DNA of 64,000 bases. Origin: Tissierella sp. (lineage in GTDB: Bacteria > Bacillota > Clostridia > Tissierellales > Tissierellaceae). The notes beneath the pieces were generated by a model. That model was not told the DNA's origin. It saw only the letters and a list, made by a program, of their open reading frames with translations, and searched no databases. The stretch lies in assembly GCA_012735585.1 (NCBI GenBank), contig JAAYGX010000124.1:1-64000 (forward strand), read 5' to 3'. Made by a program: the position numbers and the translations under genes. This document shows, piece after piece, positions 1 to 64,000 of the stretch (position 1 is its first letter; every line of letters begins with the position of its first letter).

Positions 1-67
1 GCTCAATTGGCAGAGCAACTGACTTGTAATCAGTAGGTTGGGGGTTCAAGTCCTCTCGCCAGCTCCA
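1..67 (+). tRNA. tRNA-Thr (anticodon TGT), 5' end cut by window
   Basis: The window begins inside the D arm. The anticodon stem ACTGA/TCAGT closes the loop CTTGTAA, giving anticodon TGT. A T arm with TTCAAGT loop and an encoded 3' CCA follow. About nine bases of the 5' acceptor strand are missing. It is the first of four tRNA genes in a row. Confidence 0.93.
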
Positions 68-122
68 TTGAATCATTATCGTCGAAGCGATAGTAAAGAT
101 ACAATAGTAAGTAATTAAATAT

Positions 123-207
123 GGAGGAGTACCCAAGTGGCTTAAGGGGACGGACTGTAAATCCGTTAGCGGTGCTTTCACTGGTTCAAATCCAGTCTCC
201 TCCACCA
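123..207 (+). tRNA. tRNA-Tyr (anticodon GTA)
   Basis: The acceptor strands GGAGGAG and CTCCTCC pair fully. The anticodon loop CTGTAAA gives GTA. A long variable arm is present, as expected for a class II bacterial tRNA-Tyr. The 3' CCA is encoded. Confidence 0.96.
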
Positions 208-286
208 TTTACGACCTAACACAATAAGCGATAATAAATTGCATGTGGGTCATGTGTAGTATGTCTACTAAATTATTCCTAAATAT

Positions 287-361
287 GCGGAAGTGGCTCA
301 GTGGTAGCGCATCGCCTTGCCAAGGCGAGGGTCGCGAGTTCGAATCTCGTCTTCCGCTCCA
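287..361 (+). tRNA. tRNA-Gly (anticodon GCC)
   Basis: The acceptor strand GCGGAAG pairs with CTTCCGC, and the anticodon stem TCGCC/GGCGA closes loop TTGCCAA with anticodon GCC. The T loop is TTCGAAT and the CCA is encoded. A terminator hairpin follows directly. Confidence 0.96.
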
Positions 362-365
362 TGTC

Positions 366-399
366 AATCACTGATTTAATATAATCAGTGATTTTTATT
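366..399 (+). terminator. terminator after tRNA-Thr/Tyr/Gly cluster
   Basis: Arms AATCACTGATT (366-376) and AATCAGTGATT (383-393) form a stem followed by T-rich sequence. It ends the first three-tRNA transcript. Confidence 0.85.
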
Positions 400-419
400 T
401 AAGGCTATAGTCTTGAAAC

Positions 420-448
420 TTTACAAAATCAACATTTTGTGTTATAAT
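420..448 (+). promoter_or_regulatory. vegetative promoter of tRNA-Arg
   Basis: A -35 box TTTACA (420-425), a 17-base spacer and a perfect -10 box TATAAT (443-448) stand about 34 bases before tRNA-Arg, so this tRNA is transcribed separately from the upstream three. Confidence 0.75.
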
Positions 449-481
449 ATTTTTTGTAATATTCATCACTAAATTATTAAT

Positions 482-558
482 GCACCCTTAGCTCAGCTGG
501 ATAGAGTGTCTGGCTACGAACCAGAAGGTCGGGGGTTCGACTCCCTCAGGGTGTGCCA
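482..558 (+). tRNA. tRNA-Arg (anticodon ACG)
   Basis: The acceptor strand GCACCCT pairs with AGGGTGT including a terminal G-T pair. The anticodon stem TCTGG/CCAGA closes loop CTACGAA with anticodon ACG. The CCA is encoded. Positions 506-540 recur, inverted and identical, at 1172-1206. Confidence 0.96.
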
Positions 559-571
559 AATTAAAAAGGTT

Positions 572-621
572 CAAGGGTTTTAAAAATGTATAAATCTCAA
601 TTTAGCCATTTTTAGCCCTTG
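572..621. repeat. imperfect inverted repeat just after tRNA-Arg
   Basis: An arm beginning CAAGGG and containing TAAAAATG (from 572) faces a matching arm CATTTTTAGCCCTTG (ending 621) across a loop of about 16 bases. It lies between the tRNA 3' end and the terminator at 645. A role as a recombinase arm site is only a guess; it could also be plain RNA structure. Confidence 0.4.
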
Positions 622-644
622 CATTATTATATGAATAAACTGTT

Positions 645-670
645 TCCTATCTAAAAAGATAGGATTTTTT
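645..670 (+). terminator. terminator after tRNA-Arg
   Basis: TCCTATCT (645-652), loop AAAA, AGATAGGA (657-664), then a run of six T. A compact intrinsic terminator. Confidence 0.88.
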
Positions 671-721
671 GTGCCCAATTAAGATAAAGGAGATAGAAGA
701 TTTTACGTAATGAGTATAGAA

Positions 722-988
722 CTATAGTAGTTTACTTAAATATAAGTAACAAAGAAAGTTAACTATCATTAGTATAGGCATGCCGACTTTAAAACTGGTT
801 TTTCTTGTTTTATGCTTCATAATATTCATCGATAGTATACCGCCAAGGCTACCTCCAACTAAAGATGTTAAAAATAACAAGGACTCTGGAATTCTCCACT
901 GCTTTCTTTTAGCCTTTTGCTTATCTATTGTAAATAGAAAAAAGTTTATAACATTAATTGCAACAAAATAGTATGATAAATAGTTCAT
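722..988 (-). CDS. DUF1294 small membrane protein
   Basis: This 88-residue protein starts MNYLSYYFVA and has a hydrophobic N-terminal helix, a short basic stretch (DKQKAKRKQWRIPES) and two more hydrophobic stretches. The pattern, with the conserved DKxxAxxxxWRIPE-type motif and a GGxxG turn, is that of DUF1294 membrane proteins, whose function is not known to me. The start at 988 is preceded by GGGAGGA at good spacing, so an in-frame ATG five codons upstream is not used. It lies alone between tRNA-Arg and an inverted tRNA-Arg fragment, so it may be cargo of a lost insertion, although the family is common in chromosomes. Confidence 0.82.
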   Translation of the reverse strand: MNYLSYYFVAINVINFFLFTIDKQKAKRKQWRIPESLLFLTSLVGGSLGGILSMNIMKHKTRKTSFKVGMPILMIVNFLCYLYLSKLL

Positions 989-1115
989 TAAAAATCCTCC
1001 CATGATAACATTGCTTGTATTTGTATATTATATCATATATTATTATTAGTTTCTTAAGTAACTATAATTAGATTTTAATACTTATCTGATTCGTAAATAT
1101 CAAAGATAAATATAA

Positions 1116-1150
1116 ATAAACCTTGTAACTACTTAAGTTACAAGGTTTAT
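1116..1150 (-). terminator. long hairpin, probable terminator of the minus-strand reductase
   Basis: Perfect 15-bp arms ATAAACCTTGTAACT (1116-1130) and AGTTACAAGGTTTAT (1136-1150) with a 5-base loop. The flanking T runs are weak. It could serve either strand. Confidence 0.6.
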
Positions 1151-1171
1151 CCTACGCCATATCTAAGGATA

Positions 1172-1206
1172 TCGAACCCCCGACCTTCTGGTTCGTAGCC
1201 AGACAC
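1172..1206 (-). pseudogene. tRNA-Arg fragment, inverted copy
   Basis: These 35 bases are the exact reverse complement of tRNA-Arg positions 506-540, covering the anticodon arm, variable region and the start of the T arm. Identity stops abruptly at both ends: the D arm is absent and the 3' side continues into unrelated bases that only loosely resemble a T stem and acceptor end. It cannot fold as a tRNA. It sits nine bases past the stop codon of the reductase gene and reads in the same direction as that gene. Confidence 0.85.
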
Positions 1207-1214
1207 TTTATTGA

Positions 1215-2231
1215 CTATCTGAATCCTCTTTTATACTGCTCGGGATGCTCAATATCAATAGTATTTTCATATGCCATCTTCAATGGAAGATATGGATTGC
1301 GAAGTAGGGCTCTACCAAAAGCTACTAAATCAGCTCTATTATTTCCAAGGATTTCTTCAGCTTGCTCATAAGAATCAAGCAACCCAACAGCTATGGTAGG
1401 TACAGCACATTCCTTCTTAATAGTTTCAGAATGAGACACTTGATATCCAGGAAAGGCATTAATTTTTACAGATACAAGTCCACCAGTACTTACATGAATC
1501 AGATCAATATCATCTTTAATAAAATCAACGATCTTCACCATCACGTCTTTATCAATTCCACCTTCAACATAATCATCAGCAGAAACTCTAACTAGAATTG
1601 GTTTTTCATTGGGCCAAACATTTTTAACGGCACGAATGATTTCCCTTAAAAACCTAACTCTATTTTCTAAGCTTCCCCCATATTCATCTCCACGTTTGTT
1701 AGTAATAGGAGAAAGAAACTCATGAATTAAATATCCATGGGCTGCATGGATCTCAATAGTATCAAATCCTGCATCCAGTGCTCGTCTAGCACCCTCTTGA
1801 AATGCCTTAACTAAACCGGATATATCCTCTTTTGAAAGCTCCCTAGGTTCTTGGTATTCATCACTATGTTTTATGGGAGAAGGAGCTACGATATATTCAT
1901 CTCCAGAATCTGATTTTCTTCCAGCATGGGCCAGTTGAATACCTATTTTAGTATTTGACTTTTTTACATCATCGACTATGGACTTTAAACCATCTATATG
2001 ATCGTCACTCCAAATACCTAAATCCCTATTTGAAATTCTTCCATTGGGAACTACGGCAGTAGCTTCTACAATTATCAATCCCACCTGACCGATAGCCCTA
2101 CTACCATAGTGTGTTCTATGAAAATCATTAACCATACCATTCTCGTTCGCTGAATACATACACATTGGTGGCATAACAATTCTGTTTTGTAAGTCCATAT
2201 CTTTAATTTTAAAATTCGTAAAAGTTTTCAA
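1215..2231 (-). CDS. old yellow enzyme family NADH:flavin oxidoreductase (YqjM-like)
   Basis: An FMN-dependent TIM-barrel reductase of the YqjM class, which reduces activated C=C bonds of enones using NAD(P)H; the physiological substrate is not evident. Visible hallmarks are PPMCMYS near residue 25 (with the redox-tuning cysteine of this class), QLAHAGRK, HAAHGYLIHEFLSP with the two substrate-binding histidines, YGGSLENR, and a C-terminal KRGF whose arginine reaches into the neighbouring subunit in YqjM. I chose the TTG at 2231 because GGTGAT precedes it at correct spacing and the resulting 338 residues match YqjM length; a start 17 codons upstream would add an unrelated tail. It is monocistronic and reads away from proA. 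Confidence 0.93.
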   Translation of the reverse strand: MKTFTNFKIKDMDLQNRIVMPPMCMYSANENGMVNDFHRTHYGSRAIGQVGLIIVEATAVVPNGRISNRDLGIWSDDHIDGLKSIVDDVKKSNTKIGIQLAHAGRKSDSGDEYIVAPSPIKHSDEYQEPRELSKEDISGLVKAFQEGARRALDAGFDTIEIHAAHGYLIHEFLSPITNKRGDEYGGSLENRVRFLREIIRAVKNVWPNEKPILVRVSADDYVEGGIDKDVMVKIVDFIKDDIDLIHVSTGGLVSVKINAFPGYQVSHSETIKKECAVPTIAVGLLDSYEQAEEILGNNRADLVAFGRALLRNPYLPLKMAYENTIDIEHPEQYKRGFR

Positions 2232-2328
2232 ATTATCACCATCCCTATAGGTATCTTTACCCAAGATAAGGGAAATTAACAAGCTAATAATTATTGTATA
2301 AATAAGTATTATTAAGTTATAAAATCTA

Positions 2329-2357
2329 TTGACAAAGATCCTAAAGTTTTGTATTCT
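2329..2357 (+). promoter_or_regulatory. vegetative promoter of proA-proB
   Basis: A perfect -35 box TTGACA (2329-2334), 17-base spacer and TATTCT (2352-2357) lead into proA about 90 bases later. Confidence 0.75.
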
Positions 2358-2377
2358 TATACAAACCCTAGGGTCTT
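2335..2377. promoter_or_regulatory. imperfect palindrome overlapping the proAB promoter
   Basis: The left arm (2335-2354) and right arm (2359-2377) pair over roughly 17 positions with two mismatches and one bulge. The palindrome covers the spacer, the -10 box and the likely transcript start, so it is placed like a repressor operator and not like an RNA leader structure. Confidence 0.5.
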
Positions 2378-2451
2378 TATCTAATTAAAGTAACGGATAG
2401 ATAATTAATATGATATAATATATAATAGTTAATATGAGGAGAGTGAATGAA

Positions 2452-3693
2452 TTGACATATATAAAAGAAAAAGGTAAACTTTTAAAACATGCGGAAAAAC
2501 AATTGTCCATAGCATCCACAAAGGATAAAAATATAGCATTAGAAAAGATAGCACAATCAATAGAAAATAATCGTCTTGAAATACTTAAGGCTAATGAAGT
2601 AGATATTAAAAATGGAAGAGATAACAATATGTCTGAAGCATTAATAGACAGACTTGCTTTAGACAATAATAGGCTAGATAGTATCTTAGAAGGAATCAAT
2701 ACAGTAATAAAACTACCTGATCCAATATGGCAATCAAATAAAGTCTGGACATTAGAAAACGGGCTTACTATATCCCAAATGGCGACTCCTTTAGGAGTGA
2801 TAGGGATAGTATATGAGTCGAGGCCAAATGTTACGGTAGATGCATTTAGTCTAGCATTAAAATCTGGAAACTGCATTATTTTAAGAGGAAGTTCATCAGC
2901 AATAAACTCAAATAAAGCTTTAGTGAAGGCAATAAAAGAAGGACTAAAAACCTCTCCTATTTCAGAAGATGTGGTTCAGTTCGTAGAAGATACAAATAGG
3001 GACTTAGTACTAGATATGCTAAAGGCCAATGAATATATAGATTTAATAATTCCAAGAGGAGGAAGAAATCTTATTCAATTTGTAATCAATAACTCTACAG
3101 TGCCAACACTACAAACTGGAGAAGGTAACTGCCATTTATTTATAGATGAATCAGCAGACCTGAATAAGGCAGTGGATATCCTTGTAAATGCTAAAACTCA
3201 AAGACTAGGGGTATGTAATGCATGTGAAACCCTGCTAGTTCATGAAAATATTAAAGACAAGTTTTTACCACTAGCATATGATGCTATAAGGGATAAAATT
3301 GAACTTAGGGGTTGTACAATTACTAAAGAAATTATAGATATAAAATTAGCTACAGAAGAAGACTATAAAGAAGAATATCTAGACGCGATACTAGCAGTGA
3401 AAGTAGTAAAAGATGTGGAAGAAGCCATAAACCATATCAATAAATATGGTACAAAACATTCAGAAGCAATAGTTACAGAAAGTCTAACAAATGCAAATAA
3501 ATTCCAAAGGCAAGTGGATGCTTCATCCGTATATGTAAATGCTTCTACAAGATTTACAGACGGGGCAGAATTCGGTTTTGGTGCAGAAATGGGAATCAGT
3601 ACCCAAAAGATTCATGCCAGAGGACCAGTAGGATTAGAACAATTGACCACTTACAAATACCTTGTAATAGGTGAAGGACAAATTAGAGAGTAG
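2452..3693 (+). CDS. proA: glutamate-5-semialdehyde dehydrogenase (gamma-glutamyl phosphate reductase)
   Basis: Second step of proline synthesis: NADPH-dependent reduction of L-glutamyl 5-phosphate to glutamate 5-semialdehyde in the cytoplasm. The aldehyde-dehydrogenase-like fold is recognised by the ESRPNV motif, the ILRGSS segment, IPRGG, LQTGEGNCH, and the catalytic cysteine in VCNACET (about residue 255). The TTG at 2452 is the best start: AGGAG lies ten bases upstream, and the 413 residues equal the family's usual length; the ATG at 2434 has no ribosome site. It is followed four bases later by proB, an order (proA then proB) opposite to the common proB-proA. Confidence 0.96.
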   Translation: MTYIKEKGKLLKHAEKQLSIASTKDKNIALEKIAQSIENNRLEILKANEVDIKNGRDNNMSEALIDRLALDNNRLDSILEGINTVIKLPDPIWQSNKVWTLENGLTISQMATPLGVIGIVYESRPNVTVDAFSLALKSGNCIILRGSSSAINSNKALVKAIKEGLKTSPISEDVVQFVEDTNRDLVLDMLKANEYIDLIIPRGGRNLIQFVINNSTVPTLQTGEGNCHLFIDESADLNKAVDILVNAKTQRLGVCNACETLLVHENIKDKFLPLAYDAIRDKIELRGCTITKEIIDIKLATEEDYKEEYLDAILAVKVVKDVEEAINHINKYGTKHSEAIVTESLTNANKFQRQVDASSVYVNASTRFTDGAEFGFGAEMGISTQKIHARGPVGLEQLTTYKYLVIGEGQIRE

Positions 3694-3697
3694 GGAT

Positions 3698-4492
3698 ATG
3701 ATGGAAAATACAATAAAAAATAGTAAAAAGATAATTATTAAAATAGGCAGTAGTACCATTACAAGCGATGATGGTACTATTGATAAAGGTTTTATAGAGA
3801 ATTTAGCATATCAAGTAAAGACTTTAATTGAGCAAGGGAAAAGAGTGGTCCTAGTATCTTCAGGTGCAAGGATAGCAGGTGTAAGTACTATAGGAAAATG
3901 GTCTAGAAAAGAAGATATCAATTATAAACAAGCTCTATGCGCCATAGGTCAAGTGGAGTTGATGGATTCTTATAGGAGAATCTTCAACAAACATGATATT
4001 CATATAGCACAAATACTTCTAACTAAAGAGGACTTTGAGTCAGAAGCAAGAACCTTAAACATACGGAATACATTATTTACTTTATTAGATGAGGGAGTTC
4101 TACCAATAATTAATGAAAATGATACAGTATGTGTGGAAGAGATAAAAATAGGTGACAATGATGTCCTAGCAGCAAGGACTGCTGAACTTTGGGGCGGAGA
4201 TTTACTTGTATTACTCAGTGATATAGAGGGAATATATGATAAGAATCCTTCATCAAATGGAGATGCTAAACTAATAGAAAAAGTCATTGATCCATATGAA
4301 TTAGAAAAAAATATCTCCATAGGAGAGAAAAGCTCCTTTGGAACTGGTGGCATAGCTACAAAAATAAAAGCAGCAAAAATTGTAAATAAATATGGCACAT
4401 CCCTGGTTGTAGCCAAAGGGAAAGAAAAAGATATAATTCTTAAACTAGGCGATGGGACTGCTAAAGGTACTTTGTTTCAAGCTGAGAGTTAA
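3698..4492 (+). CDS. proB: glutamate 5-kinase, short form without PUA domain
   Basis: First step of proline synthesis: ATP-dependent phosphorylation of glutamate. The amino-acid-kinase fold is shown by KIGSSTIT near the N terminus, the VSSGARIAG segment, INENDTV, the DIEGIYDKNP segment and GTGGIATKI near the C terminus. At 264 residues it has only the kinase domain; the C-terminal PUA domain of the E. coli enzyme (367 residues) is absent, as in many Firmicutes and other bacteria. The start at 3698 follows GAGAGTAGGG; a second ATG comes directly after it. Feedback inhibition by proline is expected from the family. No proC lies in the window. Confidence 0.95.
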   Translation: MMENTIKNSKKIIIKIGSSTITSDDGTIDKGFIENLAYQVKTLIEQGKRVVLVSSGARIAGVSTIGKWSRKEDINYKQALCAIGQVELMDSYRRIFNKHDIHIAQILLTKEDFESEARTLNIRNTLFTLLDEGVLPIINENDTVCVEEIKIGDNDVLAARTAELWGGDLLVLLSDIEGIYDKNPSSNGDAKLIEKVIDPYELEKNISIGEKSSFGTGGIATKIKAAKIVNKYGTSLVVAKGKEKDIILKLGDGTAKGTLFQAES

Positions 4493-4511
4493 TAATTAAT
4501 AAAATATTTAC

Positions 4512-4540
4512 AAGGCCAAAACCATTGGCCTTATTTTTAT
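4512..4540 (+). terminator. terminator after proB
   Basis: AAGGCCAA (4512-4519) and TTGGCCTT (4525-4532) around a 5-base loop, followed by ATTTTTAT. Confidence 0.88.
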
Positions 4541-4600
4541 GTCTTGAATCGCAATAACAAAGTGGAAACTTGGATAAATCAGCAATTCTAATAAAAATAA

Positions 4601-4627
4601 TGATATAATATGCTTAAGACATATGTC
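4601..4627 (+). promoter_or_regulatory. promoter with adjacent short palindrome before the Crp-like gene
   Basis: An extended -10 element TGATATAAT (4601-4609) is followed by the 10-bp palindrome GACATATGTC (4618-4627) near the expected transcript start. The palindrome may be an autoregulatory site of the Crp-like protein; that is inference. Confidence 0.45.
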
Positions 4628-4672
4628 CTGTAAATCATAATATAAATTGTTTATACTGAAGGAGAGATAGAT

Positions 4673-5359
4673 TTGCTAATAAATGAAATCATAGAGTCCA
4701 ATAAGAAAATAGAATATATATTAAAAAATTGCTCTTATGATATTCTTAACAAATGGAAGTATAAGGAGTATAGTAAGGGAGAAATAGTTTGTTATCAAGG
4801 TATGAGGTATAATTATTTCTATATAATAGTAGAAGGCTTTGCAAATATTAGTCTAGCAGCGGAAAGTGGAAAAACCTTTTCTCAAGCCATATATAAATCA
4901 GGTGACTACTTTGGAGAGTTAGAGATATTTAATAATAAACCATATATTTGCTCTATAGAAGCCTTATCAGATTTAAAAATAATCCGCATAGAGAAACAAT
5001 ACTTTATAAAGTGGCTAATCAAAGACCAACATTTTTCACTTTATATGACAAAAACTCTATGTGATAACTTCTATAATTTATCTAAGCTATCAGCCAAGAA
5101 TACACTATATTCTTTAAAATATAGAGTATGTAATTATCTTTTATATAAATTAGATTCAGGAGTACATATAGATGGAATAATTAGCATTGAAATTGATAAA
5201 GAACAGTTAAGTGAACAATTTGCAGTAACTTCCAGAAGTATAAACAGAGTACTAAAGGAAATTAAAGAAAAGAACATAATAGATATATCCAATAAGTATA
5301 TTTACATATTGGACATAGAGGCTTTGATAGAGGAAGAAAGTATCAGCAAAAATTATTAA
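4673..5359 (+). CDS. Crp/Fnr family transcription regulator
   Basis: A 228-residue regulator with an N-terminal cyclic-nucleotide-binding-type beta-roll (about residues 20-115, with GEIVCYQG and SGDYFGELEIFNNKPY), a dimerisation helix and a C-terminal winged helix (about 145-220) whose recognition helix is FAVTSRSINRVLKE. There is no cysteine cluster of the Fnr iron-sulfur type at the N terminus. Start is TTG after AAGGAGAG. It lies 58 bases before the nucleoside transport operon in the same direction, separated by a palindrome, so it is a candidate regulator of that operon. The effector is unknown. Confidence 0.85.
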   Translation: MLINEIIESNKKIEYILKNCSYDILNKWKYKEYSKGEIVCYQGMRYNYFYIIVEGFANISLAAESGKTFSQAIYKSGDYFGELEIFNNKPYICSIEALSDLKIIRIEKQYFIKWLIKDQHFSLYMTKTLCDNFYNLSKLSAKNTLYSLKYRVCNYLLYKLDSGVHIDGIISIEIDKEQLSEQFAVTSRSINRVLKEIKEKNIIDISNKYIYILDIEALIEEESISKNY

Positions 5360-5366
5360 ATTATGT

Positions 5367-5390
5367 TTAAAATCGAGAAGTCGATTTTAA
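5367..5390 (+). terminator. short hairpin between regulator and transport operon
   Basis: Perfect 10-bp arms TTAAAATCGA and TCGATTTTAA with loop GAAG. No T run follows, so it may be a weak terminator or an operator for the downstream operon. Confidence 0.45.
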
Positions 5391-5417
5391 TATATTAAAA
5401 ATCAAGGGGGAAAAAAG

Positions 5418-6443
5418 ATGAAGAAAAGAATAATAGCATTAGCATTAGTAGCTATTTTGGTATCAGCAACCTTAATTGGCTGTGGAAGCGATAGTGGAAC
5501 AGTTAGTGGTGAAGGTACTAAGGTAGGATTAGTATTGGCAGGAGGATTAGGAGATCGATCATTCTATGACTCAGCCAATGAAGGTGTAGAAGAGGCTAAG
5601 GAAAAACTAGGTATTGATTTTAAAGTATATGAATGTAGAAATGACCCATCCTTATACAATGATCAAATGGTACAAGCTTCTCAATATGCTGACATAGTAG
5701 CGGTAGTAGGGCATGAATTTGGAGACTTAATCCTAGAAATCCCAACCGAATTTCCGGAAGTTCACTACATATATGTAGATAGTGAAATAGAGGGGATAGA
5801 CAATGTTACCACAGTAAGCTATGCAGAAAATGAAGGTTCATTTTTAGCAGGTGCATTAGCTGCAATGTTGACTACAGATACATCCATAGAAGGCATGAAT
5901 GCTGATAAGAAGATAGGTATGGTAGGTGGAATGGATATTCCAGTAATCAGAAACTTCTTAGTAGGATATGAAGCAGGAGCTAAATATATAGACCCGGATA
6001 TGGAAGTTATACCTCTATTTGCTGAAGACTTTGAAGATCCAGCTAAGGGTAAAGAAAGTGCAACGGTTCTTTATGATAGAGGTGCAGATATAGTATTTGC
6101 TGTAGCTGGAAAAACAGGGGAAGGTGTATTTGAAGCAGCTAAAGAGTTAGATAGATATGCTATAGGTGTAGATACAGATCAAAGATATATCAATCCAGAA
6201 TCCATAGTAGCATCTATGGTTAAAAGAGTAGGAAAATCCATCTATGAAGTAATAGAAATTGTAGAAAATGGAGATATAGAACCAGGTAAAGTTGTATATT
6301 ATGGACTAAGCCAAGATGGTGTTGGAATGGGCTATGGAACAGATGATATGGTTCAATATGCAACGGAAGAAATGAAAGCAGAACTTGAAGATATTAAAAC
6401 AAAGATAGTAAGTGGAGAAATAGAAGTACCTGCAGGAAAATAA
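5418..6443 (+). CDS. BMP/PnrA family nucleoside-binding lipoprotein of ABC transporter
   Basis: Extracytoplasmic substrate-binding subunit anchored by a lipid: the N terminus is a lipoprotein signal with lipobox LIGC (cysteine at residue 22), followed by a short Ser/Gly linker. The mature part is a periplasmic-binding fold of the basic membrane protein (Bmp/Med/PnrA) family, recognised by VLAGGLGDRSFYDSANEG, GHEFGD and the later segment on GVDTDQ. Members such as PnrA and the B. subtilis guanosine-importer lipoprotein bind purine nucleosides. Gene order with a double ATPase, two permeases and a nucleoside phosphorylase supports nucleoside uptake here. Translation starts at ATG after AAGGGGGA. 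Confidence 0.93.
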   Translation: MKKRIIALALVAILVSATLIGCGSDSGTVSGEGTKVGLVLAGGLGDRSFYDSANEGVEEAKEKLGIDFKVYECRNDPSLYNDQMVQASQYADIVAVVGHEFGDLILEIPTEFPEVHYIYVDSEIEGIDNVTTVSYAENEGSFLAGALAAMLTTDTSIEGMNADKKIGMVGGMDIPVIRNFLVGYEAGAKYIDPDMEVIPLFAEDFEDPAKGKESATVLYDRGADIVFAVAGKTGEGVFEAAKELDRYAIGVDTDQRYINPESIVASMVKRVGKSIYEVIEIVENGDIEPGKVVYYGLSQDGVGMGYGTDDMVQYATEEMKAELEDIKTKIVSGEIEVPAGK

Positions 6444-6445
6444 AT

Positions 6446-6482
6446 ATTAAATGGAGGAGCTAATAAGCTTCTCCAATTTAAT
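6446..6482 (+). terminator. intercistronic hairpin after the binding-protein gene
   Basis: Arms of 16-17 bases around GGAGGAGCT and AGCTTCTCC close a 4-base loop. No T run follows. Such hairpins commonly stabilise the binding-protein message so that it is made in excess of the ATPase and permeases; that role is inferred. Confidence 0.55.
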
Positions 6483-6510
6483 ATAGTTTAAAGAAAGAGA
6501 AGGAGAAAAT

Positions 6511-8070
6511 ATGGGAGATAAAATCATAGAATTAAAGAATATATCTAAACAATTCCCAGGAGTATTAGCCAATGATAATATAAATCTAGAAATTGATAAG
6601 GGCGAAATCCATGCTATCATAGGTGAAAATGGAGCAGGAAAGTCCACATTGATGAATACTCTATATGGACTATTTGAGCCAACATCAGGAGAAATATACA
6701 TTGATGGAAATAAGGTGAGATTTTTGAGCCCCTTGGATGCTATAAAACATAAAATAGGTATGGTTCATCAACATTTTATGCTGGTACCTTCTTTTACAGT
6801 GGCAGAAAATATAGTACTAGGAATTGAACCAAGAAAAAATAAACTTTTTATAAATAAAGATGAAGCCATAAAAATAACAGAAGATCTGTCAAAAACCTAC
6901 GGTCTGTATGTAGACCCAAGACAAAAAGTAGAGACTATATCTGTAGGTATCCAGCAAAGAATAGAAATACTAAAGGTTTTACATAAAGGTGCGGATATTT
7001 TAATATTAGATGAACCTACAGCAGTTTTAACACCACAAGAAACTCAGGAATTATTTTCAATAGTAAGAAATCTAGTAGATAATCTAGGAAAAACAGTAAT
7101 CATAATAACTCATAAACTACAGGAGGTACTACAACTTTCGGATAGGGTAAGTGTCATGCGTCAAGGAAAGATGATAGGTACCTTAAATACTAAAGAAGCC
7201 AACGAACAGATATTAGCAGAGATGATGGTAGGTAGAGAAGTATTATTTGATAAATTAGAAAGAAAAGAAGTACCCCATAAAGAAATATTAAAGGTTCAAA
7301 ATATAAAAGCAAAAGATAATAGAGGATTAATGATTATTAAAGATATATCATTAAACCTAAAATCCGGAGAGGTTTTAGGAATAGCAGGAATTGAAGGTAA
7401 TGGACAATCAGAATTAATAGAAGTGTTAACAGGACTAAGGTCTCTGGAAGATGGGGATATAATAGTCAATGATGTATCTCTAATCAATAGCACGCCAAAG
7501 GAGATAAGAAATGCTAGTATTGCCCATGTACCAGAAGATAGATTAGCCATGGGCCTATCTAAAGATGCCAGTATATATGAAAATATATTGATGGGTAGTC
7601 AATATAATGAGGAATATACCAAAATCAAGATTCAATTAAATAATAAAAAGATAAAAAAAAGGGCCAAAGATTTAATAAAAAAGTTCGATATAAGAACACC
7701 TTCAGAAGATGTACTAATAGGTAATCTATCTGGGGGGAATATGCAAAAAGTAGTTATAGCTAGGGAGTTTTCATTTAATACAGAAATATTAATCATAGCA
7801 CAGCCAACTAGAGGAGTAGATATTGGTGCTATTGAATTTATACATGAGCAAATCATAGAAAAAAGAAACCAAGGTGCAGCTATATTATTGGTTTCAGCGG
7901 ACTTGGATGAAATATTTAGATTGTCCGATAGAATACTAACCATATATGAAGGTCGTATTACAGGAGAGTTTAAACAGGGAGATATAACTAAGAAAGAAAT
8001 AGGCCTATATATGACTGGAAGAAATAAATCAGAATTGGGAGGTGGCATAGGTGAAGAAATTAATGGGTAA
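6511..8070 (+). CDS. nucleoside ABC transporter ATP-binding protein (two ATPase domains)
   Basis: A 519-residue fusion of two ABC ATPase domains. Domain 1 (about 1-240) has Walker A GENGAGKST, the signature VGIQQR and Walker B ILILDEPTAVLTP. Domain 2 (about 255-510) has a degenerate Walker A (GIEGNGQSEL), the signature LSGGNMQK and an unusual Walker B region IIAQPTRGVD. This asymmetric arrangement is typical of sugar/nucleoside importers of the RbsA/YufO type. It energises the two permeases that follow. The last 20 bases overlap the first permease gene, implying translational coupling. Confidence 0.95.
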   Translation: MGDKIIELKNISKQFPGVLANDNINLEIDKGEIHAIIGENGAGKSTLMNTLYGLFEPTSGEIYIDGNKVRFLSPLDAIKHKIGMVHQHFMLVPSFTVAENIVLGIEPRKNKLFINKDEAIKITEDLSKTYGLYVDPRQKVETISVGIQQRIEILKVLHKGADILILDEPTAVLTPQETQELFSIVRNLVDNLGKTVIIITHKLQEVLQLSDRVSVMRQGKMIGTLNTKEANEQILAEMMVGREVLFDKLERKEVPHKEILKVQNIKAKDNRGLMIIKDISLNLKSGEVLGIAGIEGNGQSELIEVLTGLRSLEDGDIIVNDVSLINSTPKEIRNASIAHVPEDRLAMGLSKDASIYENILMGSQYNEEYTKIKIQLNNKKIKKRAKDLIKKFDIRTPSEDVLIGNLSGGNMQKVVIAREFSFNTEILIIAQPTRGVDIGAIEFIHEQIIEKRNQGAAILLVSADLDEIFRLSDRILTIYEGRITGEFKQGDITKKEIGLYMTGRNKSELGGGIGEEING

Positions 8071-9133
8071 ACAAAGGTCGGAATACTTTATATCACTATT
8101 CCTATCCATATTCGCATCTTTATTAATTGGTGTATTGATAATGGTCATCAACGGAAAAAATCCAATAGTAGGATATTCTGCACTTGTTACAGGCTCCTTT
8201 GGTTCCACCTATAATATAGCAACAACCTTTGCTAAAACGGTGCCTCTAGTATTAACTGGACTTGGAACAGCTATAGCCTTTAGAGCCGGGATATTCAATG
8301 TAGGAGGAGAGGGACAACTATATCTAGGAGGGTTTGCAGCAGCCTATATAGGAATAACATTTACCAAACTTCCACCAATGATAGGGATACCTTTAGCAAT
8401 ATTGGCAGGTGCTGTAGCAGGTGCAGCTTATGGATACATACCTGCCATATTAAAAGTAAAGTATAAGGTAGATGAAGTAATTACAACAATAATGCTAAAC
8501 ACTGTAGCTGCATTATTTACAGGATATTTAGTAAATCATCCCTTTGCCACAACTCAAGGAAAAATGGGAGCAACAGAAATCATTGCTGAGCAGTATCAGT
8601 TTAGCAAACTAATCAAACTTTCAACACTAAATACTAGTATATTCTATATGGCAGCCATAGCACTTATAATCTATTATCTAATGGAGAAAACCTCCTTTGG
8701 ATATGAGCTTAAGATGACAGGACAAAATAGTCAATTTGCCAGATATGGCGGTATTAACGACAAAAAACAAATGATTGTTGCCATGTTAATCTCTGGTGGA
8801 CTCTGTGGTATGGCAGGAGTGTTTGAGGTATTAGGGGTGCACTATAGGTTCTTACAAAACATATCACCAGGATATGCCTTTGATGGAATGTTAATAGCAT
8901 TAATAGTTAAAAATAATCCAATTGGAATTATTCTAATGTCTATATTCTTTGGTGCATTAAAAACAGGATCTATATCCATGGAAAATGCTACAGGAATACC
9001 ATCGGAGTTGGTATTGGTGATTCAATCCATAATCATTTTATTTATAGCTGGTGAAGCAGGATTTAAAAATATATACAAGAATTGGCGTCTGAAAAAGAGT
9101 AGTGAAAGAAAGGTAGGTGAAGAAAATGCTTAG
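8051..9133 (+). CDS. nucleoside ABC transporter permease 1 (YufP-like)
   Basis: A 360-residue membrane protein of the BPD_transp_2 family, with about ten hydrophobic segments and the conserved loop AFRAGIFNVGGEGQLYLGG that is characteristic of BMP-family importers. The long N-terminal region before it and the larger size mark it as the first of the permease pair. The GTG at 8051 follows GGAGGTGG. It overlaps the ATPase gene by 20 bases and the next permease by 8 at most. It forms the membrane channel with the following gene product. Confidence 0.93.
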   Translation: MKKLMGKQRSEYFISLFLSIFASLLIGVLIMVINGKNPIVGYSALVTGSFGSTYNIATTFAKTVPLVLTGLGTAIAFRAGIFNVGGEGQLYLGGFAAAYIGITFTKLPPMIGIPLAILAGAVAGAAYGYIPAILKVKYKVDEVITTIMLNTVAALFTGYLVNHPFATTQGKMGATEIIAEQYQFSKLIKLSTLNTSIFYMAAIALIIYYLMEKTSFGYELKMTGQNSQFARYGGINDKKQMIVAMLISGGLCGMAGVFEVLGVHYRFLQNISPGYAFDGMLIALIVKNNPIGIILMSIFFGALKTGSISMENATGIPSELVLVIQSIIILFIAGEAGFKNIYKNWRLKKSSERKVGEENA

Positions 9134-10052
9134 GGAATTATTTAGTTTAGCACTGATACAACATACAATACGAACAGCAACACCTTTAATATTAGCAGCC
9201 TTGGGAGGATTGTTAACTCAACAGGCAGGTATATTAAACATAGGTATGGAAGGTATGATTTTATTAGGAGCATTCTTTGGAGTGGTAGGTAGCTATTTCT
9301 TAGGAAGTTCCCTTGCGGGGGTAGGCCTTGCCATATTAGTAGGTGTATTAATAGGACTGATCTTTGGATTTTTTGTAATAGATTTAAAATCAGATGAATT
9401 CATCATAGGTATCGCTATTAATATATTCGCAGGTGGACTAACAGTATTCTTACTAAGAAGTATATTTGGAGTAAAAGGAGCATTTTCTTCCCCGGGAATA
9501 ATCCCATTACCTAGGATAAGCATACCTTTCCTAGAGAATATATCGTTCTTAGACACTATATTTAACAATCATTCAATATTTGTATATTTAAGTTGGATAT
9601 TCGTAGTGCTAGTATATACCTTTTTATACAAAACGCCACAGGGAACGTGGCTAATAGCATCAGGTGAATATCCTCAAGCTCTAGAAACAGCAGGCATTAG
9701 TCCAAGAAAGATGAAATATATAAGTTCTGTAGCTTGTGGAGTATTTTGCGGAATGGCGGGATCCCATCTATCTCTTGGATATCTAACCCTATTTACAGAA
9801 AATATGAGTGCCAATAGGGGGTTTATAGCCTTAGCAGCTATAATATTTGGTAAATCTAATCCAATAAAAACATTAATAGCGGCTTTACTGTTTGGATTCT
9901 TTGATGCCTTGGGAATGAGGCTACAGGTAGTAGGAGTACCATCCCAATTCACACAGATGGTTCCTTATCTAGCTACTATACTTGCCCTATTTATAGTAAC
10001 TAAGAGACAAATGGATAAATCTAAAAAAGGAGCAATAGAAATCAATGAATAA
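9126..10052 (+). CDS. nucleoside ABC transporter permease 2 (YufQ-like)
   Basis: A 308-residue integral membrane protein, partner of the preceding permease. The diagnostic loop is QQAGILNIGMEGMILLGAF near residue 30, and many hydrophobic segments follow. I chose ATG 9126 over GTG 9117 because AGGTGA lies at good spacing before the ATG. The gene overlaps the next coding region by 8 bases, so the flavoprotein is made from the same message. Confidence 0.93.
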   Translation: MLRELFSLALIQHTIRTATPLILAALGGLLTQQAGILNIGMEGMILLGAFFGVVGSYFLGSSLAGVGLAILVGVLIGLIFGFFVIDLKSDEFIIGIAINIFAGGLTVFLLRSIFGVKGAFSSPGIIPLPRISIPFLENISFLDTIFNNHSIFVYLSWIFVVLVYTFLYKTPQGTWLIASGEYPQALETAGISPRKMKYISSVACGVFCGMAGSHLSLGYLTLFTENMSANRGFIALAAIIFGKSNPIKTLIAALLFGFFDALGMRLQVVGVPSQFTQMVPYLATILALFIVTKRQMDKSKKGAIEINE

Positions 10053-11367
10053 AACATATGATGCAATAGTAATAGGTGGTGGAGTAGCTGGATACTATTG
10101 TGCCAGAGCCTTAAGGCAAGGTGGTCAATCAGTAGCATTAATAGAAAAGAATTCATTAGGAGGCACCTCACTAATATCTGGAGCATTACCAGTGAAGAAA
10201 ATCCTAGATAGTTTCAAAAATAATAAAGGGAACAAAGAAGAAATCAGAAAGAGTCTTCTCGATACTTGGGATAAAAATTTAAAGGAATTAAGCAAAAGAA
10301 TTATAAATAACCTAATGGACTTAGGAATTGATATCTATTACGGCAATGGGGAGTTCCTAGATTCTAAAACCTATGAGATAAATGAAGATATCTTAAATAC
10401 TCAGTACTTTGTTATAGCTACTGGTACAGAGGCAGCTAGTACACCAAATTTTGTAATAGACAATAAAAATATTATAACCCATAAAGAAGCCATAGACATA
10501 AAAAAACTACCTGGTAAAATAGCAATACTGGGTGGGAATGTGGAAGGTGTAGAGTTTGCAGCACTATATGCGGAAATGGGTGTTGATGTTGTACTTATAG
10601 AAATGGAGAATAATATATTATTTGAAAATGATAGGGACCTGGTGGAGCCAATAGAAAACTATCTAAAATCCCTAGGAGTTATGATGATAACAGGTGTAAG
10701 AGCCAAAGAAGCAGAAATTAATAAAGATAGCCTTACAATTATCCTAGAAAATGGTCAAAAAATTTCATGTGACAAAGCTCTAACCACATTCTTAAGAAAA
10801 CCTAACTTTCCCAAGGGAATAGAAAACACTAAAATCAAAGTAGATAAAAAGAAAGTTCTAGTCGATGAAAATTTAGAAACCCATGAGAAGGGCATCTTCG
10901 CCATAGGTGATATTAATGGAGTCTTAGGTATGGGACATGTAGCCATACGTCAAGGACTGGCTGTAGCCAACCAAATATTAAATAAGCCCAAAATTAATTT
11001 AGACTATAACTTACTTCCAAGGGCAGTATTTACAATACCCGAAATGGCTGGAGTAGGAAGCCAAGAATGGGAACTTATAAATGGCAATATACCATATAAG
11101 GTTGGAAAATCCTTATTCCAAAAAACTTGGAGAGGATGGGCTAACGAATCCAAGGGATTTGTGAAGGTACTCCTGGGAAAAAATAATGATCTTCTTGGAA
11201 TATGGATGGTAGGAGAAAATGTATCGGAATATATAGGATTATTGGGTATGGTAATTAAAGAAAAAAGAACAGCAGACGATTTAATATCAAATTTAATTAT
11301 TCATCCTAGTCTATCTGAAGCAATATTTGAAGCAGCCATTCAAGCAAAAAAGAAGGTGATAAAATGA
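10045..11367 (+). CDS. class I disulfide-reductase-fold flavoprotein lacking redox cysteines
   Basis: A 440-residue FAD/NAD(P)H protein with the architecture of dihydrolipoamide dehydrogenase: FAD motif GGGVAGYYCA (residues 11-20), a central NAD(P)H-binding motif (GGNVEGVEFAALYAE), the second FAD motif AIGDINGV and a C-terminal dimerisation domain retaining HPSLSE. The position of the active disulfide, normally GGTCxxxGCxPSK, reads GGTSLISGALPVK, so both cysteines are replaced (Ser42, Ala47). It therefore cannot do disulfide chemistry and is more likely a NAD(P)H oxidase, quinone or small-molecule reductase, or has another role. It is coupled by overlap to the permease before it and the nucleoside phosphorylase after it. 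No function for such a protein in nucleoside use is known to me. Confidence 0.85.
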   Translation: MNKTYDAIVIGGGVAGYYCARALRQGGQSVALIEKNSLGGTSLISGALPVKKILDSFKNNKGNKEEIRKSLLDTWDKNLKELSKRIINNLMDLGIDIYYGNGEFLDSKTYEINEDILNTQYFVIATGTEAASTPNFVIDNKNIITHKEAIDIKKLPGKIAILGGNVEGVEFAALYAEMGVDVVLIEMENNILFENDRDLVEPIENYLKSLGVMMITGVRAKEAEINKDSLTIILENGQKISCDKALTTFLRKPNFPKGIENTKIKVDKKKVLVDENLETHEKGIFAIGDINGVLGMGHVAIRQGLAVANQILNKPKINLDYNLLPRAVFTIPEMAGVGSQEWELINGNIPYKVGKSLFQKTWRGWANESKGFVKVLLGKNNDLLGIWMVGENVSEYIGLLGMVIKEKRTADDLISNLIIHPSLSEAIFEAAIQAKKKVIK

Positions 11368-12104
11368 TACAACCTCACATACTATGTGAACCGGGAGAAA
11401 TTTCAGAGTATGTAATTCTAGTAGGAGATCCAGGAAGGGTTCTACGTGTAGGTCAAGCCTTAGATAGCTATGATGAAATAGCTTATAATAGGGAATTTAG
11501 ATCAATTAAAGGCCAATATAAAGGGGTAACCATTACAATAACTTCGACAGGAATAGGAGGTCCCTCAGCCGCCATAGCACTAGAAGAGTTAATAACTTGT
11601 GGAGGAAAGTACTTCATTAGAGTAGGTTCCGGTGGTGCAGTTCAATCTAATATTAAATTAGGAGAATTAGTAATATCCTCAGGGGCAGTAAGAGAAGATG
11701 GGGCCTCAAATATGTATATAGATAAAAGTTATCCGGCAGTTCCTGATTTGATATTAACTAATAAAGTTATTTCTACTTGCCAAGAATTAAAATATGAATA
11801 TCATTTAGGATTAGTAAGAAGCCATGACTCTTTTTACATAGATGAAGAAGATGATGTAATGGAATACTGGAATAAACGAAATATCCTGTCCTCAGATATG
11901 GAAACATCAACAATATTTGTTCTAGGACAATTAAGAGATGTAAAGGTAGCCAGTATATTAAATACAGTTGTAGAATACAAAGAAAACACAAAAGTAGGTA
12001 TAGGAAACTATGTAGGAGAATCACTAGGAACAGTAGAAGGTGAAAAAAGAGAGATATATCTAGCTTTAGAAACATATTATAAAATTTATAATGAAGTAAA
12101 ATGA
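11364..12104 (+). CDS. nucleoside phosphorylase (uridine/purine nucleoside phosphorylase family)
   Basis: A 246-residue NP-I family enzyme that cleaves a nucleoside with phosphate to base and (deoxy)ribose 1-phosphate. Visible features are VGDPGRV at the N terminus (phosphate-binding glycine-rich loop), STGIGGPSAA, the RVGSGGAVQ segment and the DMETSTIF ribose-binding glutamate motif. The overall pattern is closest to uridine phosphorylase or broad nucleoside phosphorylases; base preference cannot be read from the sequence. Its start codon overlaps the stop of the flavoprotein gene by 4 bases (ATGA). It completes the logic of the operon: import, then phosphorolysis. Confidence 0.9.
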   Translation: MIQPHILCEPGEISEYVILVGDPGRVLRVGQALDSYDEIAYNREFRSIKGQYKGVTITITSTGIGGPSAAIALEELITCGGKYFIRVGSGGAVQSNIKLGELVISSGAVREDGASNMYIDKSYPAVPDLILTNKVISTCQELKYEYHLGLVRSHDSFYIDEEDDVMEYWNKRNILSSDMETSTIFVLGQLRDVKVASILNTVVEYKENTKVGIGNYVGESLGTVEGEKREIYLALETYYKIYNEVK

Positions 12105-12187
12105 TTTTTTACTTTTGAGTTGATTTTAACTATGGACTTCCAATTGTGAATTTGAATAAAAAATTAATACGTTTATGAATGAAAGAG

Positions 12188-12222
12188 AACTCGAGGTATG
12201 TTTAGTAACCTTGAGTTTTTTT
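12188..12222 (+). terminator. terminator of the nucleoside operon
   Basis: AACTCGAGGT (12188-12197) pairs with ACCTTGAGTT (12208-12217) with one G-T pair, followed by seven T. The rest of the gap to 12324 is A/T-rich and shows a possible TATAAT at 12290. Confidence 0.88.
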
Positions 12223-12323
12223 ACTTTTTCACACTTTGTCTTAAATTTTATCACAGGAAAACTTTGGTACTATATTTAATTCAATAATATATAATACTAA
12301 TTAAAGAACAAGAGGTGAATAAA

Positions 12324-13340
12324 ATGAAAATAACAGTAATAGGTGCGGGGAACTCAGGTCTAGCTATGGCAGCCCATTTGAGTAGTGAAGGCCACAAAGT
12401 AACCCTATGGAATCGCTCAAGATCAACAATAGAAAAATTAATTAAGACTCATATTGTTAATTGCGATGGTATGATAAAAGGTGAGATAAATATAGATGTA
12501 GTTACTGATGATATGAAAAAAGCGGTAGAAGATCCAGACTTAATATTGGTGACGACACCAGCCAGTTCACATAAGGATATAGCAAAGAATATTGCAGAAA
12601 ATATTAACAAAGAAACTTTAATAGTACTAAATCCAGGTCGAACTTTTGGTGCCTTAGAGTTTAAAAAAATTTATGATGAACATAATACAACATTTGAACA
12701 AGATATTGGAGAAACTCAAACGATTATTTACACTTGTAGAAAAGCAGAAGAAGATTTTGTTAGTATTTTATCTTTTAAATCCGATGTATTGATATCTACT
12801 TTTGATGCCAGAAGGAATAAAGAAATAATTGCCAAATTACCTAAATGTATTCAAGAATATTTCAAACCAGCCCAATCCTTAATTGAAACTTCTATTGGCA
12901 ATATCGGTATGGTACTTCATGTAGCGCCCTTATTATTAAATACCGGCTGGACAGAAAATACATCAAATATTTATAAGCACTATTATGATGGAATTACGCC
13001 AACAATAGCTAATTTCATAGAAAAGATTGATGAAGAGCGAGTAGCTATATCGGAGGCATTGGGATTTAAAGTAGAAACTACAAAGGATTGGCTTATTAGA
13101 ACATATCATGTAGAAGGCGATAGTTTATATGAATGTATCCAAAACAATGAAGCCTATCGGACAATAGATGCTCCAGAATCTTTAAAGCATAGATATATAT
13201 TCGAAGATGTGCCTTGTGGATTGGTTCCAATAGAGTCCGTAGGATTAAAGTTAGGGTTGGATATGTCCTATACCACTTTGATCATAGATTTGGCATGTAA
13301 ATTGTTAGACACAGATTTTAGAAAAATTGGCAGGACCTAG
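12324..13340 (+). CDS. NAD/NADP octopine/nopaline (opine) dehydrogenase family protein
   Basis: A 338-residue cytoplasmic oxidoreductase. The N terminus is a Rossmann domain with GAGNSGLAMAAHLSSEGHKV, and the C-terminal part (about 180-330) is the all-helical octopine dehydrogenase domain with HVAPLLLNTGW and the histidine/aspartate region YHVEGDSLYECI. Family members reductively condense an amino acid with a 2-oxo acid or run the reverse reaction; some clostridial relatives feed amino-acid derived metabolism. No amino-acid or transport gene is adjacent, so the substrate is open. ATG 12324 follows AGAGGTGA; the upstream GTG would overlap the ribosome site. Confidence 0.88.
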   Translation: MKITVIGAGNSGLAMAAHLSSEGHKVTLWNRSRSTIEKLIKTHIVNCDGMIKGEINIDVVTDDMKKAVEDPDLILVTTPASSHKDIAKNIAENINKETLIVLNPGRTFGALEFKKIYDEHNTTFEQDIGETQTIIYTCRKAEEDFVSILSFKSDVLISTFDARRNKEIIAKLPKCIQEYFKPAQSLIETSIGNIGMVLHVAPLLLNTGWTENTSNIYKHYYDGITPTIANFIEKIDEERVAISEALGFKVETTKDWLIRTYHVEGDSLYECIQNNEAYRTIDAPESLKHRYIFEDVPCGLVPIESVGLKLGLDMSYTTLIIDLACKLLDTDFRKIGRT

Positions 13341-13361
13341 GTCATTTTAACTAAGATTTTT

Positions 13362-13380
13362 CCATTACATCTTTGTCAGT
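13362..13380 (+). repeat. 19-bp copy of a DUF401 coding segment
   Basis: Nineteen bases here equal 17434-17452 inside the DUF401 permease gene downstream. In one frame both read P-L-H-L-C-Q, the conserved C-terminal motif of that family. The match does not extend far. It may be a remnant of a lost paralogue or chance. Confidence 0.4.
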
Positions 13381-13516
13381 CATTATTAAAAAAATCCACT
13401 TCCGCAGGTGCTTTTACATCTACTTTCCATATGATGCCATATATTTCAAATTAGGCTTACTTTCTTTCTTAAAGTAGCCTTCCTGAATAAATGGACATGC
13501 TTATAATACCTCCTCC
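13380..13516 (-). pseudogene. possible decayed small gene, minus strand
   Basis: Reading leftward, a strong GGAGGAGG (13509-13516) precedes ATG at 13498, but that frame stops after nine codons. A second frame just inside reads CPFIQEGYFKKESK and a third reads YGIIWKVDVKAPAEVDFF, ending at TGA 13380-13382. A good ribosome site followed by protein-like stretches spread over several frames suggests a small gene with frameshifts. I do not recognise the protein. The inverted repeat 13453-13480 lies inside. The rest of the 355-base gap from 13341 holds the GntR promoter at 13620 and nothing else I can name. Confidence 0.35.
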
Positions 13517-13619
13517 ATTTTAATTAATTTTAAGAATATCTTAACATGAGAACTAACAATAATCCATAGAGCTATCAGATAAATGAGACAATAAAAATTA
13601 TAAAAAATAAAAACATTTC

Positions 13620-13670
13620 TTGACAAGGAAAGCATGGCTGGTTATACTGTTTATAATGAATATAAACAGT
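13620..13670 (+). promoter_or_regulatory. promoter and operator of the GntR/ABC operon
   Basis: TTGACA (13620-13625), a 17-base spacer and TATACT (13643-13648) form a near-consensus promoter. A perfect inverted repeat ACTGTTTATA-N5-TATAAACAGT (13646-13670) overlaps the -10 box and the transcript start. This is the expected placement of an autorepressing YtrA-type GntR operator. Confidence 0.85.
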
Positions 13671-13695
13671 TAATAAAAAAAGGAGGTGCCCATTT

Positions 13696-14070
13696 GTGAG
13701 AATTATCATTACCAATTCATCTAATGAACCTATTTATGAACAGATTATAAATCAAATAAAGGCATTGATTCTTAAGGGTGAATTAAAAGAAGGGCAGCTT
13801 TTACCATCCATAAGGGGGTTGGCAAAGGATTTACAAATTTCTGTTATAACAACGAAACGGGCCTATGATGAATTGGAGAAGAAAGGTTTTGTAGAAGTTA
13901 TACCTGGGAAAGGCTCCTATGTGGCCCCCCAAAACACAGAATTACTGAAAGAACAAAAAATTAAAATTATTGAAGCTAAATTAAATGAAATTGTTGAAGA
14001 AAGTAAATTACTTGGGTTTACCTTTGAAGATGTCAATAGTATGCTAAAAATATTATTTGAGGAGGAGTAG
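13696..14070 (+). CDS. GntR family (YtrA subfamily) transcription regulator
   Basis: A 124-residue repressor: a winged helix-turn-helix at residues 8-75 (EPIYEQIINQIKALI, LPSIRGLAKDLQISVITTKRAYDELEKKG, GKGSYVA) followed by a short helical tail of about 45 residues and no large ligand domain. That small C-terminal dimerisation tail marks the YtrA subfamily, which regulates adjacent ABC transporters. GTG start after AAAGGAGGTG. It is the first gene of the ABC operon, with a perfect palindrome over its own promoter, so negative autoregulation is likely. The inducer may be a cell-wall-active compound, as in some relatives; that is inference. Confidence 0.93.
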   Translation: MRIIITNSSNEPIYEQIINQIKALILKGELKEGQLLPSIRGLAKDLQISVITTKRAYDELEKKGFVEVIPGKGSYVAPQNTELLKEQKIKIIEAKLNEIVEESKLLGFTFEDVNSMLKILFEEE

Positions 14071-14071
14071 T

Positions 14072-14944
14072 ATGGACTATATATTAGAAGTAGATCAACT
14101 ATCTAGAAGATTAGATAATTTTCGACTAAAGGATATCTCCTTTAAATTAAAACCAGGTTATATTATGGGTTTTATAGGGGCAAATGGCTCCGGTAAGACT
14201 ACCACTATAAAATTAATCATGAATCTTATAAGAAAAGATTCTGGTTCAATTAAGATTTTTGGCAAGGACAATATACAATTTGAAAAGGAAGTAAAGGATA
14301 GAATTGGATTTGTATATGATGATTTGTATTTTTTCGAAAATTTGTCCATTGAAGAGATGAAGGACACGATTGCTCCATTTTATAGTAAATGGGATGATGA
14401 GTTGTTCCATAAATACCTAAATGAATTTGGTTTATATGAAGGTATGATTATAAAAGAATTATCTAAAGGAATGAAAATGAAATTCTCTTTAAGTCTAGCT
14501 TTATCTCACCATGCTGATTTTATAATAATGGATGAGCCCACTGCAGGACTGGATCCTATAGTTCGAAGGGAATTATTGGATATTTTATATGATATTATTC
14601 AAGATGAAAAGAAGGCTATATTTTTTTCCACCCATATTACCGCTGATTTGGAGAAAATAGCAGACTATATCACTTTTATTGATAGAGGGAAAATGGTATT
14701 TTCTAAGTCTATTGAAGAAATTTTTGATACATACAAGCTGGTTAAGGGAGATCCCTTACTTATAGAGCAAATAAACAAAGAAGAATTTATAGGATTAAGA
14801 GAGCACAATGTAGGTTTTGAAGGATTAGTATATAAGGATGTTATAGATAAGATAAATAACAAAGGTATAGTAATTGAAAAGCCAAGCCTTGAAGATATCA
14901 TGTACTATCATATAAAGGGGAATAAAAATGTTAAAACTACTTAA
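14072..14944 (+). CDS. ABC transporter ATP-binding protein (YtrB-type)
   Basis: A 290-residue ATPase: Walker A GANGSGKTT (about residue 35), Q-loop region, signature in the form ELSKGMKMKFSLSLAL, Walker B FIIMDEPTAGLDP and the switch histidine in FFSTHITADL. A C-terminal extension of about 75 residues follows, common in YtrB/BcrA-type exporters. The ATG at 14072 follows GAGGAGGAG, which is the end of the gntR gene, so the two are translationally linked. It overlaps the next permease gene by 17 bases. Export or membrane-stress defence is the usual role of such operons. Confidence 0.93.
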   Translation: MDYILEVDQLSRRLDNFRLKDISFKLKPGYIMGFIGANGSGKTTTIKLIMNLIRKDSGSIKIFGKDNIQFEKEVKDRIGFVYDDLYFFENLSIEEMKDTIAPFYSKWDDELFHKYLNEFGLYEGMIIKELSKGMKMKFSLSLALSHHADFIIMDEPTAGLDPIVRRELLDILYDIIQDEKKAIFFSTHITADLEKIADYITFIDRGKMVFSKSIEEIFDTYKLVKGDPLLIEQINKEEFIGLREHNVGFEGLVYKDVIDKINNKGIVIEKPSLEDIMYYHIKGNKNVKTT

Positions 14945-15560
14945 AATGGACGTGCAATTGGCTCTCAAGGATAAAAACTATTATATTAATGGATTGCTAT
15001 TAATTCTGTTTGCATATGGATTGGCTATAAAAATGGATATCATGCATAGATTATTGTTACAGTTACCAATTTTTATATGTATTTTCACTTCCTTTGAAAA
15101 CGATGTGAATGAAGTTATTTCAAAAAAACACTTACTTATTCAATCCCTTCCTATAAAGAGATGGGAGAGGGTTGTTAGCAAATATATTTTAGTAGTAGTT
15201 AAATTTGTTCTTTTGGCAATATATATAGCTTTAATATTAAAGCTGCTTGATAGCTTTGGATTTGATAGTTTAGAGTATATAGAAACCATTTTTAAAAGAG
15301 AAAGCTTTACTTTATGGATTATTTCTCTAGCTATTCTAATTCCTATAATGTTTATGCATTTTGGCATAGGGCGAATGGTTATTACTATTATAGTCACAAA
15401 TATTACTACAGCTATGTATCAGATCGGAATAGAAGGACGTGGTGGATTTGAATTTTTATTTCAAATGAGTAACTTTAAACTATTATCTATACTTGTAATA
15501 GTGATAGGTATATCTATTTGGTTGTCTTTATTTGTCTATAATAGTAGGGATTTAGGATAG
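14928..15560 (+). CDS. ABC-2 type transporter permease 1
   Basis: A 210-residue protein with about six hydrophobic segments and the N-terminal pattern MLKLLKMDVQLALKDKNYY common to ABC-2 permeases coupled to YtrA-type regulators. It lacks recognised catalytic motifs. It overlaps the ATPase gene by 17 bases and is followed after 9 bases by a second permease of similar size and pattern, so the pair probably forms a heterodimer with the shared ATPase. Confidence 0.85.
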   Translation: MLKLLKMDVQLALKDKNYYINGLLLILFAYGLAIKMDIMHRLLLQLPIFICIFTSFENDVNEVISKKHLLIQSLPIKRWERVVSKYILVVVKFVLLAIYIALILKLLDSFGFDSLEYIETIFKRESFTLWIISLAILIPIMFMHFGIGRMVITIIVTNITTAMYQIGIEGRGGFEFLFQMSNFKLLSILVIVIGISIWLSLFVYNSRDLG

Positions 15561-15569
15561 GAGGGCTTT

Positions 15570-16226
15570 ATGAAAACACTAATAAAGAAGGATGTAAAAA
15601 TAGTAGGTACACTTACAAACATGATGTTAATTCTCTTGGGATTTATGTTTGGACTTTTAATAGTCTTAATCCATGAAAATTTCATAAGAATTTTACTGTC
15701 TAGTGTTGGCATATTCCTAATGGTAGGTGCAGCTTTTTTCAAGATGTTGGGGCATGATTACAGTAAAAAAACTGATATGTTTCTAAATTCTCTTCCCTTA
15801 GATAAGGAAATCATAGTAGCTAGTAGATATGTTACCATACTTATATATGTCATAAGTTCATCATTGTTTTTATTTATAGCGTCCCATAGTTATAGGGGGG
15901 TCTTTATCAATAATATTGTCTATCCAATCAACATAAAGGAAGTCATTAATATTATAAGTGTATCTATACTTATAATGGCATTTTATTTACCAATTTGTTA
16001 TGCAAAAGGTGAAAAAAATCTTCGCTCAAATAATGCATCTCTATTTATTACAATAATAAGTATATTAATTTTAAAATCCTCTGATAATTCCAGAAAAACC
16101 CTTTATAGTGTAATTGGCAATATAGACTTAAGCCAAGTTTCACTGATATTGATAATTTTAAGTATAATCGCTTATATTGTGTCGCTAAATTTTTCTATCA
16201 AGTTATATAAATCTCAAGAGTTTTAA
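15570..16226 (+). CDS. ABC-2 type transporter permease 2
   Basis: A 218-residue protein beginning MKTLIKKDVKIVGTL, with about six membrane segments and a cytoplasmic loop containing DYSKKTDMFLNSLPLDKEIIV, a pattern seen in ABC2_membrane-type permeases. It resembles the preceding gene in size and layout and likely arose from the same family. TAGGAGGG precedes the ATG. It is the last gene of the GntR/ABC operon. Confidence 0.85.
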   Translation: MKTLIKKDVKIVGTLTNMMLILLGFMFGLLIVLIHENFIRILLSSVGIFLMVGAAFFKMLGHDYSKKTDMFLNSLPLDKEIIVASRYVTILIYVISSSLFLFIASHSYRGVFINNIVYPINIKEVINIISVSILIMAFYLPICYAKGEKNLRSNNASLFITIISILILKSSDNSRKTLYSVIGNIDLSQVSLILIILSIIAYIVSLNFSIKLYKSQEF

Positions 16227-16285
16227 AGTGTATTTCTCTAAAGAAGCAGTCAACTAGGGCTTGTGTCAAATAATTAATTAATCTT

Positions 16286-16317
16286 GAAGGCTGCCATATT
16301 CTGTGGTAGTCTTTAAT
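16286..16317 (+). terminator. probable terminator of the GntR/ABC operon
   Basis: AAGGCTGCCA (16287-16296) pairs with TGGTAGTCTT (16304-16313) with two G-T pairs, around a 7-base loop; a short T-rich tail follows. Confidence 0.6.
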
Positions 16318-16359
16318 GTATGTAGATTTAAAATTTGACTTAAATATAGGGGTGAACTA

Positions 16360-17577
16360 ATGGGAGAATTTGTAGCAGTTCTTATTTCATTTGCCAGTAT
16401 ACCATTATTGACTAGAAAAAAGGTATCAATTGGGACAGCGATATGGATATGCGCATTTATTTTAACTATAATAAGCGGACTAGGTATATTTACATTTTTT
16501 GAAGTGATGCTTCAAACAATAACTGATATCAATAGAATTAAGCAATATATAATAATAATTCAAATAGGTATTTTAGGTGTATTATTAAAAAAATATAATT
16601 TTATAGATGAAATAGTAGATAGTTTAATGAAAGTAGTAAAAAATATAAGAGTGATACTTATGTTTATACCTCTTCTTATTGGATTGTTAGTGGTACCTGG
16701 TGGTGCTATTATTTCAGCGCCTTTTATTGATAAAATAGGTGAAGATTATAATATACCAAAAACAAATAGAGGGGTTATTAACTTAATATATAGGCATATT
16801 TCTATGCATATAATGCCATATTCAAATGGCCTACTTATTGTGGCACTGCTGGTGCCTCAAATCTCTATTTATAGCGTGATTAGACTTAATCTTATCTTTG
16901 TTACCATATATTGTATATTAGGATATTTTCTATATATAAGAAAAGTGGAAAAAACTAAAATAGAATCAACAGAGCCGGTATTACCAAACTTTATTAGATT
17001 ACTAAAATATACATCGCCAATTTATATTGCAGTTTTTTTAAATCTTTTGTTTGGGCTACCATTTTATATAGGATTATTGGCGAATTTTGTTGCTGTATAT
17101 ATATTGAATCCTTCTAAGGAATTTTTAAAAGATATAGTTGATGGATTTAATCCAAAGGTTTTACTGTCTATAGTAGGTGTGTATTTAATTCAAAATACGA
17201 TAAATAGAATGGATTATCTAAATAGTTTTTTACTACAAATATTTAGTAATAATGATACAATAATGATAGGAATAATAGTTTCTTCATTATTTTTTGGAAT
17301 TACCACTGGTCTTTCCTATTCATCATTAGGCGTAATTTTACCTATATTGACACAATTATCCATATCTCATAATCAACTGATACTGTTTACTCATTTTGCA
17401 TTTGCATGGGGGTTTATAGGGTACTTCTTTTCCCCATTACATCTTTGTCAGTTATTTACATGTGAATATTTAGGTATTAAAACATCGGACTTGTACAAGG
17501 AATATAGTAGATTTATCGTTTATTTGTTTCTAACATTGATTGCACTTTATTTTGTTTTAACATATTTAATTGGGTAA
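16360..17577 (+). CDS. DUF401 family membrane protein
   Basis: A 405-residue membrane protein with about ten hydrophobic segments spread over its length. It has the DUF401 pattern: an early PLLIGLLVVPGGAIISAP segment, YRHISMHIMPYSNG, and a C-terminal FSPLHLCQLFTCEYL motif. The family resembles ion/organic-acid transporters in layout, but no substrate is established that I know of. ATG follows AGGGGTGA. The gene is followed after 33 bases by an MtnX-like phosphatase, and the two may be one transcript. Its LHLCQ codons are duplicated at 13362-13380. Confidence 0.85.
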   Translation: MGEFVAVLISFASIPLLTRKKVSIGTAIWICAFILTIISGLGIFTFFEVMLQTITDINRIKQYIIIIQIGILGVLLKKYNFIDEIVDSLMKVVKNIRVILMFIPLLIGLLVVPGGAIISAPFIDKIGEDYNIPKTNRGVINLIYRHISMHIMPYSNGLLIVALLVPQISIYSVIRLNLIFVTIYCILGYFLYIRKVEKTKIESTEPVLPNFIRLLKYTSPIYIAVFLNLLFGLPFYIGLLANFVAVYILNPSKEFLKDIVDGFNPKVLLSIVGVYLIQNTINRMDYLNSFLLQIFSNNDTIMIGIIVSSLFFGITTGLSYSSLGVILPILTQLSISHNQLILFTHFAFAWGFIGYFFSPLHLCQLFTCEYLGIKTSDLYKEYSRFIVYLFLTLIALYFVLTYLIG

Positions 17578-17610
17578 ATGCCCAAATATAATTGAAAAGG
17601 TGATGAGATT

Positions 17611-18273
17611 TTGACAGATATTAATATAAAAGATATATGTTTCTTGATAGATTTTGATGGAACCATAACCAAAATGGATTCAAATGATTTACTCGTTGAA
17701 AAGTTTTCCCATAATCCAATTAAAGATATTAGCCAGACAGAAGGAGAAGTTAATTTTATGGAATCTTTCAGTTTTCTAATCAATAATGTAAATATAACTG
17801 AGGAAGAATACCTTGAATTTATGTTAAAAGAAGTAGAATTAACCAAGGGATTTTATGATTTTTATAAGAAATCTAAATCACTGAATATTCCTATGGCAGT
17901 TATAAGTGGAGGCTTTGAAAATGGCATTCTTCCATTCCTAAATAAACATGATATAAAAGATATAGATGTATACGCCAATAGACTAAATTTTGGTGATAAT
18001 AATATAAGTATAGAGTATTATCACAATATTGATGATTGCTGTGATATAGGATCATGTGGTAATTGTAAAGTAATACATTATGAAAGATATAAAAAAGATA
18101 ATAAGAAAGTAATATTTATTGGAGACGGGATTACAGATAGATCTGTAGCAGGTAAAGCAGATATAGTTTTTGCCAAGGATGGCCTGCTTAAATATTGCAA
18201 CAAAAACGATATTGACTGCATTCCATGGAAAGATTTTGATGATATAAGTAAAATAATATTTGGTACGATATAA
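17611..18273 (+). CDS. MtnX-like HAD phosphatase
   Basis: A 220-residue HAD-superfamily hydrolase of the phosphoserine-phosphatase-like subfamily. Motif I is DFDGTITKMD (residues 14-23; nucleophile and acid aspartates), motif II is in VISGG, the lysine of motif III lies in NCKVIHYER, and motif IV is FIGDGITDR. Length and layout match MtnX, which dephosphorylates 2-hydroxy-3-keto-5-methylthiopentenyl 1-phosphate in methionine salvage. The remaining MtnW/MtnB/MtnD genes are not seen here, and the salvage operon at 23.9 kb uses an aldolase route instead, so the substrate is open. TTG start after AAAAGGTGATG. Confidence 0.8.
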   Translation: MTDINIKDICFLIDFDGTITKMDSNDLLVEKFSHNPIKDISQTEGEVNFMESFSFLINNVNITEEEYLEFMLKEVELTKGFYDFYKKSKSLNIPMAVISGGFENGILPFLNKHDIKDIDVYANRLNFGDNNISIEYYHNIDDCCDIGSCGNCKVIHYERYKKDNKKVIFIGDGITDRSVAGKADIVFAKDGLLKYCNKNDIDCIPWKDFDDISKIIFGTI

Positions 18274-18297
18274 AATAAAATATATATGAAACTATAT

Positions 18298-18339
18298 ATA
18301 AATGGGGAGGTCAATTAATTCATTGGCCTCCTCATTTAT
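18298..18339. terminator. bidirectional terminator between convergent genes
   Basis: Arms of 18 bases (18298-18315 and 18322-18339) with two G-T/mismatch positions surround a 6-base loop, and both sides are A/T-rich. It lies between the plus-strand phosphatase and the minus-strand flippase; its right arm enters the end of the flippase gene. Confidence 0.8.
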
Positions 18340-19858
18340 ATTTATATAATCTTTTAGGGATTGCTTTGGTTAAGACTAATATAAATATATAAGCCAGAGC
18401 AGCAAGAAACAAAGTGGATAGAAATGCTAAAGGACTAGCCAATTCCAATGAGTTAATATCATAAGTAAATTTATACATAAAGCCCACCATGAACAGTGAC
18501 GCTAGTAATGGTTTAAAAATAATATCTATAAAATTAAGATTTAGTTTGATACTATTTTTTAAGCTAATCACATCTAGTAATATGGTAATAAATATTGAAA
18601 CAAAAAAGGCTACAAAAAATCCATTAACACCAAATCTTGAGTCGCCTACAAGTATGTATATGAGAAGAATTCGAAGAATTCTACCAGTTATTCTGTTTAT
18701 AGTAGCACTAGTTTGCTTCCCGATACCATATAATATTCCTGTTAATGTATGTTGTAATGCGAAGAATACAGTGCTATATCCCATAATTCGAATATAATTA
18801 GCAACTAACAGATCCTTATATAGAAAGTATGCAATAGGATTTGAAAGGGTTATGTATAAAACCATTAGTGGAATCGATATTAGTAAAGTTATTTTAACTG
18901 AAAGTTGTACATCGTGGCCTAAACCTTTATATCTTTTTAATGCCATTTTCTCCGACAAACTTGTTATTAAATTGATTGATAATGCAGAAGTAACTATAAA
19001 TGGTAAGGTAATAAGGGGCATAGTCATCCCCATAATCCTTCCAAAGATTGACATAGCTTCAATATTACTATATCCTGCGGCCATTAATCTATTAGGAACC
19101 AGTATGGAATTTGAGGACATTAAGATAACCTCAAAGAATCCAGAGATCGTTAATGGTAAAGAAATTGATAAAATCTTAGGGTAAAGTGTGGAATTTTCCT
19201 TTTTCCTTAGGTTATAAGTCTTACTTCCATATAGACGATTTTTATTGGCAACTGACCATAATAAGTCAAAGAACTCCCCTAAGCTAAGTCCTATTATGGC
19301 TATTATAGCCCCTTGAACAGCAGAAGATGGTTTTAAATAGTATAGTGTTCCTATAACAAAGATGAATCTTGTAGTATGCTCAATAATCTGAGCAATACTA
19401 GGTGTTATCATATTCTTCATACCATAAAAATAAGACCTTAAAATATTACTTAAAGATATAATAATAAGTGCAGGAATTAAAAGATATATACCCACCAACA
19501 TATCTTTATTTTTAAATACATTTAAAGCTATAAATTCAGCAAATATTAAAAGTAGTAAGCTTAATCCAATGGAAGTGAACAAATTAAATAGAATTGTAGA
19601 TTTATAAATTTTTTCTACATTGTGATGATTACCTTTGGAGTTTTCTTCAGCAACAAGTTTAGTAACAGATGTAGGGATTCCAGAAGTAGTCAATATTAAG
19701 AAAACCATAAGGGTAGAATTAGCAATTTGTATTAGCCCCAAAGTCTCAGCACCTAAAAGTCTAGATAAAAAAATTCCATATACAAAACCAATAATTCTAA
19801 TAAAAAAATTCATAATCACCATAATAATAGATCTATATACAAGTCCATTTTTATCCAA
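18332..19858 (-). CDS. SpoVB-like polysaccharide/lipid flippase (MATE-like fold)
   Basis: A 508-residue membrane protein of the MOP superfamily with about 14 hydrophobic segments. The N terminus RIIGFVYGIFLSRLLGAETLGLIQ and the internal SYFYGMKNMITPSIAQIIEHTTRF are typical of stage V sporulation protein B and its relatives, which flip lipid-linked precursors and are needed for spore cortex in Bacillus. Start is TTG at 19858, preceded by GAGGTGAT. It is the only minus-strand gene in this part and ends in a bidirectional terminator. A role in cortex or another wall polymer is inferred from the family. Confidence 0.88.
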   Translation of the reverse strand: MDKNGLVYRSIIMVIMNFFIRIIGFVYGIFLSRLLGAETLGLIQIANSTLMVFLILTTSGIPTSVTKLVAEENSKGNHHNVEKIYKSTILFNLFTSIGLSLLLLIFAEFIALNVFKNKDMLVGIYLLIPALIIISLSNILRSYFYGMKNMITPSIAQIIEHTTRFIFVIGTLYYLKPSSAVQGAIIAIIGLSLGEFFDLLWSVANKNRLYGSKTYNLRKKENSTLYPKILSISLPLTISGFFEVILMSSNSILVPNRLMAAGYSNIEAMSIFGRIMGMTMPLITLPFIVTSALSINLITSLSEKMALKRYKGLGHDVQLSVKITLLISIPLMVLYITLSNPIAYFLYKDLLVANYIRIMGYSTVFFALQHTLTGILYGIGKQTSATINRITGRILRILLIYILVGDSRFGVNGFFVAFFVSIFITILLDVISLKNSIKLNLNFIDIIFKPLLASLFMVGFMYKFTYDINSLELASPLAFLSTLFLAALAYIFILVLTKAIPKRLYKYK

Positions 19859-19957
19859 AAAATCACCTCAATTAAATATGTATATTAATCTATATGTTTA
19901 TGGAAAATATATAATTCTAAAAACAGGTAACAATCAGAGATTTAAAGGAGGGAATTG

Positions 19958-19966
19958 TGGTATAAT
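19958..19966 (+). promoter_or_regulatory. extended -10 promoter of the formimidoyltransferase gene
   Basis: TGGTATAAT with a perfect TATAAT at 19961-19966, 38 bases before the start codon. I see no good -35 box. Confidence 0.5.
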
Positions 19967-20003
19967 GAAGCTAAAAAGTTAGAAAAGTACTAGGGGGAAA
20001 ATC

Positions 20004-20903
20004 ATGAGAAAATTAATGGAATGTGTACCGAATTTTAGTGAAGGAAGAGATGCAGTATTAGTAGAGCAAATAATTGATGAAGCTAGAAAGGTTGAAGGTA
20101 TCATAATTTTAGACTATTCATCTGATAAAGACCATAATAGAACAGTACTTACCATGATCGGTTCACCTGAACAAATAAAAGAAGCAGCCATCAACACAGC
20201 AAGAAAAGCTGCTGAACTTATTGATATGTCAAAACACGAAGGAGCTCATCCTAGAATGGGAGCTACAGATGTAATTCCTTTTGCTCCTGTAGCCAATGTT
20301 ACTATAGATGAATGTATCGAAGTTGCAAAAGAAGTAGCAGCTGAAATTGGAAGTTGGGGAATTCCAGTATATCTATATGAAGATTCAGCAACAAGTCCTG
20401 AAAGAACCAATCTTGCTAAAGTTAGAAAAGGTCAATATGAAGGTTTCTTTGACAAAATTAAAGAAGAGGAGTGGAAGCCAGATTTTGGTCCTCAAGAAAT
20501 GAATGAGAAAAGTGGATGCACAGCAGTAGGGGCAAGAGTTCCCTTAGTAGCATTCAATATAAACCTAGACACAGCTAATGTAGAAATTGCAGATAAAATC
20601 GCAAAGACAGTAAGACATATAGGTGGAGGGCTTAGATATGTGAAAGCCATAGGACTAAAGCTAGAAGAAAGAAATCAGACACAAGTTTCTATGAATCTTG
20701 TAAATTATGAGAAATCAGCGGTTTATCAAGCTTTTGAAATGGTAAAAATGGAGGCAAGAAGATACGGAGTTAATGTGGTAGGTAGCGAAGTTATCGGTAC
20801 AGTACCTATGAAAGCTTTGATTGATGTTGCAGAGTATTATTTACAAGTAGAAAATTTTTCTATGGACCAAATACTTGAAAAAAGGTTGTTAGACGAACAA
20901 TAA
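20004..20903 (+). CDS. glutamate formimidoyltransferase
   Basis: A 299-residue enzyme matching the transferase half of mammalian FTCD: it moves the formimino group from N-formimino-L-glutamate to tetrahydrofolate in histidine degradation. Visible are the N-terminal CVPNFSEGRD, the DHNRTV strand with its catalytic-region histidine, GAHPRMGATDVIPFAPV, and GLRYVKAIG. The cyclodeaminase domain is absent, as is normal for separate bacterial proteins. AGGGGGA precedes the ATG. No hutH/hutU or cyclodeaminase genes lie nearby, so the rest of the route must be elsewhere. Confidence 0.95.
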   Translation: MRKLMECVPNFSEGRDAVLVEQIIDEARKVEGIIILDYSSDKDHNRTVLTMIGSPEQIKEAAINTARKAAELIDMSKHEGAHPRMGATDVIPFAPVANVTIDECIEVAKEVAAEIGSWGIPVYLYEDSATSPERTNLAKVRKGQYEGFFDKIKEEEWKPDFGPQEMNEKSGCTAVGARVPLVAFNINLDTANVEIADKIAKTVRHIGGGLRYVKAIGLKLEERNQTQVSMNLVNYEKSAVYQAFEMVKMEARRYGVNVVGSEVIGTVPMKALIDVAEYYLQVENFSMDQILEKRLLDEQ

Positions 20904-21060
20904 AAATACCAATTGAGCTATGACTAAAAGGCTTGCTATTAGGCGGGTCTTTAGTTATAATTAAGGATAAATTCTGGAGTGATGGCATATTTTAAAGCTT
21001 TCTTTAAAACTTTACATAGATTTGACTTAAAACTAAAACTAATCTAGTATGATATAATAA

Positions 21061-21105
21061 GGAAGTAAAGAAGTAAGGAAGTAAAGAGGTAAGGAAGGAA
21101 GGGAG
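21061..21105 (+). repeat. 8-bp purine tandem repeat in the leader of the PHP gene
   Basis: Five or more units of GGAAGTAA / AGAAGTAA alternate from 21061, then degrade to GGAAGGAA and GGGAG, which is the ribosome site of the next gene. A TATAAT at 21053 stands just before the array, so it forms most of the leader. Confidence 0.8.
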
Positions 21106-21112
21106 TTATTTT

Positions 21113-21838
21113 ATGGAGATATTAATAGATATGCATAATCACACGATATCCAGTGGACACGCATATAGTACGATTCAAGAAATAGCTAAAGAAGCAAGTA
21201 ATAAAGGCATGAAGTATGTAGGTATAACGGATCATGGACCATCATTACATGGTGCTCCAACTGTTTGGCATATCGGAAATTTAAGAGTTGTACCAGATAC
21301 CATATATGGTGTTGAGATATTAAAAGGAGTAGAAGCAAATATTCTAAATGAAGAGGGAGACATAGACGTTCCTGAAGAGTTTTTAGGACATTTAGATATA
21401 GTGCTAGCGGGACTTCATGAAGGTCCGATTGTACCAATGGATAAAGAAGGCAATACCATGGCTATATTAAATGTTATGGATAAAGAGTATATAGATATAG
21501 TTGTCCATTTAGGGAATCCAAATTTCCCTATAGATATTGAAAAGGTCGTACTAAAGGCAAAAGAAAGCAATAAACTTATTGAGATAAACAATAGTTCACT
21601 CCATACAAGTCGCTTAGGTAGTTCAGAAAACTGTCTTGAAATTGCTTTGATGTGCAAAAAATATAATGTACCAATGATATTTTCTAGTGACAGTCATATC
21701 TCCTTTGATGTAGGAAGATTTGACGAGATATTCAAATTGTTTGAAGGTGCAAATATACCAGAAGAATTGATAATCAATTCAACTGTAGAGAGGTTTAAAA
21801 ACTGGATGAAGTCTAGAGGAAAGAAAAGATTTATTTAA
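21113..21838 (+). CDS. PHP-domain phosphatase (YcdX-like)
   Basis: A 241-residue metal-dependent phosphoesterase. The PHP metal ligands are visible in order: DMHNH (residues 6-10), GITDHGPS, KGVEAN, AGLHEG, VHLGNP and SSDSHIS. The pattern and length match YcdX, a trinuclear zinc phosphatase, more closely than histidinol phosphatase or polymerase PHP domains. The substrate is not known. The ribosome site is the last unit of an 8-bp tandem repeat, so repeat number could alter translation. It appears monocistronic. Confidence 0.9.
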   Translation: MEILIDMHNHTISSGHAYSTIQEIAKEASNKGMKYVGITDHGPSLHGAPTVWHIGNLRVVPDTIYGVEILKGVEANILNEEGDIDVPEEFLGHLDIVLAGLHEGPIVPMDKEGNTMAILNVMDKEYIDIVVHLGNPNFPIDIEKVVLKAKESNKLIEINNSSLHTSRLGSSENCLEIALMCKKYNVPMIFSSDSHISFDVGRFDEIFKLFEGANIPEELIINSTVERFKNWMKSRGKKRFI

Positions 21839-21865
21839 TTAATTCATTAAAGTTTTCTAAAAAAC

Positions 21866-21894
21866 TTGAAAATTTGTTTCTGTGGTGCTATAAT
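21866..21894 (+). promoter_or_regulatory. promoter of the glycine riboswitch transcript
   Basis: TTGAAA (21866-21871), 17-base spacer, TATAAT (21889-21894), about 40 bases before the first aptamer. Confidence 0.8.
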
Positions 21895-21935
21895 CTATAA
21901 ATATTGATTAAATTGTTTTAAATTGAATATTGTCG

Positions 21936-22106
21936 GATGAAGATAGTGGGAGAGAGATCATTGGATCCGCCGAAGGAGTTATGCTTTCAGGCAAAAGGAC
22001 CGCTATTGGACGAACCTCTGGAGAGCCTCATTGTGAGCACCGAAGGAGCAAGCCAAGTATTTATTTATTTGGTGAAACTCTCAGGTAAAAGGACAGAGCT
22101 TAATTC
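21936..22106 (+). ncRNA. tandem glycine riboswitch (gcvT type)
   Basis: Two glycine aptamers are arranged in series. The first (about 21943-22028) has CCGAAGGAG and TCAGGCAAAAGGACCGC, ending CTCTGGAGAG; the second (about 22029-22106) has GAGCACCGAAGGAGCAAGCC and CTCTCAGGTAAAAGGAC. These CCGAAGG and CAGGYAAAAGGAC blocks are the conserved core of the family. A terminator hairpin follows at 22136 and then a symporter gene, so glycine sensing most likely controls transcription read-through. Relatives that precede such symporters have been described as OFF switches; the direction here is not proven by the sequence. Confidence 0.95.
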
Positions 22107-22135
22107 ATAAGTATTAATTTTTGAATTATCCTAGA

Positions 22136-22172
22136 GGCTAAATCATTTTTGATTTAGCCTTGAATTGTTTTT
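22136..22172 (+). terminator. riboswitch expression-platform terminator
   Basis: GGCTAAATCA (22136-22145), loop TTTT, TGATTTAGCC (22150-22159), then a T-rich tail. A competing hairpin TAATTCA/TGAATTA lies just upstream (22101-22127). Confidence 0.8.
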
Positions 22173-22227
22173 GATGAGCTTTCCCTTTCAAATTTAATCA
22201 ACACTAAATTTAAGGGAGGATTTTTTT

Positions 22228-23610
22228 ATGACCAACATGGAAGAAGTATTACAGCAAATCAATGGATTGGTATGGGGTGCACCATTGCTGATCGCATTGG
22301 TAGGTACTGGGATTTACCTTAGTATCAGACTCAATTTATTACAGGTATTTAAATTGCCATTGGCATTAAAATACCTATTTACAAAAAATGATGATGGGGA
22401 TGATTGTGAGGGAGATGTAAGTAGTTTTGGAGCCCTATGCACCGCATTGGCATCTACCATAGGAACAGGAAATATTGTCGGGGTTGCTACAGCTATAAAA
22501 ACGGGAGGACCAGGTGCGCTATTTTGGATGTGGCTGGCAGGTTTTTTTGGAATGGCTACAAAATATAGTGAGTGTTTGTTAGCCGTAAAGTATAGGGTAG
22601 TAGATGATAATGGTCAAATGTCAGGTGGACCAATGTATTATATTGAAAGAGGTATGGGTAATAAATGGTTGGCAAAATTATTTGCCTTTTTTGGAATTTG
22701 TGTAGCCTTCTTCGGCATAGGTACATTTCCACAAGTAAATGCCATAGCAACATCCGTCCAAACAACATTCAATGTTCCCGTAACTATTACCGCTATGATT
22801 ATAACTATCTTAGTTGCACTTGTTACAATAAAAGGAATAAAAAGTGTTTCAAAGATTGCCGAAATACTAGTACCTTTTATGGTTATTCTATATGTTTTAG
22901 GCTCATTGATCATCATTGGATTAAATATAAATTTACTACCAGACGTATTTAAACTGGTTATAAAAAGTGCATTTACACCTACTGCAGCGTCAGGAGGATT
23001 TTTAGGAGCTAGTGTTATGTTTGCAATAAGAAATGGTGTAGCTAGAGGGGTATTTTCCAATGAATCCGGGTTAGGAAGTGCACCTATTGCAACTGCAGCA
23101 GCAAAGACGAATTCATGCGTAGAACAAGGACTTATCTCTATGACAGGTACATTTATTGATACTGTAATTGTATGTACCATGACTGGTTTGATACTTATAT
23201 TATCAGGTCAATGGAATGGTAATTTAGAAGGAGCAGATATGACTAATGCTGCCTTTGGGCAAGGACTACCTGTAGGAGGCACATGGATTGTAACTATTGG
23301 ACTTATATTATTTGCTTTTACAACGATATTAGGCTGGAATTATTATGGTGAAAGATGTACTGAGTATTTATTTGGCGTTAAGGCCATAAAGGTATATAGA
23401 ATCATTTTCATAGCATTAGTTGGGATGAGTCCATTACTTAAATTAAATACAATTTGGATATTAGCTGATATTGTTAATGGATTGATGGCTATTCCAAACT
23501 TAATAGCCCTAATTGCTCTAAGAGGAGTAGTATTATCTGAAACTAAATATTACTTTGCTGAACTATCCATGAAAACCTCGTTATCCACCTCAAAATTATT
23601 AGTCAAATAA
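22228..23610 (+). CDS. alanine/glycine:cation symporter (AGCS family)
   Basis: A 460-residue membrane transporter that takes up alanine or glycine with sodium ions. Family motifs are GTGIYLSIRLNLLQ, the glycine-rich ATIGTGNIVGVATAI, GGPGALFWMWLAGFFGMATKYSE, NESGLGSAPIA and GWNYYGERC. About ten or eleven hydrophobic segments are seen. The glycine riboswitch in its leader points to glycine as a substrate and to control by intracellular glycine. GGGAGGA precedes the ATG. A strong terminator follows, so it is transcribed alone. Confidence 0.96.
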   Translation: MTNMEEVLQQINGLVWGAPLLIALVGTGIYLSIRLNLLQVFKLPLALKYLFTKNDDGDDCEGDVSSFGALCTALASTIGTGNIVGVATAIKTGGPGALFWMWLAGFFGMATKYSECLLAVKYRVVDDNGQMSGGPMYYIERGMGNKWLAKLFAFFGICVAFFGIGTFPQVNAIATSVQTTFNVPVTITAMIITILVALVTIKGIKSVSKIAEILVPFMVILYVLGSLIIIGLNINLLPDVFKLVIKSAFTPTAASGGFLGASVMFAIRNGVARGVFSNESGLGSAPIATAAAKTNSCVEQGLISMTGTFIDTVIVCTMTGLILILSGQWNGNLEGADMTNAAFGQGLPVGGTWIVTIGLILFAFTTILGWNYYGERCTEYLFGVKAIKVYRIIFIALVGMSPLLKLNTIWILADIVNGLMAIPNLIALIALRGVVLSETKYYFAELSMKTSLSTSKLLVK

Positions 23611-23666
23611 AACGTTATGATTAATTGTAGTATATGATTCATGATAGATAAAAATATTAAAAAATA

Positions 23667-23705
23667 AAAGTTGAAAAATCAATAGATTTTTCAACTTTTT
23701 TCTTT
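23667..23705 (+). terminator. terminator after the symporter gene
   Basis: AAAGTTGAAAAATC (23667-23680), loop AATA, GATTTTTCAACTTT (23685-23698) and a continuing T run. Confidence 0.93.
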
Positions 23706-23748
23706 ATTAAAAATAATTTACTTGGAAATTTAATAATTTAAAATATGA

Positions 23749-23777
23749 TTGCAAACATTTTCCTGCTATGCTATAAT
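23749..23777 (+). promoter_or_regulatory. promoter of the thioribose/deoxyribose salvage operon
   Basis: TTGCAA (23749-23754), 17-base spacer, TATAAT (23772-23777). A short inverted repeat GCTCA-N5-TGAGC lies just downstream in the leader and could be the SorC-type operator; that is inference. Confidence 0.7.
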
Positions 23778-23865
23778 GAAGAAGATAATCACAAAGGCTC
23801 AATTGATGAGCAAATGTAACAAATAAATATTATTATTATAATATGAAAGGGTTAAGGAGGATATA

Positions 23866-25086
23866 ATGAAGGATTTTAGTACTCATTTTAAAATGGATGA
23901 AGATGACGCAATTAAATATGCTCAAGAAAAGTTAGATATCTTTCATAAGGATGCTTGTTTGAAGGCAGAAGAAATAGGTGATGGAAATATAAACTATGTC
24001 TTTAAGGTTTGGGATGAAACTAGTGAAAAATCAGTGATTATTAAACATGCTGACAAATCACTTAGAAATACACCTGGAAGATTACTAGATGTAGATAGAA
24101 GTAGGATAGAAGCAGAGGTTTTAATGCTTCATAATAAATTATCACCAGGCTTAACCCCTATAGTATATAAATATGATCCAATAATGTGTGCTCTATCTAT
24201 GGAGGATATATCTGATCATGGAAATTTACGACATGAATTTTTAAAAAGAAAGATTTATCCAAAATTAGCTGAAGATATCACAACTTTTATGGTAAACACC
24301 TTATTACCTACAACTGATTTAGTAATGGATTCAGGAAAAAAGAAAAATCGAGTAAAGGAATTTATAAATATAGATCTATGTGATATATCGGAAAAATTAG
24401 TGTTTTCAGAACCCTATACTGATTATCTTGGTAGGAATATCATTCCTGATGAAAATAAAGATTTTGTAAAGAAGAATATATATAATGATAAAAAGCTTAT
24501 TTTAGAAGCGGGAAAATTAAAGAATAATTTTATGAATAATGCACAAGCGCTAATCCATGGTGATTTACATTCTGGGTCAATATTTGTTAATGAAAATTCT
24601 ACTAAGATTTTAGATCCTGAATTTGCTTTTTATGGTCCTATGGGATATGACATTGGCAATGTAGTGGGAAATCTTTTCTTTGCATGGGTGAATGCTTATG
24701 TAACTATGGAAGATAGAGAATCTAAGGAAGAGTTTTTATTATATATTGAAAAGACAATAGTTGAAATAATTGAACTTTTTAAATCTAAGTTTAAGGCTCT
24801 ATATAAAGAAATTGTAACGGATATAATGGCTAAACAAGAAGGTTATATGGAATGGTATTTATCAACTATTTTATCTGATACATGTGGTGTTTGTGGCCTT
24901 GAGATTATTAGAAGAACAGTAGGCGACTCTAAAGTTGTAGATATTACTAGTATAGAGAATCTAGAAAAAAGAATAAGGGCAGAGAGAATCTTAATTCTCT
25001 TAGGAAAGAACTTTATTATAAATAGAGAGAATTTTACAAAGGGAAGGGATTATATAGATTCAATTAAAGGGGCAATTAATTTTTAA
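23866..25086 (+). CDS. mtnK: S-methyl-5-thioribose kinase or 5-deoxyribose kinase
   Basis: A 406-residue sugar kinase of the aminoglycoside-phosphotransferase fold that phosphorylates C1 of 5-methylthioribose, or of 5-deoxyribose in related pathways. Motifs match MtnK: GDGNINYVFKV (nucleotide loop), VIIKHA (catalytic lysine), LIHGDLHSGSIFV (catalytic loop) and DPEFAFYGPMGYDIGN (metal loop). The length is normal for MtnK. AAGGAGG precedes the ATG. It opens an operon with a SorC regulator, an MtnA-family isomerase, a class II aldolase and an alcohol dehydrogenase, a set that fits the DHAP shunt and not the classical MtnBD route. Which 5-substituted ribose is preferred cannot be told here. Confidence 0.92.
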   Translation: MKDFSTHFKMDEDDAIKYAQEKLDIFHKDACLKAEEIGDGNINYVFKVWDETSEKSVIIKHADKSLRNTPGRLLDVDRSRIEAEVLMLHNKLSPGLTPIVYKYDPIMCALSMEDISDHGNLRHEFLKRKIYPKLAEDITTFMVNTLLPTTDLVMDSGKKKNRVKEFINIDLCDISEKLVFSEPYTDYLGRNIIPDENKDFVKKNIYNDKKLILEAGKLKNNFMNNAQALIHGDLHSGSIFVNENSTKILDPEFAFYGPMGYDIGNVVGNLFFAWVNAYVTMEDRESKEEFLLYIEKTIVEIIELFKSKFKALYKEIVTDIMAKQEGYMEWYLSTILSDTCGVCGLEIIRRTVGDSKVVDITSIENLEKRIRAERILILLGKNFIINRENFTKGRDYIDSIKGAINF

Positions 25087-25106
25087 GCAAGGAGGGGGGA
25101 ACACTG

Positions 25107-26039
25107 ATGTCTAGTTACAAAAATAAAGAAATGGTTAGAGTAGCCTATTATTACTATAAATTGGGAATGACTCAATCTGAAATTGCAAACAAAATGTCTA
25201 TGTCAAGACAAAGGGTTAATAGGCTTCTTAAAAAGGCTCTAGATGAAAATATTGTACAAATAAATATTGTAGATATGGATAAATATAATTTTGAGTTGGA
25301 GAATAAATTAGAGGAACGATATAATCTTACACAATGTGTAGTTATATCTACTATTGATGATAAAGATATCATATCAAATTTAGGAGAGGCTGGGGCTGAA
25401 TATTTAGAAGGAATTGTATCAAAAGGAGACTTAGTCGGAGTAACATGGGGTAAAACCCTATCGGAAGTAGCTAAAAGCTTAAAAAGAAATGACGATTTAA
25501 AGGTTTCAGCTGTTCAATTAATTGGTGGAGCAAATATAATGTATACGAGCCTAAAACCAGATGAGATCACCAGTACAATAGCAAAAAAACTAGGGGGATA
25601 TTCACATATACTATATGCACCAGCAGTTGTTGAAAATACAATAACAAAAGAAGCTATGATGTCTGATTATAGTTTGAAGACAACATTTGAAAAAATGGAA
25701 AAGTGCAATGTAATCATGGCTGGAATCGGTGAAATTAAGGATAATACAATATATTATGAAAATAATTTTGATAAAGAATATAAAAAACATATTATCAGTC
25801 GCGGCGGAGTAGGGGATATTGGATTTAGATGGTTTGATTTAGATGGAAATATTATAAACAATGATTATGATGATAGAACTATAGGATACAATATTTTAAA
25901 AAAGAATAGCGATGCATTAGTTATAGGTATAGCAGGAGGAAAGGATAAGTTTGAAGCAATTTTAGGTGCTTTAAATGGTAATTTCTTAGACGTGCTAGTG
26001 ACTGATAGCATAACTGCAGAGTCCTTAATTAATATTTGA
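25107..26039 (+). CDS. SorC/DeoR-type sugar-binding transcription regulator
   Basis: A 310-residue regulator: an N-terminal helix-turn-helix (about residues 5-60, with LGMTQSEIANKMSMSRQRVNRLLKKA) and a C-terminal SorC sugar-phosphate-binding domain of the isomerase fold (about 65-305, with GDLVGVTWGKTL, VSAVQLIGG and the MAGIGEI and IGIAGGKDKFEAI loops). Family members bind phosphorylated sugars as inducers. Its position as second gene, 20 bases after the kinase, suggests that it senses the phosphorylated substrate or a pathway intermediate and controls its own operon. Confidence 0.92.
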   Translation: MSSYKNKEMVRVAYYYYKLGMTQSEIANKMSMSRQRVNRLLKKALDENIVQINIVDMDKYNFELENKLEERYNLTQCVVISTIDDKDIISNLGEAGAEYLEGIVSKGDLVGVTWGKTLSEVAKSLKRNDDLKVSAVQLIGGANIMYTSLKPDEITSTIAKKLGGYSHILYAPAVVENTITKEAMMSDYSLKTTFEKMEKCNVIMAGIGEIKDNTIYYENNFDKEYKKHIISRGGVGDIGFRWFDLDGNIINNDYDDRTIGYNILKKNSDALVIGIAGGKDKFEAILGALNGNFLDVLVTDSITAESLINI

Positions 26040-26101
26040 TATAAAATTAATTTTAATGAAATCATAAATAAAGATAAATACAGTAGAAATGAGTTGATGT
26101 A

Positions 26102-27154
26102 ATGATAAGAGAAGATAATGATCTAGCATTTATGCTTCAATATGAGAATGTGGCTTGGTATGAGGATGGAAAAGTTAAGATACTAGATAGAAGAATATAT
26201 CCTACAAAGATCGAATTTGTAACATGTAATACCCATCAGGAAGTGGCAAAGGCTATAGCTGATATGGTAACACAAAGTGCCGGTCCTTACACGGCGGCAG
26301 GTATGGGAATGGCATTGGCAGCATATGAGTGTAGACATATGGGGAAAAATGAAGCGATAGAATATCTAGAAAATGCAGCATATACTCTATCTAATGCTAG
26401 ACCCACAACAGCAAGTAGAATGAAACAAGTTACAGAGGGGTGTCTAAAGGCTGCAAAAACAGCCTTTGACGAAGGTAAGCAAGTTGATGAAGCGATTTTT
26501 TTAAGGACTATTGATAGTTTGAATCGTAGATATTCGACTATGAGTGAAGTGGCAAAATACTTAGTTGATATGTTTCCAAACAAGGGAAGTATAATGACTC
26601 AATGCTTTGGTGAGACCATAGTAGGCACAATGTTAAGGGAAGCTAAAGCTAGGGATAAGGATATCAAATTATTTGTACCAGAAACAAGGCCTTATTTCCA
26701 AGGGGCTAGACTTACTGCAAGTGTAGCCTATGATCAAGGCTTTGACACAACTGTAATTACAGATAATATGCCAGCGTTTACAATGGTTACTAAAAAGATA
26801 GATTTATTTACATCTGCTGCAGATGCCATATGTTTAGATGGTCATGTGGTTAATAAAATAGGGACATATCAAATAGCTATTGCATCGAAATATCACGAAG
26901 TTCCATATTTTGTAACTGGTATACCTGATAAAGATCATCCTTCTATATCGTCGGTAACTATAGAAGAAAGAGATGCTTCTTTAGTATTGGAAGCTAGAGG
27001 GATAAAGAACACCTTAGAAGGGGTGAAAGGATATTATCCATCATTCGATATAGTTCCACCACATTTAGTAAGTGGAGTGGTTACAGACAAGGGGATTTAT
27101 ACGCCCTATGATCTTAATAGATATTTTGAAACTAAAGTAGAAGAATTCTATTAG
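26102..27154 (+). CDS. MtnA-family sugar-1-phosphate isomerase (methylthioribose- or deoxyribose-1-phosphate), divergent
   Basis: A 350-residue eIF-2B-like isomerase that would convert the ribose 1-phosphate from the kinase into the ribulose 1-phosphate. Family landmarks are NARPTTASRM, the cysteine in IMTQCFGE, ETRPYFQGARLTA, VITDNMPA and NKIGTY. The active cysteine and the aspartate in SAAD are kept, but the segments around them differ from standard MtnA: THCN becomes TQCF, and GADRIAANGDVANKIGT becomes SAADAICLDGHVVNKIGT. It is therefore either a deoxyribose-specific (DrdI-like) isomerase or a variant with shifted specificity. The ribosome site before 26102 is weak. Confidence 0.85.
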   Translation: MIREDNDLAFMLQYENVAWYEDGKVKILDRRIYPTKIEFVTCNTHQEVAKAIADMVTQSAGPYTAAGMGMALAAYECRHMGKNEAIEYLENAAYTLSNARPTTASRMKQVTEGCLKAAKTAFDEGKQVDEAIFLRTIDSLNRRYSTMSEVAKYLVDMFPNKGSIMTQCFGETIVGTMLREAKARDKDIKLFVPETRPYFQGARLTASVAYDQGFDTTVITDNMPAFTMVTKKIDLFTSAADAICLDGHVVNKIGTYQIAIASKYHEVPYFVTGIPDKDHPSISSVTIEERDASLVLEARGIKNTLEGVKGYYPSFDIVPPHLVSGVVTDKGIYTPYDLNRYFETKVEEFY

Positions 27155-27192
27155 TATTATAAAAGCAATTTCGATAAAGAAAGGTGATCCAA

Positions 27193-27834
27193 ATGCTAAT
27201 GTTAAAAGAACGAGAACTAATCGTTGAACATGGTAAAAAATTAATCACAAATGGTTTAACAACTGGTTCGGGCGGGAATATAAGTATATATAATAGAGAT
27301 TTAGGATTAGTTGCTATTACCCCTAGTGGACAAGATTATTTTGAAACAAAAATAGAGGATATTATTATTTTAGATCTTGAAGGTAATAAGGTTGAAGGTG
27401 ATTTAAAACCTTCTAGTGAATGGAGCATGCATCTAATCTTCTACAAAAATAGAGAAGATGCCAACGCAATAGTACACACCCATTCAAAATATGCAACTGC
27501 AATATCATGTATGGGATGGAATTTAGAGCCAGTGCACTATTTGATTGGGTTTGCAGGTTATGATGTAAAATGTGCAAAATATGCCACATATGGATCGCAA
27601 GAATTAGCGGAGAATGCTTTGGAGGCCATAGAAGATCGGAATGCAGTTTTACTTGGAAATCATGGTCTTATTGCCTTAGGAACTGATGTAGAAAGGGCTT
27701 TTTCCACAGCGGAACATTTAGAGTTTGTTTCAGAAATATATTATTTGACTAAGACTTTAGGAAATCCAAATCTTCTAACTGAGTCACAAATGGATGAAGT
27801 GATGAAGAAGTTTAACACTTATAGATATAAATAA
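27193..27834 (+). CDS. class II aldolase (fuculose-phosphate aldolase family), 5-substituted ribulose-1-phosphate aldolase
   Basis: A 213-residue zinc aldolase with the FucA pattern: GLTTGSGGNISI (phosphate site), PSSEWSMH (catalytic glutamate), THSKYATAISC with metal histidines HTHS, and the distal metal histidine in LLGNHGLIALG. In this operon it should split 5-methylthioribulose 1-phosphate or 5-deoxyribulose 1-phosphate into dihydroxyacetone phosphate and methylthioacetaldehyde or acetaldehyde. Length excludes an MtnB dehydratase assignment only weakly, but the missing MtnW/MtnD and the alcohol dehydrogenase next door favour aldolase. ATG 27193 follows AAGGTGAT. Confidence 0.9.
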   Translation: MLMLKERELIVEHGKKLITNGLTTGSGGNISIYNRDLGLVAITPSGQDYFETKIEDIIILDLEGNKVEGDLKPSSEWSMHLIFYKNREDANAIVHTHSKYATAISCMGWNLEPVHYLIGFAGYDVKCAKYATYGSQELAENALEAIEDRNAVLLGNHGLIALGTDVERAFSTAEHLEFVSEIYYLTKTLGNPNLLTESQMDEVMKKFNTYRYK

Positions 27835-27862
27835 AAATAGAAATAAATGAGGTGTATAAATT

Positions 27863-29026
27863 ATGAAGGGATTTTATTATCACAATCCAACAAAATTATC
27901 CTTTGGCAAATCCACTGAGGAGAGGCTGGGTAAACTATTGGGAGACAATCACAATAGGATCTTGCTTCATTATGGTGGTGGAAGTATAAAGAGAAGTGGC
28001 CTTTATGATAAGGTGGTGGATATTTTAAAGGAAATGAATATAGAAGTATTTGAGCTATCAGGAGTAGAGCCAAATCCAAAATTAAACTTAGTACGAAAAG
28101 GTATTGAGATTTGTAAGGAAAATGATATTACATTTGTCTTAGCTGTAGGTGGAGGAAGTGTAATAGATTCTGCAAAGGCTATAGCAATAGGTGCTCTGTC
28201 TAATGAAGATATATGGAAGTTTTTTACTGATGGAATTGATGTTAGTGATGCACTGCCAGTGGGAGTTATCCTTACGATTCCGGCTACAGGTAGTGAATCA
28301 AGCCCTAGTACTGTAATCACTAATGAAGATGGGATGTTAAAGAGAAGTTTAGATAGTGATCTTATTAGGCCTGAGTTTGCAATTTTAAATCCAGAGCTTA
28401 CTCTTACTTTGCCTGATAATCAAACTTTTGCAGGTATAATGGATATTATATCCCATGTTTTAGAAAGATATTTTACTCAAACGGATCATGTGGATTTAAC
28501 AGATAACCTATGTGAGGCTACTTTAAGATCTACAATTAATAATGCCTATAGATTAAAAGAAAATACAATGAATCTTGATGCTAGGGCTGAAATTATGTTA
28601 AGTGGCACGATTGCCCATAACGGAATCTTAGGAATCGGTAGAGAAGAAGATTGGGCTAGTCATAGGATAGGTCATGAACTATCGGCTCTTTATGGAACTA
28701 CCCATGGTGTTACATTATCTATAATTTTTCCAGCTTGGATGAAGTATGTCTATAAAGAGAATCTAGATAGATTTGTTAGATTTGCTATAGAAGTGTTTAG
28801 AGTGGATGGAGAAGGTAAAACATTGGAAGAAATTGCTTTGGAGGGAATTAAAGAATTTGAAAGTTTCCTTGAAGATACTAATATGCCAATAAGATTAAGT
28901 GAAATTGGTATATCAGTAGATCAATTTGAGTTAATGGCAAAAAAATGTACCAATGGAGGAACTATAGGTAGTTTTAAGAAAATAAATGAACAAGATGTAA
29001 TGAATATTTTTGAACTAGCCAAATAA
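27863..29026 (+). CDS. iron-containing alcohol dehydrogenase
   Basis: A 387-residue group III dehydrogenase related to butanol dehydrogenases. The NAD(P) loop is GGGSVIDSAKAIAIG, and the metal ligands are seen in FAGIMDIISHVLERYF (Asp, His) and RIGHELSALYGTTHG (two His). It would reduce the aldehyde released by the aldolase to an alcohol, acetaldehyde to ethanol or methylthioacetaldehyde to methylthioethanol, and so regenerate NAD(P)+. It is the last gene before a strong terminator and completes the DHAP-shunt set. Broad aldehyde reduction outside this pathway is possible. Confidence 0.92.
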   Translation: MKGFYYHNPTKLSFGKSTEERLGKLLGDNHNRILLHYGGGSIKRSGLYDKVVDILKEMNIEVFELSGVEPNPKLNLVRKGIEICKENDITFVLAVGGGSVIDSAKAIAIGALSNEDIWKFFTDGIDVSDALPVGVILTIPATGSESSPSTVITNEDGMLKRSLDSDLIRPEFAILNPELTLTLPDNQTFAGIMDIISHVLERYFTQTDHVDLTDNLCEATLRSTINNAYRLKENTMNLDARAEIMLSGTIAHNGILGIGREEDWASHRIGHELSALYGTTHGVTLSIIFPAWMKYVYKENLDRFVRFAIEVFRVDGEGKTLEEIALEGIKEFESFLEDTNMPIRLSEIGISVDQFELMAKKCTNGGTIGSFKKINEQDVMNIFELAK

Positions 29027-29040
29027 ACTTTTCAAAAATA

Positions 29041-29088
29041 TAGGATTAAATAAGGATAGACCACTTGGTCTATCCTTATTTAATCCTA
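29041..29088. terminator. bidirectional terminator between convergent genes
   Basis: A perfect 22-bp stem (29041-29062 with 29067-29088) closed by loop ACTT, directly between the plus-strand dehydrogenase and the minus-strand amidase stop codons. Confidence 0.93.
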
Positions 29089-29089
29089 T

Positions 29090-30001
29090 TTACTTTATTC
29101 CCATTATTAAATCTTCAGTGGACAATATATCCTTAGGTATAGCGGCCCTTACTGTCATTTTAGGGTCTACTACTTGGGATATTTTTAGATCCATTACTAG
29201 ACTTGCTAACATATATGCATCTTCCCACTCAAAATTTAAACCATCCTTTAAATGTTTTACCCCTTGAGAAGAGGCTTCATATATTGCTTGATCCACATCA
29301 TCCCCAGAAGCAATTACCATAGTAGCATCTTTAGTCTCTACTAATGGCCATTTGATAGTCTTGTTTTTAATGATATCTACTTCTAAAGTTACTTTTGCAG
29401 GTATTTCAAGTCCTGTAAAACATATTTCTCCATCTCCCATAGCAGCGTGACAATCACCTAATGCCAACAAAGCTCCATCTTGGTGAACAGGAAAGTATAA
29501 AGTTGATCCGGCTTTAATATCAGTAGTATCCATATTTCCTCCGTGTTTCCATGGGGTTGCAGTCGGCCATTCACCATCTTCTTTATTAGGTGCCACCCCT
29601 ATTACACCGATCATAGGAACTATAGGTATTTTGATACCATTAAATATGGCTTGACCATCTTCAATTGGTAAAACTCTCACTTTTGATTTTGTAGCTTGGT
29701 CACCAAGTACACCTTCACCGGGAAAGGTCATAGTTACACCTTTGTCTTCAACTTCGATATCGTGTATTTTAACTTTTAAAATATCACCTGCCTGGCATCC
29801 TTCAACAAAAATTGGTCCAGTTGCTGGATTTAGACAATCATAGTCTAGTTCACTTAGTACCATATTTTCATCTTGTACTTGTTGGAAGAAACAGTCATTG
29901 GTTTCAACTAGAAATTTTTCTTTAGGACTTACTCTATCAATATGTTTCATTTCATTGACAAACTTGTATATAACTTTATCACCTTTAATTATTTTCACCA
30001 A
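29090..30001 (-). CDS. acetamidase/formamidase family protein
   Basis: A 303-residue amidase of the FmdA/AmdA family, which hydrolyses formamide or acetamide to ammonia and the acid. Typical segments are GPIFVEGCQAGDILKVKIHDIE, TMTFPGEGVLGD, PTATPWKHGGNMDT and the region LALGDCHAAMGDGEICFTGLE with the metal-site histidine and glutamates. Start is TTG at 30001 (or GTG one codon on) after GGAGATGA. It stands alone; no amide importer is adjacent. The divergent gap to 30274 is A/T-rich and shows no clear operator. Confidence 0.92.
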   Translation of the reverse strand: MVKIIKGDKVIYKFVNEMKHIDRVSPKEKFLVETNDCFFQQVQDENMVLSELDYDCLNPATGPIFVEGCQAGDILKVKIHDIEVEDKGVTMTFPGEGVLGDQATKSKVRVLPIEDGQAIFNGIKIPIVPMIGVIGVAPNKEDGEWPTATPWKHGGNMDTTDIKAGSTLYFPVHQDGALLALGDCHAAMGDGEICFTGLEIPAKVTLEVDIIKNKTIKWPLVETKDATMVIASGDDVDQAIYEASSQGVKHLKDGLNFEWEDAYMLASLVMDLKISQVVDPKMTVRAAIPKDILSTEDLIMGIK

Positions 30002-30273
30002 ATCATCTCCTTTGCTCTAAGCTCTTTAATTATAAAACAGATTAAAGATATCAATACATCATCTCATTAAAGTTGAATTATATTTGATTTTATCAGAGAT
30101 TTCAATCTATTTCAAGAATAGTATATTTAAAAACTTCTTAAATTGTACCAATATAAAAATAACATAGATTTTAAATATTGTAATGATTTATTTCTTCTGT
30201 TAATATTAAATATAAGGCTTTGTTAGAGACGTTGAACCATTCATCACAAAACAACCTAATGGGGGGAATTAAT

Positions 30274-32046
30274 ATGACAAAGAGAATATTATCAATAGTA
30301 TTAGTATTGACGCTGATACTAAGTATGTCCTTTTCAGTATTTGCAGCACCTGATTCAATAGATGTAAATTTAAATGGGGAAAATATTTTACTAGAAGACA
30401 TGGTCTACATTGATGACGAAGGAATGATAATGGTTGCAATCCGTGAAGTCTTAGAAGCTTTGGACTATGAAGTAGGATGGAATAATGAAGAAAGAAGTGT
30501 AACTGCTTCAAAGGATTCCGATGTTGTTGAATTTAAAATAGGAGAAACAAGCATTATTTCAAATGGAGAAGAATTAAATACTTTAAAAGAATCAGTTATC
30601 CAGAATGGTAAAACATTTGTACCTTTAGAATTGTTAAGTAATGGACTGGATTTTGTAATTGGTTGGGATAACAAATATCAATCTTTAAATATAAATGAAC
30701 CTGTTATAAATAGTGAAAACTTTTTTAAGGCAGCAAATGATGAAGAAATCAAAGGCAAATTAGAATCTTATATGGATGCCCTAGAGAAAAATACCGGCTT
30801 TTACGGAAGTGTTTTAGTAGCAAAAGATGACAATCTTCTACTAAGTGATGGTTATGGATATGCTGATATTGGTCAACTAACTACAAACAAATCACAGACT
30901 AAATTTGCTATAGGGTCTGTAACTAAACAGTTTGTTGCTATGTCTATAATGCAATTAAGGGAACAGGGATTGATAAATGTAGAAGATAAGGTATCAAAAT
31001 TTTTCCCTGAAATAAAAAATGGAGATTTGATTACAATACACAATTTATTAGATCATTCATCAGGATTGATGAACTTCACTGAATTACCTGAGTTCTTTAT
31101 GAACTTTGAAGGATTTGAAACTCCTACAGATGTATTAGAATTAATAAAGGATAAGGATTTAATGTATCATCCTGGAGAGGGGTTTAGCTATTCGAATACC
31201 AATTATTTGATTCTAGGACTTATAGTGGAAGAAATATCTGATATGTCTTATGAGGAATATATAAATAAAAATATATTAGAACCATTAAATATGGATGATA
31301 CCGGATTCTCTTATAGCGGAGAAAATGAAATATACGATGCCACAGCATATTCTGGTCATATAGAAGTTGCTCCTGTAGATGATGAAATACTATTAGCCAA
31401 TGCATATGGAGCTGGTAGTATGTATTCTACTGTGGAAGATCTATATAGATGGTCTCAAGCTCTAAATACAGAGAAATTAGTTAAAAAGGAAACATTAAAT
31501 GAGATTTTCTCAGATCATATACCTATTGCAGAAGGATACTTTTATGGGTATGGTTGGATGTTAGCTGATTTAGGGTTTGACAAAATGATTTATCATGGTG
31601 GCAATACATTAGGATTTACAGCTGATATTACAAAATTAGTCGATTCTAACCTAACTATTGTAATATTATCAAATAAAGGCTATGTAGACTTTACAAATAT
31701 TAAAAACAATCTAATATCCATAGCTTTAGGTGGGGAGTATGAAGTCCCAAAAATAAGAGAAACAATAGAAATTTCAGATAGGTCTATATATGATAAATAT
31801 GTAGGCGAATATTATTTATTGCCTGAAATGGATTTAGAAATATTAAAACTAGAGGATAAACTATATGCACAAGTTGCTGGACAATCAGCATTTGAACTAT
31901 TCCCAGAAACTGAGACTTATTTCTATGCAAAATTGGTAGATGTTCAGATTGAATTCATAGTAGATGAAGAAGGTAATGTGAATGAGCTTATATTTACACA
32001 AAATCCTTTAGTTCTAAACTCTACCAGAAAAGGTGAGGCTCAATAA
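30274..32046 (+). CDS. secreted serine hydrolase (beta-lactamase/DD-peptidase fold) with copper-amine-oxidase-like N-terminal domain
   Basis: A 590-residue exported protein: signal peptide (MTKRILSIVLVLTLILSM... cleaved near FAAP), a copper-amine-oxidase-N-like domain (about 30-140) that is common in clostridial surface proteins, then a class C beta-lactamase-like domain with the catalytic tetrad SVTK (Ser/Lys), YSN and HGGN. A smaller C-terminal region of about 100 residues has a YVGEYYLLPE start typical of extra domains of these esterases. The likely substrates are peptidoglycan peptides or esters; beta-lactam resistance is not implied. ATG 30274 follows GGGGGGAA; an upstream in-frame ATG is not used. 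Confidence 0.88.
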   Translation: MTKRILSIVLVLTLILSMSFSVFAAPDSIDVNLNGENILLEDMVYIDDEGMIMVAIREVLEALDYEVGWNNEERSVTASKDSDVVEFKIGETSIISNGEELNTLKESVIQNGKTFVPLELLSNGLDFVIGWDNKYQSLNINEPVINSENFFKAANDEEIKGKLESYMDALEKNTGFYGSVLVAKDDNLLLSDGYGYADIGQLTTNKSQTKFAIGSVTKQFVAMSIMQLREQGLINVEDKVSKFFPEIKNGDLITIHNLLDHSSGLMNFTELPEFFMNFEGFETPTDVLELIKDKDLMYHPGEGFSYSNTNYLILGLIVEEISDMSYEEYINKNILEPLNMDDTGFSYSGENEIYDATAYSGHIEVAPVDDEILLANAYGAGSMYSTVEDLYRWSQALNTEKLVKKETLNEIFSDHIPIAEGYFYGYGWMLADLGFDKMIYHGGNTLGFTADITKLVDSNLTIVILSNKGYVDFTNIKNNLISIALGGEYEVPKIRETIEISDRSIYDKYVGEYYLLPEMDLEILKLEDKLYAQVAGQSAFELFPETETYFYAKLVDVQIEFIVDEEGNVNELIFTQNPLVLNSTRKGEAQ

Positions 32047-32088
32047 AATGGATTAGTTAAGGACGGGGATATGACAGGGGGACAAATC

Positions 32089-32574
32089 ATGACAGAACTT
32101 TTTACAGAATTTTTTAATTTTATTTCAAAAGAATTTACAGTTATATTTACAGCTATGTTACCAGTTATAGAGGTCCGCGGAGCTATACCTGTTGGAATAG
32201 CTCTAGGGATGTCCCCTTTACATGCCACAGCTCTTGCATTTCTAGGAAGCAATGTTCCTATACCATTTATATTATCAACCATCAGGCCAATATTCGCATA
32301 TTTGAAAAAAACTAAAACCTTTCAAGATCTAGTAACGAGACTAACTAATAAGTCAATGGAAAAGAGCGGTAATATACGAAAATACGGTTATATTGGATTG
32401 TTTATTTTTGTAGCCATTCCATTACCTGGAACTGGAATATGGAGTGGTAGTTTAATAGCTTCATTATTAAATATGAGAATAAAATATGCCCTTATGGCAA
32501 TAGTATTAGGTAATTTAGTTGCTTCCACAGCAATTATGATATTGAGCTTTGGTGTAGTGAGCATATTTTGGTAG
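32089..32574 (+). CDS. small multidrug-export-type membrane protein (PF06695)
   Basis: A 161-residue protein with four or five hydrophobic segments and the motifs LPVIEVRGAIPVGIALGMS and FVAIPLPGTGIWSGSLIASLL that define the family called putative small multi-drug export proteins. Its true activity is not settled. ATG 32089 is chosen because GGGGGA lies six bases upstream; ATG 32071, with a ribosome site AAGGACGGGG, is an alternative that adds six residues. It lies between the serine hydrolase and the sigma-54 activator with short gaps. Confidence 0.85.
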   Translation: MTELFTEFFNFISKEFTVIFTAMLPVIEVRGAIPVGIALGMSPLHATALAFLGSNVPIPFILSTIRPIFAYLKKTKTFQDLVTRLTNKSMEKSGNIRKYGYIGLFIFVAIPLPGTGIWSGSLIASLLNMRIKYALMAIVLGNLVASTAIMILSFGVVSIFW

Positions 32575-32594
32575 AAAATGAAAGGATGAATTAC

Positions 32595-34508
32595 ATGAAA
32601 GATATAGTTATAGTTGCGCCATTTGATGATCTATATTTATTATCTAAGAAGATTGTAGAAAAAAACTCCTTTGATAATGTTGATGTTGTAGAGGGAAATT
32701 TAAAACATGGGGTTAAAATGGCAGAACATGCAATAAATAAAGGTGCAAAGATAATTGTATCTAGAGGTGGTACTTATAACTTAATTAAAGAAAATCTTAA
32801 AATTCCAGTTGTTGAATTAAGCATCACATCTTTTGATCTTTTAAGAGGATTTAAAAATGTCAAAGGATACAAGGAAAAGATTGGCGTAATTGGATATGGA
32901 AATGTAATTGATGGAAGCGATATTGCGGGGAATTTGTTAGACTTGGACATAGTCAAAATAGAAGTAAATTGGGAGGAAAATGTTGAAAGAATTATTCAGC
33001 CCTATATAGATAAAGGAATTAAAGTTTTTATCGGAGACTCCATAACAAAGAAAATTAGTAGTAAATTGAATTGTAAATCATACACCATAGAATCGGGAGA
33101 AGATTCAATCGTCAGTGCAATCAATGATGCAAATAGAGTTTTGATGCTTTCAAAAATGGAACAGGAAAGGGCAGAGCAATTTAGGACTATTACAGATTTT
33201 GTCCATGATGGAATTATATCTATAGATCAAAATGAAAAAATCGTACTTATTAATAATACCGCAAAGAAACTTTTTAATATAGCAGATAATAGTTTAGGAG
33301 AGTTGGTACAAGAGGTTGTACCACAAACAAAATTGCATGAAGTATTAGAAACAGGGCAACCACAACTTGGTGAACTGCAAGATGTAGGTTCATCAAAGAT
33401 AACAACAAATAGAATACCCATTATAGTAGAAGGAGAGATCAAAGGAGTAGTTGCAACATTTAACGATGTAACTGAGCTGCAGCAACTAGAGAGAAACGTC
33501 AGAGTTAAACTTTCCCGAAAAGGATTTTTAGCTAAGTATAGATTTGATGATATCATATATTCCAGCCAGATTATGGAAGAGTCTATTACCAAAGCCAAAA
33601 GGTATAGCCCTTATGACTCTCCCATATTAATAATTGGTAAAACGGGAGTTGGAAAAGAGCTTTTTGCTCAAGGAGTACACAATTATAGTAGTAGAAGCAA
33701 AGGGCCTTTTGTAGCTATTAACTGTGCAGCCCTACCACCAAATCTAATAGAAAGTGAGCTATTTGGATATGTAGAAGGAGCCTTTACAGGAGCAAATAGA
33801 AAAGGAAAAGCAGGACTTTTTGAGCTTGCCCACGCCGGTACAATTTTCTTAGATGAAATAAGCGAGCTTCCATTAGAACTCCAAGGTAGGCTTTTGCGTG
33901 TATTACAAGAAAAAGAAGTAATGCGTATCGGTGATGATAAGGTAATACCAGTAGATGTTAGGATTCTTTGTGCGACCAATAAAGATTTGAAGGTCTTAAT
34001 AGATGAAGGAAAGTTCCGTGAAGATTTATATTATAGGATCAATATCCTATCCTTAAGAATTCCACCATTAAATGAGAGAGTAGAAGATATAACTATATTA
34101 GCTAAAACTTTTGCAAAAAAGTATTCTGACAAGTACAATAAAGGAATTAAGAAAATCGATGAATCTTTATTAGAATATTTAAGACAATATAAATTCAAAG
34201 GTAATGTTAGAGAATTAGAAGGTATTATAGAAAGGTGTGTTGTATTAGCAACAGATGAAATATTAGATATTACACATTTGGGTAATAATATTGAGAATAT
34301 AGATAAAGAAAATACAGTAAATGAAGTTAATCTAAATGATGGTTTTTTTTCAGTAGAAGAAGAGTTAAGTTTAGATGAATTAAATAGTATATATATAGAT
34401 CATATATTAGATAGATACGATGGAGCAATAAACCAGTCCGCAAATGTACTGGGTATAAATAGAAGTACATTGTGGAGAAGATTAAAAGAAAGAGACGATG
34501 CAAAATAA
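32595..34508 (+). CDS. sigma-54-dependent activator with PrpR N-terminal domain
   Basis: A 637-residue enhancer-binding protein: PrpR_N sensory domain (about 1-180), PAS domain (about 185-300, IDQNEKIVLINNTAKKLFNI), AAA+ domain (about 320-555) with Walker A GKTGVGKE, the sigma-54 contact loop GAFTGA, Walker B TIFLDEISEL, and a Fis-type helix-turn-helix at the C terminus (NQSANVLGINRSTLWRRLKE). It should activate the -24/-12 promoter at 34602 that drives the sugar-acid operon. The PrpR_N domain suggests that it senses a small organic acid. Start ATG 32595 has AAAGGA upstream; nearer starts overlap the ribosome site. Confidence 0.95.
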   Translation: MKDIVIVAPFDDLYLLSKKIVEKNSFDNVDVVEGNLKHGVKMAEHAINKGAKIIVSRGGTYNLIKENLKIPVVELSITSFDLLRGFKNVKGYKEKIGVIGYGNVIDGSDIAGNLLDLDIVKIEVNWEENVERIIQPYIDKGIKVFIGDSITKKISSKLNCKSYTIESGEDSIVSAINDANRVLMLSKMEQERAEQFRTITDFVHDGIISIDQNEKIVLINNTAKKLFNIADNSLGELVQEVVPQTKLHEVLETGQPQLGELQDVGSSKITTNRIPIIVEGEIKGVVATFNDVTELQQLERNVRVKLSRKGFLAKYRFDDIIYSSQIMEESITKAKRYSPYDSPILIIGKTGVGKELFAQGVHNYSSRSKGPFVAINCAALPPNLIESELFGYVEGAFTGANRKGKAGLFELAHAGTIFLDEISELPLELQGRLLRVLQEKEVMRIGDDKVIPVDVRILCATNKDLKVLIDEGKFREDLYYRINILSLRIPPLNERVEDITILAKTFAKKYSDKYNKGIKKIDESLLEYLRQYKFKGNVRELEGIIERCVVLATDEILDITHLGNNIENIDKENTVNEVNLNDGFFSVEEELSLDELNSIYIDHILDRYDGAINQSANVLGINRSTLWRRLKERDDAK

Positions 34509-34512
34509 GACG

Positions 34513-34562
34513 ATGTTTCAAAATGCAACGAAACCTAAGTTGCAATTTGGAACATTTTTTTA
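34513..34562 (+). terminator. terminator of the activator gene, overlapping a possible activator site
   Basis: A 17-bp stem (34513-34529 with 34539-34555; one G-T pair, one mismatch) followed by eight T. The inner arms TGCAAC-N9-GTTGCA form a palindrome about 70 bases upstream of the -24/-12 promoter, where an enhancer-binding protein would be expected to bind, so the hairpin may have two uses. Confidence 0.8.
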
Positions 34563-34601
34563 TTTTCTTTGAAAACCTATTCATAAATCGAGGGTTAAAA
34601 C

Positions 34602-34619
34602 TTGGCATGCAATTTGCAT
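34602..34619 (+). promoter_or_regulatory. sigma-54 (-24/-12) promoter of the sugar-acid operon
   Basis: TTGGCATG-N4-TTGCA matches the consensus YTGGCACG-N4-TTGCW with one change. The invariant GG (34604-34605) and GC (34616-34617) are 12 bases apart. It stands 36 bases before the first start codon, right after the gene of a sigma-54 activator. Confidence 0.93.
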
Positions 34620-34654
34620 TAATAATATATGTAAAAATTTATGGAGGTGTTGAA

Positions 34655-34957
34655 ATGTTAAAATTAGCGGTTGTAGCACATGAAACTGATAACGTAGCAA
34701 CTACAGTAAAAGATCTTAAGAAAGGTGAAAACGTACTTATGGAAATTCATGGCAAAGGAGAAGTTAGAGTTGAACTTCAACAAGATATTCCTTTTGGTCA
34801 TAAATTTGCTATTGAAGAAATAAAAAATGGCGATGGAATTCTAAAATACGGTGAGCCAATAGGTCATGCTACTGAAGATATAGTTGCAGGTGCATATGTA
34901 CATGTACACAATGTTGTTAGTGATAGAGGTCGTGGAGACATAAAGGAGGAAAAATAA
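34655..34957 (+). CDS. UxaA family hydrolyase, small SAF-domain subunit
   Basis: A 100-residue protein equal to the N-terminal SAF domain of altronate/galactarate dehydratases, here encoded separately: VVAHETDNVATTVKDLKKGE, the segment FGHKFAIEEI with its metal-site histidine, and YGEPIGHATEDI. It pairs with the large subunit that starts one base before this gene's stop codon ends. Together they would dehydrate a sugar acid to a 2-keto-3-deoxy acid. First gene of the sigma-54 operon; ATG after TGGAGGTG. Confidence 0.93.
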   Translation: MLKLAVVAHETDNVATTVKDLKKGENVLMEIHGKGEVRVELQQDIPFGHKFAIEEIKNGDGILKYGEPIGHATEDIVAGAYVHVHNVVSDRGRGDIKEEK

Positions 34958-36117
34958 TGAAGAAATTATATGGATATAGAAGACCTGATGGTCAAGTAGG
35001 TGTAAGAAATCATTTATTAGTTATTCCAGCATCTGTTTGTGCAAGTCATGTTGCATCAAAGATAGCAGATGCAGTTAATGGAGCGGTAGCAATTCCAAAC
35101 CAACAGGGTTGTTGTGAACTTGGTCCTGATTTTGATGTAACTCATAGGACCCTTGTTGGTTTTGGTAAAAATCCAAACGTTGGAGCAGTACTAGTGATAG
35201 GTTTAGGTTGTGAAGGTATTTCAACTTCTGATGTTGCAAAAGAAATAGCTGAAAGTGGCAAAAGAGTTGAGTTTTTAGTTATACAAGAAAATGAAGGTAC
35301 GATTAATACAGAATCAAAAGGGGTAAGAATTGCAAGAGAGATGGCAAGTGATTTGGGCAGAATGCAAAAGGTAGAAATTGACATTTCTGAAATTACTCTT
35401 GCTCTTGAATGTGGTGGCTCTGATACTACATCTGGATTAGCAGCTAATCCATCTCTTGGCTATGTATCAGATAAATTAGTGGATGCAGGCGGTAGTGTAA
35501 TATTATCTGAAACAACTGAATTTATTGGGGCAGAGCATTTATTAGCTGAAAGAGCAGTTACTCCTGAAGTTGCTGATGATATTATACGAATAGTTAAGAG
35601 GATTGAAGATAAAGCTAAGTCCATAGGTGTAGACCTAAGAGATGGACAACCAACTCCAGGAAATATTCAAGGTGGTCTTACTACAATTGAAGAAAAATCT
35701 TTAGGATGTATCTATAAAGGTGGATCCAGACCTATTCAAGGAGTAAAGGAATATGGTGAAATCGTTGATGGTAAAGGACTTTATATCATGGATACTCCTG
35801 GACAAGATATTGAATCAATCACGGGCATGTTAGCTGGTGGTGCTACTGTAGTAATATTTAGTACTGGAAGAGGAACTCCTACAGGTTCACCAATAGCTCC
35901 AGTTATAAAAGTAATCGGTAATGGAGATAATTATCTAAGAATGAAAGATAATATAGATATCAATGCAGGTGCTATTATGGATGGAACTGAAACAGTTGCT
36001 GAAGTTGGAGAAAGACTTTATGATGAGATGCTAGAAGTTATTAATGGAAAATATACGAAAGCGGAATCGTTGAATCATAAAGAGTTTGGTATCTATAAAT
36101 TATCTTCTACATTCTAA
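34957..36117 (+). CDS. UxaA family hydrolyase, large subunit (altronate/galactarate dehydratase type)
   Basis: A 386-residue catalytic subunit of the UxaA/GarD family of iron-dependent sugar-acid dehydratases. Landmarks are YRRPDGQVGVRNHLLVIPASVCAS, QQGCCELGPD, the GLGCEGI segment, LALECGGSDTTSGLAANPSLG and the C-terminal FSTGRGTPTGSPIAPVIKV. Cysteines of the expected metal sites are kept. Split small and large subunits are common in Firmicutes. It overlaps the small-subunit gene by one base. The actual substrate is open: altronate, galactarate and smaller or other aldonates are all possible, and the neighbours point to four-carbon acids. Confidence 0.92.
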   Translation: MKKLYGYRRPDGQVGVRNHLLVIPASVCASHVASKIADAVNGAVAIPNQQGCCELGPDFDVTHRTLVGFGKNPNVGAVLVIGLGCEGISTSDVAKEIAESGKRVEFLVIQENEGTINTESKGVRIAREMASDLGRMQKVEIDISEITLALECGGSDTTSGLAANPSLGYVSDKLVDAGGSVILSETTEFIGAEHLLAERAVTPEVADDIIRIVKRIEDKAKSIGVDLRDGQPTPGNIQGGLTTIEEKSLGCIYKGGSRPIQGVKEYGEIVDGKGLYIMDTPGQDIESITGMLAGGATVVIFSTGRGTPTGSPIAPVIKVIGNGDNYLRMKDNIDINAGAIMDGTETVAEVGERLYDEMLEVINGKYTKAESLNHKEFGIYKLSSTF

Positions 36118-36157
36118 GAATTTTTTAAAAGTAAATAAAATATAGGAGGATTAATCG

Positions 36158-37099
36158 GTGAAAATTTTAAAAGGCATACAAAAAGTACCGGGAGGTTTAA
36201 TGGTAATTCCTCTACTATTAGGGGCGTTGTTAAATACTTTGGCTCCCCAAGCACTGGAAATAGGTGGATTTACAACTGCATTGTTCAAAAACAGTGCTAC
36301 AGCATTAATTGCATTATTCGTTTTATGTAATGGGGCACAAATTAATGTTAAGCAAGCAGGTGTACCTGTATACAAGGGTATAGCATTAACGGCAACAAAG
36401 TTTATAATCGGGGCTGCAATAGGTTGGTTTGTAGGTAGGACTTGGGGTAATGCAGGTATTTTAGGATTGACTCCAATGGCTTTAGTTGGATCGCTAACTA
36501 ACTCAAATGGTGGATTATATGCTGCTCTTGCAGGGCAATACGGAGACTCTACAGATGTAGGTGCGATATCTATATTATCTCTAAATGATGGACCTTTCTT
36601 TACTATGCTTGCATTTGGTATTACTGGATTAGCTAATATACCATTTATGGCATTGGTAGCTGTATTAGTACCTATAATTATTGGATTTATTTTAGGAAAT
36701 TTAGATGAAGATTTAAGAGAGTTTTTGAACAAAGGTACGGTACTATTAATTCCTTTCTTCGCTTTCCCTTTGGGAGCTGCTTTAGATTTTAGGACAATTA
36801 TTCAAGCTGGTGCGCCAGGATTAGTATTAGGAGTATTAGTAAGTGTACTGACAGGAATAGGTGGATATTTTGCAATGTCACTATTTGGAGGAAAACCAAG
36901 AGCTGTTGGTGCAGCTATAGGAACCACTGCTGGTAATGCTGTAGGAACTCCTGCTGCACTGGCACTTGCTGACCCAAGTTTACAGCAATATGTTGCAACT
37001 TCAACAGCACAGATAGCAGCGGCGGTTATAGTTACTGCAATACTTTGTCCTTTAATAGTTTCATTTTTAGATAAAAGGGACAAGAAAAGACTGGCATAA
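36158..37099 (+). CDS. 2-keto-3-deoxygluconate permease family transporter (KdgT-like)
   Basis: A 313-residue membrane transporter with about ten hydrophobic segments and the KdgT pattern: QKVPGGLMVIPLLLGALLN at the N terminus, LTNSNGGLYAALAGQYGD, SLNDGPFFTMLAFG and GTTAGNAVGTPAALA. The family imports 2-keto-3-deoxygluconate with protons, but members in other operons likely carry other sugar acids. GTG start after TAGGAGGA. It is the only transporter of the operon, so it should import the pathway substrate. Confidence 0.92.
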   Translation: MKILKGIQKVPGGLMVIPLLLGALLNTLAPQALEIGGFTTALFKNSATALIALFVLCNGAQINVKQAGVPVYKGIALTATKFIIGAAIGWFVGRTWGNAGILGLTPMALVGSLTNSNGGLYAALAGQYGDSTDVGAISILSLNDGPFFTMLAFGITGLANIPFMALVAVLVPIIIGFILGNLDEDLREFLNKGTVLLIPFFAFPLGAALDFRTIIQAGAPGLVLGVLVSVLTGIGGYFAMSLFGGKPRAVGAAIGTTAGNAVGTPAALALADPSLQQYVATSTAQIAAAVIVTAILCPLIVSFLDKRDKKRLA

Positions 37100-37114
37100 T
37101 TAAATAATTATAAA

Positions 37115-37164
37115 AAGTAGTTCTGTTGATATAGGGTAAGTTACTATAATTGGCAGAACTACTT
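37115..37164 (+). other. intercistronic hairpin between permease and kinase genes
   Basis: Perfect 11-bp arms AAGTAGTTCTG and CAGAACTACTT enclose a 28-base loop. No T run follows. It may set message processing or protein ratios between the first three and last four genes. Confidence 0.5.
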
Positions 37165-37187
37165 AGTGTTACTATGGAGGTGGATTT

Positions 37188-38399
37188 ATGAATAGATATT
37201 TAATCATCGCTGATGATTTTACAGGAGCAAATGATACGGGCGTACAATTAACTAAAAGAGAAATAGAGACCCATGTGGTTTTGGATGGTAAAAATATCAA
37301 TAACAAAGATATTTCTTATGTTTTAGATACTGAGTCTAGAGCTTTAAGTGAAGAACAAGCCTATGAAAGGCTTAAGAACCAACTAGATGGAATATTCAAT
37401 AACCACTTTGATTTAGTTTATAAAAAGATAGATTCAACCATAAGAGGGAATATTACTTCTGAATTAAAAGCATTAGATGAAGAGTTCAACTCAGATTTAA
37501 TTATATTTGCACCGGCATTTCCGGATATAGGAAGAGTAACAAAAGATGGAATTCACTTTGTAAATGGGAAAAGGATTACAGAAACTGAGTTTTCAAGAGA
37601 TCCTTTAAAACCGGTAGAGGAAGATAATATTCAAAAATTATTGGAATTAGGTCTTAACGAAAGGGTTATTCATCATAATATAGATGAGATTAGGGATAAT
37701 AATATAGTTTTTGAAGGTGGAAGAGTTCACACATTTGATGCTGAGGATAATCTGGATTTAGAGAAAATAGTTATTTTCGCCATGAATACTGATAAAAAAA
37801 TACTATGGGTGGGTTCCGCAGGATTGGCAAATACAATTCTAAAAGTATTTAAACCATTTAAGCCTGCTTTGGCAATTGTCGGAAGTTTAAGTGAAGTTTC
37901 AAGAAATCAAATAAAGTATGCGGAAGATAAGGGCGTTAAAGTCTTAAAAATAGATATAGCAGATATAATAAAAAATAAATCCATGGGAGAATATGTTAAT
38001 CAAGCTGCGGAAATCTTAAATAGAGGAAATGATTTAATCGTTACTTCTTCTTATGATGAAGGTGATTATGAAGAAACCATTAAGCTGAGCAAGGAATTAT
38101 CTATGACGAATGCTGAAATCAGCGGATTAGTACAAGATATATTAGGAGAAATATGTGTTGAAACAATAAATCAATCAGATATATCAGGTATTTTTGTAAC
38201 GGGAGGAGATACTGCCATGGGTTTCCTCAAGGCTTCAAAATCTGAAGGCTCTCAGATCATTGAGGAAATAATGACTGGTATACCTTTAATGAAACTAGTA
38301 GGTGGAAATTTTAATGGGTATAAGATGGTATCAAAGGCTGGTGCTTTTGGAAATGAAGATGCTTTATACTTTTCCATAAGCAAAATCAAGGAGGTATAG
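37188..38399 (+). CDS. four-carbon acid sugar kinase family protein (DUF1537)
   Basis: A 403-residue kinase of the DUF1537 family, shown in other bacteria to phosphorylate D-threonate, L-threonate, D-erythronate or 3-oxo-tetronates at O4. The substrate-binding N domain begins IIADDFTGANDTGVQL and has YKKIDSTIRGNI; the C-terminal nucleotide-binding domain has VGSLSEVSRNQ, IFVTGGDTA and the end segment KAGAFGNEDAL. The immediate neighbour is a PdxA2-type dehydrogenase, which is the D-threonate (DtnK-PdxA2) arrangement and not the OtnK-OtnC one. ATG after TGGAGGTGG. Confidence 0.93.
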   Translation: MNRYLIIADDFTGANDTGVQLTKREIETHVVLDGKNINNKDISYVLDTESRALSEEQAYERLKNQLDGIFNNHFDLVYKKIDSTIRGNITSELKALDEEFNSDLIIFAPAFPDIGRVTKDGIHFVNGKRITETEFSRDPLKPVEEDNIQKLLELGLNERVIHHNIDEIRDNNIVFEGGRVHTFDAEDNLDLEKIVIFAMNTDKKILWVGSAGLANTILKVFKPFKPALAIVGSLSEVSRNQIKYAEDKGVKVLKIDIADIIKNKSMGEYVNQAAEILNRGNDLIVTSSYDEGDYEETIKLSKELSMTNAEISGLVQDILGEICVETINQSDISGIFVTGGDTAMGFLKASKSEGSQIIEEIMTGIPLMKLVGGNFNGYKMVSKAGAFGNEDALYFSISKIKEV

Positions 38400-38401
38400 T
38401 T

Positions 38402-39370
38402 ATGGATTATATTGGTATTACAATGGGAGATCCTGCTGGGATAGGCTGTGAAGTTGCTTTAAAGGCTTTAAAAAATGAAGAATTTAGAAAGAAATCTATT
38501 ATATTTGGAAGTAGTGAAATTGTTCAGTATTTTAAAGAACTACTAAATATGGATAGAGAAATAAGGGTCATCAATGATATAGATGAGTTTCATGAAGATT
38601 ATATCAATATAGTAGATGTATTGCCTATATCCCTTAATGATTTTGAATTTGGTAAAGTATCAGCTCTATGTGGGGATGCTGCCTATAGATATGTAGAGTC
38701 GGCAATTAAATGGGCATTGGATAAAAAAATTAAAGCTGTTGTTACTGCTCCATTGAATAAAGAATCATTACACCTTGGGGGACACAATTATGATGGACAT
38801 ACTGAGATATTTGCTACTCTTACGAATACGGAGAAATATACGATGATGCTTTGGAGTGATAAGCTAAAGGCTGTTCATGTTTCCACCCATGTATCTTTAA
38901 GACAAGCATGTGATAGAGTCAAAAAAGATAGGGTTTTGGACACTATTATACTAGCTGATACTAATCTAAAGAGAATGGGCATAAAGAATCCTAAAATAGC
39001 AGTAGCTGGACTTAATCCCCATGCAGGAGAATCAGGAATATTTGGAGATGAGGAGATTAAGGAAATAAGTCCAGCCATTGAAGCGGCAAGGGAAATGGGA
39101 TTAGATGTTCATGGTCCAGAGGCTCCTGACACAGTATTTTTAAAAGGATATCGGGGACAATATGATATAGTTGTAGCCATGTATCATGACCAAGGTCATA
39201 TTCCTATGAAGATGATGGCATTTGACTCAGGTGTAAACATCACCTTAGGATTACCAATTATTAGGACTTCTGTGGACCATGGAACAGCTTTTGGAAAAGC
39301 TGGTAAAGGTACAGCTAGTGAAGAAAGTATGATTCAAGCAATTAAAGCAGCTAATTACTTTGATAAATAA
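38402..39370 (+). CDS. pdxA2: PdxA2-like 4-phospho-threonate dehydrogenase
   Basis: A 322-residue member of the PdxA family. It shows GDPAGIGCEVALKAL, a VTAPLNKESLHLGGHNYDGHTEIFA segment, the metal histidines in HVSTH and in MYHDQGHIPMKM, and VDHGTAFGKAGKGTA. True PdxA oxidises 4-phosphohydroxy-threonine in vitamin B6 synthesis; PdxA2 paralogues next to DUF1537 kinases oxidise and decarboxylate D-threonate (or erythronate) 4-phosphate to dihydroxyacetone phosphate. Three bases separate it from the kinase gene, so the catabolic reading is preferred. No other B6 genes are near. Confidence 0.9.
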   Translation: MDYIGITMGDPAGIGCEVALKALKNEEFRKKSIIFGSSEIVQYFKELLNMDREIRVINDIDEFHEDYINIVDVLPISLNDFEFGKVSALCGDAAYRYVESAIKWALDKKIKAVVTAPLNKESLHLGGHNYDGHTEIFATLTNTEKYTMMLWSDKLKAVHVSTHVSLRQACDRVKKDRVLDTIILADTNLKRMGIKNPKIAVAGLNPHAGESGIFGDEEIKEISPAIEAAREMGLDVHGPEAPDTVFLKGYRGQYDIVVAMYHDQGHIPMKMMAFDSGVNITLGLPIIRTSVDHGTAFGKAGKGTASEESMIQAIKAANYFDK

Positions 39371-39385
39371 AATGGAGGGATAAAT

Positions 39386-40660
39386 ATGACTAAATTTCAT
39401 TTACCATATGGTAGAGAAAATATGGAAGTAGATATACCAGAGGAAAGAGTAAGTGCGGTAATGTTATCACAGATGCACTATTATAAACCAAAGTTAAGTC
39501 AAGAAGAACTAGTCAGGGAGGCTTTGGAAAACCCAATAGGATCTCCTAAATTATCTCTGATGGCAGAAGGTAAGGATAAGGTAATAGTAATTGCCAGTGA
39601 CCATACAAGACCTGTTCCAAGTAAAATCATAATGCCGCAGATGTTAGCTGAAATAAGAAAAGGAAACCCAAATGCAGATATTACAATTCTTATATCAACT
39701 GGATGTCATAGAGAGACTACAAGGGATGAATTAGAAGATAAATTTGGACCTGAAATAATGAAAAATGAGAAAATCGTTGTTCATAATTGTGATGATGAAC
39801 CAAATCTGGTTCAAATTGGATACCTTCCTTCAGGTGGGCCTTTAATTATAAATAGACTAGTAGTTGAAGCGGACTTAGTATGTGCAGAAGGATTTATAGA
39901 ACCCCACTTCTTTGCAGGGTTCTCCGGTGGAAGAAAGAGTATATTCCCTGGTGTTACCAGTAGAGTTGCTGTGATGAGTAATCACAATGCTCAGTTTATC
40001 GATCATCCAAACTCAAGAACAGGAGTTGTAGAAGGTAACCCAATTCATAGGGATATGCTTTATGCAGCAAGAGCCGGAAGACTAGATTTTATATGTAATG
40101 TAGTTATTAACTCTGAAAAAGATGTAATTTATGCTGTAGCTGGTGACTGTGATTTAGCCCATATTGATGGTAGAGAGTTCCTAAGTAGCCAGTGTAAAGT
40201 TGACGCAGTACCATCAGATATAGTTATATCAACAAATGGTGGATATCCATTGGATCAAAATATATATCAGGCAGTAAAAGGTATGACTGCAGCAGAAGCC
40301 ACTGTTAAAGACAATGGAGTTATAATAATGGTTGCAAAGTCCAACGACGGTCATGGTGGAGAATCCTTCTATAAATCATTTAGAGATGAAAAAGATTTAG
40401 ATAAAATGATGAAAGAATTCCTAGATACTCCAAGTGATGAAACTATACCTGATCAATGGCAGTCTCAAATATTCGCTAGAGTTTTACAACGTGCTAGAAT
40501 AATCTATGTATCAGACGCTCCAGATGATATGGTAAGAGATCTTCATATGATACCTGCACATTCAATAGAAGAAGCCATCGAAAAAGCAGATGAGATCCTT
40601 GGTAAAAAAGACTCAAAGATAGCTATTATTCCAGATGGAGTTTCAGTAATTGTTATTTAA
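39386..40660 (+). CDS. larA: LarA family 2-hydroxy-acid racemase/epimerase (nickel-pincer enzyme)
   Basis: A 424-residue LarA homologue. Hallmarks are SDHTRPVP, ISTGCHRETTRDE with a catalytic histidine, HFFAGFSGGRKSIFPG whose lysine forms the covalent link to the nickel-pincer cofactor in lactate racemase, and NGGYPLDQNIYQ. Known LarA homologues act on lactate and other 2-hydroxy acids, including a sugar acid epimerase. Here it sits between a tetronate-type dehydrogenase and glycerate kinase, so C2 epimerisation of a sugar acid is more likely than lactate racemisation. The cofactor genes larB, larC and larE are not in the window and must lie elsewhere. AATGGAGGGA precedes the ATG. Confidence 0.9.
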   Translation: MTKFHLPYGRENMEVDIPEERVSAVMLSQMHYYKPKLSQEELVREALENPIGSPKLSLMAEGKDKVIVIASDHTRPVPSKIIMPQMLAEIRKGNPNADITILISTGCHRETTRDELEDKFGPEIMKNEKIVVHNCDDEPNLVQIGYLPSGGPLIINRLVVEADLVCAEGFIEPHFFAGFSGGRKSIFPGVTSRVAVMSNHNAQFIDHPNSRTGVVEGNPIHRDMLYAARAGRLDFICNVVINSEKDVIYAVAGDCDLAHIDGREFLSSQCKVDAVPSDIVISTNGGYPLDQNIYQAVKGMTAAEATVKDNGVIIMVAKSNDGHGGESFYKSFRDEKDLDKMMKEFLDTPSDETIPDQWQSQIFARVLQRARIIYVSDAPDDMVRDLHMIPAHSIEEAIEKADEILGKKDSKIAIIPDGVSVIVI

Positions 40661-40682
40661 ATAAATTAATTAGCAATAGAGA

Positions 40683-40714
40683 CGGTTCTTTTTGCATGTA
40701 AGGAAAAAGAACCG
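40683..40714 (+). other. intercistronic hairpin before glycerate kinase
   Basis: Perfect 11-bp arms CGGTTCTTTTT and AAAAAGAACCG enclose a 10-base loop; no T run follows on the plus strand. It may separate message levels of glycerate kinase from the genes upstream. Confidence 0.5.
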
Positions 40715-40753
40715 GCCCCCATGCTTAAATTTTAATTAGGGGGTAATCCTTGT

Positions 40754-41887
40754 ATGAAATTTTTATTGGCACCAGATTCTTTTAAAGAGAGTTTAAGTGC
40801 AAAAGATGCAGCTGATGCTATGGAAAAAGGACTTAAAAAAGCATTTCCTGATGCAAAATATATTAAAATTCCTATGGCTGACGGAGGAGAAGGTACAACA
40901 CAATCATTAGTGGATGCTACTAAGGGAAAGATGTATTACCCAGAAGTGTTGGATCCTTTAGGTAAAAAAGTAAAAGCCAAACTTGGGATATTAGGTAATG
41001 GAGACATAGCTGTAATTGAAATGGCAAGTGCAAGCGGTCTTGAATTAATTGATAAAAAAGAAAGAAATCCTTTATTAACAACTACCTTTGGCACAGGTGA
41101 ATTAATAAAAGCAGCCCTAGATAAAAATGTAAGCACTATAATTATTGGTATAGGTGGAAGTGCAACCAATGATGGTGGTGCGGGAATGATTCAGGCTTTA
41201 GGTGGTAAATTACTTGATAAAAATGGTGAACAAATCGGATTTGGTGGTGGGACCTTAAAAGATTTAGTTAGAATAGATTTATCAGAGCTTGATCCAAGGA
41301 TAAACGAGATTAAGATTGAAGTCGCCTGTGATGTAAACAATCCTCTGACAGGCAAATTAGGTGCATCCCATATATTTGGACCACAAAAAGGTGCTACACC
41401 AGAGATGATACTTCAGTTAGATGAATATTTGGGACATTATGCTGATATAATCAGGAATGATTTGAACAAAGATATTGATCAAATACCGGGAGCGGGAGCA
41501 GCTGGTGGACTAGGTGCTGGACTTATGGCCTTTTTGAATGGAGAACTTTCTCCAGGGATAGATATAGTTATTAGATATACGGATATAGAAAATCAAATGG
41601 ATGGCGTAGATTTTGTAATTACAGGAGAAGGAAGTATCGATAGTCAAACAAGGTTCGGTAAAACTCCATATGGTGTTGCAAAGGTAGCTAAGAAATTTGA
41701 TATACCTGTAATTGCTATAGCTGGAAGAGTTGGTGAAGATATAGATATACTATATGACTATGGATTTGATGCCTTCTTTAGTATAATCCAAGGTGTATGT
41801 GATTTGGATGAAGCCTTAGAAAATGGTGCAGTAAATATTGAAAAAACATGTGAAAATATAGGTAGATTAATTAAAACCTCGCGGTAA
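40754..41887 (+). CDS. glycerate kinase (GarK/GlxK family)
   Basis: A 377-residue glycerate kinase that makes 2-phosphoglycerate from D-glycerate and ATP. The N-terminal LAPDSFKESLSAKDAADAMEKG, the phosphate loop region IPMADGGEGT, GIGGSATNDGGAGMIQALG, and GAGAAGGLGAGLMAF, ITGEGSIDSQTRFGKTP define the family. It closes the sigma-54 operon; the terminator overlaps its stop codon. Its presence implies that glycerate is a pathway product or a second substrate, yet no aldolase or tartronate reductase that would make glycerate is present here. Confidence 0.94.
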   Translation: MKFLLAPDSFKESLSAKDAADAMEKGLKKAFPDAKYIKIPMADGGEGTTQSLVDATKGKMYYPEVLDPLGKKVKAKLGILGNGDIAVIEMASASGLELIDKKERNPLLTTTFGTGELIKAALDKNVSTIIIGIGGSATNDGGAGMIQALGGKLLDKNGEQIGFGGGTLKDLVRIDLSELDPRINEIKIEVACDVNNPLTGKLGASHIFGPQKGATPEMILQLDEYLGHYADIIRNDLNKDIDQIPGAGAAGGLGAGLMAFLNGELSPGIDIVIRYTDIENQMDGVDFVITGEGSIDSQTRFGKTPYGVAKVAKKFDIPVIAIAGRVGEDIDILYDYGFDAFFSIIQGVCDLDEALENGAVNIEKTCENIGRLIKTSR

Positions 41888-41903
41888 TCAGTGAGGTTTT
41901 TTT
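41873..41903 (+). terminator. terminator of the sugar-acid operon
   Basis: AAAACCTC (41873-41880) pairs with GAGGTTTT (41893-41900) across a 12-base loop that contains the stop codon, followed by more T. Confidence 0.85.
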
Positions 41904-41923
41904 GTTACCATTTTTTAATAGCA

Positions 41924-41962
41924 TGATATTTTATGCATTATGCATGATACATTATGTATCAT
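41924..41962. promoter_or_regulatory. pair of palindromes upstream of the first chemoreceptor promoter
   Basis: ATGCAT-T-ATGCAT (41933-41945) runs into ATGATACAT-T-ATGTATCAT (41944-41962), a perfect 19-bp palindrome. They end four bases before the -35 element of the sigma-28 promoter, so a regulator bound here could block or aid that promoter. Confidence 0.55.
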
Positions 41963-41965
41963 ATC

Positions 41966-41992
41966 TTAATAGTTTATAAGAAATGTCGATAT
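41966..41992 (+). promoter_or_regulatory. sigma-28-type promoter of chemoreceptor 1
   Basis: TTAA (41966-41969), exactly 15 bases, then GTCGATAT (41985-41992). This is close to the flagellar sigma-28/SigD consensus TAAA-N15-GCCGATAT. The second receptor gene has the same arrangement. Confidence 0.75.
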
Positions 41993-42028
41993 ATAATCTA
42001 ATAAGAATAAGAGAGGATGATGATGGTT

Positions 42029-44029
42029 ATGAAATTAAGAAACAAATTGATTTTATTTACAATATTAATTTGTATAATTAGTATAGCAGTAATTTCCACT
42101 GTGAATTACTTTATATCAATTAAAGGCTTTGAAAAAGAAGTAGATAAAAATGTCCAATTAGAAGCAAATAATATCGCCAAGGATATAGATAAGTGGATTG
42201 CTGTACAAAAAAATACAATTGATGAACTTATGGAAAACCTAATTATACTTGATAACTTTGAGTACGATTTTGCTTTTGGGCTTTTAAATCAAGGAATTGC
42301 AAGAAATCCAGAAAATGAATACTATATTGGATTTGCTGATAAGACTCTAATCTCCGGAAGTGGATGGATTCCTGATGAATCATATGATCTTACAACAAGA
42401 GAATGGTATCAGGGAGCTATGGCAACCAATGATTTTTATATTTCTGAGCCTTATGTTGATCCAATGTCAGAAAAAGTTGTTATATCAATTTCTAAACAAT
42501 TTAAGACCCTAGATGGTAGACAAGCTGTTATATGTAGTGATATACAGATCGATTTTCTCGTAGATTTAGTTTCCAATTCAGACGTTGGAGAAAATTCTTA
42601 TGCTTTTTTAATAGATAATAATGGAAGTATAATTACTCATATAAATGATGACTTTAAACCAAGTGCAGATAGAATTATAAATGTTAGGGAAATATTAGAT
42701 GGCAGAATTGATAACATTACAAATTCCAGCACATTGGAAGTAAATGAAAGAAAAATAGATGATTATGATGGAGAAAATAGACATTTCTATACAGCTGATA
42801 TACTTGAATCAAATTGGAAAGTTGGAGTTGCCATTAGTGAGGAGTATGCCCTAGGTTCTATAGAGAATGCTATTAATTTTACTTTGATAGCAACTTTTGC
42901 TGTTTTAATAATATCTGGGTTGATATCCCTTTATATTGCAAACTCAATAACAAAACCTATTGTAGAATCAGCTGAAGTGGCTTCAAAGATTGGTAACTTA
43001 GATCTAACTCATAAATTTAAAGAAGAAGAGTTAAATAGAAGTGATGAGGTTGGTCAAATATTTAGATCCTATCAAGATATCATCACTAAGCTTAAGGTGT
43101 TTATGGGAAGTATGGAAGAATCAATCTCAACCAATGGCATAATATTTAACCAAACTAAAGAAAATTTACAATACTTATTAAGCCAAGCTGAAGATACATC
43201 TGCATCCACAGAAGAATTGTCTGCTGGTATGGAAGAGACTGCTGCTTCTGTCCTTTCCCTAGAAGAATCTTCAACTGGAGTAAATACAGCTATATCTGAT
43301 TTTGCTGAAAAAGTTGAAAAAGGTGCTATAACATCAAATGAAATAAGTACAAAAGCCGATTCCTTAAGTAAACAATTCAATGAAGCGAAAGATTACACGC
43401 TAGATATGTACTCATCTACAAAAGAGGAGATTAATCAGGCAATAATTTCAGCAAAAGAAGTTGAAAAGATTAACGTATTATCAAATGCTATTCTTGATAT
43501 TACAGAACAGACTAATCTTTTATCTTTAAATGCTGCAATAGAAGCAGCAAGGGCTGGTGAAGCAGGCAAAGGATTTGCAGTAGTTGCTGAAGAAATCAGA
43601 AAGTTAGCTGAAAACTCAAATTCAACTGTAGGTGAAATACAAGTAGTAACCCAAGGGGTAACAAAAGTAGTAGATCAATTGGTATCTAATACCAATCAAT
43701 TAGTTGAGTTTTTAGAAGACAGAGTTATAAAGGATTATGAAATGATGGTTGATGCTGTTGGGCAATACAAAGATGATGGATCCTCATTAAACGATATAAT
43801 ATCTGATCTGTCAGCTACAACTGAAGAGCTAGCAGCAACCATAAGCCAAATGTCTACATCTATGAGTGATATCTCAATTACAGTTGACGAAGCTACTATA
43901 ACAACCACAAACATTGCAGAAAAGAATATGAACATTGTGGAAACCATAAATAATATAAACAATATCATGGATAAAAATACTGGGGCAGCAAACAAGCTAC
44001 AGGAAATTGCATCTCAGGTTAAACTATAA
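42029..44029 (+). CDS. methyl-accepting chemotaxis protein with amino-acid-type dCache domain
   Basis: A 666-residue transmembrane receptor: membrane helix at about residues 8-28, extracytoplasmic dCache_1 domain (about 30-275), second helix (about 280-305), HAMP domain, and a long cytoplasmic coiled-coil with the conserved tip [20 protein letters not shown]. The sensor domain has YDLTTREWY and, farther on, EPYVD and SDIQID, matching the YxxxxRxWY...YxD...D pattern that binds amino acids. It is likely an amino-acid sensor signalling to CheA. Four in-frame ATGs (42017, 42020, 42023, 42029) follow GAGAGG; I take 42029 because its product aligns with the paralogue downstream. Confidence 0.9.
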
Positions 44030-44043
44030 TATTACTATATTTA

Positions 44044-44082
44044 ATAAAGATCTCACAATATAAGTGGGATCTTTATATTTTT
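44044..44082 (+). terminator. terminator after chemoreceptor 1
   Basis: ATAAAGATCTCAC (44044-44056) and GTGGGATCTTTAT (44064-44076), then ATTTTT. Confidence 0.88.
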
Positions 44083-44117
44083 AGGGGTTAAGTTTATATT
44101 TTTCTATAATAGCATAC

Positions 44118-44144
44118 TTAATAATTGACACAAAGGGTCGATAA
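44118..44144 (+). promoter_or_regulatory. sigma-28-type promoter of chemoreceptor 2
   Basis: TTAA (44118-44121), 15 bases, GTCGATAA (44137-44144), the same layout as before the first receptor. Confidence 0.75.
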
Positions 44145-44178
44145 TTAAAGGTATGATTATTAGAAAGGATGACAGAAT

Positions 44179-46173
44179 GTGAAATTGAAAAACAAATTAA
44201 TTTTATTTACACTTTTAGTATCGATAATAAGTATTTCTGTAATATCAGGAATAAATTATATAATATCGATTCGAGGACTTGAAGATGAGGTGAATCAAAA
44301 TGTTCAGTTGAGAACGGATTCCATAGCAAGTGAAATTGATAAATGGATAGGTACGAAAAAGAATTTATTCTCAGAACTACTATATGGTATGCTTGAAACA
44401 AATAATTTTGAATATGAATATGCGGCTGATTTTTTACAAGCAGCAAATAATAGAAATCCTGGAAATACCTACTTTATGCCTTTTGAAGATGGTACCTTTA
44501 TAGAAGGGGGAAGATGGCTACCTCCATATGATGCAACTCAAACAGATTATTATAATGAAGCAATGGCAGCAGATGGTATTCACATAACAGAGCCATATTT
44601 AGACGGTAATACTGGTAACATGGTACTTTCCATAGTAGAATCTTTTGAAACTGCTGATGGCAGAGTTGGAGTTATGGGGTCCGATGTTCCTATAGACTAC
44701 ATCATAGACTTAACTTCTTCCGCTACTATAGCGGAGAATTCATATGCATTTTTAATTAGTAATGAAGGCAACATAGTATCACATCAAAACCCAGACTACC
44801 TTCCTACTGAAGAAGGGGCCACCAATGTTAAAGATATTTTAAATGGTGAATTACTAAACATTACTAGTTCATATGACATAGGTTTTGAAGATAGAAAGAT
44901 TACGGATTATGATGGAGAAAGTAGATTTTTCTATACACAAGATATTCCTGAGTCCAATTGGAAGATTGGTGTTGCGGTATCTGAAGAATATGCATTAGGA
45001 ACTGTAAATGCTGCAACAAGTTTTACGGCGATTGCAACGGCAATTGTATTAGCACTATCAGCACTAATATCACTTTTTATTTCCAATTCAATTACTAAAC
45101 CTATCATTGAATCTGTAGCTGTTGCTGAAAAAATAGGTGACCTTGACCTTACTCATCAATTTGAAGTGAATGAACTTGAAAGAAAAGATGAGATTGGTCA
45201 AATGTATAGATCCTATAAGGATATCAATGATAAACTAAAGGTGTTTATGGAAGGCATGGAGCAATCCATTATTACAAACAATCAGATAGTTGAAGAAACT
45301 AAGGAAAATATCAATTACTTAGTAAATCAAGCTGAAGACACATCTGCATCAACTGAGGAATTATCAGCTGGTATGGAAGAGACAGCTGCTTCTATACTAT
45401 CACTAGAAGAATCCTCTAGTAATGTGAACGTGGCTATATCAGACTTTGCAGAAAAAATGGAAAAAGGTGCTTCCACATCAAATGAAATCAGTACTAAAGC
45501 TGATGAGCTAAGTAAACAGTTCAATGATGCTAAGGATCATACACTAGATATATACTCAAATACAAAAGCGGAAATTGAACAGGCAATTATTTCTGCAAAA
45601 GAAGTTGAAAAGATCAATGTATTATCAAATGCTATTCTTAATATCACTGAACAAACAAATCTACTGTCACTAAATGCTGCAATAGAAGCTGCAAGGGCTG
45701 GAGAAGCTGGTAAAGGCTTCGCAGTTGTTGCGGAGGAAATAAGAAAACTAGCAGAAAATTCAAATTCTACTGTAGGTGAAATCCAAGTAGTTACTCAAGG
45801 AATAACCAAAGTTGTAGAGCAATTGGTAAGTAATACAACTCACTTAGTAGATTTTTTAGAGAATAGGGTTATAAAAGATTATGATATGATGGTTGATGCA
45901 GTTGGACAATATAAAGATGATGGATCTTCAATTAATGATATAATATCAGACTTATCAGCCACATCTGAAGAATTGTCAGCGACTATTAATCAAATGTCAG
46001 CATCAATGTCAGACATCTCCGTAACTGTAGAAGAATCAACGAATGCAACTACAAATATCGCAGAAAAGAATATGAATATTGTGGAAACAATAAATAATAT
46101 TAACAGAATCATGGATAGGAATAGTGAAGCTGCACATAAGTTGCAAGCACTTGTATCTCAAGTAAAGTTATAG
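44179..46173 (+). CDS. methyl-accepting chemotaxis protein, paralogue with altered ligand pocket
   Basis: A 664-residue paralogue of the preceding receptor, colinear throughout: helix, dCache_1 domain, helix, HAMP, signalling tip [20 protein letters not shown] and nearly identical cytoplasmic half. In the sensor the motif reads YDATQTDYY where the first receptor has YDLTTREWY, so the arginine and tryptophan that hold the amino-acid carboxylate are replaced by threonine and tyrosine, while EPYLD and SDVPID are kept. It should bind a different ligand or act with a partner. GTG start after AAAGGATGA; transcribed alone from its own promoter. Confidence 0.9.
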
Positions 46174-46183
46174 AAATATAAGA

Positions 46184-46222
46184 AAGTCCCAACATTAATT
46201 AAAAATGTTGGGATTCTTTATT
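46184..46222 (+). terminator. terminator after chemoreceptor 2
   Basis: TCCCAACATT (46187-46196) pairs with AATGTTGGGA (46204-46213), followed by TTCTTTATTT. Confidence 0.85.
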
Positions 46223-46292
46223 TAATTGTATTTACTGATATAATTATTAATATATTTAATAGTTATTTATTACAAATTGCCATTATTTAAGT

Positions 46293-46321
46293 TTGTATCT
46301 ATATAAGTCATAAAGTATAAT
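46293..46321 (+). promoter_or_regulatory. probable promoter of the GH18 gene
   Basis: TTGTAT (46293-46298), 17-base spacer, TATAAT (46316-46321). Confidence 0.5.
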
Positions 46322-46352
46322 AATAATATAGAAAAAAATAGGGGGAAAAGGT

Positions 46353-48011
46353 GTGAAAAAAATATTTTTAGGCCTTTTAGTAATAATTGTTATTGCCGGG
46401 TTAATTGGTGGGGGAATTTACACTACAAAATATAAACCAAATGAAAAAGTTATTGGTTTTTCAGATGAAATATATTTGATGATTGAGGATGTACTAATAG
46501 AAAATGGTGAACCTGTAATCTTTCAAGATAGCAAAATATATTTTTCATATGACATAATAAAGACCTATTTTGATAAGGATATTTATTATGACCAGTCAGA
46601 AGAGACTCTTATTCTGACCAGTGTAGATAAGGTGAAAAGATACAAAATTGGTGAATATGAAGGTAGTATCAATTCCAAGATTTATTTAATAGATAATCCA
46701 GTTATATTATTGAATGATAGGATCTATGTTCCGATGGAATTATTTAAGGATGATTATGATATTACAATTGAGTTTTATCCGGATACAAATGCTGTAGTTG
46801 TAGATTATACAGATATGTATTATTTAAATGGAGAAGTAGTACTTCAAGGGGCTAGTCTAAGGACTGATCTTGATATAAAGTCACCGATGTTACTTTCTGA
46901 TATAGAAATTGGAACAAGTTTATATATCTACGGCGAATTCGAGCATTGGTATAAAGTTAGAACACTTGATGGTATTCCTGGATTTATTGAAAAGAGATAC
47001 TTAAAGGTCAATCATACTAAAGATATATATAAAACTGAATTATTGGATAAAGAACAATCAATTATATCTAATTCTGAAAAGATTAATTTAACATGGGACT
47101 ATACCTATAGAAAACTGGCAAATACAGATAATATTGTTCCCATAGAGGGGGTTAACATTATGTCGCCTACATGGTTCTCCATAACGGATTCAAGTGGTAC
47201 TATTTATGATAAGGGAAATAGGGACTATGTAAGAAAATATAGAGATTTAGGATACCAGATTTGGCCCTTAATCGACAACAACTTTGATCCTGATTTAACC
47301 CATGACCTACTGAAATCAAGTGCAAATAGAGAACAGATAATAAATAATATACTAGATGTTTATTTGGATTACGGTTTTCAAGGAATCAATATAGATTTTG
47401 AAAATATTCATTTAAAGGACAAGGATTTATTGACACAGTTTGTTAGGGAATTATATCCAATTTTTAAAGAAAATAATCTTATGGTATCCATGGCAGTTAC
47501 AACCATATCGACAAGTGAAAACTGGTCACTTAGCTATGATAGAGAAAGGCTTGCAGAGACAACAGATTATTTGATGCTTATGGCTTATGATCAACATTGG
47601 GCTGCAAGCCCTATAGCCGGCTCTGTAGCACAATACTCATGGGTTGAAAGAGGCATAAAAGGAGTGCTGAAGCAGATTCCCAATGAAAAACTAATTTTGT
47701 CTGTGCCTTACTATACCAGATTATGGATTGAAGAGGATGGAAAAGTATCCTCTCAGGCATTGTCTATGGAAGTTGCTAATAGATTTATAGATGAAAATAA
47801 TATTGATTTAATATGGGATAATGAATCTATGCAATATTATGGTGAATTAGAGAAAGAAAATAAACTATATAAGATTTGGCTTGAAGATAGTAATTCATTA
47901 GAATATAAGGCATCATTAATAAATAAATATGATTTAGCTGGAATAGCTAGTTGGAGAAAGGGCTTTGAGACAGAGGATGTTTGGACAGCAATACACAGTA
48001 TTGTAAATTGA
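46353..48011 (+). CDS. membrane-anchored GH18-family protein with copper-amine-oxidase-like and SH3 domains
   Basis: A 552-residue protein: N-terminal signal anchor (residues 4-24), a copper-amine-oxidase-N-like region (about 45-155), an SH3-type segment (about 170-225, LQGASLRTDLDIKSPML and IPGFIEKRYL), then a glycoside hydrolase family 18 barrel (about 245-550). The barrel has FQGINIDFENI, which keeps the DxE core of the chitinase motif, plus MLMAYDQHW and a C-terminal GIASWRKGFE. It resembles spore-lytic SleL/YaaH-type enzymes and other cell-wall glycosidases. Start GTG after AGGGGGAAAAGG. A role in spore or vegetative wall turnover is inferred. Confidence 0.88.
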   Translation: MKKIFLGLLVIIVIAGLIGGGIYTTKYKPNEKVIGFSDEIYLMIEDVLIENGEPVIFQDSKIYFSYDIIKTYFDKDIYYDQSEETLILTSVDKVKRYKIGEYEGSINSKIYLIDNPVILLNDRIYVPMELFKDDYDITIEFYPDTNAVVVDYTDMYYLNGEVVLQGASLRTDLDIKSPMLLSDIEIGTSLYIYGEFEHWYKVRTLDGIPGFIEKRYLKVNHTKDIYKTELLDKEQSIISNSEKINLTWDYTYRKLANTDNIVPIEGVNIMSPTWFSITDSSGTIYDKGNRDYVRKYRDLGYQIWPLIDNNFDPDLTHDLLKSSANREQIINNILDVYLDYGFQGINIDFENIHLKDKDLLTQFVRELYPIFKENNLMVSMAVTTISTSENWSLSYDRERLAETTDYLMLMAYDQHWAASPIAGSVAQYSWVERGIKGVLKQIPNEKLILSVPYYTRLWIEEDGKVSSQALSMEVANRFIDENNIDLIWDNESMQYYGELEKENKLYKIWLEDSNSLEYKASLINKYDLAGIASWRKGFETEDVWTAIHSIVN

Positions 48012-48136
48012 TTGTAAAACAACACAATTCATTGTAATAAAGTAGTAAAAACTATTGACTAAGAGAAATAATTATTATAAGATAAACAGGATGTTTATTG
48101 TAAATTTTTAAATAGATAATAAAGGAGTTGTTTTAA

Positions 48137-48772
48137 ATATTCGCAGATACTCATAAACTAATTGCTACAAATATTTATAACAATGTATTTGACATATAAG
48201 GCTTAAAACTAGATAAAGACAAGTTGTTATGGGGGTCAGTAGCCCCAGATGTATTACCAAGGTATAAGCTGGTTCGTCACTATAAAGATGAAAGTATGAA
48301 CTATATAGCTAAAGAGATAATGAAGTTAATCTTTGTAAGTAGATATATTAATTTTAAGAAAGTACATGACCCTATTGCTATAAAATTATTAAGTAAGCAA
48401 ATTGGAATTATATCTCATTATCTTTCTGATTATGTGTGCTATCCTCACGCAAACAGATGGACATTCTTTGGTTCAATGAAAAAACATATTAAATATGAGT
48501 CTAATTTAAATGATTTTGCTAGAACTCATGATTTTAAGAAAAATGTAGTTCAAGTAGAGGATATAGATATATATGATGGAAAATTTATTTCCTTAAAATC
48601 AAAGATTAAAGATTATATCGATGAGGTAGTTAGAGATTATAGTGAAAAAAATAGTTTTGCTAATGATCTAAACTTTGCACTATCACTGAACTTAAAAATG
48701 ACCTATTTCATATTAGACACTATTAGTGAATATTCTGAAGAACTTTACAGTCAGTTTGCTTTTGAGATTTAG
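48137..48772 (+). pseudogene. zinc-dependent phospholipase C family gene, start lost and in-frame stop
   Basis: Coding similarity begins at 48137, where ATA stands in place of a start codon behind a good AAAGGAG: the frame reads FADTHKLIATNIYNNVFDI, then TAA (48197-48199), then continues GLKLDKDKLLWGSVAPDVLPRYK to a normal stop at 48772. The part after the stop is open for 190 codons and keeps HYKDES, GIISHYLSDYVCYPH and further family segments, including histidines of the zinc site. The N-terminal THKLIA piece contains an expected metal histidine, so a protein begun at the internal TTG 48224 would lack it. Either a recent pseudogene or a sequence error at two places. Confidence 0.75.
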
Positions 48773-48799
48773 TCGTATCATTTATACTTGAATATATTT

Positions 48800-48835
48800 A
48801 AAGGATATATTGTAAATCAATATATCCTTTTCTAT
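48800..48835 (+). terminator. hairpin after the phospholipase-like gene
   Basis: AAAGGATATATT (48800-48811) and AATATATCCTTT (48819-48830) with T-rich tail. Confidence 0.85.
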
Positions 48836-48845
48836 TTTTCGTGGA

Positions 48846-48934
48846 CTAACTCAAGAAAGGATATTGAGTTGGTGCATAGGACCTACTCCCTAATCAAGTC
48901 CTGGGTAGTAAATAGAGGCTGTGGGTCAGATGCA
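48846..48934 (+). ncRNA. candidate structured RNA of unknown type
   Basis: This stretch is richer in G+C than its surroundings and folds well. Helix 1 is CTAACTCAA (48846-48854) with TTGAGTTGG (48864-48872). Helix 2 is TGCAT-AG-GACCTAC (48873-48886) with GTGGGTC-AG-ATGCA (48921-48934): 5 bp, a symmetric AG/AG internal loop, then 7 bp. Inner bases offer two competing pairings, TACTCCC with GGGTAGTA or AGGAC with GTCCT. I do not recognise the family. The gap 48773-49124 otherwise contains only the terminator and A/T-rich sequence. Confidence 0.35.
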
Positions 48935-49124
48935 AAGAATCAGCAAATAAATTTGAAAAAAATTGCCTTTGAATTATTAAATTATCTTAGGATTTTGAAT
49001 ATCATATTTTACTACTAAAATGATGAATTCTGTAGTATAATATTAAATAATGTCGGTATTAAATTGACATATTTTTGTTTTTGTAGCATAAAATACGACT
49101 AATTAGCATAAAGGAGGGGGAAGA

Positions 49125-49859
49125 GTGGCATTGTTAAATAGTGAGGCCAACGATATATATGATAGACTTAAATACAACTTTCTTTATAACAACGATATTA
49201 ACTGCATACATATCCTCCTAAACCTTTATGATTTGGAGAATAATATCAATAATATATTTCCTAATTATATATCTATAAATAATTTAAGGAAAAATATTTC
49301 TAAATTATTAATAGATAGAAGAGGAAACCACCTAATAGCTTATAATCTAGGGGAATTAATTCATGAAGATATAAATAGATTGGAGCTGTTTTTGTATCTT
49401 GAGGGCTATAAATTTGGGTTTTTAAACAATAAGTTTGTTAATAAGTTGGAAGATTTAACAATAAGGCATTATTCCATTGCAGATTTATATAGTATGAAAT
49501 ATTTATTTCATTTTAATGCTAAAGAAGAAGAGATTATTGAGTTTAAAAATAACTTATTTAATAATATTGAAGAAGAAGAAAAGATGTACAAAAGACTCTA
49601 CAATATAATAGTCAGATATGTTTCTAGTATTATACAACCTAAGATTTATTCTTTAAACAAGTATTTGGACAAGCAATTATCTATAGATATAGGAACAGAT
49701 GGACCAAATATAAAAGAAGATGAAACATTGCTTACATTAGATGAGCTTAAGACTATTTATGGTGAAGTACTAAGGATTATTTTAAAGGACTGCCAAAAAA
49801 TATACCAAAATGCCAGCTGGAATGGTCTTAATGACAGAGTTCTTAAAAGGTATCGATAA
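49125..49859 (+). CDS. hypothetical protein
   Basis: A 244-residue, largely helical, charged and Asn/Ile/Leu-rich cytoplasmic protein with no signal peptide, membrane segment or catalytic motif that I recognise. Segments such as RRGNHLIAYNLGELIHEDINRLELFLYLEGYKFG and the acidic EEEE run at about 140 are notable. GTG start after AAAGGAGGGGGAAG, an excellent ribosome site, and normal codon use support a real gene. It precedes the BofC-like gene and the ruvCAB cluster; a sporulation link is possible only by position. Confidence 0.75.
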   Translation: MALLNSEANDIYDRLKYNFLYNNDINCIHILLNLYDLENNINNIFPNYISINNLRKNISKLLIDRRGNHLIAYNLGELIHEDINRLELFLYLEGYKFGFLNNKFVNKLEDLTIRHYSIADLYSMKYLFHFNAKEEEIIEFKNNLFNNIEEEEKMYKRLYNIIVRYVSSIIQPKIYSLNKYLDKQLSIDIGTDGPNIKEDETLLTLDELKTIYGEVLRIILKDCQKIYQNASWNGLNDRVLKRYR

Positions 49860-49880
49860 GCCAAACTGTATAAAAAATGA

Positions 49881-49925
49881 TATAATGGAAATAATATCCC
49901 TCTAGATAGAAATCTGGAGGGATAT
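49881..49925 (+). promoter_or_regulatory. promoter followed by hairpin that buries the ribosome site of the BofC-like gene
   Basis: An extended -10 TGATATAAT ends at 49886. Seven bases later a 14-bp stem ATATCCCTCTAGAT (49894-49907), loop AGAA, ATCTGGAGGGATAT (49912-49925) with one G-T pair contains the Shine-Dalgarno GGAGGG in its right arm, three bases before the ATG. Confidence 0.7.
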
Positions 49926-49927
49926 TT

Positions 49928-50509
49928 ATGAAAAGAAACAGATTTATGGCGATATTTGGATTCTGTATAGTATTTTTCATAATGAGCTTTTATTTAGGAT
50001 ATCAACTTATGAATCTAAGTATTGAAGACAAGGATATAGCTGAACATCAGAATCATACTGGAGATGAAGATATAGAAATAGTTAGGGAGGAAAATAGAAT
50101 CTCCCCTAATACTTTTATTGAAGAAAGAATCCACTATAAAGATTGCGGCCATTTAATAAGTAATTCTGAATTAGCGCAAAATGAAGTTGTCAATCTCACA
50201 AGAGATGAATATGAAGATTATTTAAATACTACTTATCCAAATTTAAGACTAGTATCATTTTCCAATGTAAGAGTTGTGGTATTTGGAGAGAGGAATCATC
50301 TATGCCAAGAGCATTTTATCATAGGTGAACACAATGGATATATTGCCATATTCAATATTGATGAAAATGGTGGAAGAGTACTTTATAAAAGTTTCACTGA
50401 CTACCCTATAAGTTTATTGATAGATATAGATCAAGAGAAACTTAAAGAAGGTATAGTGGTTAATAGTGAGGAAGAACTATCAGAGATATTGGAAAATTTC
50501 ATATCATAA
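49928..50509 (+). CDS. BofC C-terminal domain protein
   Basis: A 193-residue protein with an N-terminal membrane anchor (residues 7-27), an acidic linker, and a BofC-like domain covering the latter half (LVSFSNVRVVVFGERNHLCQEHFIIGEHNGYIAIF and DYPISLLIDIDQEKLKEGIVV). In B. subtilis BofC restrains the SpoIVB protease in the sigma-K checkpoint and its gene neighbours ruvA-ruvB, as here. A CGHL and an HLCQEH segment carry cysteine and histidine that may bind metal. Its ribosome site is inside a stable hairpin that begins close to the transcript start, suggesting controlled or delayed translation. Confidence 0.82.
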   Translation: MKRNRFMAIFGFCIVFFIMSFYLGYQLMNLSIEDKDIAEHQNHTGDEDIEIVREENRISPNTFIEERIHYKDCGHLISNSELAQNEVVNLTRDEYEDYLNTTYPNLRLVSFSNVRVVVFGERNHLCQEHFIIGEHNGYIAIFNIDENGGRVLYKSFTDYPISLLIDIDQEKLKEGIVVNSEEELSEILENFIS

Positions 50510-50515
50510 TAAGAG

Positions 50516-50545
50516 GAATGACCCTTGGGTCATTCTTTTTCTTTT
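50516..50545 (+). terminator. terminator before ruvC
   Basis: GAATGACCC (50516-50524), TT, GGGTCATTC (50527-50535), then TTTTTCTTTT. A TATAAT at 50591-50596 probably belongs to the ruvC promoter. Confidence 0.88.
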
Positions 50546-50617
50546 ATTAACTTTGTTTTTTTACCTATTAAACTATGGTACAATATAGGGTATAATAGTA
50601 GTTGAAAGGGGATTTTA

Positions 50618-51112
50618 ATGATTGTTTTAGGTATTGACCCAGGAATTGCCATAGTTGGGTATGGTGTCATCCAATGTGTAGGAAATAGTTACAAACCCAT
50701 AGAATACGGTTGTATAACAACAGATTCTAAACTTGATTTTCCAGATAGATTAAAGATTGTCTACGATGAGTTGATAAAGATAATTGATACATATAATCCT
50801 GTTGAAATGGCTGTAGAGGAACTCTTCTTTAATAAAAATGTTAAAACAGCCATAAAAGTTGGACAGGCTAGAGGTGTAGAAATATTAGCTGGCGTAAATA
50901 AAGGCTTAGATATATATGAGTATACTCCTTTACAAATTAAACAAGGAATTGTTGGATATGGTAGGGCCGAAAAGCATCAAGTTCAAGAAATGGTAAAGAT
51001 GTTTTTAAATTTAAAAGAAATTCCTAAACCAGATGATGCTGCCGATGCATTGGCAGTTGCATTATGTCATGGGAATAGTTTGAAATTTAAAGAGAATTTT
51101 AGAATGAAATAG
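50618..51112 (+). CDS. ruvC: crossover junction endodeoxyribonuclease RuvC
   Basis: A 164-residue Holliday junction resolvase. The RNase-H-like acidic residues are seen in GIDPGIAIVGYG (Asp at residue 6), VEELFF (Glu) and PDDAADALAVALCHG (two Asp). It cuts the junction moved by RuvAB. The ribosome site GAAAGGGG precedes ATG. It leads a compact operon ruvC-ruvA-ruvB-spoIID-like-queA-tgt-yajC; B. subtilis uses RecU instead of RuvC, so the gene supports Clostridia. Confidence 0.97.
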   Translation: MIVLGIDPGIAIVGYGVIQCVGNSYKPIEYGCITTDSKLDFPDRLKIVYDELIKIIDTYNPVEMAVEELFFNKNVKTAIKVGQARGVEILAGVNKGLDIYEYTPLQIKQGIVGYGRAEKHQVQEMVKMFLNLKEIPKPDDAADALAVALCHGNSLKFKENFRMK

Positions 51113-51130
51113 ACTGCTAGGAGTGGTTAA

Positions 51131-51721
51131 ATGTTTGATTTTATAATTGGGGATATTGTAAGTATAGATCATGAATACCTAGTTATTCAAAATAATGGTA
51201 TAGGATATAGGATACTTGCTTCAAGCAATACTCTCATGAGTTTACAAATAGGTATGAAGGATCAAGTGCTTTACACTGAGTTTCATGTAAGAGATGATGG
51301 CGTATTCCTCTACGGTTTTGTAACAAAAGATGAACTAAATATGTTTAATAGTTTATTAAAAGTATCGAAGATTGGGCCAAAGACAGCCCTTGGTATACTG
51401 TCTACCTTAAATCCGAATAAGATTAAGATCGCCATAATCAATAAGGATTTGGATGTTTTGTGTAAGGCGCCGGGAATAGGTAAAAAAACTGCAGAGCGAA
51501 TAGTATTTGAATTAAAGGATAAAATTGACACAAATATTGATCTAGAGAATATAGGAGATATAGAAGTGGTGCCCAATGTCTATGACGAAGGGTTAGCAGG
51601 CCTTATGTCCTTAGGATATTCCAGGTATGAAGTTGAAAATGTATTAAGAAAACTAGATTTAAATAATATGAATGTTGAGGAAGTAATCAGAGAAGGATTA
51701 AAGAAATTGTCAAAAAATTAA
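51131..51721 (+). CDS. ruvA: Holliday junction DNA helicase subunit RuvA
   Basis: A 196-residue junction-binding protein: OB-fold domain I (residues 1-63), helix-hairpin-helix domain II with KVSKIGPKTALGIL and KAPGIGKKTAERIVFEL, and the C-terminal UBA-like domain III (about 150-196) that contacts RuvB. It binds the Holliday junction as a tetramer and loads RuvB. Eighteen bases separate it from ruvC. Confidence 0.97.
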   Translation: MFDFIIGDIVSIDHEYLVIQNNGIGYRILASSNTLMSLQIGMKDQVLYTEFHVRDDGVFLYGFVTKDELNMFNSLLKVSKIGPKTALGILSTLNPNKIKIAIINKDLDVLCKAPGIGKKTAERIVFELKDKIDTNIDLENIGDIEVVPNVYDEGLAGLMSLGYSRYEVENVLRKLDLNNMNVEEVIREGLKKLSKN

Positions 51722-51733
51722 AGGGGTAATTAT

Positions 51734-52744
51734 ATGTTAGATAATGAGAATAGAATAATTTCAGGAACCGCAATACAAGACGATGTTGAAAATGAAATTA
51801 CTCTTAGGCCTAAGTGGATTGAAGAATACATAGGACAGGATAAAGCCAAAACGAAGTTAAATATATTTATTCAAGCTGCAAAAGAAAGGAAAGAATCTCT
51901 AGATCATGTTTTACTATATGGACCTCCTGGATTAGGTAAGACTACATTAGCTAATATAATAGCAAATGAAATGGGAGTAAATATTCGTGTAACATCAGGT
52001 CCAGCAATTGAAAGGCCGGGAGACTTAGCAAGTATATTGACTAATCTTAGTGATGATGATGTATTATTTATAGATGAAATCCATAGAATCAATAGAACTG
52101 TAGAGGAGATTCTATATCCAGCGATGGAAGATTTTGCTTTGGATATCATCATTGGAAAAGGTCCCTCTGCCAGATCCGTAAGACTAGATTTATCTAAATT
52201 TACTCTAATAGGTGCCACCACTAGATCCGGGCTACTCAGCTCACCCCTAAGGGATAGATTTGGTGTAATGCTAAATTTAGAGCTATATGATATAGAAAAC
52301 CTTAAAGAGATCATCATAAGATCTGCATCTATATTAGATATTGAAATAGATGAAAATGGGGCATTAGAAATTGCAAGAAGATCACGAGGGACCCCAAGAA
52401 TAGCCAATAGACTACTAAAAAGAGTAAGGGATTACGCACAAGTTATGGAAAATGGCGTAATTACCTGGGAGGTTGCAAAGAAAGGGCTAGAGATTCTAGA
52501 AGTAGATAAGCTAGGTCTAGATGCTGTAGATAGAAAACTGATACTCACTTTAATAGAAAATTTTGGTGGCGGGCCAGTAGGTCTGGATACTCTGTCAGCT
52601 GCTACAGGTGAGGAACGAGGTACAATAGAAGATGTATATGAACCATATCTTCTTCAAATAGGTTTCTTAAATAGAACCCCAAGGGGTAGAGTAGTATCTA
52701 AGAAAGCTTATGAACACTTTAATATACCATTTATAGAAGAGTAA
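51734..52744 (+). CDS. ruvB: Holliday junction DNA helicase subunit RuvB
   Basis: A 336-residue AAA+ motor: Walker [13 protein letters not shown] (about residue 58), Walker B LFIDEIHR, sensor 1 region [19 protein letters not shown] with the arginine finger, and a C-terminal winged helix containing RTPRGR. It drives branch migration with RuvA. Thirteen bases separate it from ruvA; AAGGGG precedes the ATG. Confidence 0.98.
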
Positions 52745-52759
52745 GGACAGGTGAATATT

Positions 52760-54124
52760 ATGAAAAAAATAATATGTATGATAATGATAGTGACTGTTTT
52801 TATTGGAGCTATGCCTTTAATATCCTATGGGGATAAATATGTAGATTTTATAGATGTAAAGATAGAGCAAAATAAAGAACTTAATGAAACGGTAAGATTG
52901 TTTTCTGAGTATGGATTTTATATTTATGAAAAAGATAGAAAAGATAGGGATGTTTTAGATATCATAGATACTGAAATTCATATTTTAGGAAATTATGCAG
53001 ATGATATTGAAATTTATAGTGTAGATGGATTATTAATAACTACTATACCAGGAGATGGCTCTGTAATTATTGGATCTCAAGATGAAAATAATTCTATTAT
53101 AAAAGTAGATGAAAATAGATATAGGGACTATATTACTTTTTTAATCAATGGAAATAGTGTTATAATTATTAATCATATATATATTGAAAATTATCTATTT
53201 GGAGTTTTACCAAGAGAGATTCCAGCTAGTTCAGCAGCTGATGCCCTAAAAGCACAAGCAATTATTGCAAGAAGTTATACCCATACCACATTGAATAAAC
53301 ATAGAAGTGAAGGGTACGATCTTTGTAGTACTACTCATTGTCAAGTATATGGTGGTTATGAATGGGAGCATCCTGCCACAAACCAAGCTATAATTCATAC
53401 ATATGGAGAATATATAGCTTATGATGGACAAATAATAAATACGCCATATCACTCTAACTCAGGAGGTCACACCGAATCTAGTGAAAAGGTGTGGGGAGGC
53501 AAACTTCCATATTTAGTTGGAGTACAGGATAAATTTTCTATGAATTCACCTAATAGTAGCTGGTCTATAAAATTGACACCTGGAGAACTAGGTAGTAAAT
53601 TATCAACTAATGGTATAAATATTGGTGATGTAAAAGATTTAGAAATCATAGAGACTACTAGCAGTAAAAGAGTAGAAAAAGTTAAGATCATAGGGACAAC
53701 TGGGGAAGAAGTCATTACAGGTGAAAAGCTTAGATCAATAATTGGTGCAAATGATTTGAAAAGTACATTATTTAGTATAGATAAAGAGGGCTCATCAAAT
53801 ACTAAAAAAGTATATGTTCTAGATGGAAGTGGACAAGGACCTAAGGAAGTAGGCTTAAGTGGTATGAATATAGTAGATGGAAACAATAAAACCACAGTAA
53901 GCAGAAATTTATCAAATAGAGTAAGAGGAAATGAAACTACTACGGACATAGAAGGCGCCCTAAATGTCCAGGCTAGGACTTTCACCTTCCAAGGCAAGGG
54001 ATATGGTCATGGAGTGGGAATGAGCCAATATGGAGCTATAGAAATGGCTAAGTTAGGATATAATTATGAAGAGATTATTAAACACTATTATAATAGTGTA
54101 GAGATTATAAATTTAGGAAAATAA
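52760..54124 (+). CDS. SpoIID/LytB domain protein
   Basis: A 454-residue exported protein: N-terminal signal segment (about 1-23), a linker region, then the SpoIID/LytB domain with [30 protein letters not shown], a middle [17 protein letters not shown] and the end segment [15 protein letters not shown]. The domain is a lytic transglycosylase acting on denuded glycan in SpoIID. Both glutamate-containing and GHGVGMSQ motifs are intact. In Firmicutes outside Bacillus such proteins occur both in sporulation and in general wall turnover. ATG 52760 is chosen since AGGTG lies before it. Confidence 0.9.
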
Positions 54125-54134
54125 GGATGAAGAT

Positions 54135-55160
54135 ATGAGGACGAAAGACTTTTATTATGATTTACCAGAGGAGCTTATAGCTCAAGTACCTATTGAAAAT
54201 AGGGATAATTCTAGATTATTAGTACTAGACAAAAGCACTGGCAATATAGAACATAAATTATTTAAGGATATCATTGATTATTTAGAAGAAAGGGATACTC
54301 TAGTATTGAATGATACTAGAGTTTTGCCAGCTCGTCTATTTGGTAGCCGACTAGGTAAAGAGGAAAGCATTGAGTTTCTTTTATTAAAAAGAACTGAGAA
54401 TGACACCTGGGAAACCTTAGTTAAACCTGGTAAAAAAGCTAGAATCGGCCATAAAATAGAATTTGGCAATGGGATACTTAAAGGAGAAGTAGTAGATATA
54501 GGAGAAGAAGGTACTAGATTTGTAAAATTTGATTATGATGGTATCTTTGAAGAGATACTGGACCAATTAGGAGAGATGCCATTACCTCCATATATATATG
54601 AGAAGTTGGAAGATAGGGAAAGATACCAAACAGTGTACTCAAAGCATGTAGGATCTGCTGCAGCACCAACTGCTGGACTTCACTTCACCAATGATCTACT
54701 TATAAAGATAAAGGATAAAGGAATTAACCTTGCATTTATTACACTACATGTTGGTCTAGGAACCTTTAGACCTGTAAAAGTAGATAATATAAATGATCAT
54801 CATATGCATTCCGAGTTTTACCAAGTAAGTCAAGAAACTGTAGATTTAATCAAAAAAACTAAGAATAGTGGGAAGAAGGTCATTGCTGTAGGGACAACTA
54901 CTTGCCGAACCCTTGAGACATTAGGTGATGAAAATGGTGAAATAAGTCCTGGGTCAGGATGGACAAATATATTTATCTATCCTGGATATCAATTTAAAGT
55001 TGTAGACAATCTTATAACTAACTTTCATCTACCAGAGTCTACATTGATGATGCTTGTAAGTGCTTTGGCAAATAGAGATATGATTATAGATACTTATAAT
55101 ACAGCTGTAAAAGAGAAATATAGATTTTTTAGTTTTGGTGACAGTATGTTCATCAAATAA
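54135..55160 (+). CDS. queA: S-adenosylmethionine:tRNA ribosyltransferase-isomerase
   Basis: A 341-residue enzyme that transfers and isomerises ribose from S-adenosylmethionine to form epoxyqueuosine in tRNA. It begins [15 protein letters not shown]-like ([19 protein letters not shown]) and has [49 protein letters not shown] and [16 protein letters not shown]. It is followed nine bases later by tgt, the usual pairing of queuosine genes. Confidence 0.97.
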
Positions 55161-56288
<1,128 letters not shown>

Positions 56289-56357
56289 GAAAGTTAATGA
56301 TTTTTCTATAAAATAATGTATAATATAAAGTAGTATGTTACTGGGAGGGATAAGATA

Positions 56358-56633
56358 ATGGGTGCACAACAATTACAAGGTTTACTGTTGCCTATTGGTA
56401 TGCTAGCGATTTTTTACTTCTTTGCTATAAGACCACAAAAGAAAAAGGAAAAAGAAATATCATCCATGAGGGATAACCTAAAAGTTGGCGACGATATAAT
56501 CACCATCGGCGGCATTATAGGAAAGATAGTTACTGTTAAAGAAGACCAAATTATCATAGAAGTTGGTTCTACTAAGACTAGATTAGAGATGACTAAATGG
56601 GCTGTAGGTTCTGTAACTAATAAGAAAGATTAA
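56358..56633 (+). CDS. yajC: preprotein translocase subunit YajC
   Basis: A 91-residue inner-membrane protein: one hydrophobic helix (residues 8-25, LLLPIGMLAIFYFFAIRPQKK) followed by a cytoplasmic domain with NLKVGDDIITIGGIIGKI. It associates with SecDF and the Sec translocon. It is the usual last gene after tgt and is followed by a terminator. secD and secF are not in the window. Confidence 0.96.
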   Translation: MGAQQLQGLLLPIGMLAIFYFFAIRPQKKKEKEISSMRDNLKVGDDIITIGGIIGKIVTVKEDQIIIEVGSTKTRLEMTKWAVGSVTNKKD

Positions 56634-56644
56634 TATTACTTAGA

Positions 56645-56678
56645 ATTAAAAAAACTCCTTTAAGGAGTTTTTTTAATT
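56645..56678 (+). terminator. terminator of the ruv-queA-tgt-yajC operon
   Basis: AAAAAAACTCC pairs with GGAGTTTTTTT across a 5-base loop; the flanks AATT/AATT extend the symmetry, so it may work both ways. Confidence 0.93.
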
Positions 56679-56836
56679 AAAGGCAAATGGCATCTATGGA
56701 ATAAATCCCAGCTGCAAGTGAAAATCTGTCAACATTGGCACAAAACTTACAGATGGTTATTAAAAGATTTAAGTTTTAAATAAATGAGCATATTCCACCC
56801 CTTTATCAAATAAATATATCTAAGGGGGTGGATTAA

Positions 56837-57169
56837 ATGTCAAACAAGCTAAATCCAAATCATTGGCTAAGAGGATTGGCTCTTGCTTTTATAATTACTT
56901 TTATTTTGTTATTGGTTGTAGCTTTAGTATTAAGATTTACTGATATAAGAGAATCAAACATAACTCTGTTTAACAATTTAGTATTAACAGCCAGTATCGT
57001 ATTTTCTAGTGCCATATTAGGTAGAAAGGTTAAGGAGAGGGGATGGCTAAATGGAGCTATTCTAGGATTTTTATATTATTTTATTATAATAATTTTAAAT
57101 CTTTTATTTAATAAGCCGTTTAACTTTAGTGTGTTTTTATTAATTAGATTATTTATTGCAACTACCTAA
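56837..57169 (+). CDS. TIGR04086 family membrane protein, shortened by an in-frame stop
   Basis: A 110-residue protein with about four membrane helices, beginning NHWLRGLALAFIITFILLLV, as in the TIGR04086 family often found between yajC and the SCIFF genes. The frame meets TAA at 57167-57169, but translation past it reads GAIGGMIGINLP and ends at TAA 57206-57208; that glycine-rich piece is the family's normal C-terminal end, part of the last helix. So the protein lacks 12 residues and may be a fresh nonsense allele. AAGGGGGTGG precedes the ATG. Function of the family is unknown to me. Confidence 0.75.
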   Translation: MSNKLNPNHWLRGLALAFIITFILLLVVALVLRFTDIRESNITLFNNLVLTASIVFSSAILGRKVKERGWLNGAILGFLYYFIIIILNLLFNKPFNFSVFLLIRLFIATT

Positions 57170-57216
57170 GGAGCGATAGGTGGAATGATTGGGATTAATT
57201 TACCATAAAATAATAT

Positions 57217-57244
57217 TTGCTTTAATGCATGTATATGATATAAT
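57217..57244 (+). promoter_or_regulatory. promoter of the SCIFF operon
   Basis: TTGCTT (57217-57222), 16-base spacer, extended -10 TGATATAAT ending 57244. Confidence 0.6.
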
Positions 57245-57276
57245 TATTTAATAATAATACAGATGGAGGATTAGAC

Positions 57277-57420
57277 ATGAAATACATAAAAACTTTAAGT
57301 GGAAAAAATTATAGAAGAGAAGATTTAGCAAAAATTGGCTGTGGTGAATGTCAAACATCTTGTCAATCAGCATGCAAGACTTCATGTACAGTTGGAAACC
57401 AAAAGTGTGAACAAAAATAG
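57277..57420 (+). CDS. SCIFF ribosomal peptide precursor (six cysteines in forty-five residues)
   Basis: A 47-residue peptide, MKYIKTLSGKNYRRED at its start, with six cysteines at residues 22, 25, 29, 33, 37 and 44 in the C-terminal half (GCGECQTSCQSACKTSC). This is the SCIFF precursor found next to its radical-SAM maturase in nearly all Clostridia; the mature product carries thioether crosslinks from cysteine to a neighbouring residue. ATGGAGGA lies at good spacing before the ATG. The natural function of the product is unknown. Confidence 0.96.
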   Translation: MKYIKTLSGKNYRREDLAKIGCGECQTSCQSACKTSCTVGNQKCEQK

Positions 57421-57432
57421 TGAGAACTGGCC

Positions 57433-57465
57433 AATGCGACAAGGGACTCGTACCCATGTCGCATT
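57433..57465 (+). other. intercistronic hairpin between SCIFF and its maturase
   Basis: AATGCGACA (57433-57441) pairs with TGTCGCATT (57457-57465), with added GGG/CCC pairing inside. No T run follows. It would reduce read-through into the enzyme gene and so keep peptide in excess. Confidence 0.65.
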
Positions 57466-57490
57466 CGTTTATTAAAGATGGAGGTAAATA

Positions 57491-58843
57491 ATGAGTAGGG
57501 CTCAAATACATAAGTTTTATTTAAATGATCAATATGTAGTTTTAGATGTAAATAGTGGTGCTGTACATATCATAGATAAAATAGTTTATGATGTATTGGA
57601 TTATTATAAAGACCAATCCTTAGAAAACATCATATCTAAATTTGATGGTATATATGATAAAAAGGATATAGAAGAAGTATATGAAGAAATCACATACTTA
57701 GTAGACGAAGATATGTTATATACAGAAGAAAATGATCTAGGTGACATCGTATATAATGAGGAAAACATAGTAAAAGCAATGTGCTTGCATATTGCACATG
57801 ATTGTAATTTAAAATGCAGTTATTGTTTCGCGTCCCAAGGTAACTTTAAAGGTGAAAGATCCCATATGTCACTTGAAACAGGGAAGCAAGCATTGAAGTT
57901 TTTAGCAAAGAACTCTGGCAATAGAAGAAACTTAGAAGTGGATTTCTTCGGTGGAGAGCCATTGATGAATTTCCAAGTAGTGAAAGATTTAGTTGCCTAT
58001 GGTAGAGAAATAGAAAAAGATTATAATAAAAACTTTAGATTTACCATAACAACCAATGGTGTACTATTGGACGAAGACAAAATCGACTTTATTAATGAAC
58101 ATATGGATAATGTAGTATTAAGTCTAGATGGTAGAAAAGAAGTAAATGACCATATGAGAAAAACCATTAACAATGGTGGCAGCTACGATTTGATACTTCC
58201 TAAGTTTAAAGCCATGGTAGATAAAAGAGGGGACAAGGACTACTATATCAGAGGTACATTTACAAGTAAGAATACTGACTTTTCAAATGATATCATGGAC
58301 TTTTATAACCATGGATTTAAGAAGGTGTCAGTAGAACCAGTAGTTACTTCAGAAGAGATGGATTATGCTCTTAGAGAAGAACATCTAGAAGATGTATTAA
58401 AAGAATATGAGAAATTCTCAAAGGAATATATTGATATCAAGAAGAAGGACAAGGACTTTTATTTCTTCCACTTTATGATTGATTTAGAACAAGGACCTTG
58501 CATTATCAAAAGAAGTGTTGGTTGCGGAGCGGGCTCTGAATATATGGCTGTTACTCCTGAAGGAGAACTATATCCATGTCACCAATTCGTAGGGGAAAGT
58601 GAATTTAGATTAGGTACTTTGGATACTGGAGTTGAAAAAGAAGATCTAAGAGAAGTATTCAAAAAGGCAAATATATATAATAAAGAGGAATGTAGGGATT
58701 GTTGGGCAAGATATTATTGTAGTGGAGGCTGTCATGCAAATGCACACTATGCTCATAATGATTTAATGAAACCTTACACTTTAGGTTGTGAGATGGAGAA
58801 AAAGAGGATAGAATGCTCAATCTCAATTCTTGCCAATGAATAA
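57491..58843 (+). CDS. SCIFF thioether maturase (radical SAM/SPASM)
   Basis: A 450-residue radical SAM enzyme: an N-terminal peptide-recognition region (about 1-90), the iron-sulfur motif CNLKCSYC (cysteines of CxxxCxxC type within HDCNLKCSYCF), the GGEPL motif in FFGGEPLMNF, and a C-terminal SPASM domain with cysteines in CGAGSEYMAVTPEGELYPCHQF and CRDCWARYYCSGGCHANA. It makes thioether bonds in the SCIFF peptide and releases 5'-deoxyadenosine in each cycle. GGAGGT precedes the ATG. It forms an operon with the peptide gene. Confidence 0.96.
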   Translation: MSRAQIHKFYLNDQYVVLDVNSGAVHIIDKIVYDVLDYYKDQSLENIISKFDGIYDKKDIEEVYEEITYLVDEDMLYTEENDLGDIVYNEENIVKAMCLHIAHDCNLKCSYCFASQGNFKGERSHMSLETGKQALKFLAKNSGNRRNLEVDFFGGEPLMNFQVVKDLVAYGREIEKDYNKNFRFTITTNGVLLDEDKIDFINEHMDNVVLSLDGRKEVNDHMRKTINNGGSYDLILPKFKAMVDKRGDKDYYIRGTFTSKNTDFSNDIMDFYNHGFKKVSVEPVVTSEEMDYALREEHLEDVLKEYEKFSKEYIDIKKKDKDFYFFHFMIDLEQGPCIIKRSVGCGAGSEYMAVTPEGELYPCHQFVGESEFRLGTLDTGVEKEDLREVFKKANIYNKEECRDCWARYYCSGGCHANAHYAHNDLMKPYTLGCEMEKKRIECSISILANE

Positions 58844-58872
58844 AAATTGATATATAATTAATATTTTTCGAC

Positions 58873-58906
58873 AGAAAAACTGCTAAATAGCAGTTTTTCT
58901 TTATAT
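58873..58906 (+). terminator. terminator of the SCIFF operon
   Basis: AGAAAAACTGCT (58873-58884), loop AAAT, AGCAGTTTTTCT (58889-58900), then TTATAT. Confidence 0.9.
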
Positions 58907-58981
58907 AATCCTTGAAATTACTAGTATTAATCGTGATAAAATGATAAAATTTAAGTATTATTATTTTAGCGGAGGTTACAA

Positions 58982-60739
58982 TTGAAAAAATGGTTTATAA
59001 GAAACAAGAATATAGATTACACTAAAATTGCTAAAGATTTAAATATAAGTGAGGTTATATCAAAGATTTTAGTAAATAGAGACATATTTGAATATAACCA
59101 AATCAATCGATTTTTAGAACCAAATATAGATAAGCTGCATTCTCCCACTTTGATGTTTGATTTAGTCAAGGGGGCAAAGATTATTGAAGAAATAATAGAT
59201 AATGGTGGAAAAATTAGAATCGTTGGAGATTTTGATGTAGATGGAGTTATGAGTGTATATATATTATATAGTTCACTAAAATCTCTAGGGGCCAAAGTTG
59301 ACTATAAAATACCTGACAGGATTCAGGATGGATATGGTATTAATGATGATATCGTCAGGGAGGCCAAAGAAGACGGCATAGAGCTAATAATCACCTGCGA
59401 CAATGGTATCGCAGCCCTAAAACAGATAGAGCTGGCTAAAAAGCTAAATATGAAGATTATAATAACAGATCATCATGAATTACCATATATTGAAGAAGAT
59501 GATGTAAAAAAATATATATTGCCAGAAGCAGATGCAGTTATAGATCCTAAAAACCCTAATTGCAATTATCCCTTTAAATCTATATGTGGTGCTGCAGTAG
59601 CCTATAAATTAGTCTATTATCTATATACGCTATACAATAAGGAAGAAGAGTGTCTAAAATATTTAGAATTTGTAGCCATAGCTACTGTATGCGATGTAGT
59701 AGATTTAGTGGACGAAAATAGAATCATAGTAAAATATGGATTAAATCTAATTAACAATACAGATAACACTGGACTTAAAGCTCTAATTGAAGTAGCTGAG
59801 GTAAAATTACCTGTATCCTCCTATCACTTAGGATTTATAATAGGACCTACAATAAATGCATCCGGTAGACTAGAGTCAGCATACAGAGCACTGGAACTGT
59901 TTCTTTGTCAAGATAAGGCGGAGGCTCTTAAAATAGCTAAATATTTAAGAGAAGTAAATGATGAGAGGAAATCATTGACAATCGCTGGATGTGAATCAGT
60001 AGTAGCTCAAATTGAAAATTCATCAATAAAAGATGATAAAATATTATTAGTCTATGAGCCGGATATCCATGAATCAGTAGCTGGTATAATTGCTGGTAGA
60101 GTCAAAGAAACATATAATAAACCTACTATTGTCTTGACTGATGGACAAGATGGGGTCAAAGGATCTGCAAGGTCTATAGAAGAATATAATATATTTGAAG
60201 AACTTTCTAGATGCAAAGATTTATTAAACAGATTTGGTGGACATCCTATGGCGGCAGGTCTTTCATTAGATAAGAAAAATATAGATATTTTACGAGAACG
60301 ACTAAACAGTTTATCAAAATTAACAGAAGACAACTTTGTAAAAAAAGTTTTTATCGACATGGCCCTGCCAATTGAATATATTAATTACAAACTAATAGAA
60401 GACCTAAACTCCTTAGAACCCTTTGGCATGGGAAATACAAAGCCTATTTTTGGAGATAAAAATTTAAAGATTAAAAGAATGTTCAAATTCGGGAATAATA
60501 ATAATGTTATTAAACTTATTTTAGAATCAAAGAAGGGAATAATAGTAGATGGTATAATTTTCTATGATGATGGTTCCTTTGAAGAGTCCATAATTAATAG
60601 ATACGGAGAAGATGAGTTAGAAAGAGTTTTAAAGGGTATGGATAATAATATTTCCCTAGATATTATATACTATCCCTCAATCAACGAATACATGGGAAAA
60701 ACAAGTATCCAAATAGTAATTCAAGGTTATAGAATATGA
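58982..60739 (+). CDS. recJ: single-stranded-DNA-specific exonuclease RecJ-like
   Basis: A 585-residue DHH/DHHA1 exonuclease. Motifs in order: IVGDFDVDGVMS (I), TCDNGIAA (II), ITDHHELP (III), VCDVVDL (IV), NASGRLESA, and the DHHA1 motif FGGHPMAAG. An OB-like C-terminal domain of about 130 residues follows. RecJ degrades single strands 5' to 3' in recombination and mismatch repair. TTG start after GCGGAGGT. It overlaps the upstream end of the next gene's region by 4 bases only if an alternative relA start is used. Confidence 0.94.
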   Translation: MKKWFIRNKNIDYTKIAKDLNISEVISKILVNRDIFEYNQINRFLEPNIDKLHSPTLMFDLVKGAKIIEEIIDNGGKIRIVGDFDVDGVMSVYILYSSLKSLGAKVDYKIPDRIQDGYGINDDIVREAKEDGIELIITCDNGIAALKQIELAKKLNMKIIITDHHELPYIEEDDVKKYILPEADAVIDPKNPNCNYPFKSICGAAVAYKLVYYLYTLYNKEEECLKYLEFVAIATVCDVVDLVDENRIIVKYGLNLINNTDNTGLKALIEVAEVKLPVSSYHLGFIIGPTINASGRLESAYRALELFLCQDKAEALKIAKYLREVNDERKSLTIAGCESVVAQIENSSIKDDKILLVYEPDIHESVAGIIAGRVKETYNKPTIVLTDGQDGVKGSARSIEEYNIFEELSRCKDLLNRFGGHPMAAGLSLDKKNIDILRERLNSLSKLTEDNFVKKVFIDMALPIEYINYKLIEDLNSLEPFGMGNTKPIFGDKNLKIKRMFKFGNNNNVIKLILESKKGIIVDGIIFYDDGSFEESIINRYGEDELERVLKGMDNNISLDIIYYPSINEYMGKTSIQIVIQGYRI

Positions 60740-60762
60740 TTTACACTGAAAAGGGTGAGGAA

Positions 60763-62931
60763 ATGAATACTATATTAGAAAAATTAATATCAACAATAGA
60801 ACAATATAATCCCCAAGCAGACATGTCTCTGATTATCAGAGCCTTTACCCTTGGAGAAGCAGCACATGATGGTCAAAAACGGAATTCGGGAGAAAGTTTT
60901 TTTATCCATCCTTTTAATGTAGCTATGATACTTGCTGATTTAAATATGGATACTCAGACGATTATAGCTGGACTTCTTCATGATGTAATTGAAGATACGG
61001 ATTATAGCTACGAAGATTTAGCTGGAGAGTTTGGCGAAGAGATCGCTGATTTAGTAGATGGAGTTACCAAATTAAAAAACCTTAATTATAAGACCAAACA
61101 AGAAAGTCAAGCTGAAAACCTAAGAAAAATGGTATTGGCTATGGCTAAGGATATCAGAGTTATTATTGTAAAGTTGGCTGATAGGCTACACAATATGAGG
61201 ACTTTAGAATATATGACTGATGAAAAGAAAAAGGAAAAAGCCTTAGAGACGCTTGAAATATATGCACCTATTGCCCATAGACTTGGTATTTCTAAGATTA
61301 AATGGGAATTAGAGGACCTATCCCTTAGATATTTAGAGCCTGAAAAGTATTATGACTTAGTTGAAAAGGTCTCAAGTAAAAGAAGAGAAAGGGAAGCTTT
61401 TATCAGTCAGATAATTCAATTACTATATGAAAAAGTAGGAGAAATGGGTATCCATTGTGAAATAAGCGGCAGACCTAAGAATTTCTATAGTATATATAAA
61501 AAAATGGCAGTACAAGGTAAAACCTTTGAGGAAATATATGACCTAACAGCAATTAGAATATTAGTAGATAATATAAAGGATTGTTATGGAGCTTTGGGTA
61601 TCGTTCATACACTGTGGAAACCAATTCCAGGTAGATTTAAGGACTATATAGCAATGCCAAAGCCTAATATGTATCAATCCCTTCATACTACGGTAATTGG
61701 GCCAAAAGGCGAAATATTTGAAGTACAAATTAGAACCTATGATATGCATAAAACTGCTGAGTACGGTATTGCTGCCCATTGGAAATATAAAGAAGGGGCT
61801 AGCAAGGCTGAAAACTTCGATAATAAACTTACATGGTTAAGACAACTTTTAGAGTGGCAAAATGACCTAAAGGATCCTAAGGATTTTATGGAGACATTAA
61901 AAATTGACTTCTTTACAGATGAAGTATTTGTCTTCACACCTAAGGGTGATGTTATCAACCTACCTGAAGGATCTACACCAATTGATTTTGCATATAGAGT
62001 CCATACAGATGTAGGTAATCGTTGTGTAGGAGCAAAAATTAATGGAAGAATCGTTCAACTAAACTATCAATTAAAAAATGGAAATATAGTAGAAATAATC
62101 ACATCTTCAAATGCAAATCCAAGTAGGGATTGGTTAAATATTGTTAAAAGTACCCAGGCTAAATCAAAAATAAGACAATACTTTAAGCTAAAGAATAAGG
62201 ATTCCAATGTATTAAAAGGTAAAGAAGGACTAGAGAAAGAGTTAAAGAGATTAGGATATAAGCCTAATGAAATCCTTAAGGATGAGTGGCTAAAAAGTAT
62301 AGCAGAAAAATTGAGCATCAACTCTATTGATGATTTATATGCCTCCATTGGTTATGGTAATGTAAAGCAAAACCAAGTGATTACAAAACTTAAGGATTTT
62401 TATGCTCAACATTACAAAACTGAATACGAAGAAGAATATATTGAAGAAAAACTTAAGAAAGCCCAAGTAAAAAAACCACATAGATCAAGCCAAGGTATCT
62501 CGGTAAAGGGTGTTGACAATATTAAAGTAAGATTTGCTAAATGTTGCAACCCTGTTCCTGGTGACGATATCGTAGGTTATGTAACTAAGGGTAGAGGGGT
62601 TTCAGTTCATAGAGCAGACTGTCCAAATACCAAAACAGAGGAAGACGAAGAAAGGATTATAGAAGTTGAATGGGATTCAGAGAAGAAGGCCTCTTATCAC
62701 GCAGAGATTCAAGTTAGGGCAATAGATAGACCAGGAATTTTAGCCGAGATTGCACTTCGAATTAATGATTTAGGACTGGGATTGGTAAATATTAATGCAC
62801 GGACAAACAAAGATAAAATCGTGGTTGTAAATATGACCCTTGAAATCAATAATATAGAACAATTACAGGATACAATGAGAAGATTAAGAAAGATAAAAAA
62901 TATAATCGATGCATATAGGGTTACTACCTAG
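60763..62931 (+). CDS. relA: bifunctional (p)ppGpp synthetase/hydrolase RelA/SpoT
   Basis: A 722-residue Rel enzyme: HD hydrolase domain (about 20-180) with [20 protein letters not shown] and [11 protein letters not shown]; synthetase domain (about 220-350) with [44 protein letters not shown] domain (about 380-445); helical and zinc-finger-like region (CCNPVPGD); and C-terminal ACT domain (about 645-720). Both catalytic domains look intact, so it both makes and removes (p)ppGpp. ATG 60763 follows AAGGGTGAGG; it stands 23 bases after recJ. Confidence 0.96.
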
Positions 62932-62947
62932 GAGGGAATTTTTAGAG

Positions 62948-63397
62948 ATGAGAGCTGTAATACAAAGAGTAAAGGAAGCAAAAGTTACTGTAGAAAGTGA
63001 AGTTGTAGGAAGTATAGAAAAAGGCTTGTTAGTATTTTTAGGTGTTGGAGGAGAAGATCATAGCAAAGACTTGGATTATTTAGTAGAGAAGGTTTTGGGA
63101 CTAAGAATTTTTCAAGATGAAAACGACAAGATGAACCTATCTCTATTAGATGTAGAAGGCGACCTATTAGTAGTATCTCAATTTACATTATACGGAGATG
63201 TAAGGAAAGGTAAAAGACCAAGTTTTACAGATTCAGCCCATCCAGATCTTGGCGAGAAATATTATGAAGAATTTGTGCAAAAAGCTAGAGATAAAGGGGT
63301 AAAAGTGGAAACAGGAGTATTTGGTGCCGATATGGATGTGAGCCTTATAAATGATGGCCCTGTTACTATTTTACTCGACAGTAAAAAAATATTTTAA
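62948..63397 (+). CDS. dtd: D-aminoacyl-tRNA deacylase
   Basis: A 149-residue DTD enzyme that removes D-amino acids (and glycine) from mischarged tRNAs. It starts [15 protein letters not shown] and has [11 protein letters not shown] (the SQFTL motif) and NDGPVTILL (GP motif), the two active-site elements that form the chiral-proofreading pocket. ATG 62948 is the conserved start; AGGAGGGA lies about ten bases before it. relA-dtd-metallohydrolase is a common order in Firmicutes. Confidence 0.97.
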
Positions 63398-63409
63398 GGG
63401 GGTTTTGTT

Positions 63410-64000
63410 TTGAAGATAATCAGAATTCCAGCGGGAATTTACGCGGTCAATTGTTATATCGTATATTCTACTGAAACACAAGAAGGTATAGTTGTAGATC
63501 CAGGTGGAGATGTGGAGACTATTTTGAAATCCATAAAAGACAATAATATAAAAATAAAAAATATTATCCTTACCCATGGACACGGTGATCATATAGGAGC
63601 CGTGTTAGATTTAAAAGAAAAACTTGATGTTCCAGTATTAATCCATAAAGATGACCTTATAATGATTCAAGATGCAAGTATGAATCTATCATCATCAATG
63701 GCTATGGGAGCTGTGGAAATTAAGCCAGATGAACTTTTAAAAGATAGAGATACTCTAGAAATAGGAAGCCAAACTATTGAGGTTATTCATACACCAGGTC
63801 ATACACCAGGTTGTATATCCCTTAAAATTGGCAGTTATTTAATCTCAGGAGATACTCTTTTTAAAGGTTCCATAGGAAGAACGGATTTAATGGGTGGCGA
63901 CTTTGACCAAATCATTAAGTCCATAAAAGAAAAACTGCTGGTACTAAATGATGAGACTATAGTATTACCTGGCCATGGAGATAACACTACAATTCTAGCA
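63410..64000 (+). CDS. metallo-beta-lactamase-fold hydrolase (glyoxalase II-like), cut by window end
   Basis: The first 197 codons of an MBL-fold hydrolase are present. The zinc site is THGHGDHIGA (HxHxDH), followed by HTPGHTPGC, SGDTLFKGSIGRTDL and LPGHGDNT, the pattern of small glyoxalase-II-like thioesterases that follow dtd in many Firmicutes. Its likely role is thioester hydrolysis; the substrate is unknown. TTG start at 63410 after AAGGGGG. The C terminus lies beyond the window. Confidence 0.93.
   Translation, partial: MKIIRIPAGIYAVNCYIVYSTETQEGIVVDPGGDVETILKSIKDNNIKIKNIILTHGHGDHIGAVLDLKEKLDVPVLIHKDDLIMIQDASMNLSSSMAMGAVEIKPDELLKDRDTLEIGSQTIEVIHTPGHTPGCISLKIGSYLISGDTLFKGSIGRTDLMGGDFDQIIKSIKEKLLVLNDETIVLPGHGDNTTILA

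Follow-up and report, generated by a model that had tools for sequence, protein, structure and literature searches.

An inverted copy of part of the tRNA-Arg(ACG) gene was identified beside a reductase gene in the window, the whole 64,000-nucleotide stretch of Tissierella sp. DNA analysed here (contig JAAYGX010000124.1). The arrangement is tentatively explained as the scar of a small local inversion, of approximately 0.6 kb and carrying a DUF1294 gene, with an inverted duplication formed at the break in the tRNA; this is the reading preferred here, held with somewhat less than even confidence. The observation behind the original prediction is confirmed and its interpretation partly supported, and the significance of the case is modest.

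The inverted repeat and its surroundings

The intact tRNA-Arg(ACG) gene (482..558, + strand) is the last gene of a tRNA cluster on the window's left edge. It is the only such gene found in the home genome, a 3.0 Mb draft of 237 contigs that is 97.3 % complete. The tRNA-Gly(TCC) gene, which is the upstream neighbour of tRNA-Arg in many relatives, is absent from 361-482 of the window and from the stretches examined in the two genus mates (G001 and G002).

It had been reported that 1172-1206 is an exact reverse complement of 506-540, and the match is in fact one base longer, giving an exact inverted repeat of 36 bases (505-540 against 1172-1207). Extended without gaps, the repeat has 44 of 49 positions identical, with 613 nt separating its arms. 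The left arm (501..549, + strand) lies within the tRNA and the right arm (1163..1211, - strand) is a fragment corresponding to tRNA-Arg positions 20-68. The intact gene and this fragment are the only strong matches to tRNA-Arg in the home genome; the two others listed are of 16 and 14 nt (E values of 0.17 and 2.1). Among 93 phage records with matches, the 20 listed match at the tRNA itself only, with no copy of the fragment. Between the arms, as originally noted, is a DUF1294 gene of 93 aa (722..1003, - strand), which is the only coding content of this 0.6 kb segment and was matched in 43 of the 59 other genomes searched.

The right arm starts 3 nt past the stop codon of a gene for an NADH:flavin oxidoreductase (PF00724; 1215..2282, - strand), the 3′ end of which therefore abuts the fragment. 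A search of 60 genomes that included the home genome found relatives of this reductase in 47, with no match in either genus mate, and 17 relatives from a further search all have 36-57 % identity. An ancient conserved reductase terminator, which would have been indicated had distant genera carried the fragment at the corresponding position, is ruled out, since none of the 11 reductase 3′ flanks of relatives that were read carries the tRNA-Arg fragment. The inverted repeat is specific to the window locus. A functional tRNA mimic in the reductase transcript found no support: the fragment has no match in Rfam, ARAGORN predicts no tRNA there, and what the centroid fold retains is mainly the hairpin described below.

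Terminator-like hairpins behind the fragment and the intact tRNA

Behind the fragment there is a terminator-like hairpin of 17 pairs, T1 (1114..1152, - strand), which is the sole terminator-like site found on the minus strand within 450-1300 and may be the original terminator of tRNA-Arg. Its stem, CCTTGTAAC, starts 26 nt past the TTCGA of the fragment's T-loop on the minus strand. In G002, a hairpin of the T1 type terminates tRNA-Arg(ACG), also 26 nt from TTCGA, the same spacing as in the window. A search with the pattern CCTTGTAAC(N3-12)GTTACAAGG, a 9-bp stem, had a single match in the home genome (3.0 Mb) and a single match in G002; G001 had none, nor did the control with the pattern reversed give any. 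With an 8-bp stem, the hairpin was found at four distinct loci in a sample of 78 sequences (990 kb) in which tRNA-Arg flanks are over-represented, these being the window and the sites directly behind tRNA-Arg in G002, G038, and G187 (the last by eye).

Comparison of flanks points in the same direction. Among 20 tRNA-Arg loci, the 61 nt past the T-loop of the fragment best fit G002, with a score of 14.0 that none of 3000 random window stretches reached; G008 (11.5) and G021 (9.5) likewise lie above every random stretch, and -1.5 is the score for the flank behind the intact tRNA. From the CCA-equivalent position onward, the score against G002 is 15.0, again reached by none of 3000 random window stretches, while the best of 19 other tRNA-Arg flanks scores 12.5 (G012), G001 scores 6.0, and the window's intact tRNA scores -0.5. 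In a terminator-anchored control of 41 stretches, two are T1 itself and the best of the other 39 scores 3.5 against G002.

Between the fragment and T1, the expected rest of the tRNA 3′ end (1153..1171, - strand) is assigned by position only, as its sequence is unrecognisable as tRNA. The 18 nt expected to be T-arm, acceptor, and CCA add nothing (14.0 with them, 15.0 without), and the 26 nt between the T-loop and T1 are weakly tRNA-like, with a shuffle p of 0.06 against G002 and of 0.02-0.43 over 20 loci. Because these 18 nt add nothing, and because the unrelated stem of G012 reaches 12.5, the case for homology of T1 is carried by its exact 9-bp stem, its rarity, and its spacing. T1 shares its stem and spacing with the terminator of tRNA-Arg in G002, which the flank behind the intact tRNA does not resemble. 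The fragment and T1 together therefore probably represent the old 3′ end of a tRNA-Arg unit, altered in between, a conclusion drawn from sequence comparison with fair but not complete confidence. The description of the fragment as sharp-ended thus holds at the T-loop for the sequence itself and not for what lies beyond, where the tRNA-Arg-type hairpin follows 26 nt on at the spacing of the genus mate. Likewise, the copy is on the opposite strand, as stated, and its close match is internal (20-68), yet with such a terminator behind it at tRNA-like spacing it may not be merely internal. No function beyond that of a predicted terminator is proposed for the fragment and T1.

Downstream of the intact tRNA the situation is unusual, though not unique, because the first terminator-like hairpin (645..664, + strand), into which the intact tRNA now reads, is 86 nt past the CCA, whereas in a scripted search the terminator stem begins 0-4 nt past the CCA in 15 of 19 other tRNA-Arg loci. 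The exceptions are G004, in which there is a hairpin near the CCA by eye, and G005, G020, and G014, which are of one genus. The sequence at 556-724 was considered as element-like and rejected, having weak matches in 28 genomes of the family (best foreign E value of 1e-4), the best two of which are within or just before protein ORFs.

Possible explanations for the inverted fragment

For a local inversion, the inferred ancestral order would be tRNA-Arg(+), T1, DUF1294(+), and flavin oxidoreductase(-). Two breaks, one at the end of the tRNA and one just past the reductase stop codon, would have allowed the segment between them to flip. If the tRNA break was staggered, itself an inferred step, or was repaired by replication, everything in the tRNA beyond about position 20 would have been duplicated; one duplicate would stay, keeping the tRNA intact, and the other would travel with the inverted segment, followed by T1, to the end of the reductase gene. 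The reductase would then end on the old terminator of the tRNA, and the tRNA would read into what was formerly downstream of the reductase. The spare copy would since have changed past the T-loop, with the 36 bases of the core either kept the same as the tRNA or brought back to it, perhaps through template switching from one arm of the repeat to the other. Such homogenisation is invoked because a perfect core adjoins a changed tail; a core with 0 changes in 36 beside a much-changed tail needs either this or luck.

What is observed is an inverted repeat, a hairpin of the tRNA-Arg type that follows the fragment at the spacing of a tRNA, and a differing flank behind the intact tRNA. Inverted copies are present at both ends of the segment, as in an inversion with breakpoint duplication, and flipping the segment back would put DUF1294 on the strand used by 51 of the 54 window ORFs of at least 100 aa. 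Evidence for an exchange of flanks is one-sided, in that T1 resembles the terminator behind tRNA-Arg in one genus mate (G002) and no former reductase flank was recognised behind the tRNA. The un-inverted order was not found in any genome searched, G001 and G002 being the closest of these. The gene after tRNA-Arg is RidA in G002 and another gene, DedA-like by reading, in G001; in the home genome RidA is on another contig, and no breakpoint was obtained from it.

Several points count against an inversion. T1 matches one genus mate and differs in the other. The former reductase terminator would be about 86 nt downstream, whereas in most of the 11 relatives it appears to be close to the stop codon (by eye). 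The parallel for staggered breaks is known from flies. Inverted pieces can also arise without inversion, because in G014 an inverted tRNA-Arg piece is 4.1 kb from the tRNA and the relative orientation of tRNA and asnA is unchanged.

A rather unlikely alternative is that an integrative element entered tRNA-Arg(ACG), replaced its 3′ end with one of the element's own, and pushed the native one, terminator included, to the far side of the insertion, the element being subsequently lost or eroded and the fragment turned by a separate later inversion. This accounts for the change in position of the terminator and for the dissimilar flank behind the intact tRNA, and tRNA-Arg(ACG) is an integration target in the order. 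In G042 a 425-aa PF00589 integrase neighbours tRNA-Arg, and tRNA 29-77 recurs as an exact direct repeat at a distance of about 37 kb (L027 2698-2746, L032 7366-8643), an arrangement likely to represent a 37-kb integrated element at tRNA-Arg(ACG). In addition, G038 contains the 3′ half of tRNA-Arg but not the 5′ half, and a viral contig has a tRNA-Arg 3′ half beside an ORF reading like a putative integrase. A 33-nt piece of a different gene, tRNA-Arg(TCG), is present in G036 in direct orientation about 4 kb from the tRNA (L127 5946-5977) and is perhaps from a small element.

Also in favour of an element is the interval 559-46353, in which about 46 kb lie between the tRNA and a block of ruvCAB, queA, and tgt (named by reading). 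In six of nine tRNA-Arg stretches from the family (G010, G020, G004, G013, G025, and G014, but not G021 or the short contigs of G001 and G002), homologues of the genes at 46-55 kb in the window are within approximately 7 kb of the tRNA, making about 46 kb extra in the window. This supports a large rearrangement at tRNA-Arg. The interval has a GC content of 0.28-0.35 and contains no PF00589 gene. It need not be one element, because G002 has the DUF401 gene (16.4 kb in the window) near its own tRNA-Arg without the rest of the 46 kb. No second tRNA-like scar was found near 16.3 or 46.2 kb.

Weighing further against an element, the fragment is in the opposite orientation to the tRNA; the interval between the arms holds DUF1294 only; and of the three matches in the home genome to the PF00589 profile, which represents tyrosine recombinases, none is on the window's contig. 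The exact match spans tRNA position 24 to the T-loop, whereas the repeat in G042 reaches the CCA, and three events are needed. The copy is, as had been argued, not a simple excision scar. Of the two explanations offered instead, inversion after integration fares best in its first half, since inversion is the best explanation, whereas integration is not shown by this contig. Capture of an attP-like tRNA half by the reductase locus agrees with the results in that tRNA-derived sequence was acquired there.

Templated insertion, in which replication changed template to the tRNA gene close by, so that 36-49 of its bases were written backwards into the 3′ region of the reductase, with T1 as the reductase's own terminator, is judged improbable. 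The fragment is short, inverted, near its source, and sharp-ended, and the sequence directly behind it is not recognisably tRNA, all of which suit such an event. It would, however, make a coincidence of the match between T1 and the G002 terminator in stem, spacing, and uniqueness in both genomes, and would leave unexplained why the intact tRNA has no nearby terminator. A resembling case is seen in G014, in which 48 extra aligned columns relative to G020, and 43 relative to G005, lie between the asnA terminator and the next gene. The piece in question (L025 3916-3955) is a decayed tRNA-Arg piece with 35 of 41 positions matching, turned against the tRNA 4.1 kb away; it is absent at that place in G020 and G005, and tRNA and asnA (named by reading) are oriented relative to each other as they are in G020, G005, and G025.

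In another family, G188 has an intergenic piece of tRNA-Arg(ACG) from position 20 to near the CCA (L095 7279-7332; 50 of 53 matching), with the intact gene on another contig. This may be a decayed tRNA copy, because in G202 the corresponding site still has a short stretch resembling a tail (11 of 15). No integrase was seen beside the pieces of the window, G014, and G188, from two families, and all three start at tRNA position 19-20, which may reflect either a common mechanism or a few bases of chance extension. Repeated capture of the tRNA-Arg(ACG) 3′ part into intergenic DNA without an integrase, for example from a tRNA reverse transcript stopping in the D-loop, is considered very improbable. 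A scan of 52 regions (816 kb, 347 tRNAs), excluding pieces within tRNA clusters and tRNAs truncated at the end of a contig, found remote pieces of at least 30 nt for tRNA-Arg only (G014, G042, G038, G188, G036, and the window), which is no test of general capture, as five of the six regions were chosen because of their pieces. Amplification chimeras are often inverted, the draft is in 237 contigs, and this contig begins in a tRNA cluster, but an assembly or amplification artefact joining an inverted tRNA piece is scarcely credible, as the fragment is followed by sequence other than a copy of the genome's own tRNA flank, which a recent artefact would be expected to show.

On the preferred reading of a local inversion, the locus is a small example of a tRNA gene at the end of a cluster remodelled without loss of function, in which the neighbouring reductase gene seems to inherit the terminator of the tRNA. 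It also suggests that tRNA fragments beside tRNA genes are not always the scars of elements, and that the flank behind a fragment can be more telling than the fragment.

Comparison with known systems

Literature on inverted tRNA fragments at islands, or on tRNA pseudogenes with an integrase, was not found, which does not prove its absence. The islands identified by Islander are in tRNA genes, with the tRNA regenerated and a fragment displaced (PMC4383910). The window shares with them an intact tRNA with an unusual downstream sequence and a displaced 3′ part that seems to keep its old flank. Unlike these islands, the window has the opposite orientation, no integrase, an interval of 0.6 kb, and an internal close match, and the Islander filters would reject it (PMC4383910). 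Islander looks for a fragment in the same orientation as the tRNA, a tyrosine integrase in the interval, and an interval of 2-200 kb, here 613 nt with neither of the first two found; it also looks for a fragment that reaches an end of the tRNA, where here the close match is internal (20-68) with a tRNA-Arg-type terminator behind it at tRNA spacing.

Template switching between the arms of inverted repeats makes the arms identical in sharp tracts and can invert spacers (PMC8604942). The spacer inversions described there are from yeast and involve spacers of a few bases, in comparison with 613 nt in the window (PMC8604942).

In Drosophila subobscura, staggered-break inversions leave inverted duplications at their breakpoints (PMC5080602). 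These are chromosomal inversions with duplicated fragments of 128 and 380 bp, whereas in the window approximately 36-58 bp are duplicated around a segment of 0.6 kb, in a bacterium, and the ancestral order has not been seen. The feature that the window shares with these inversions is a duplicated piece, derived from one break, that is present in inverted orientation at both ends of the segment (PMC5080602).
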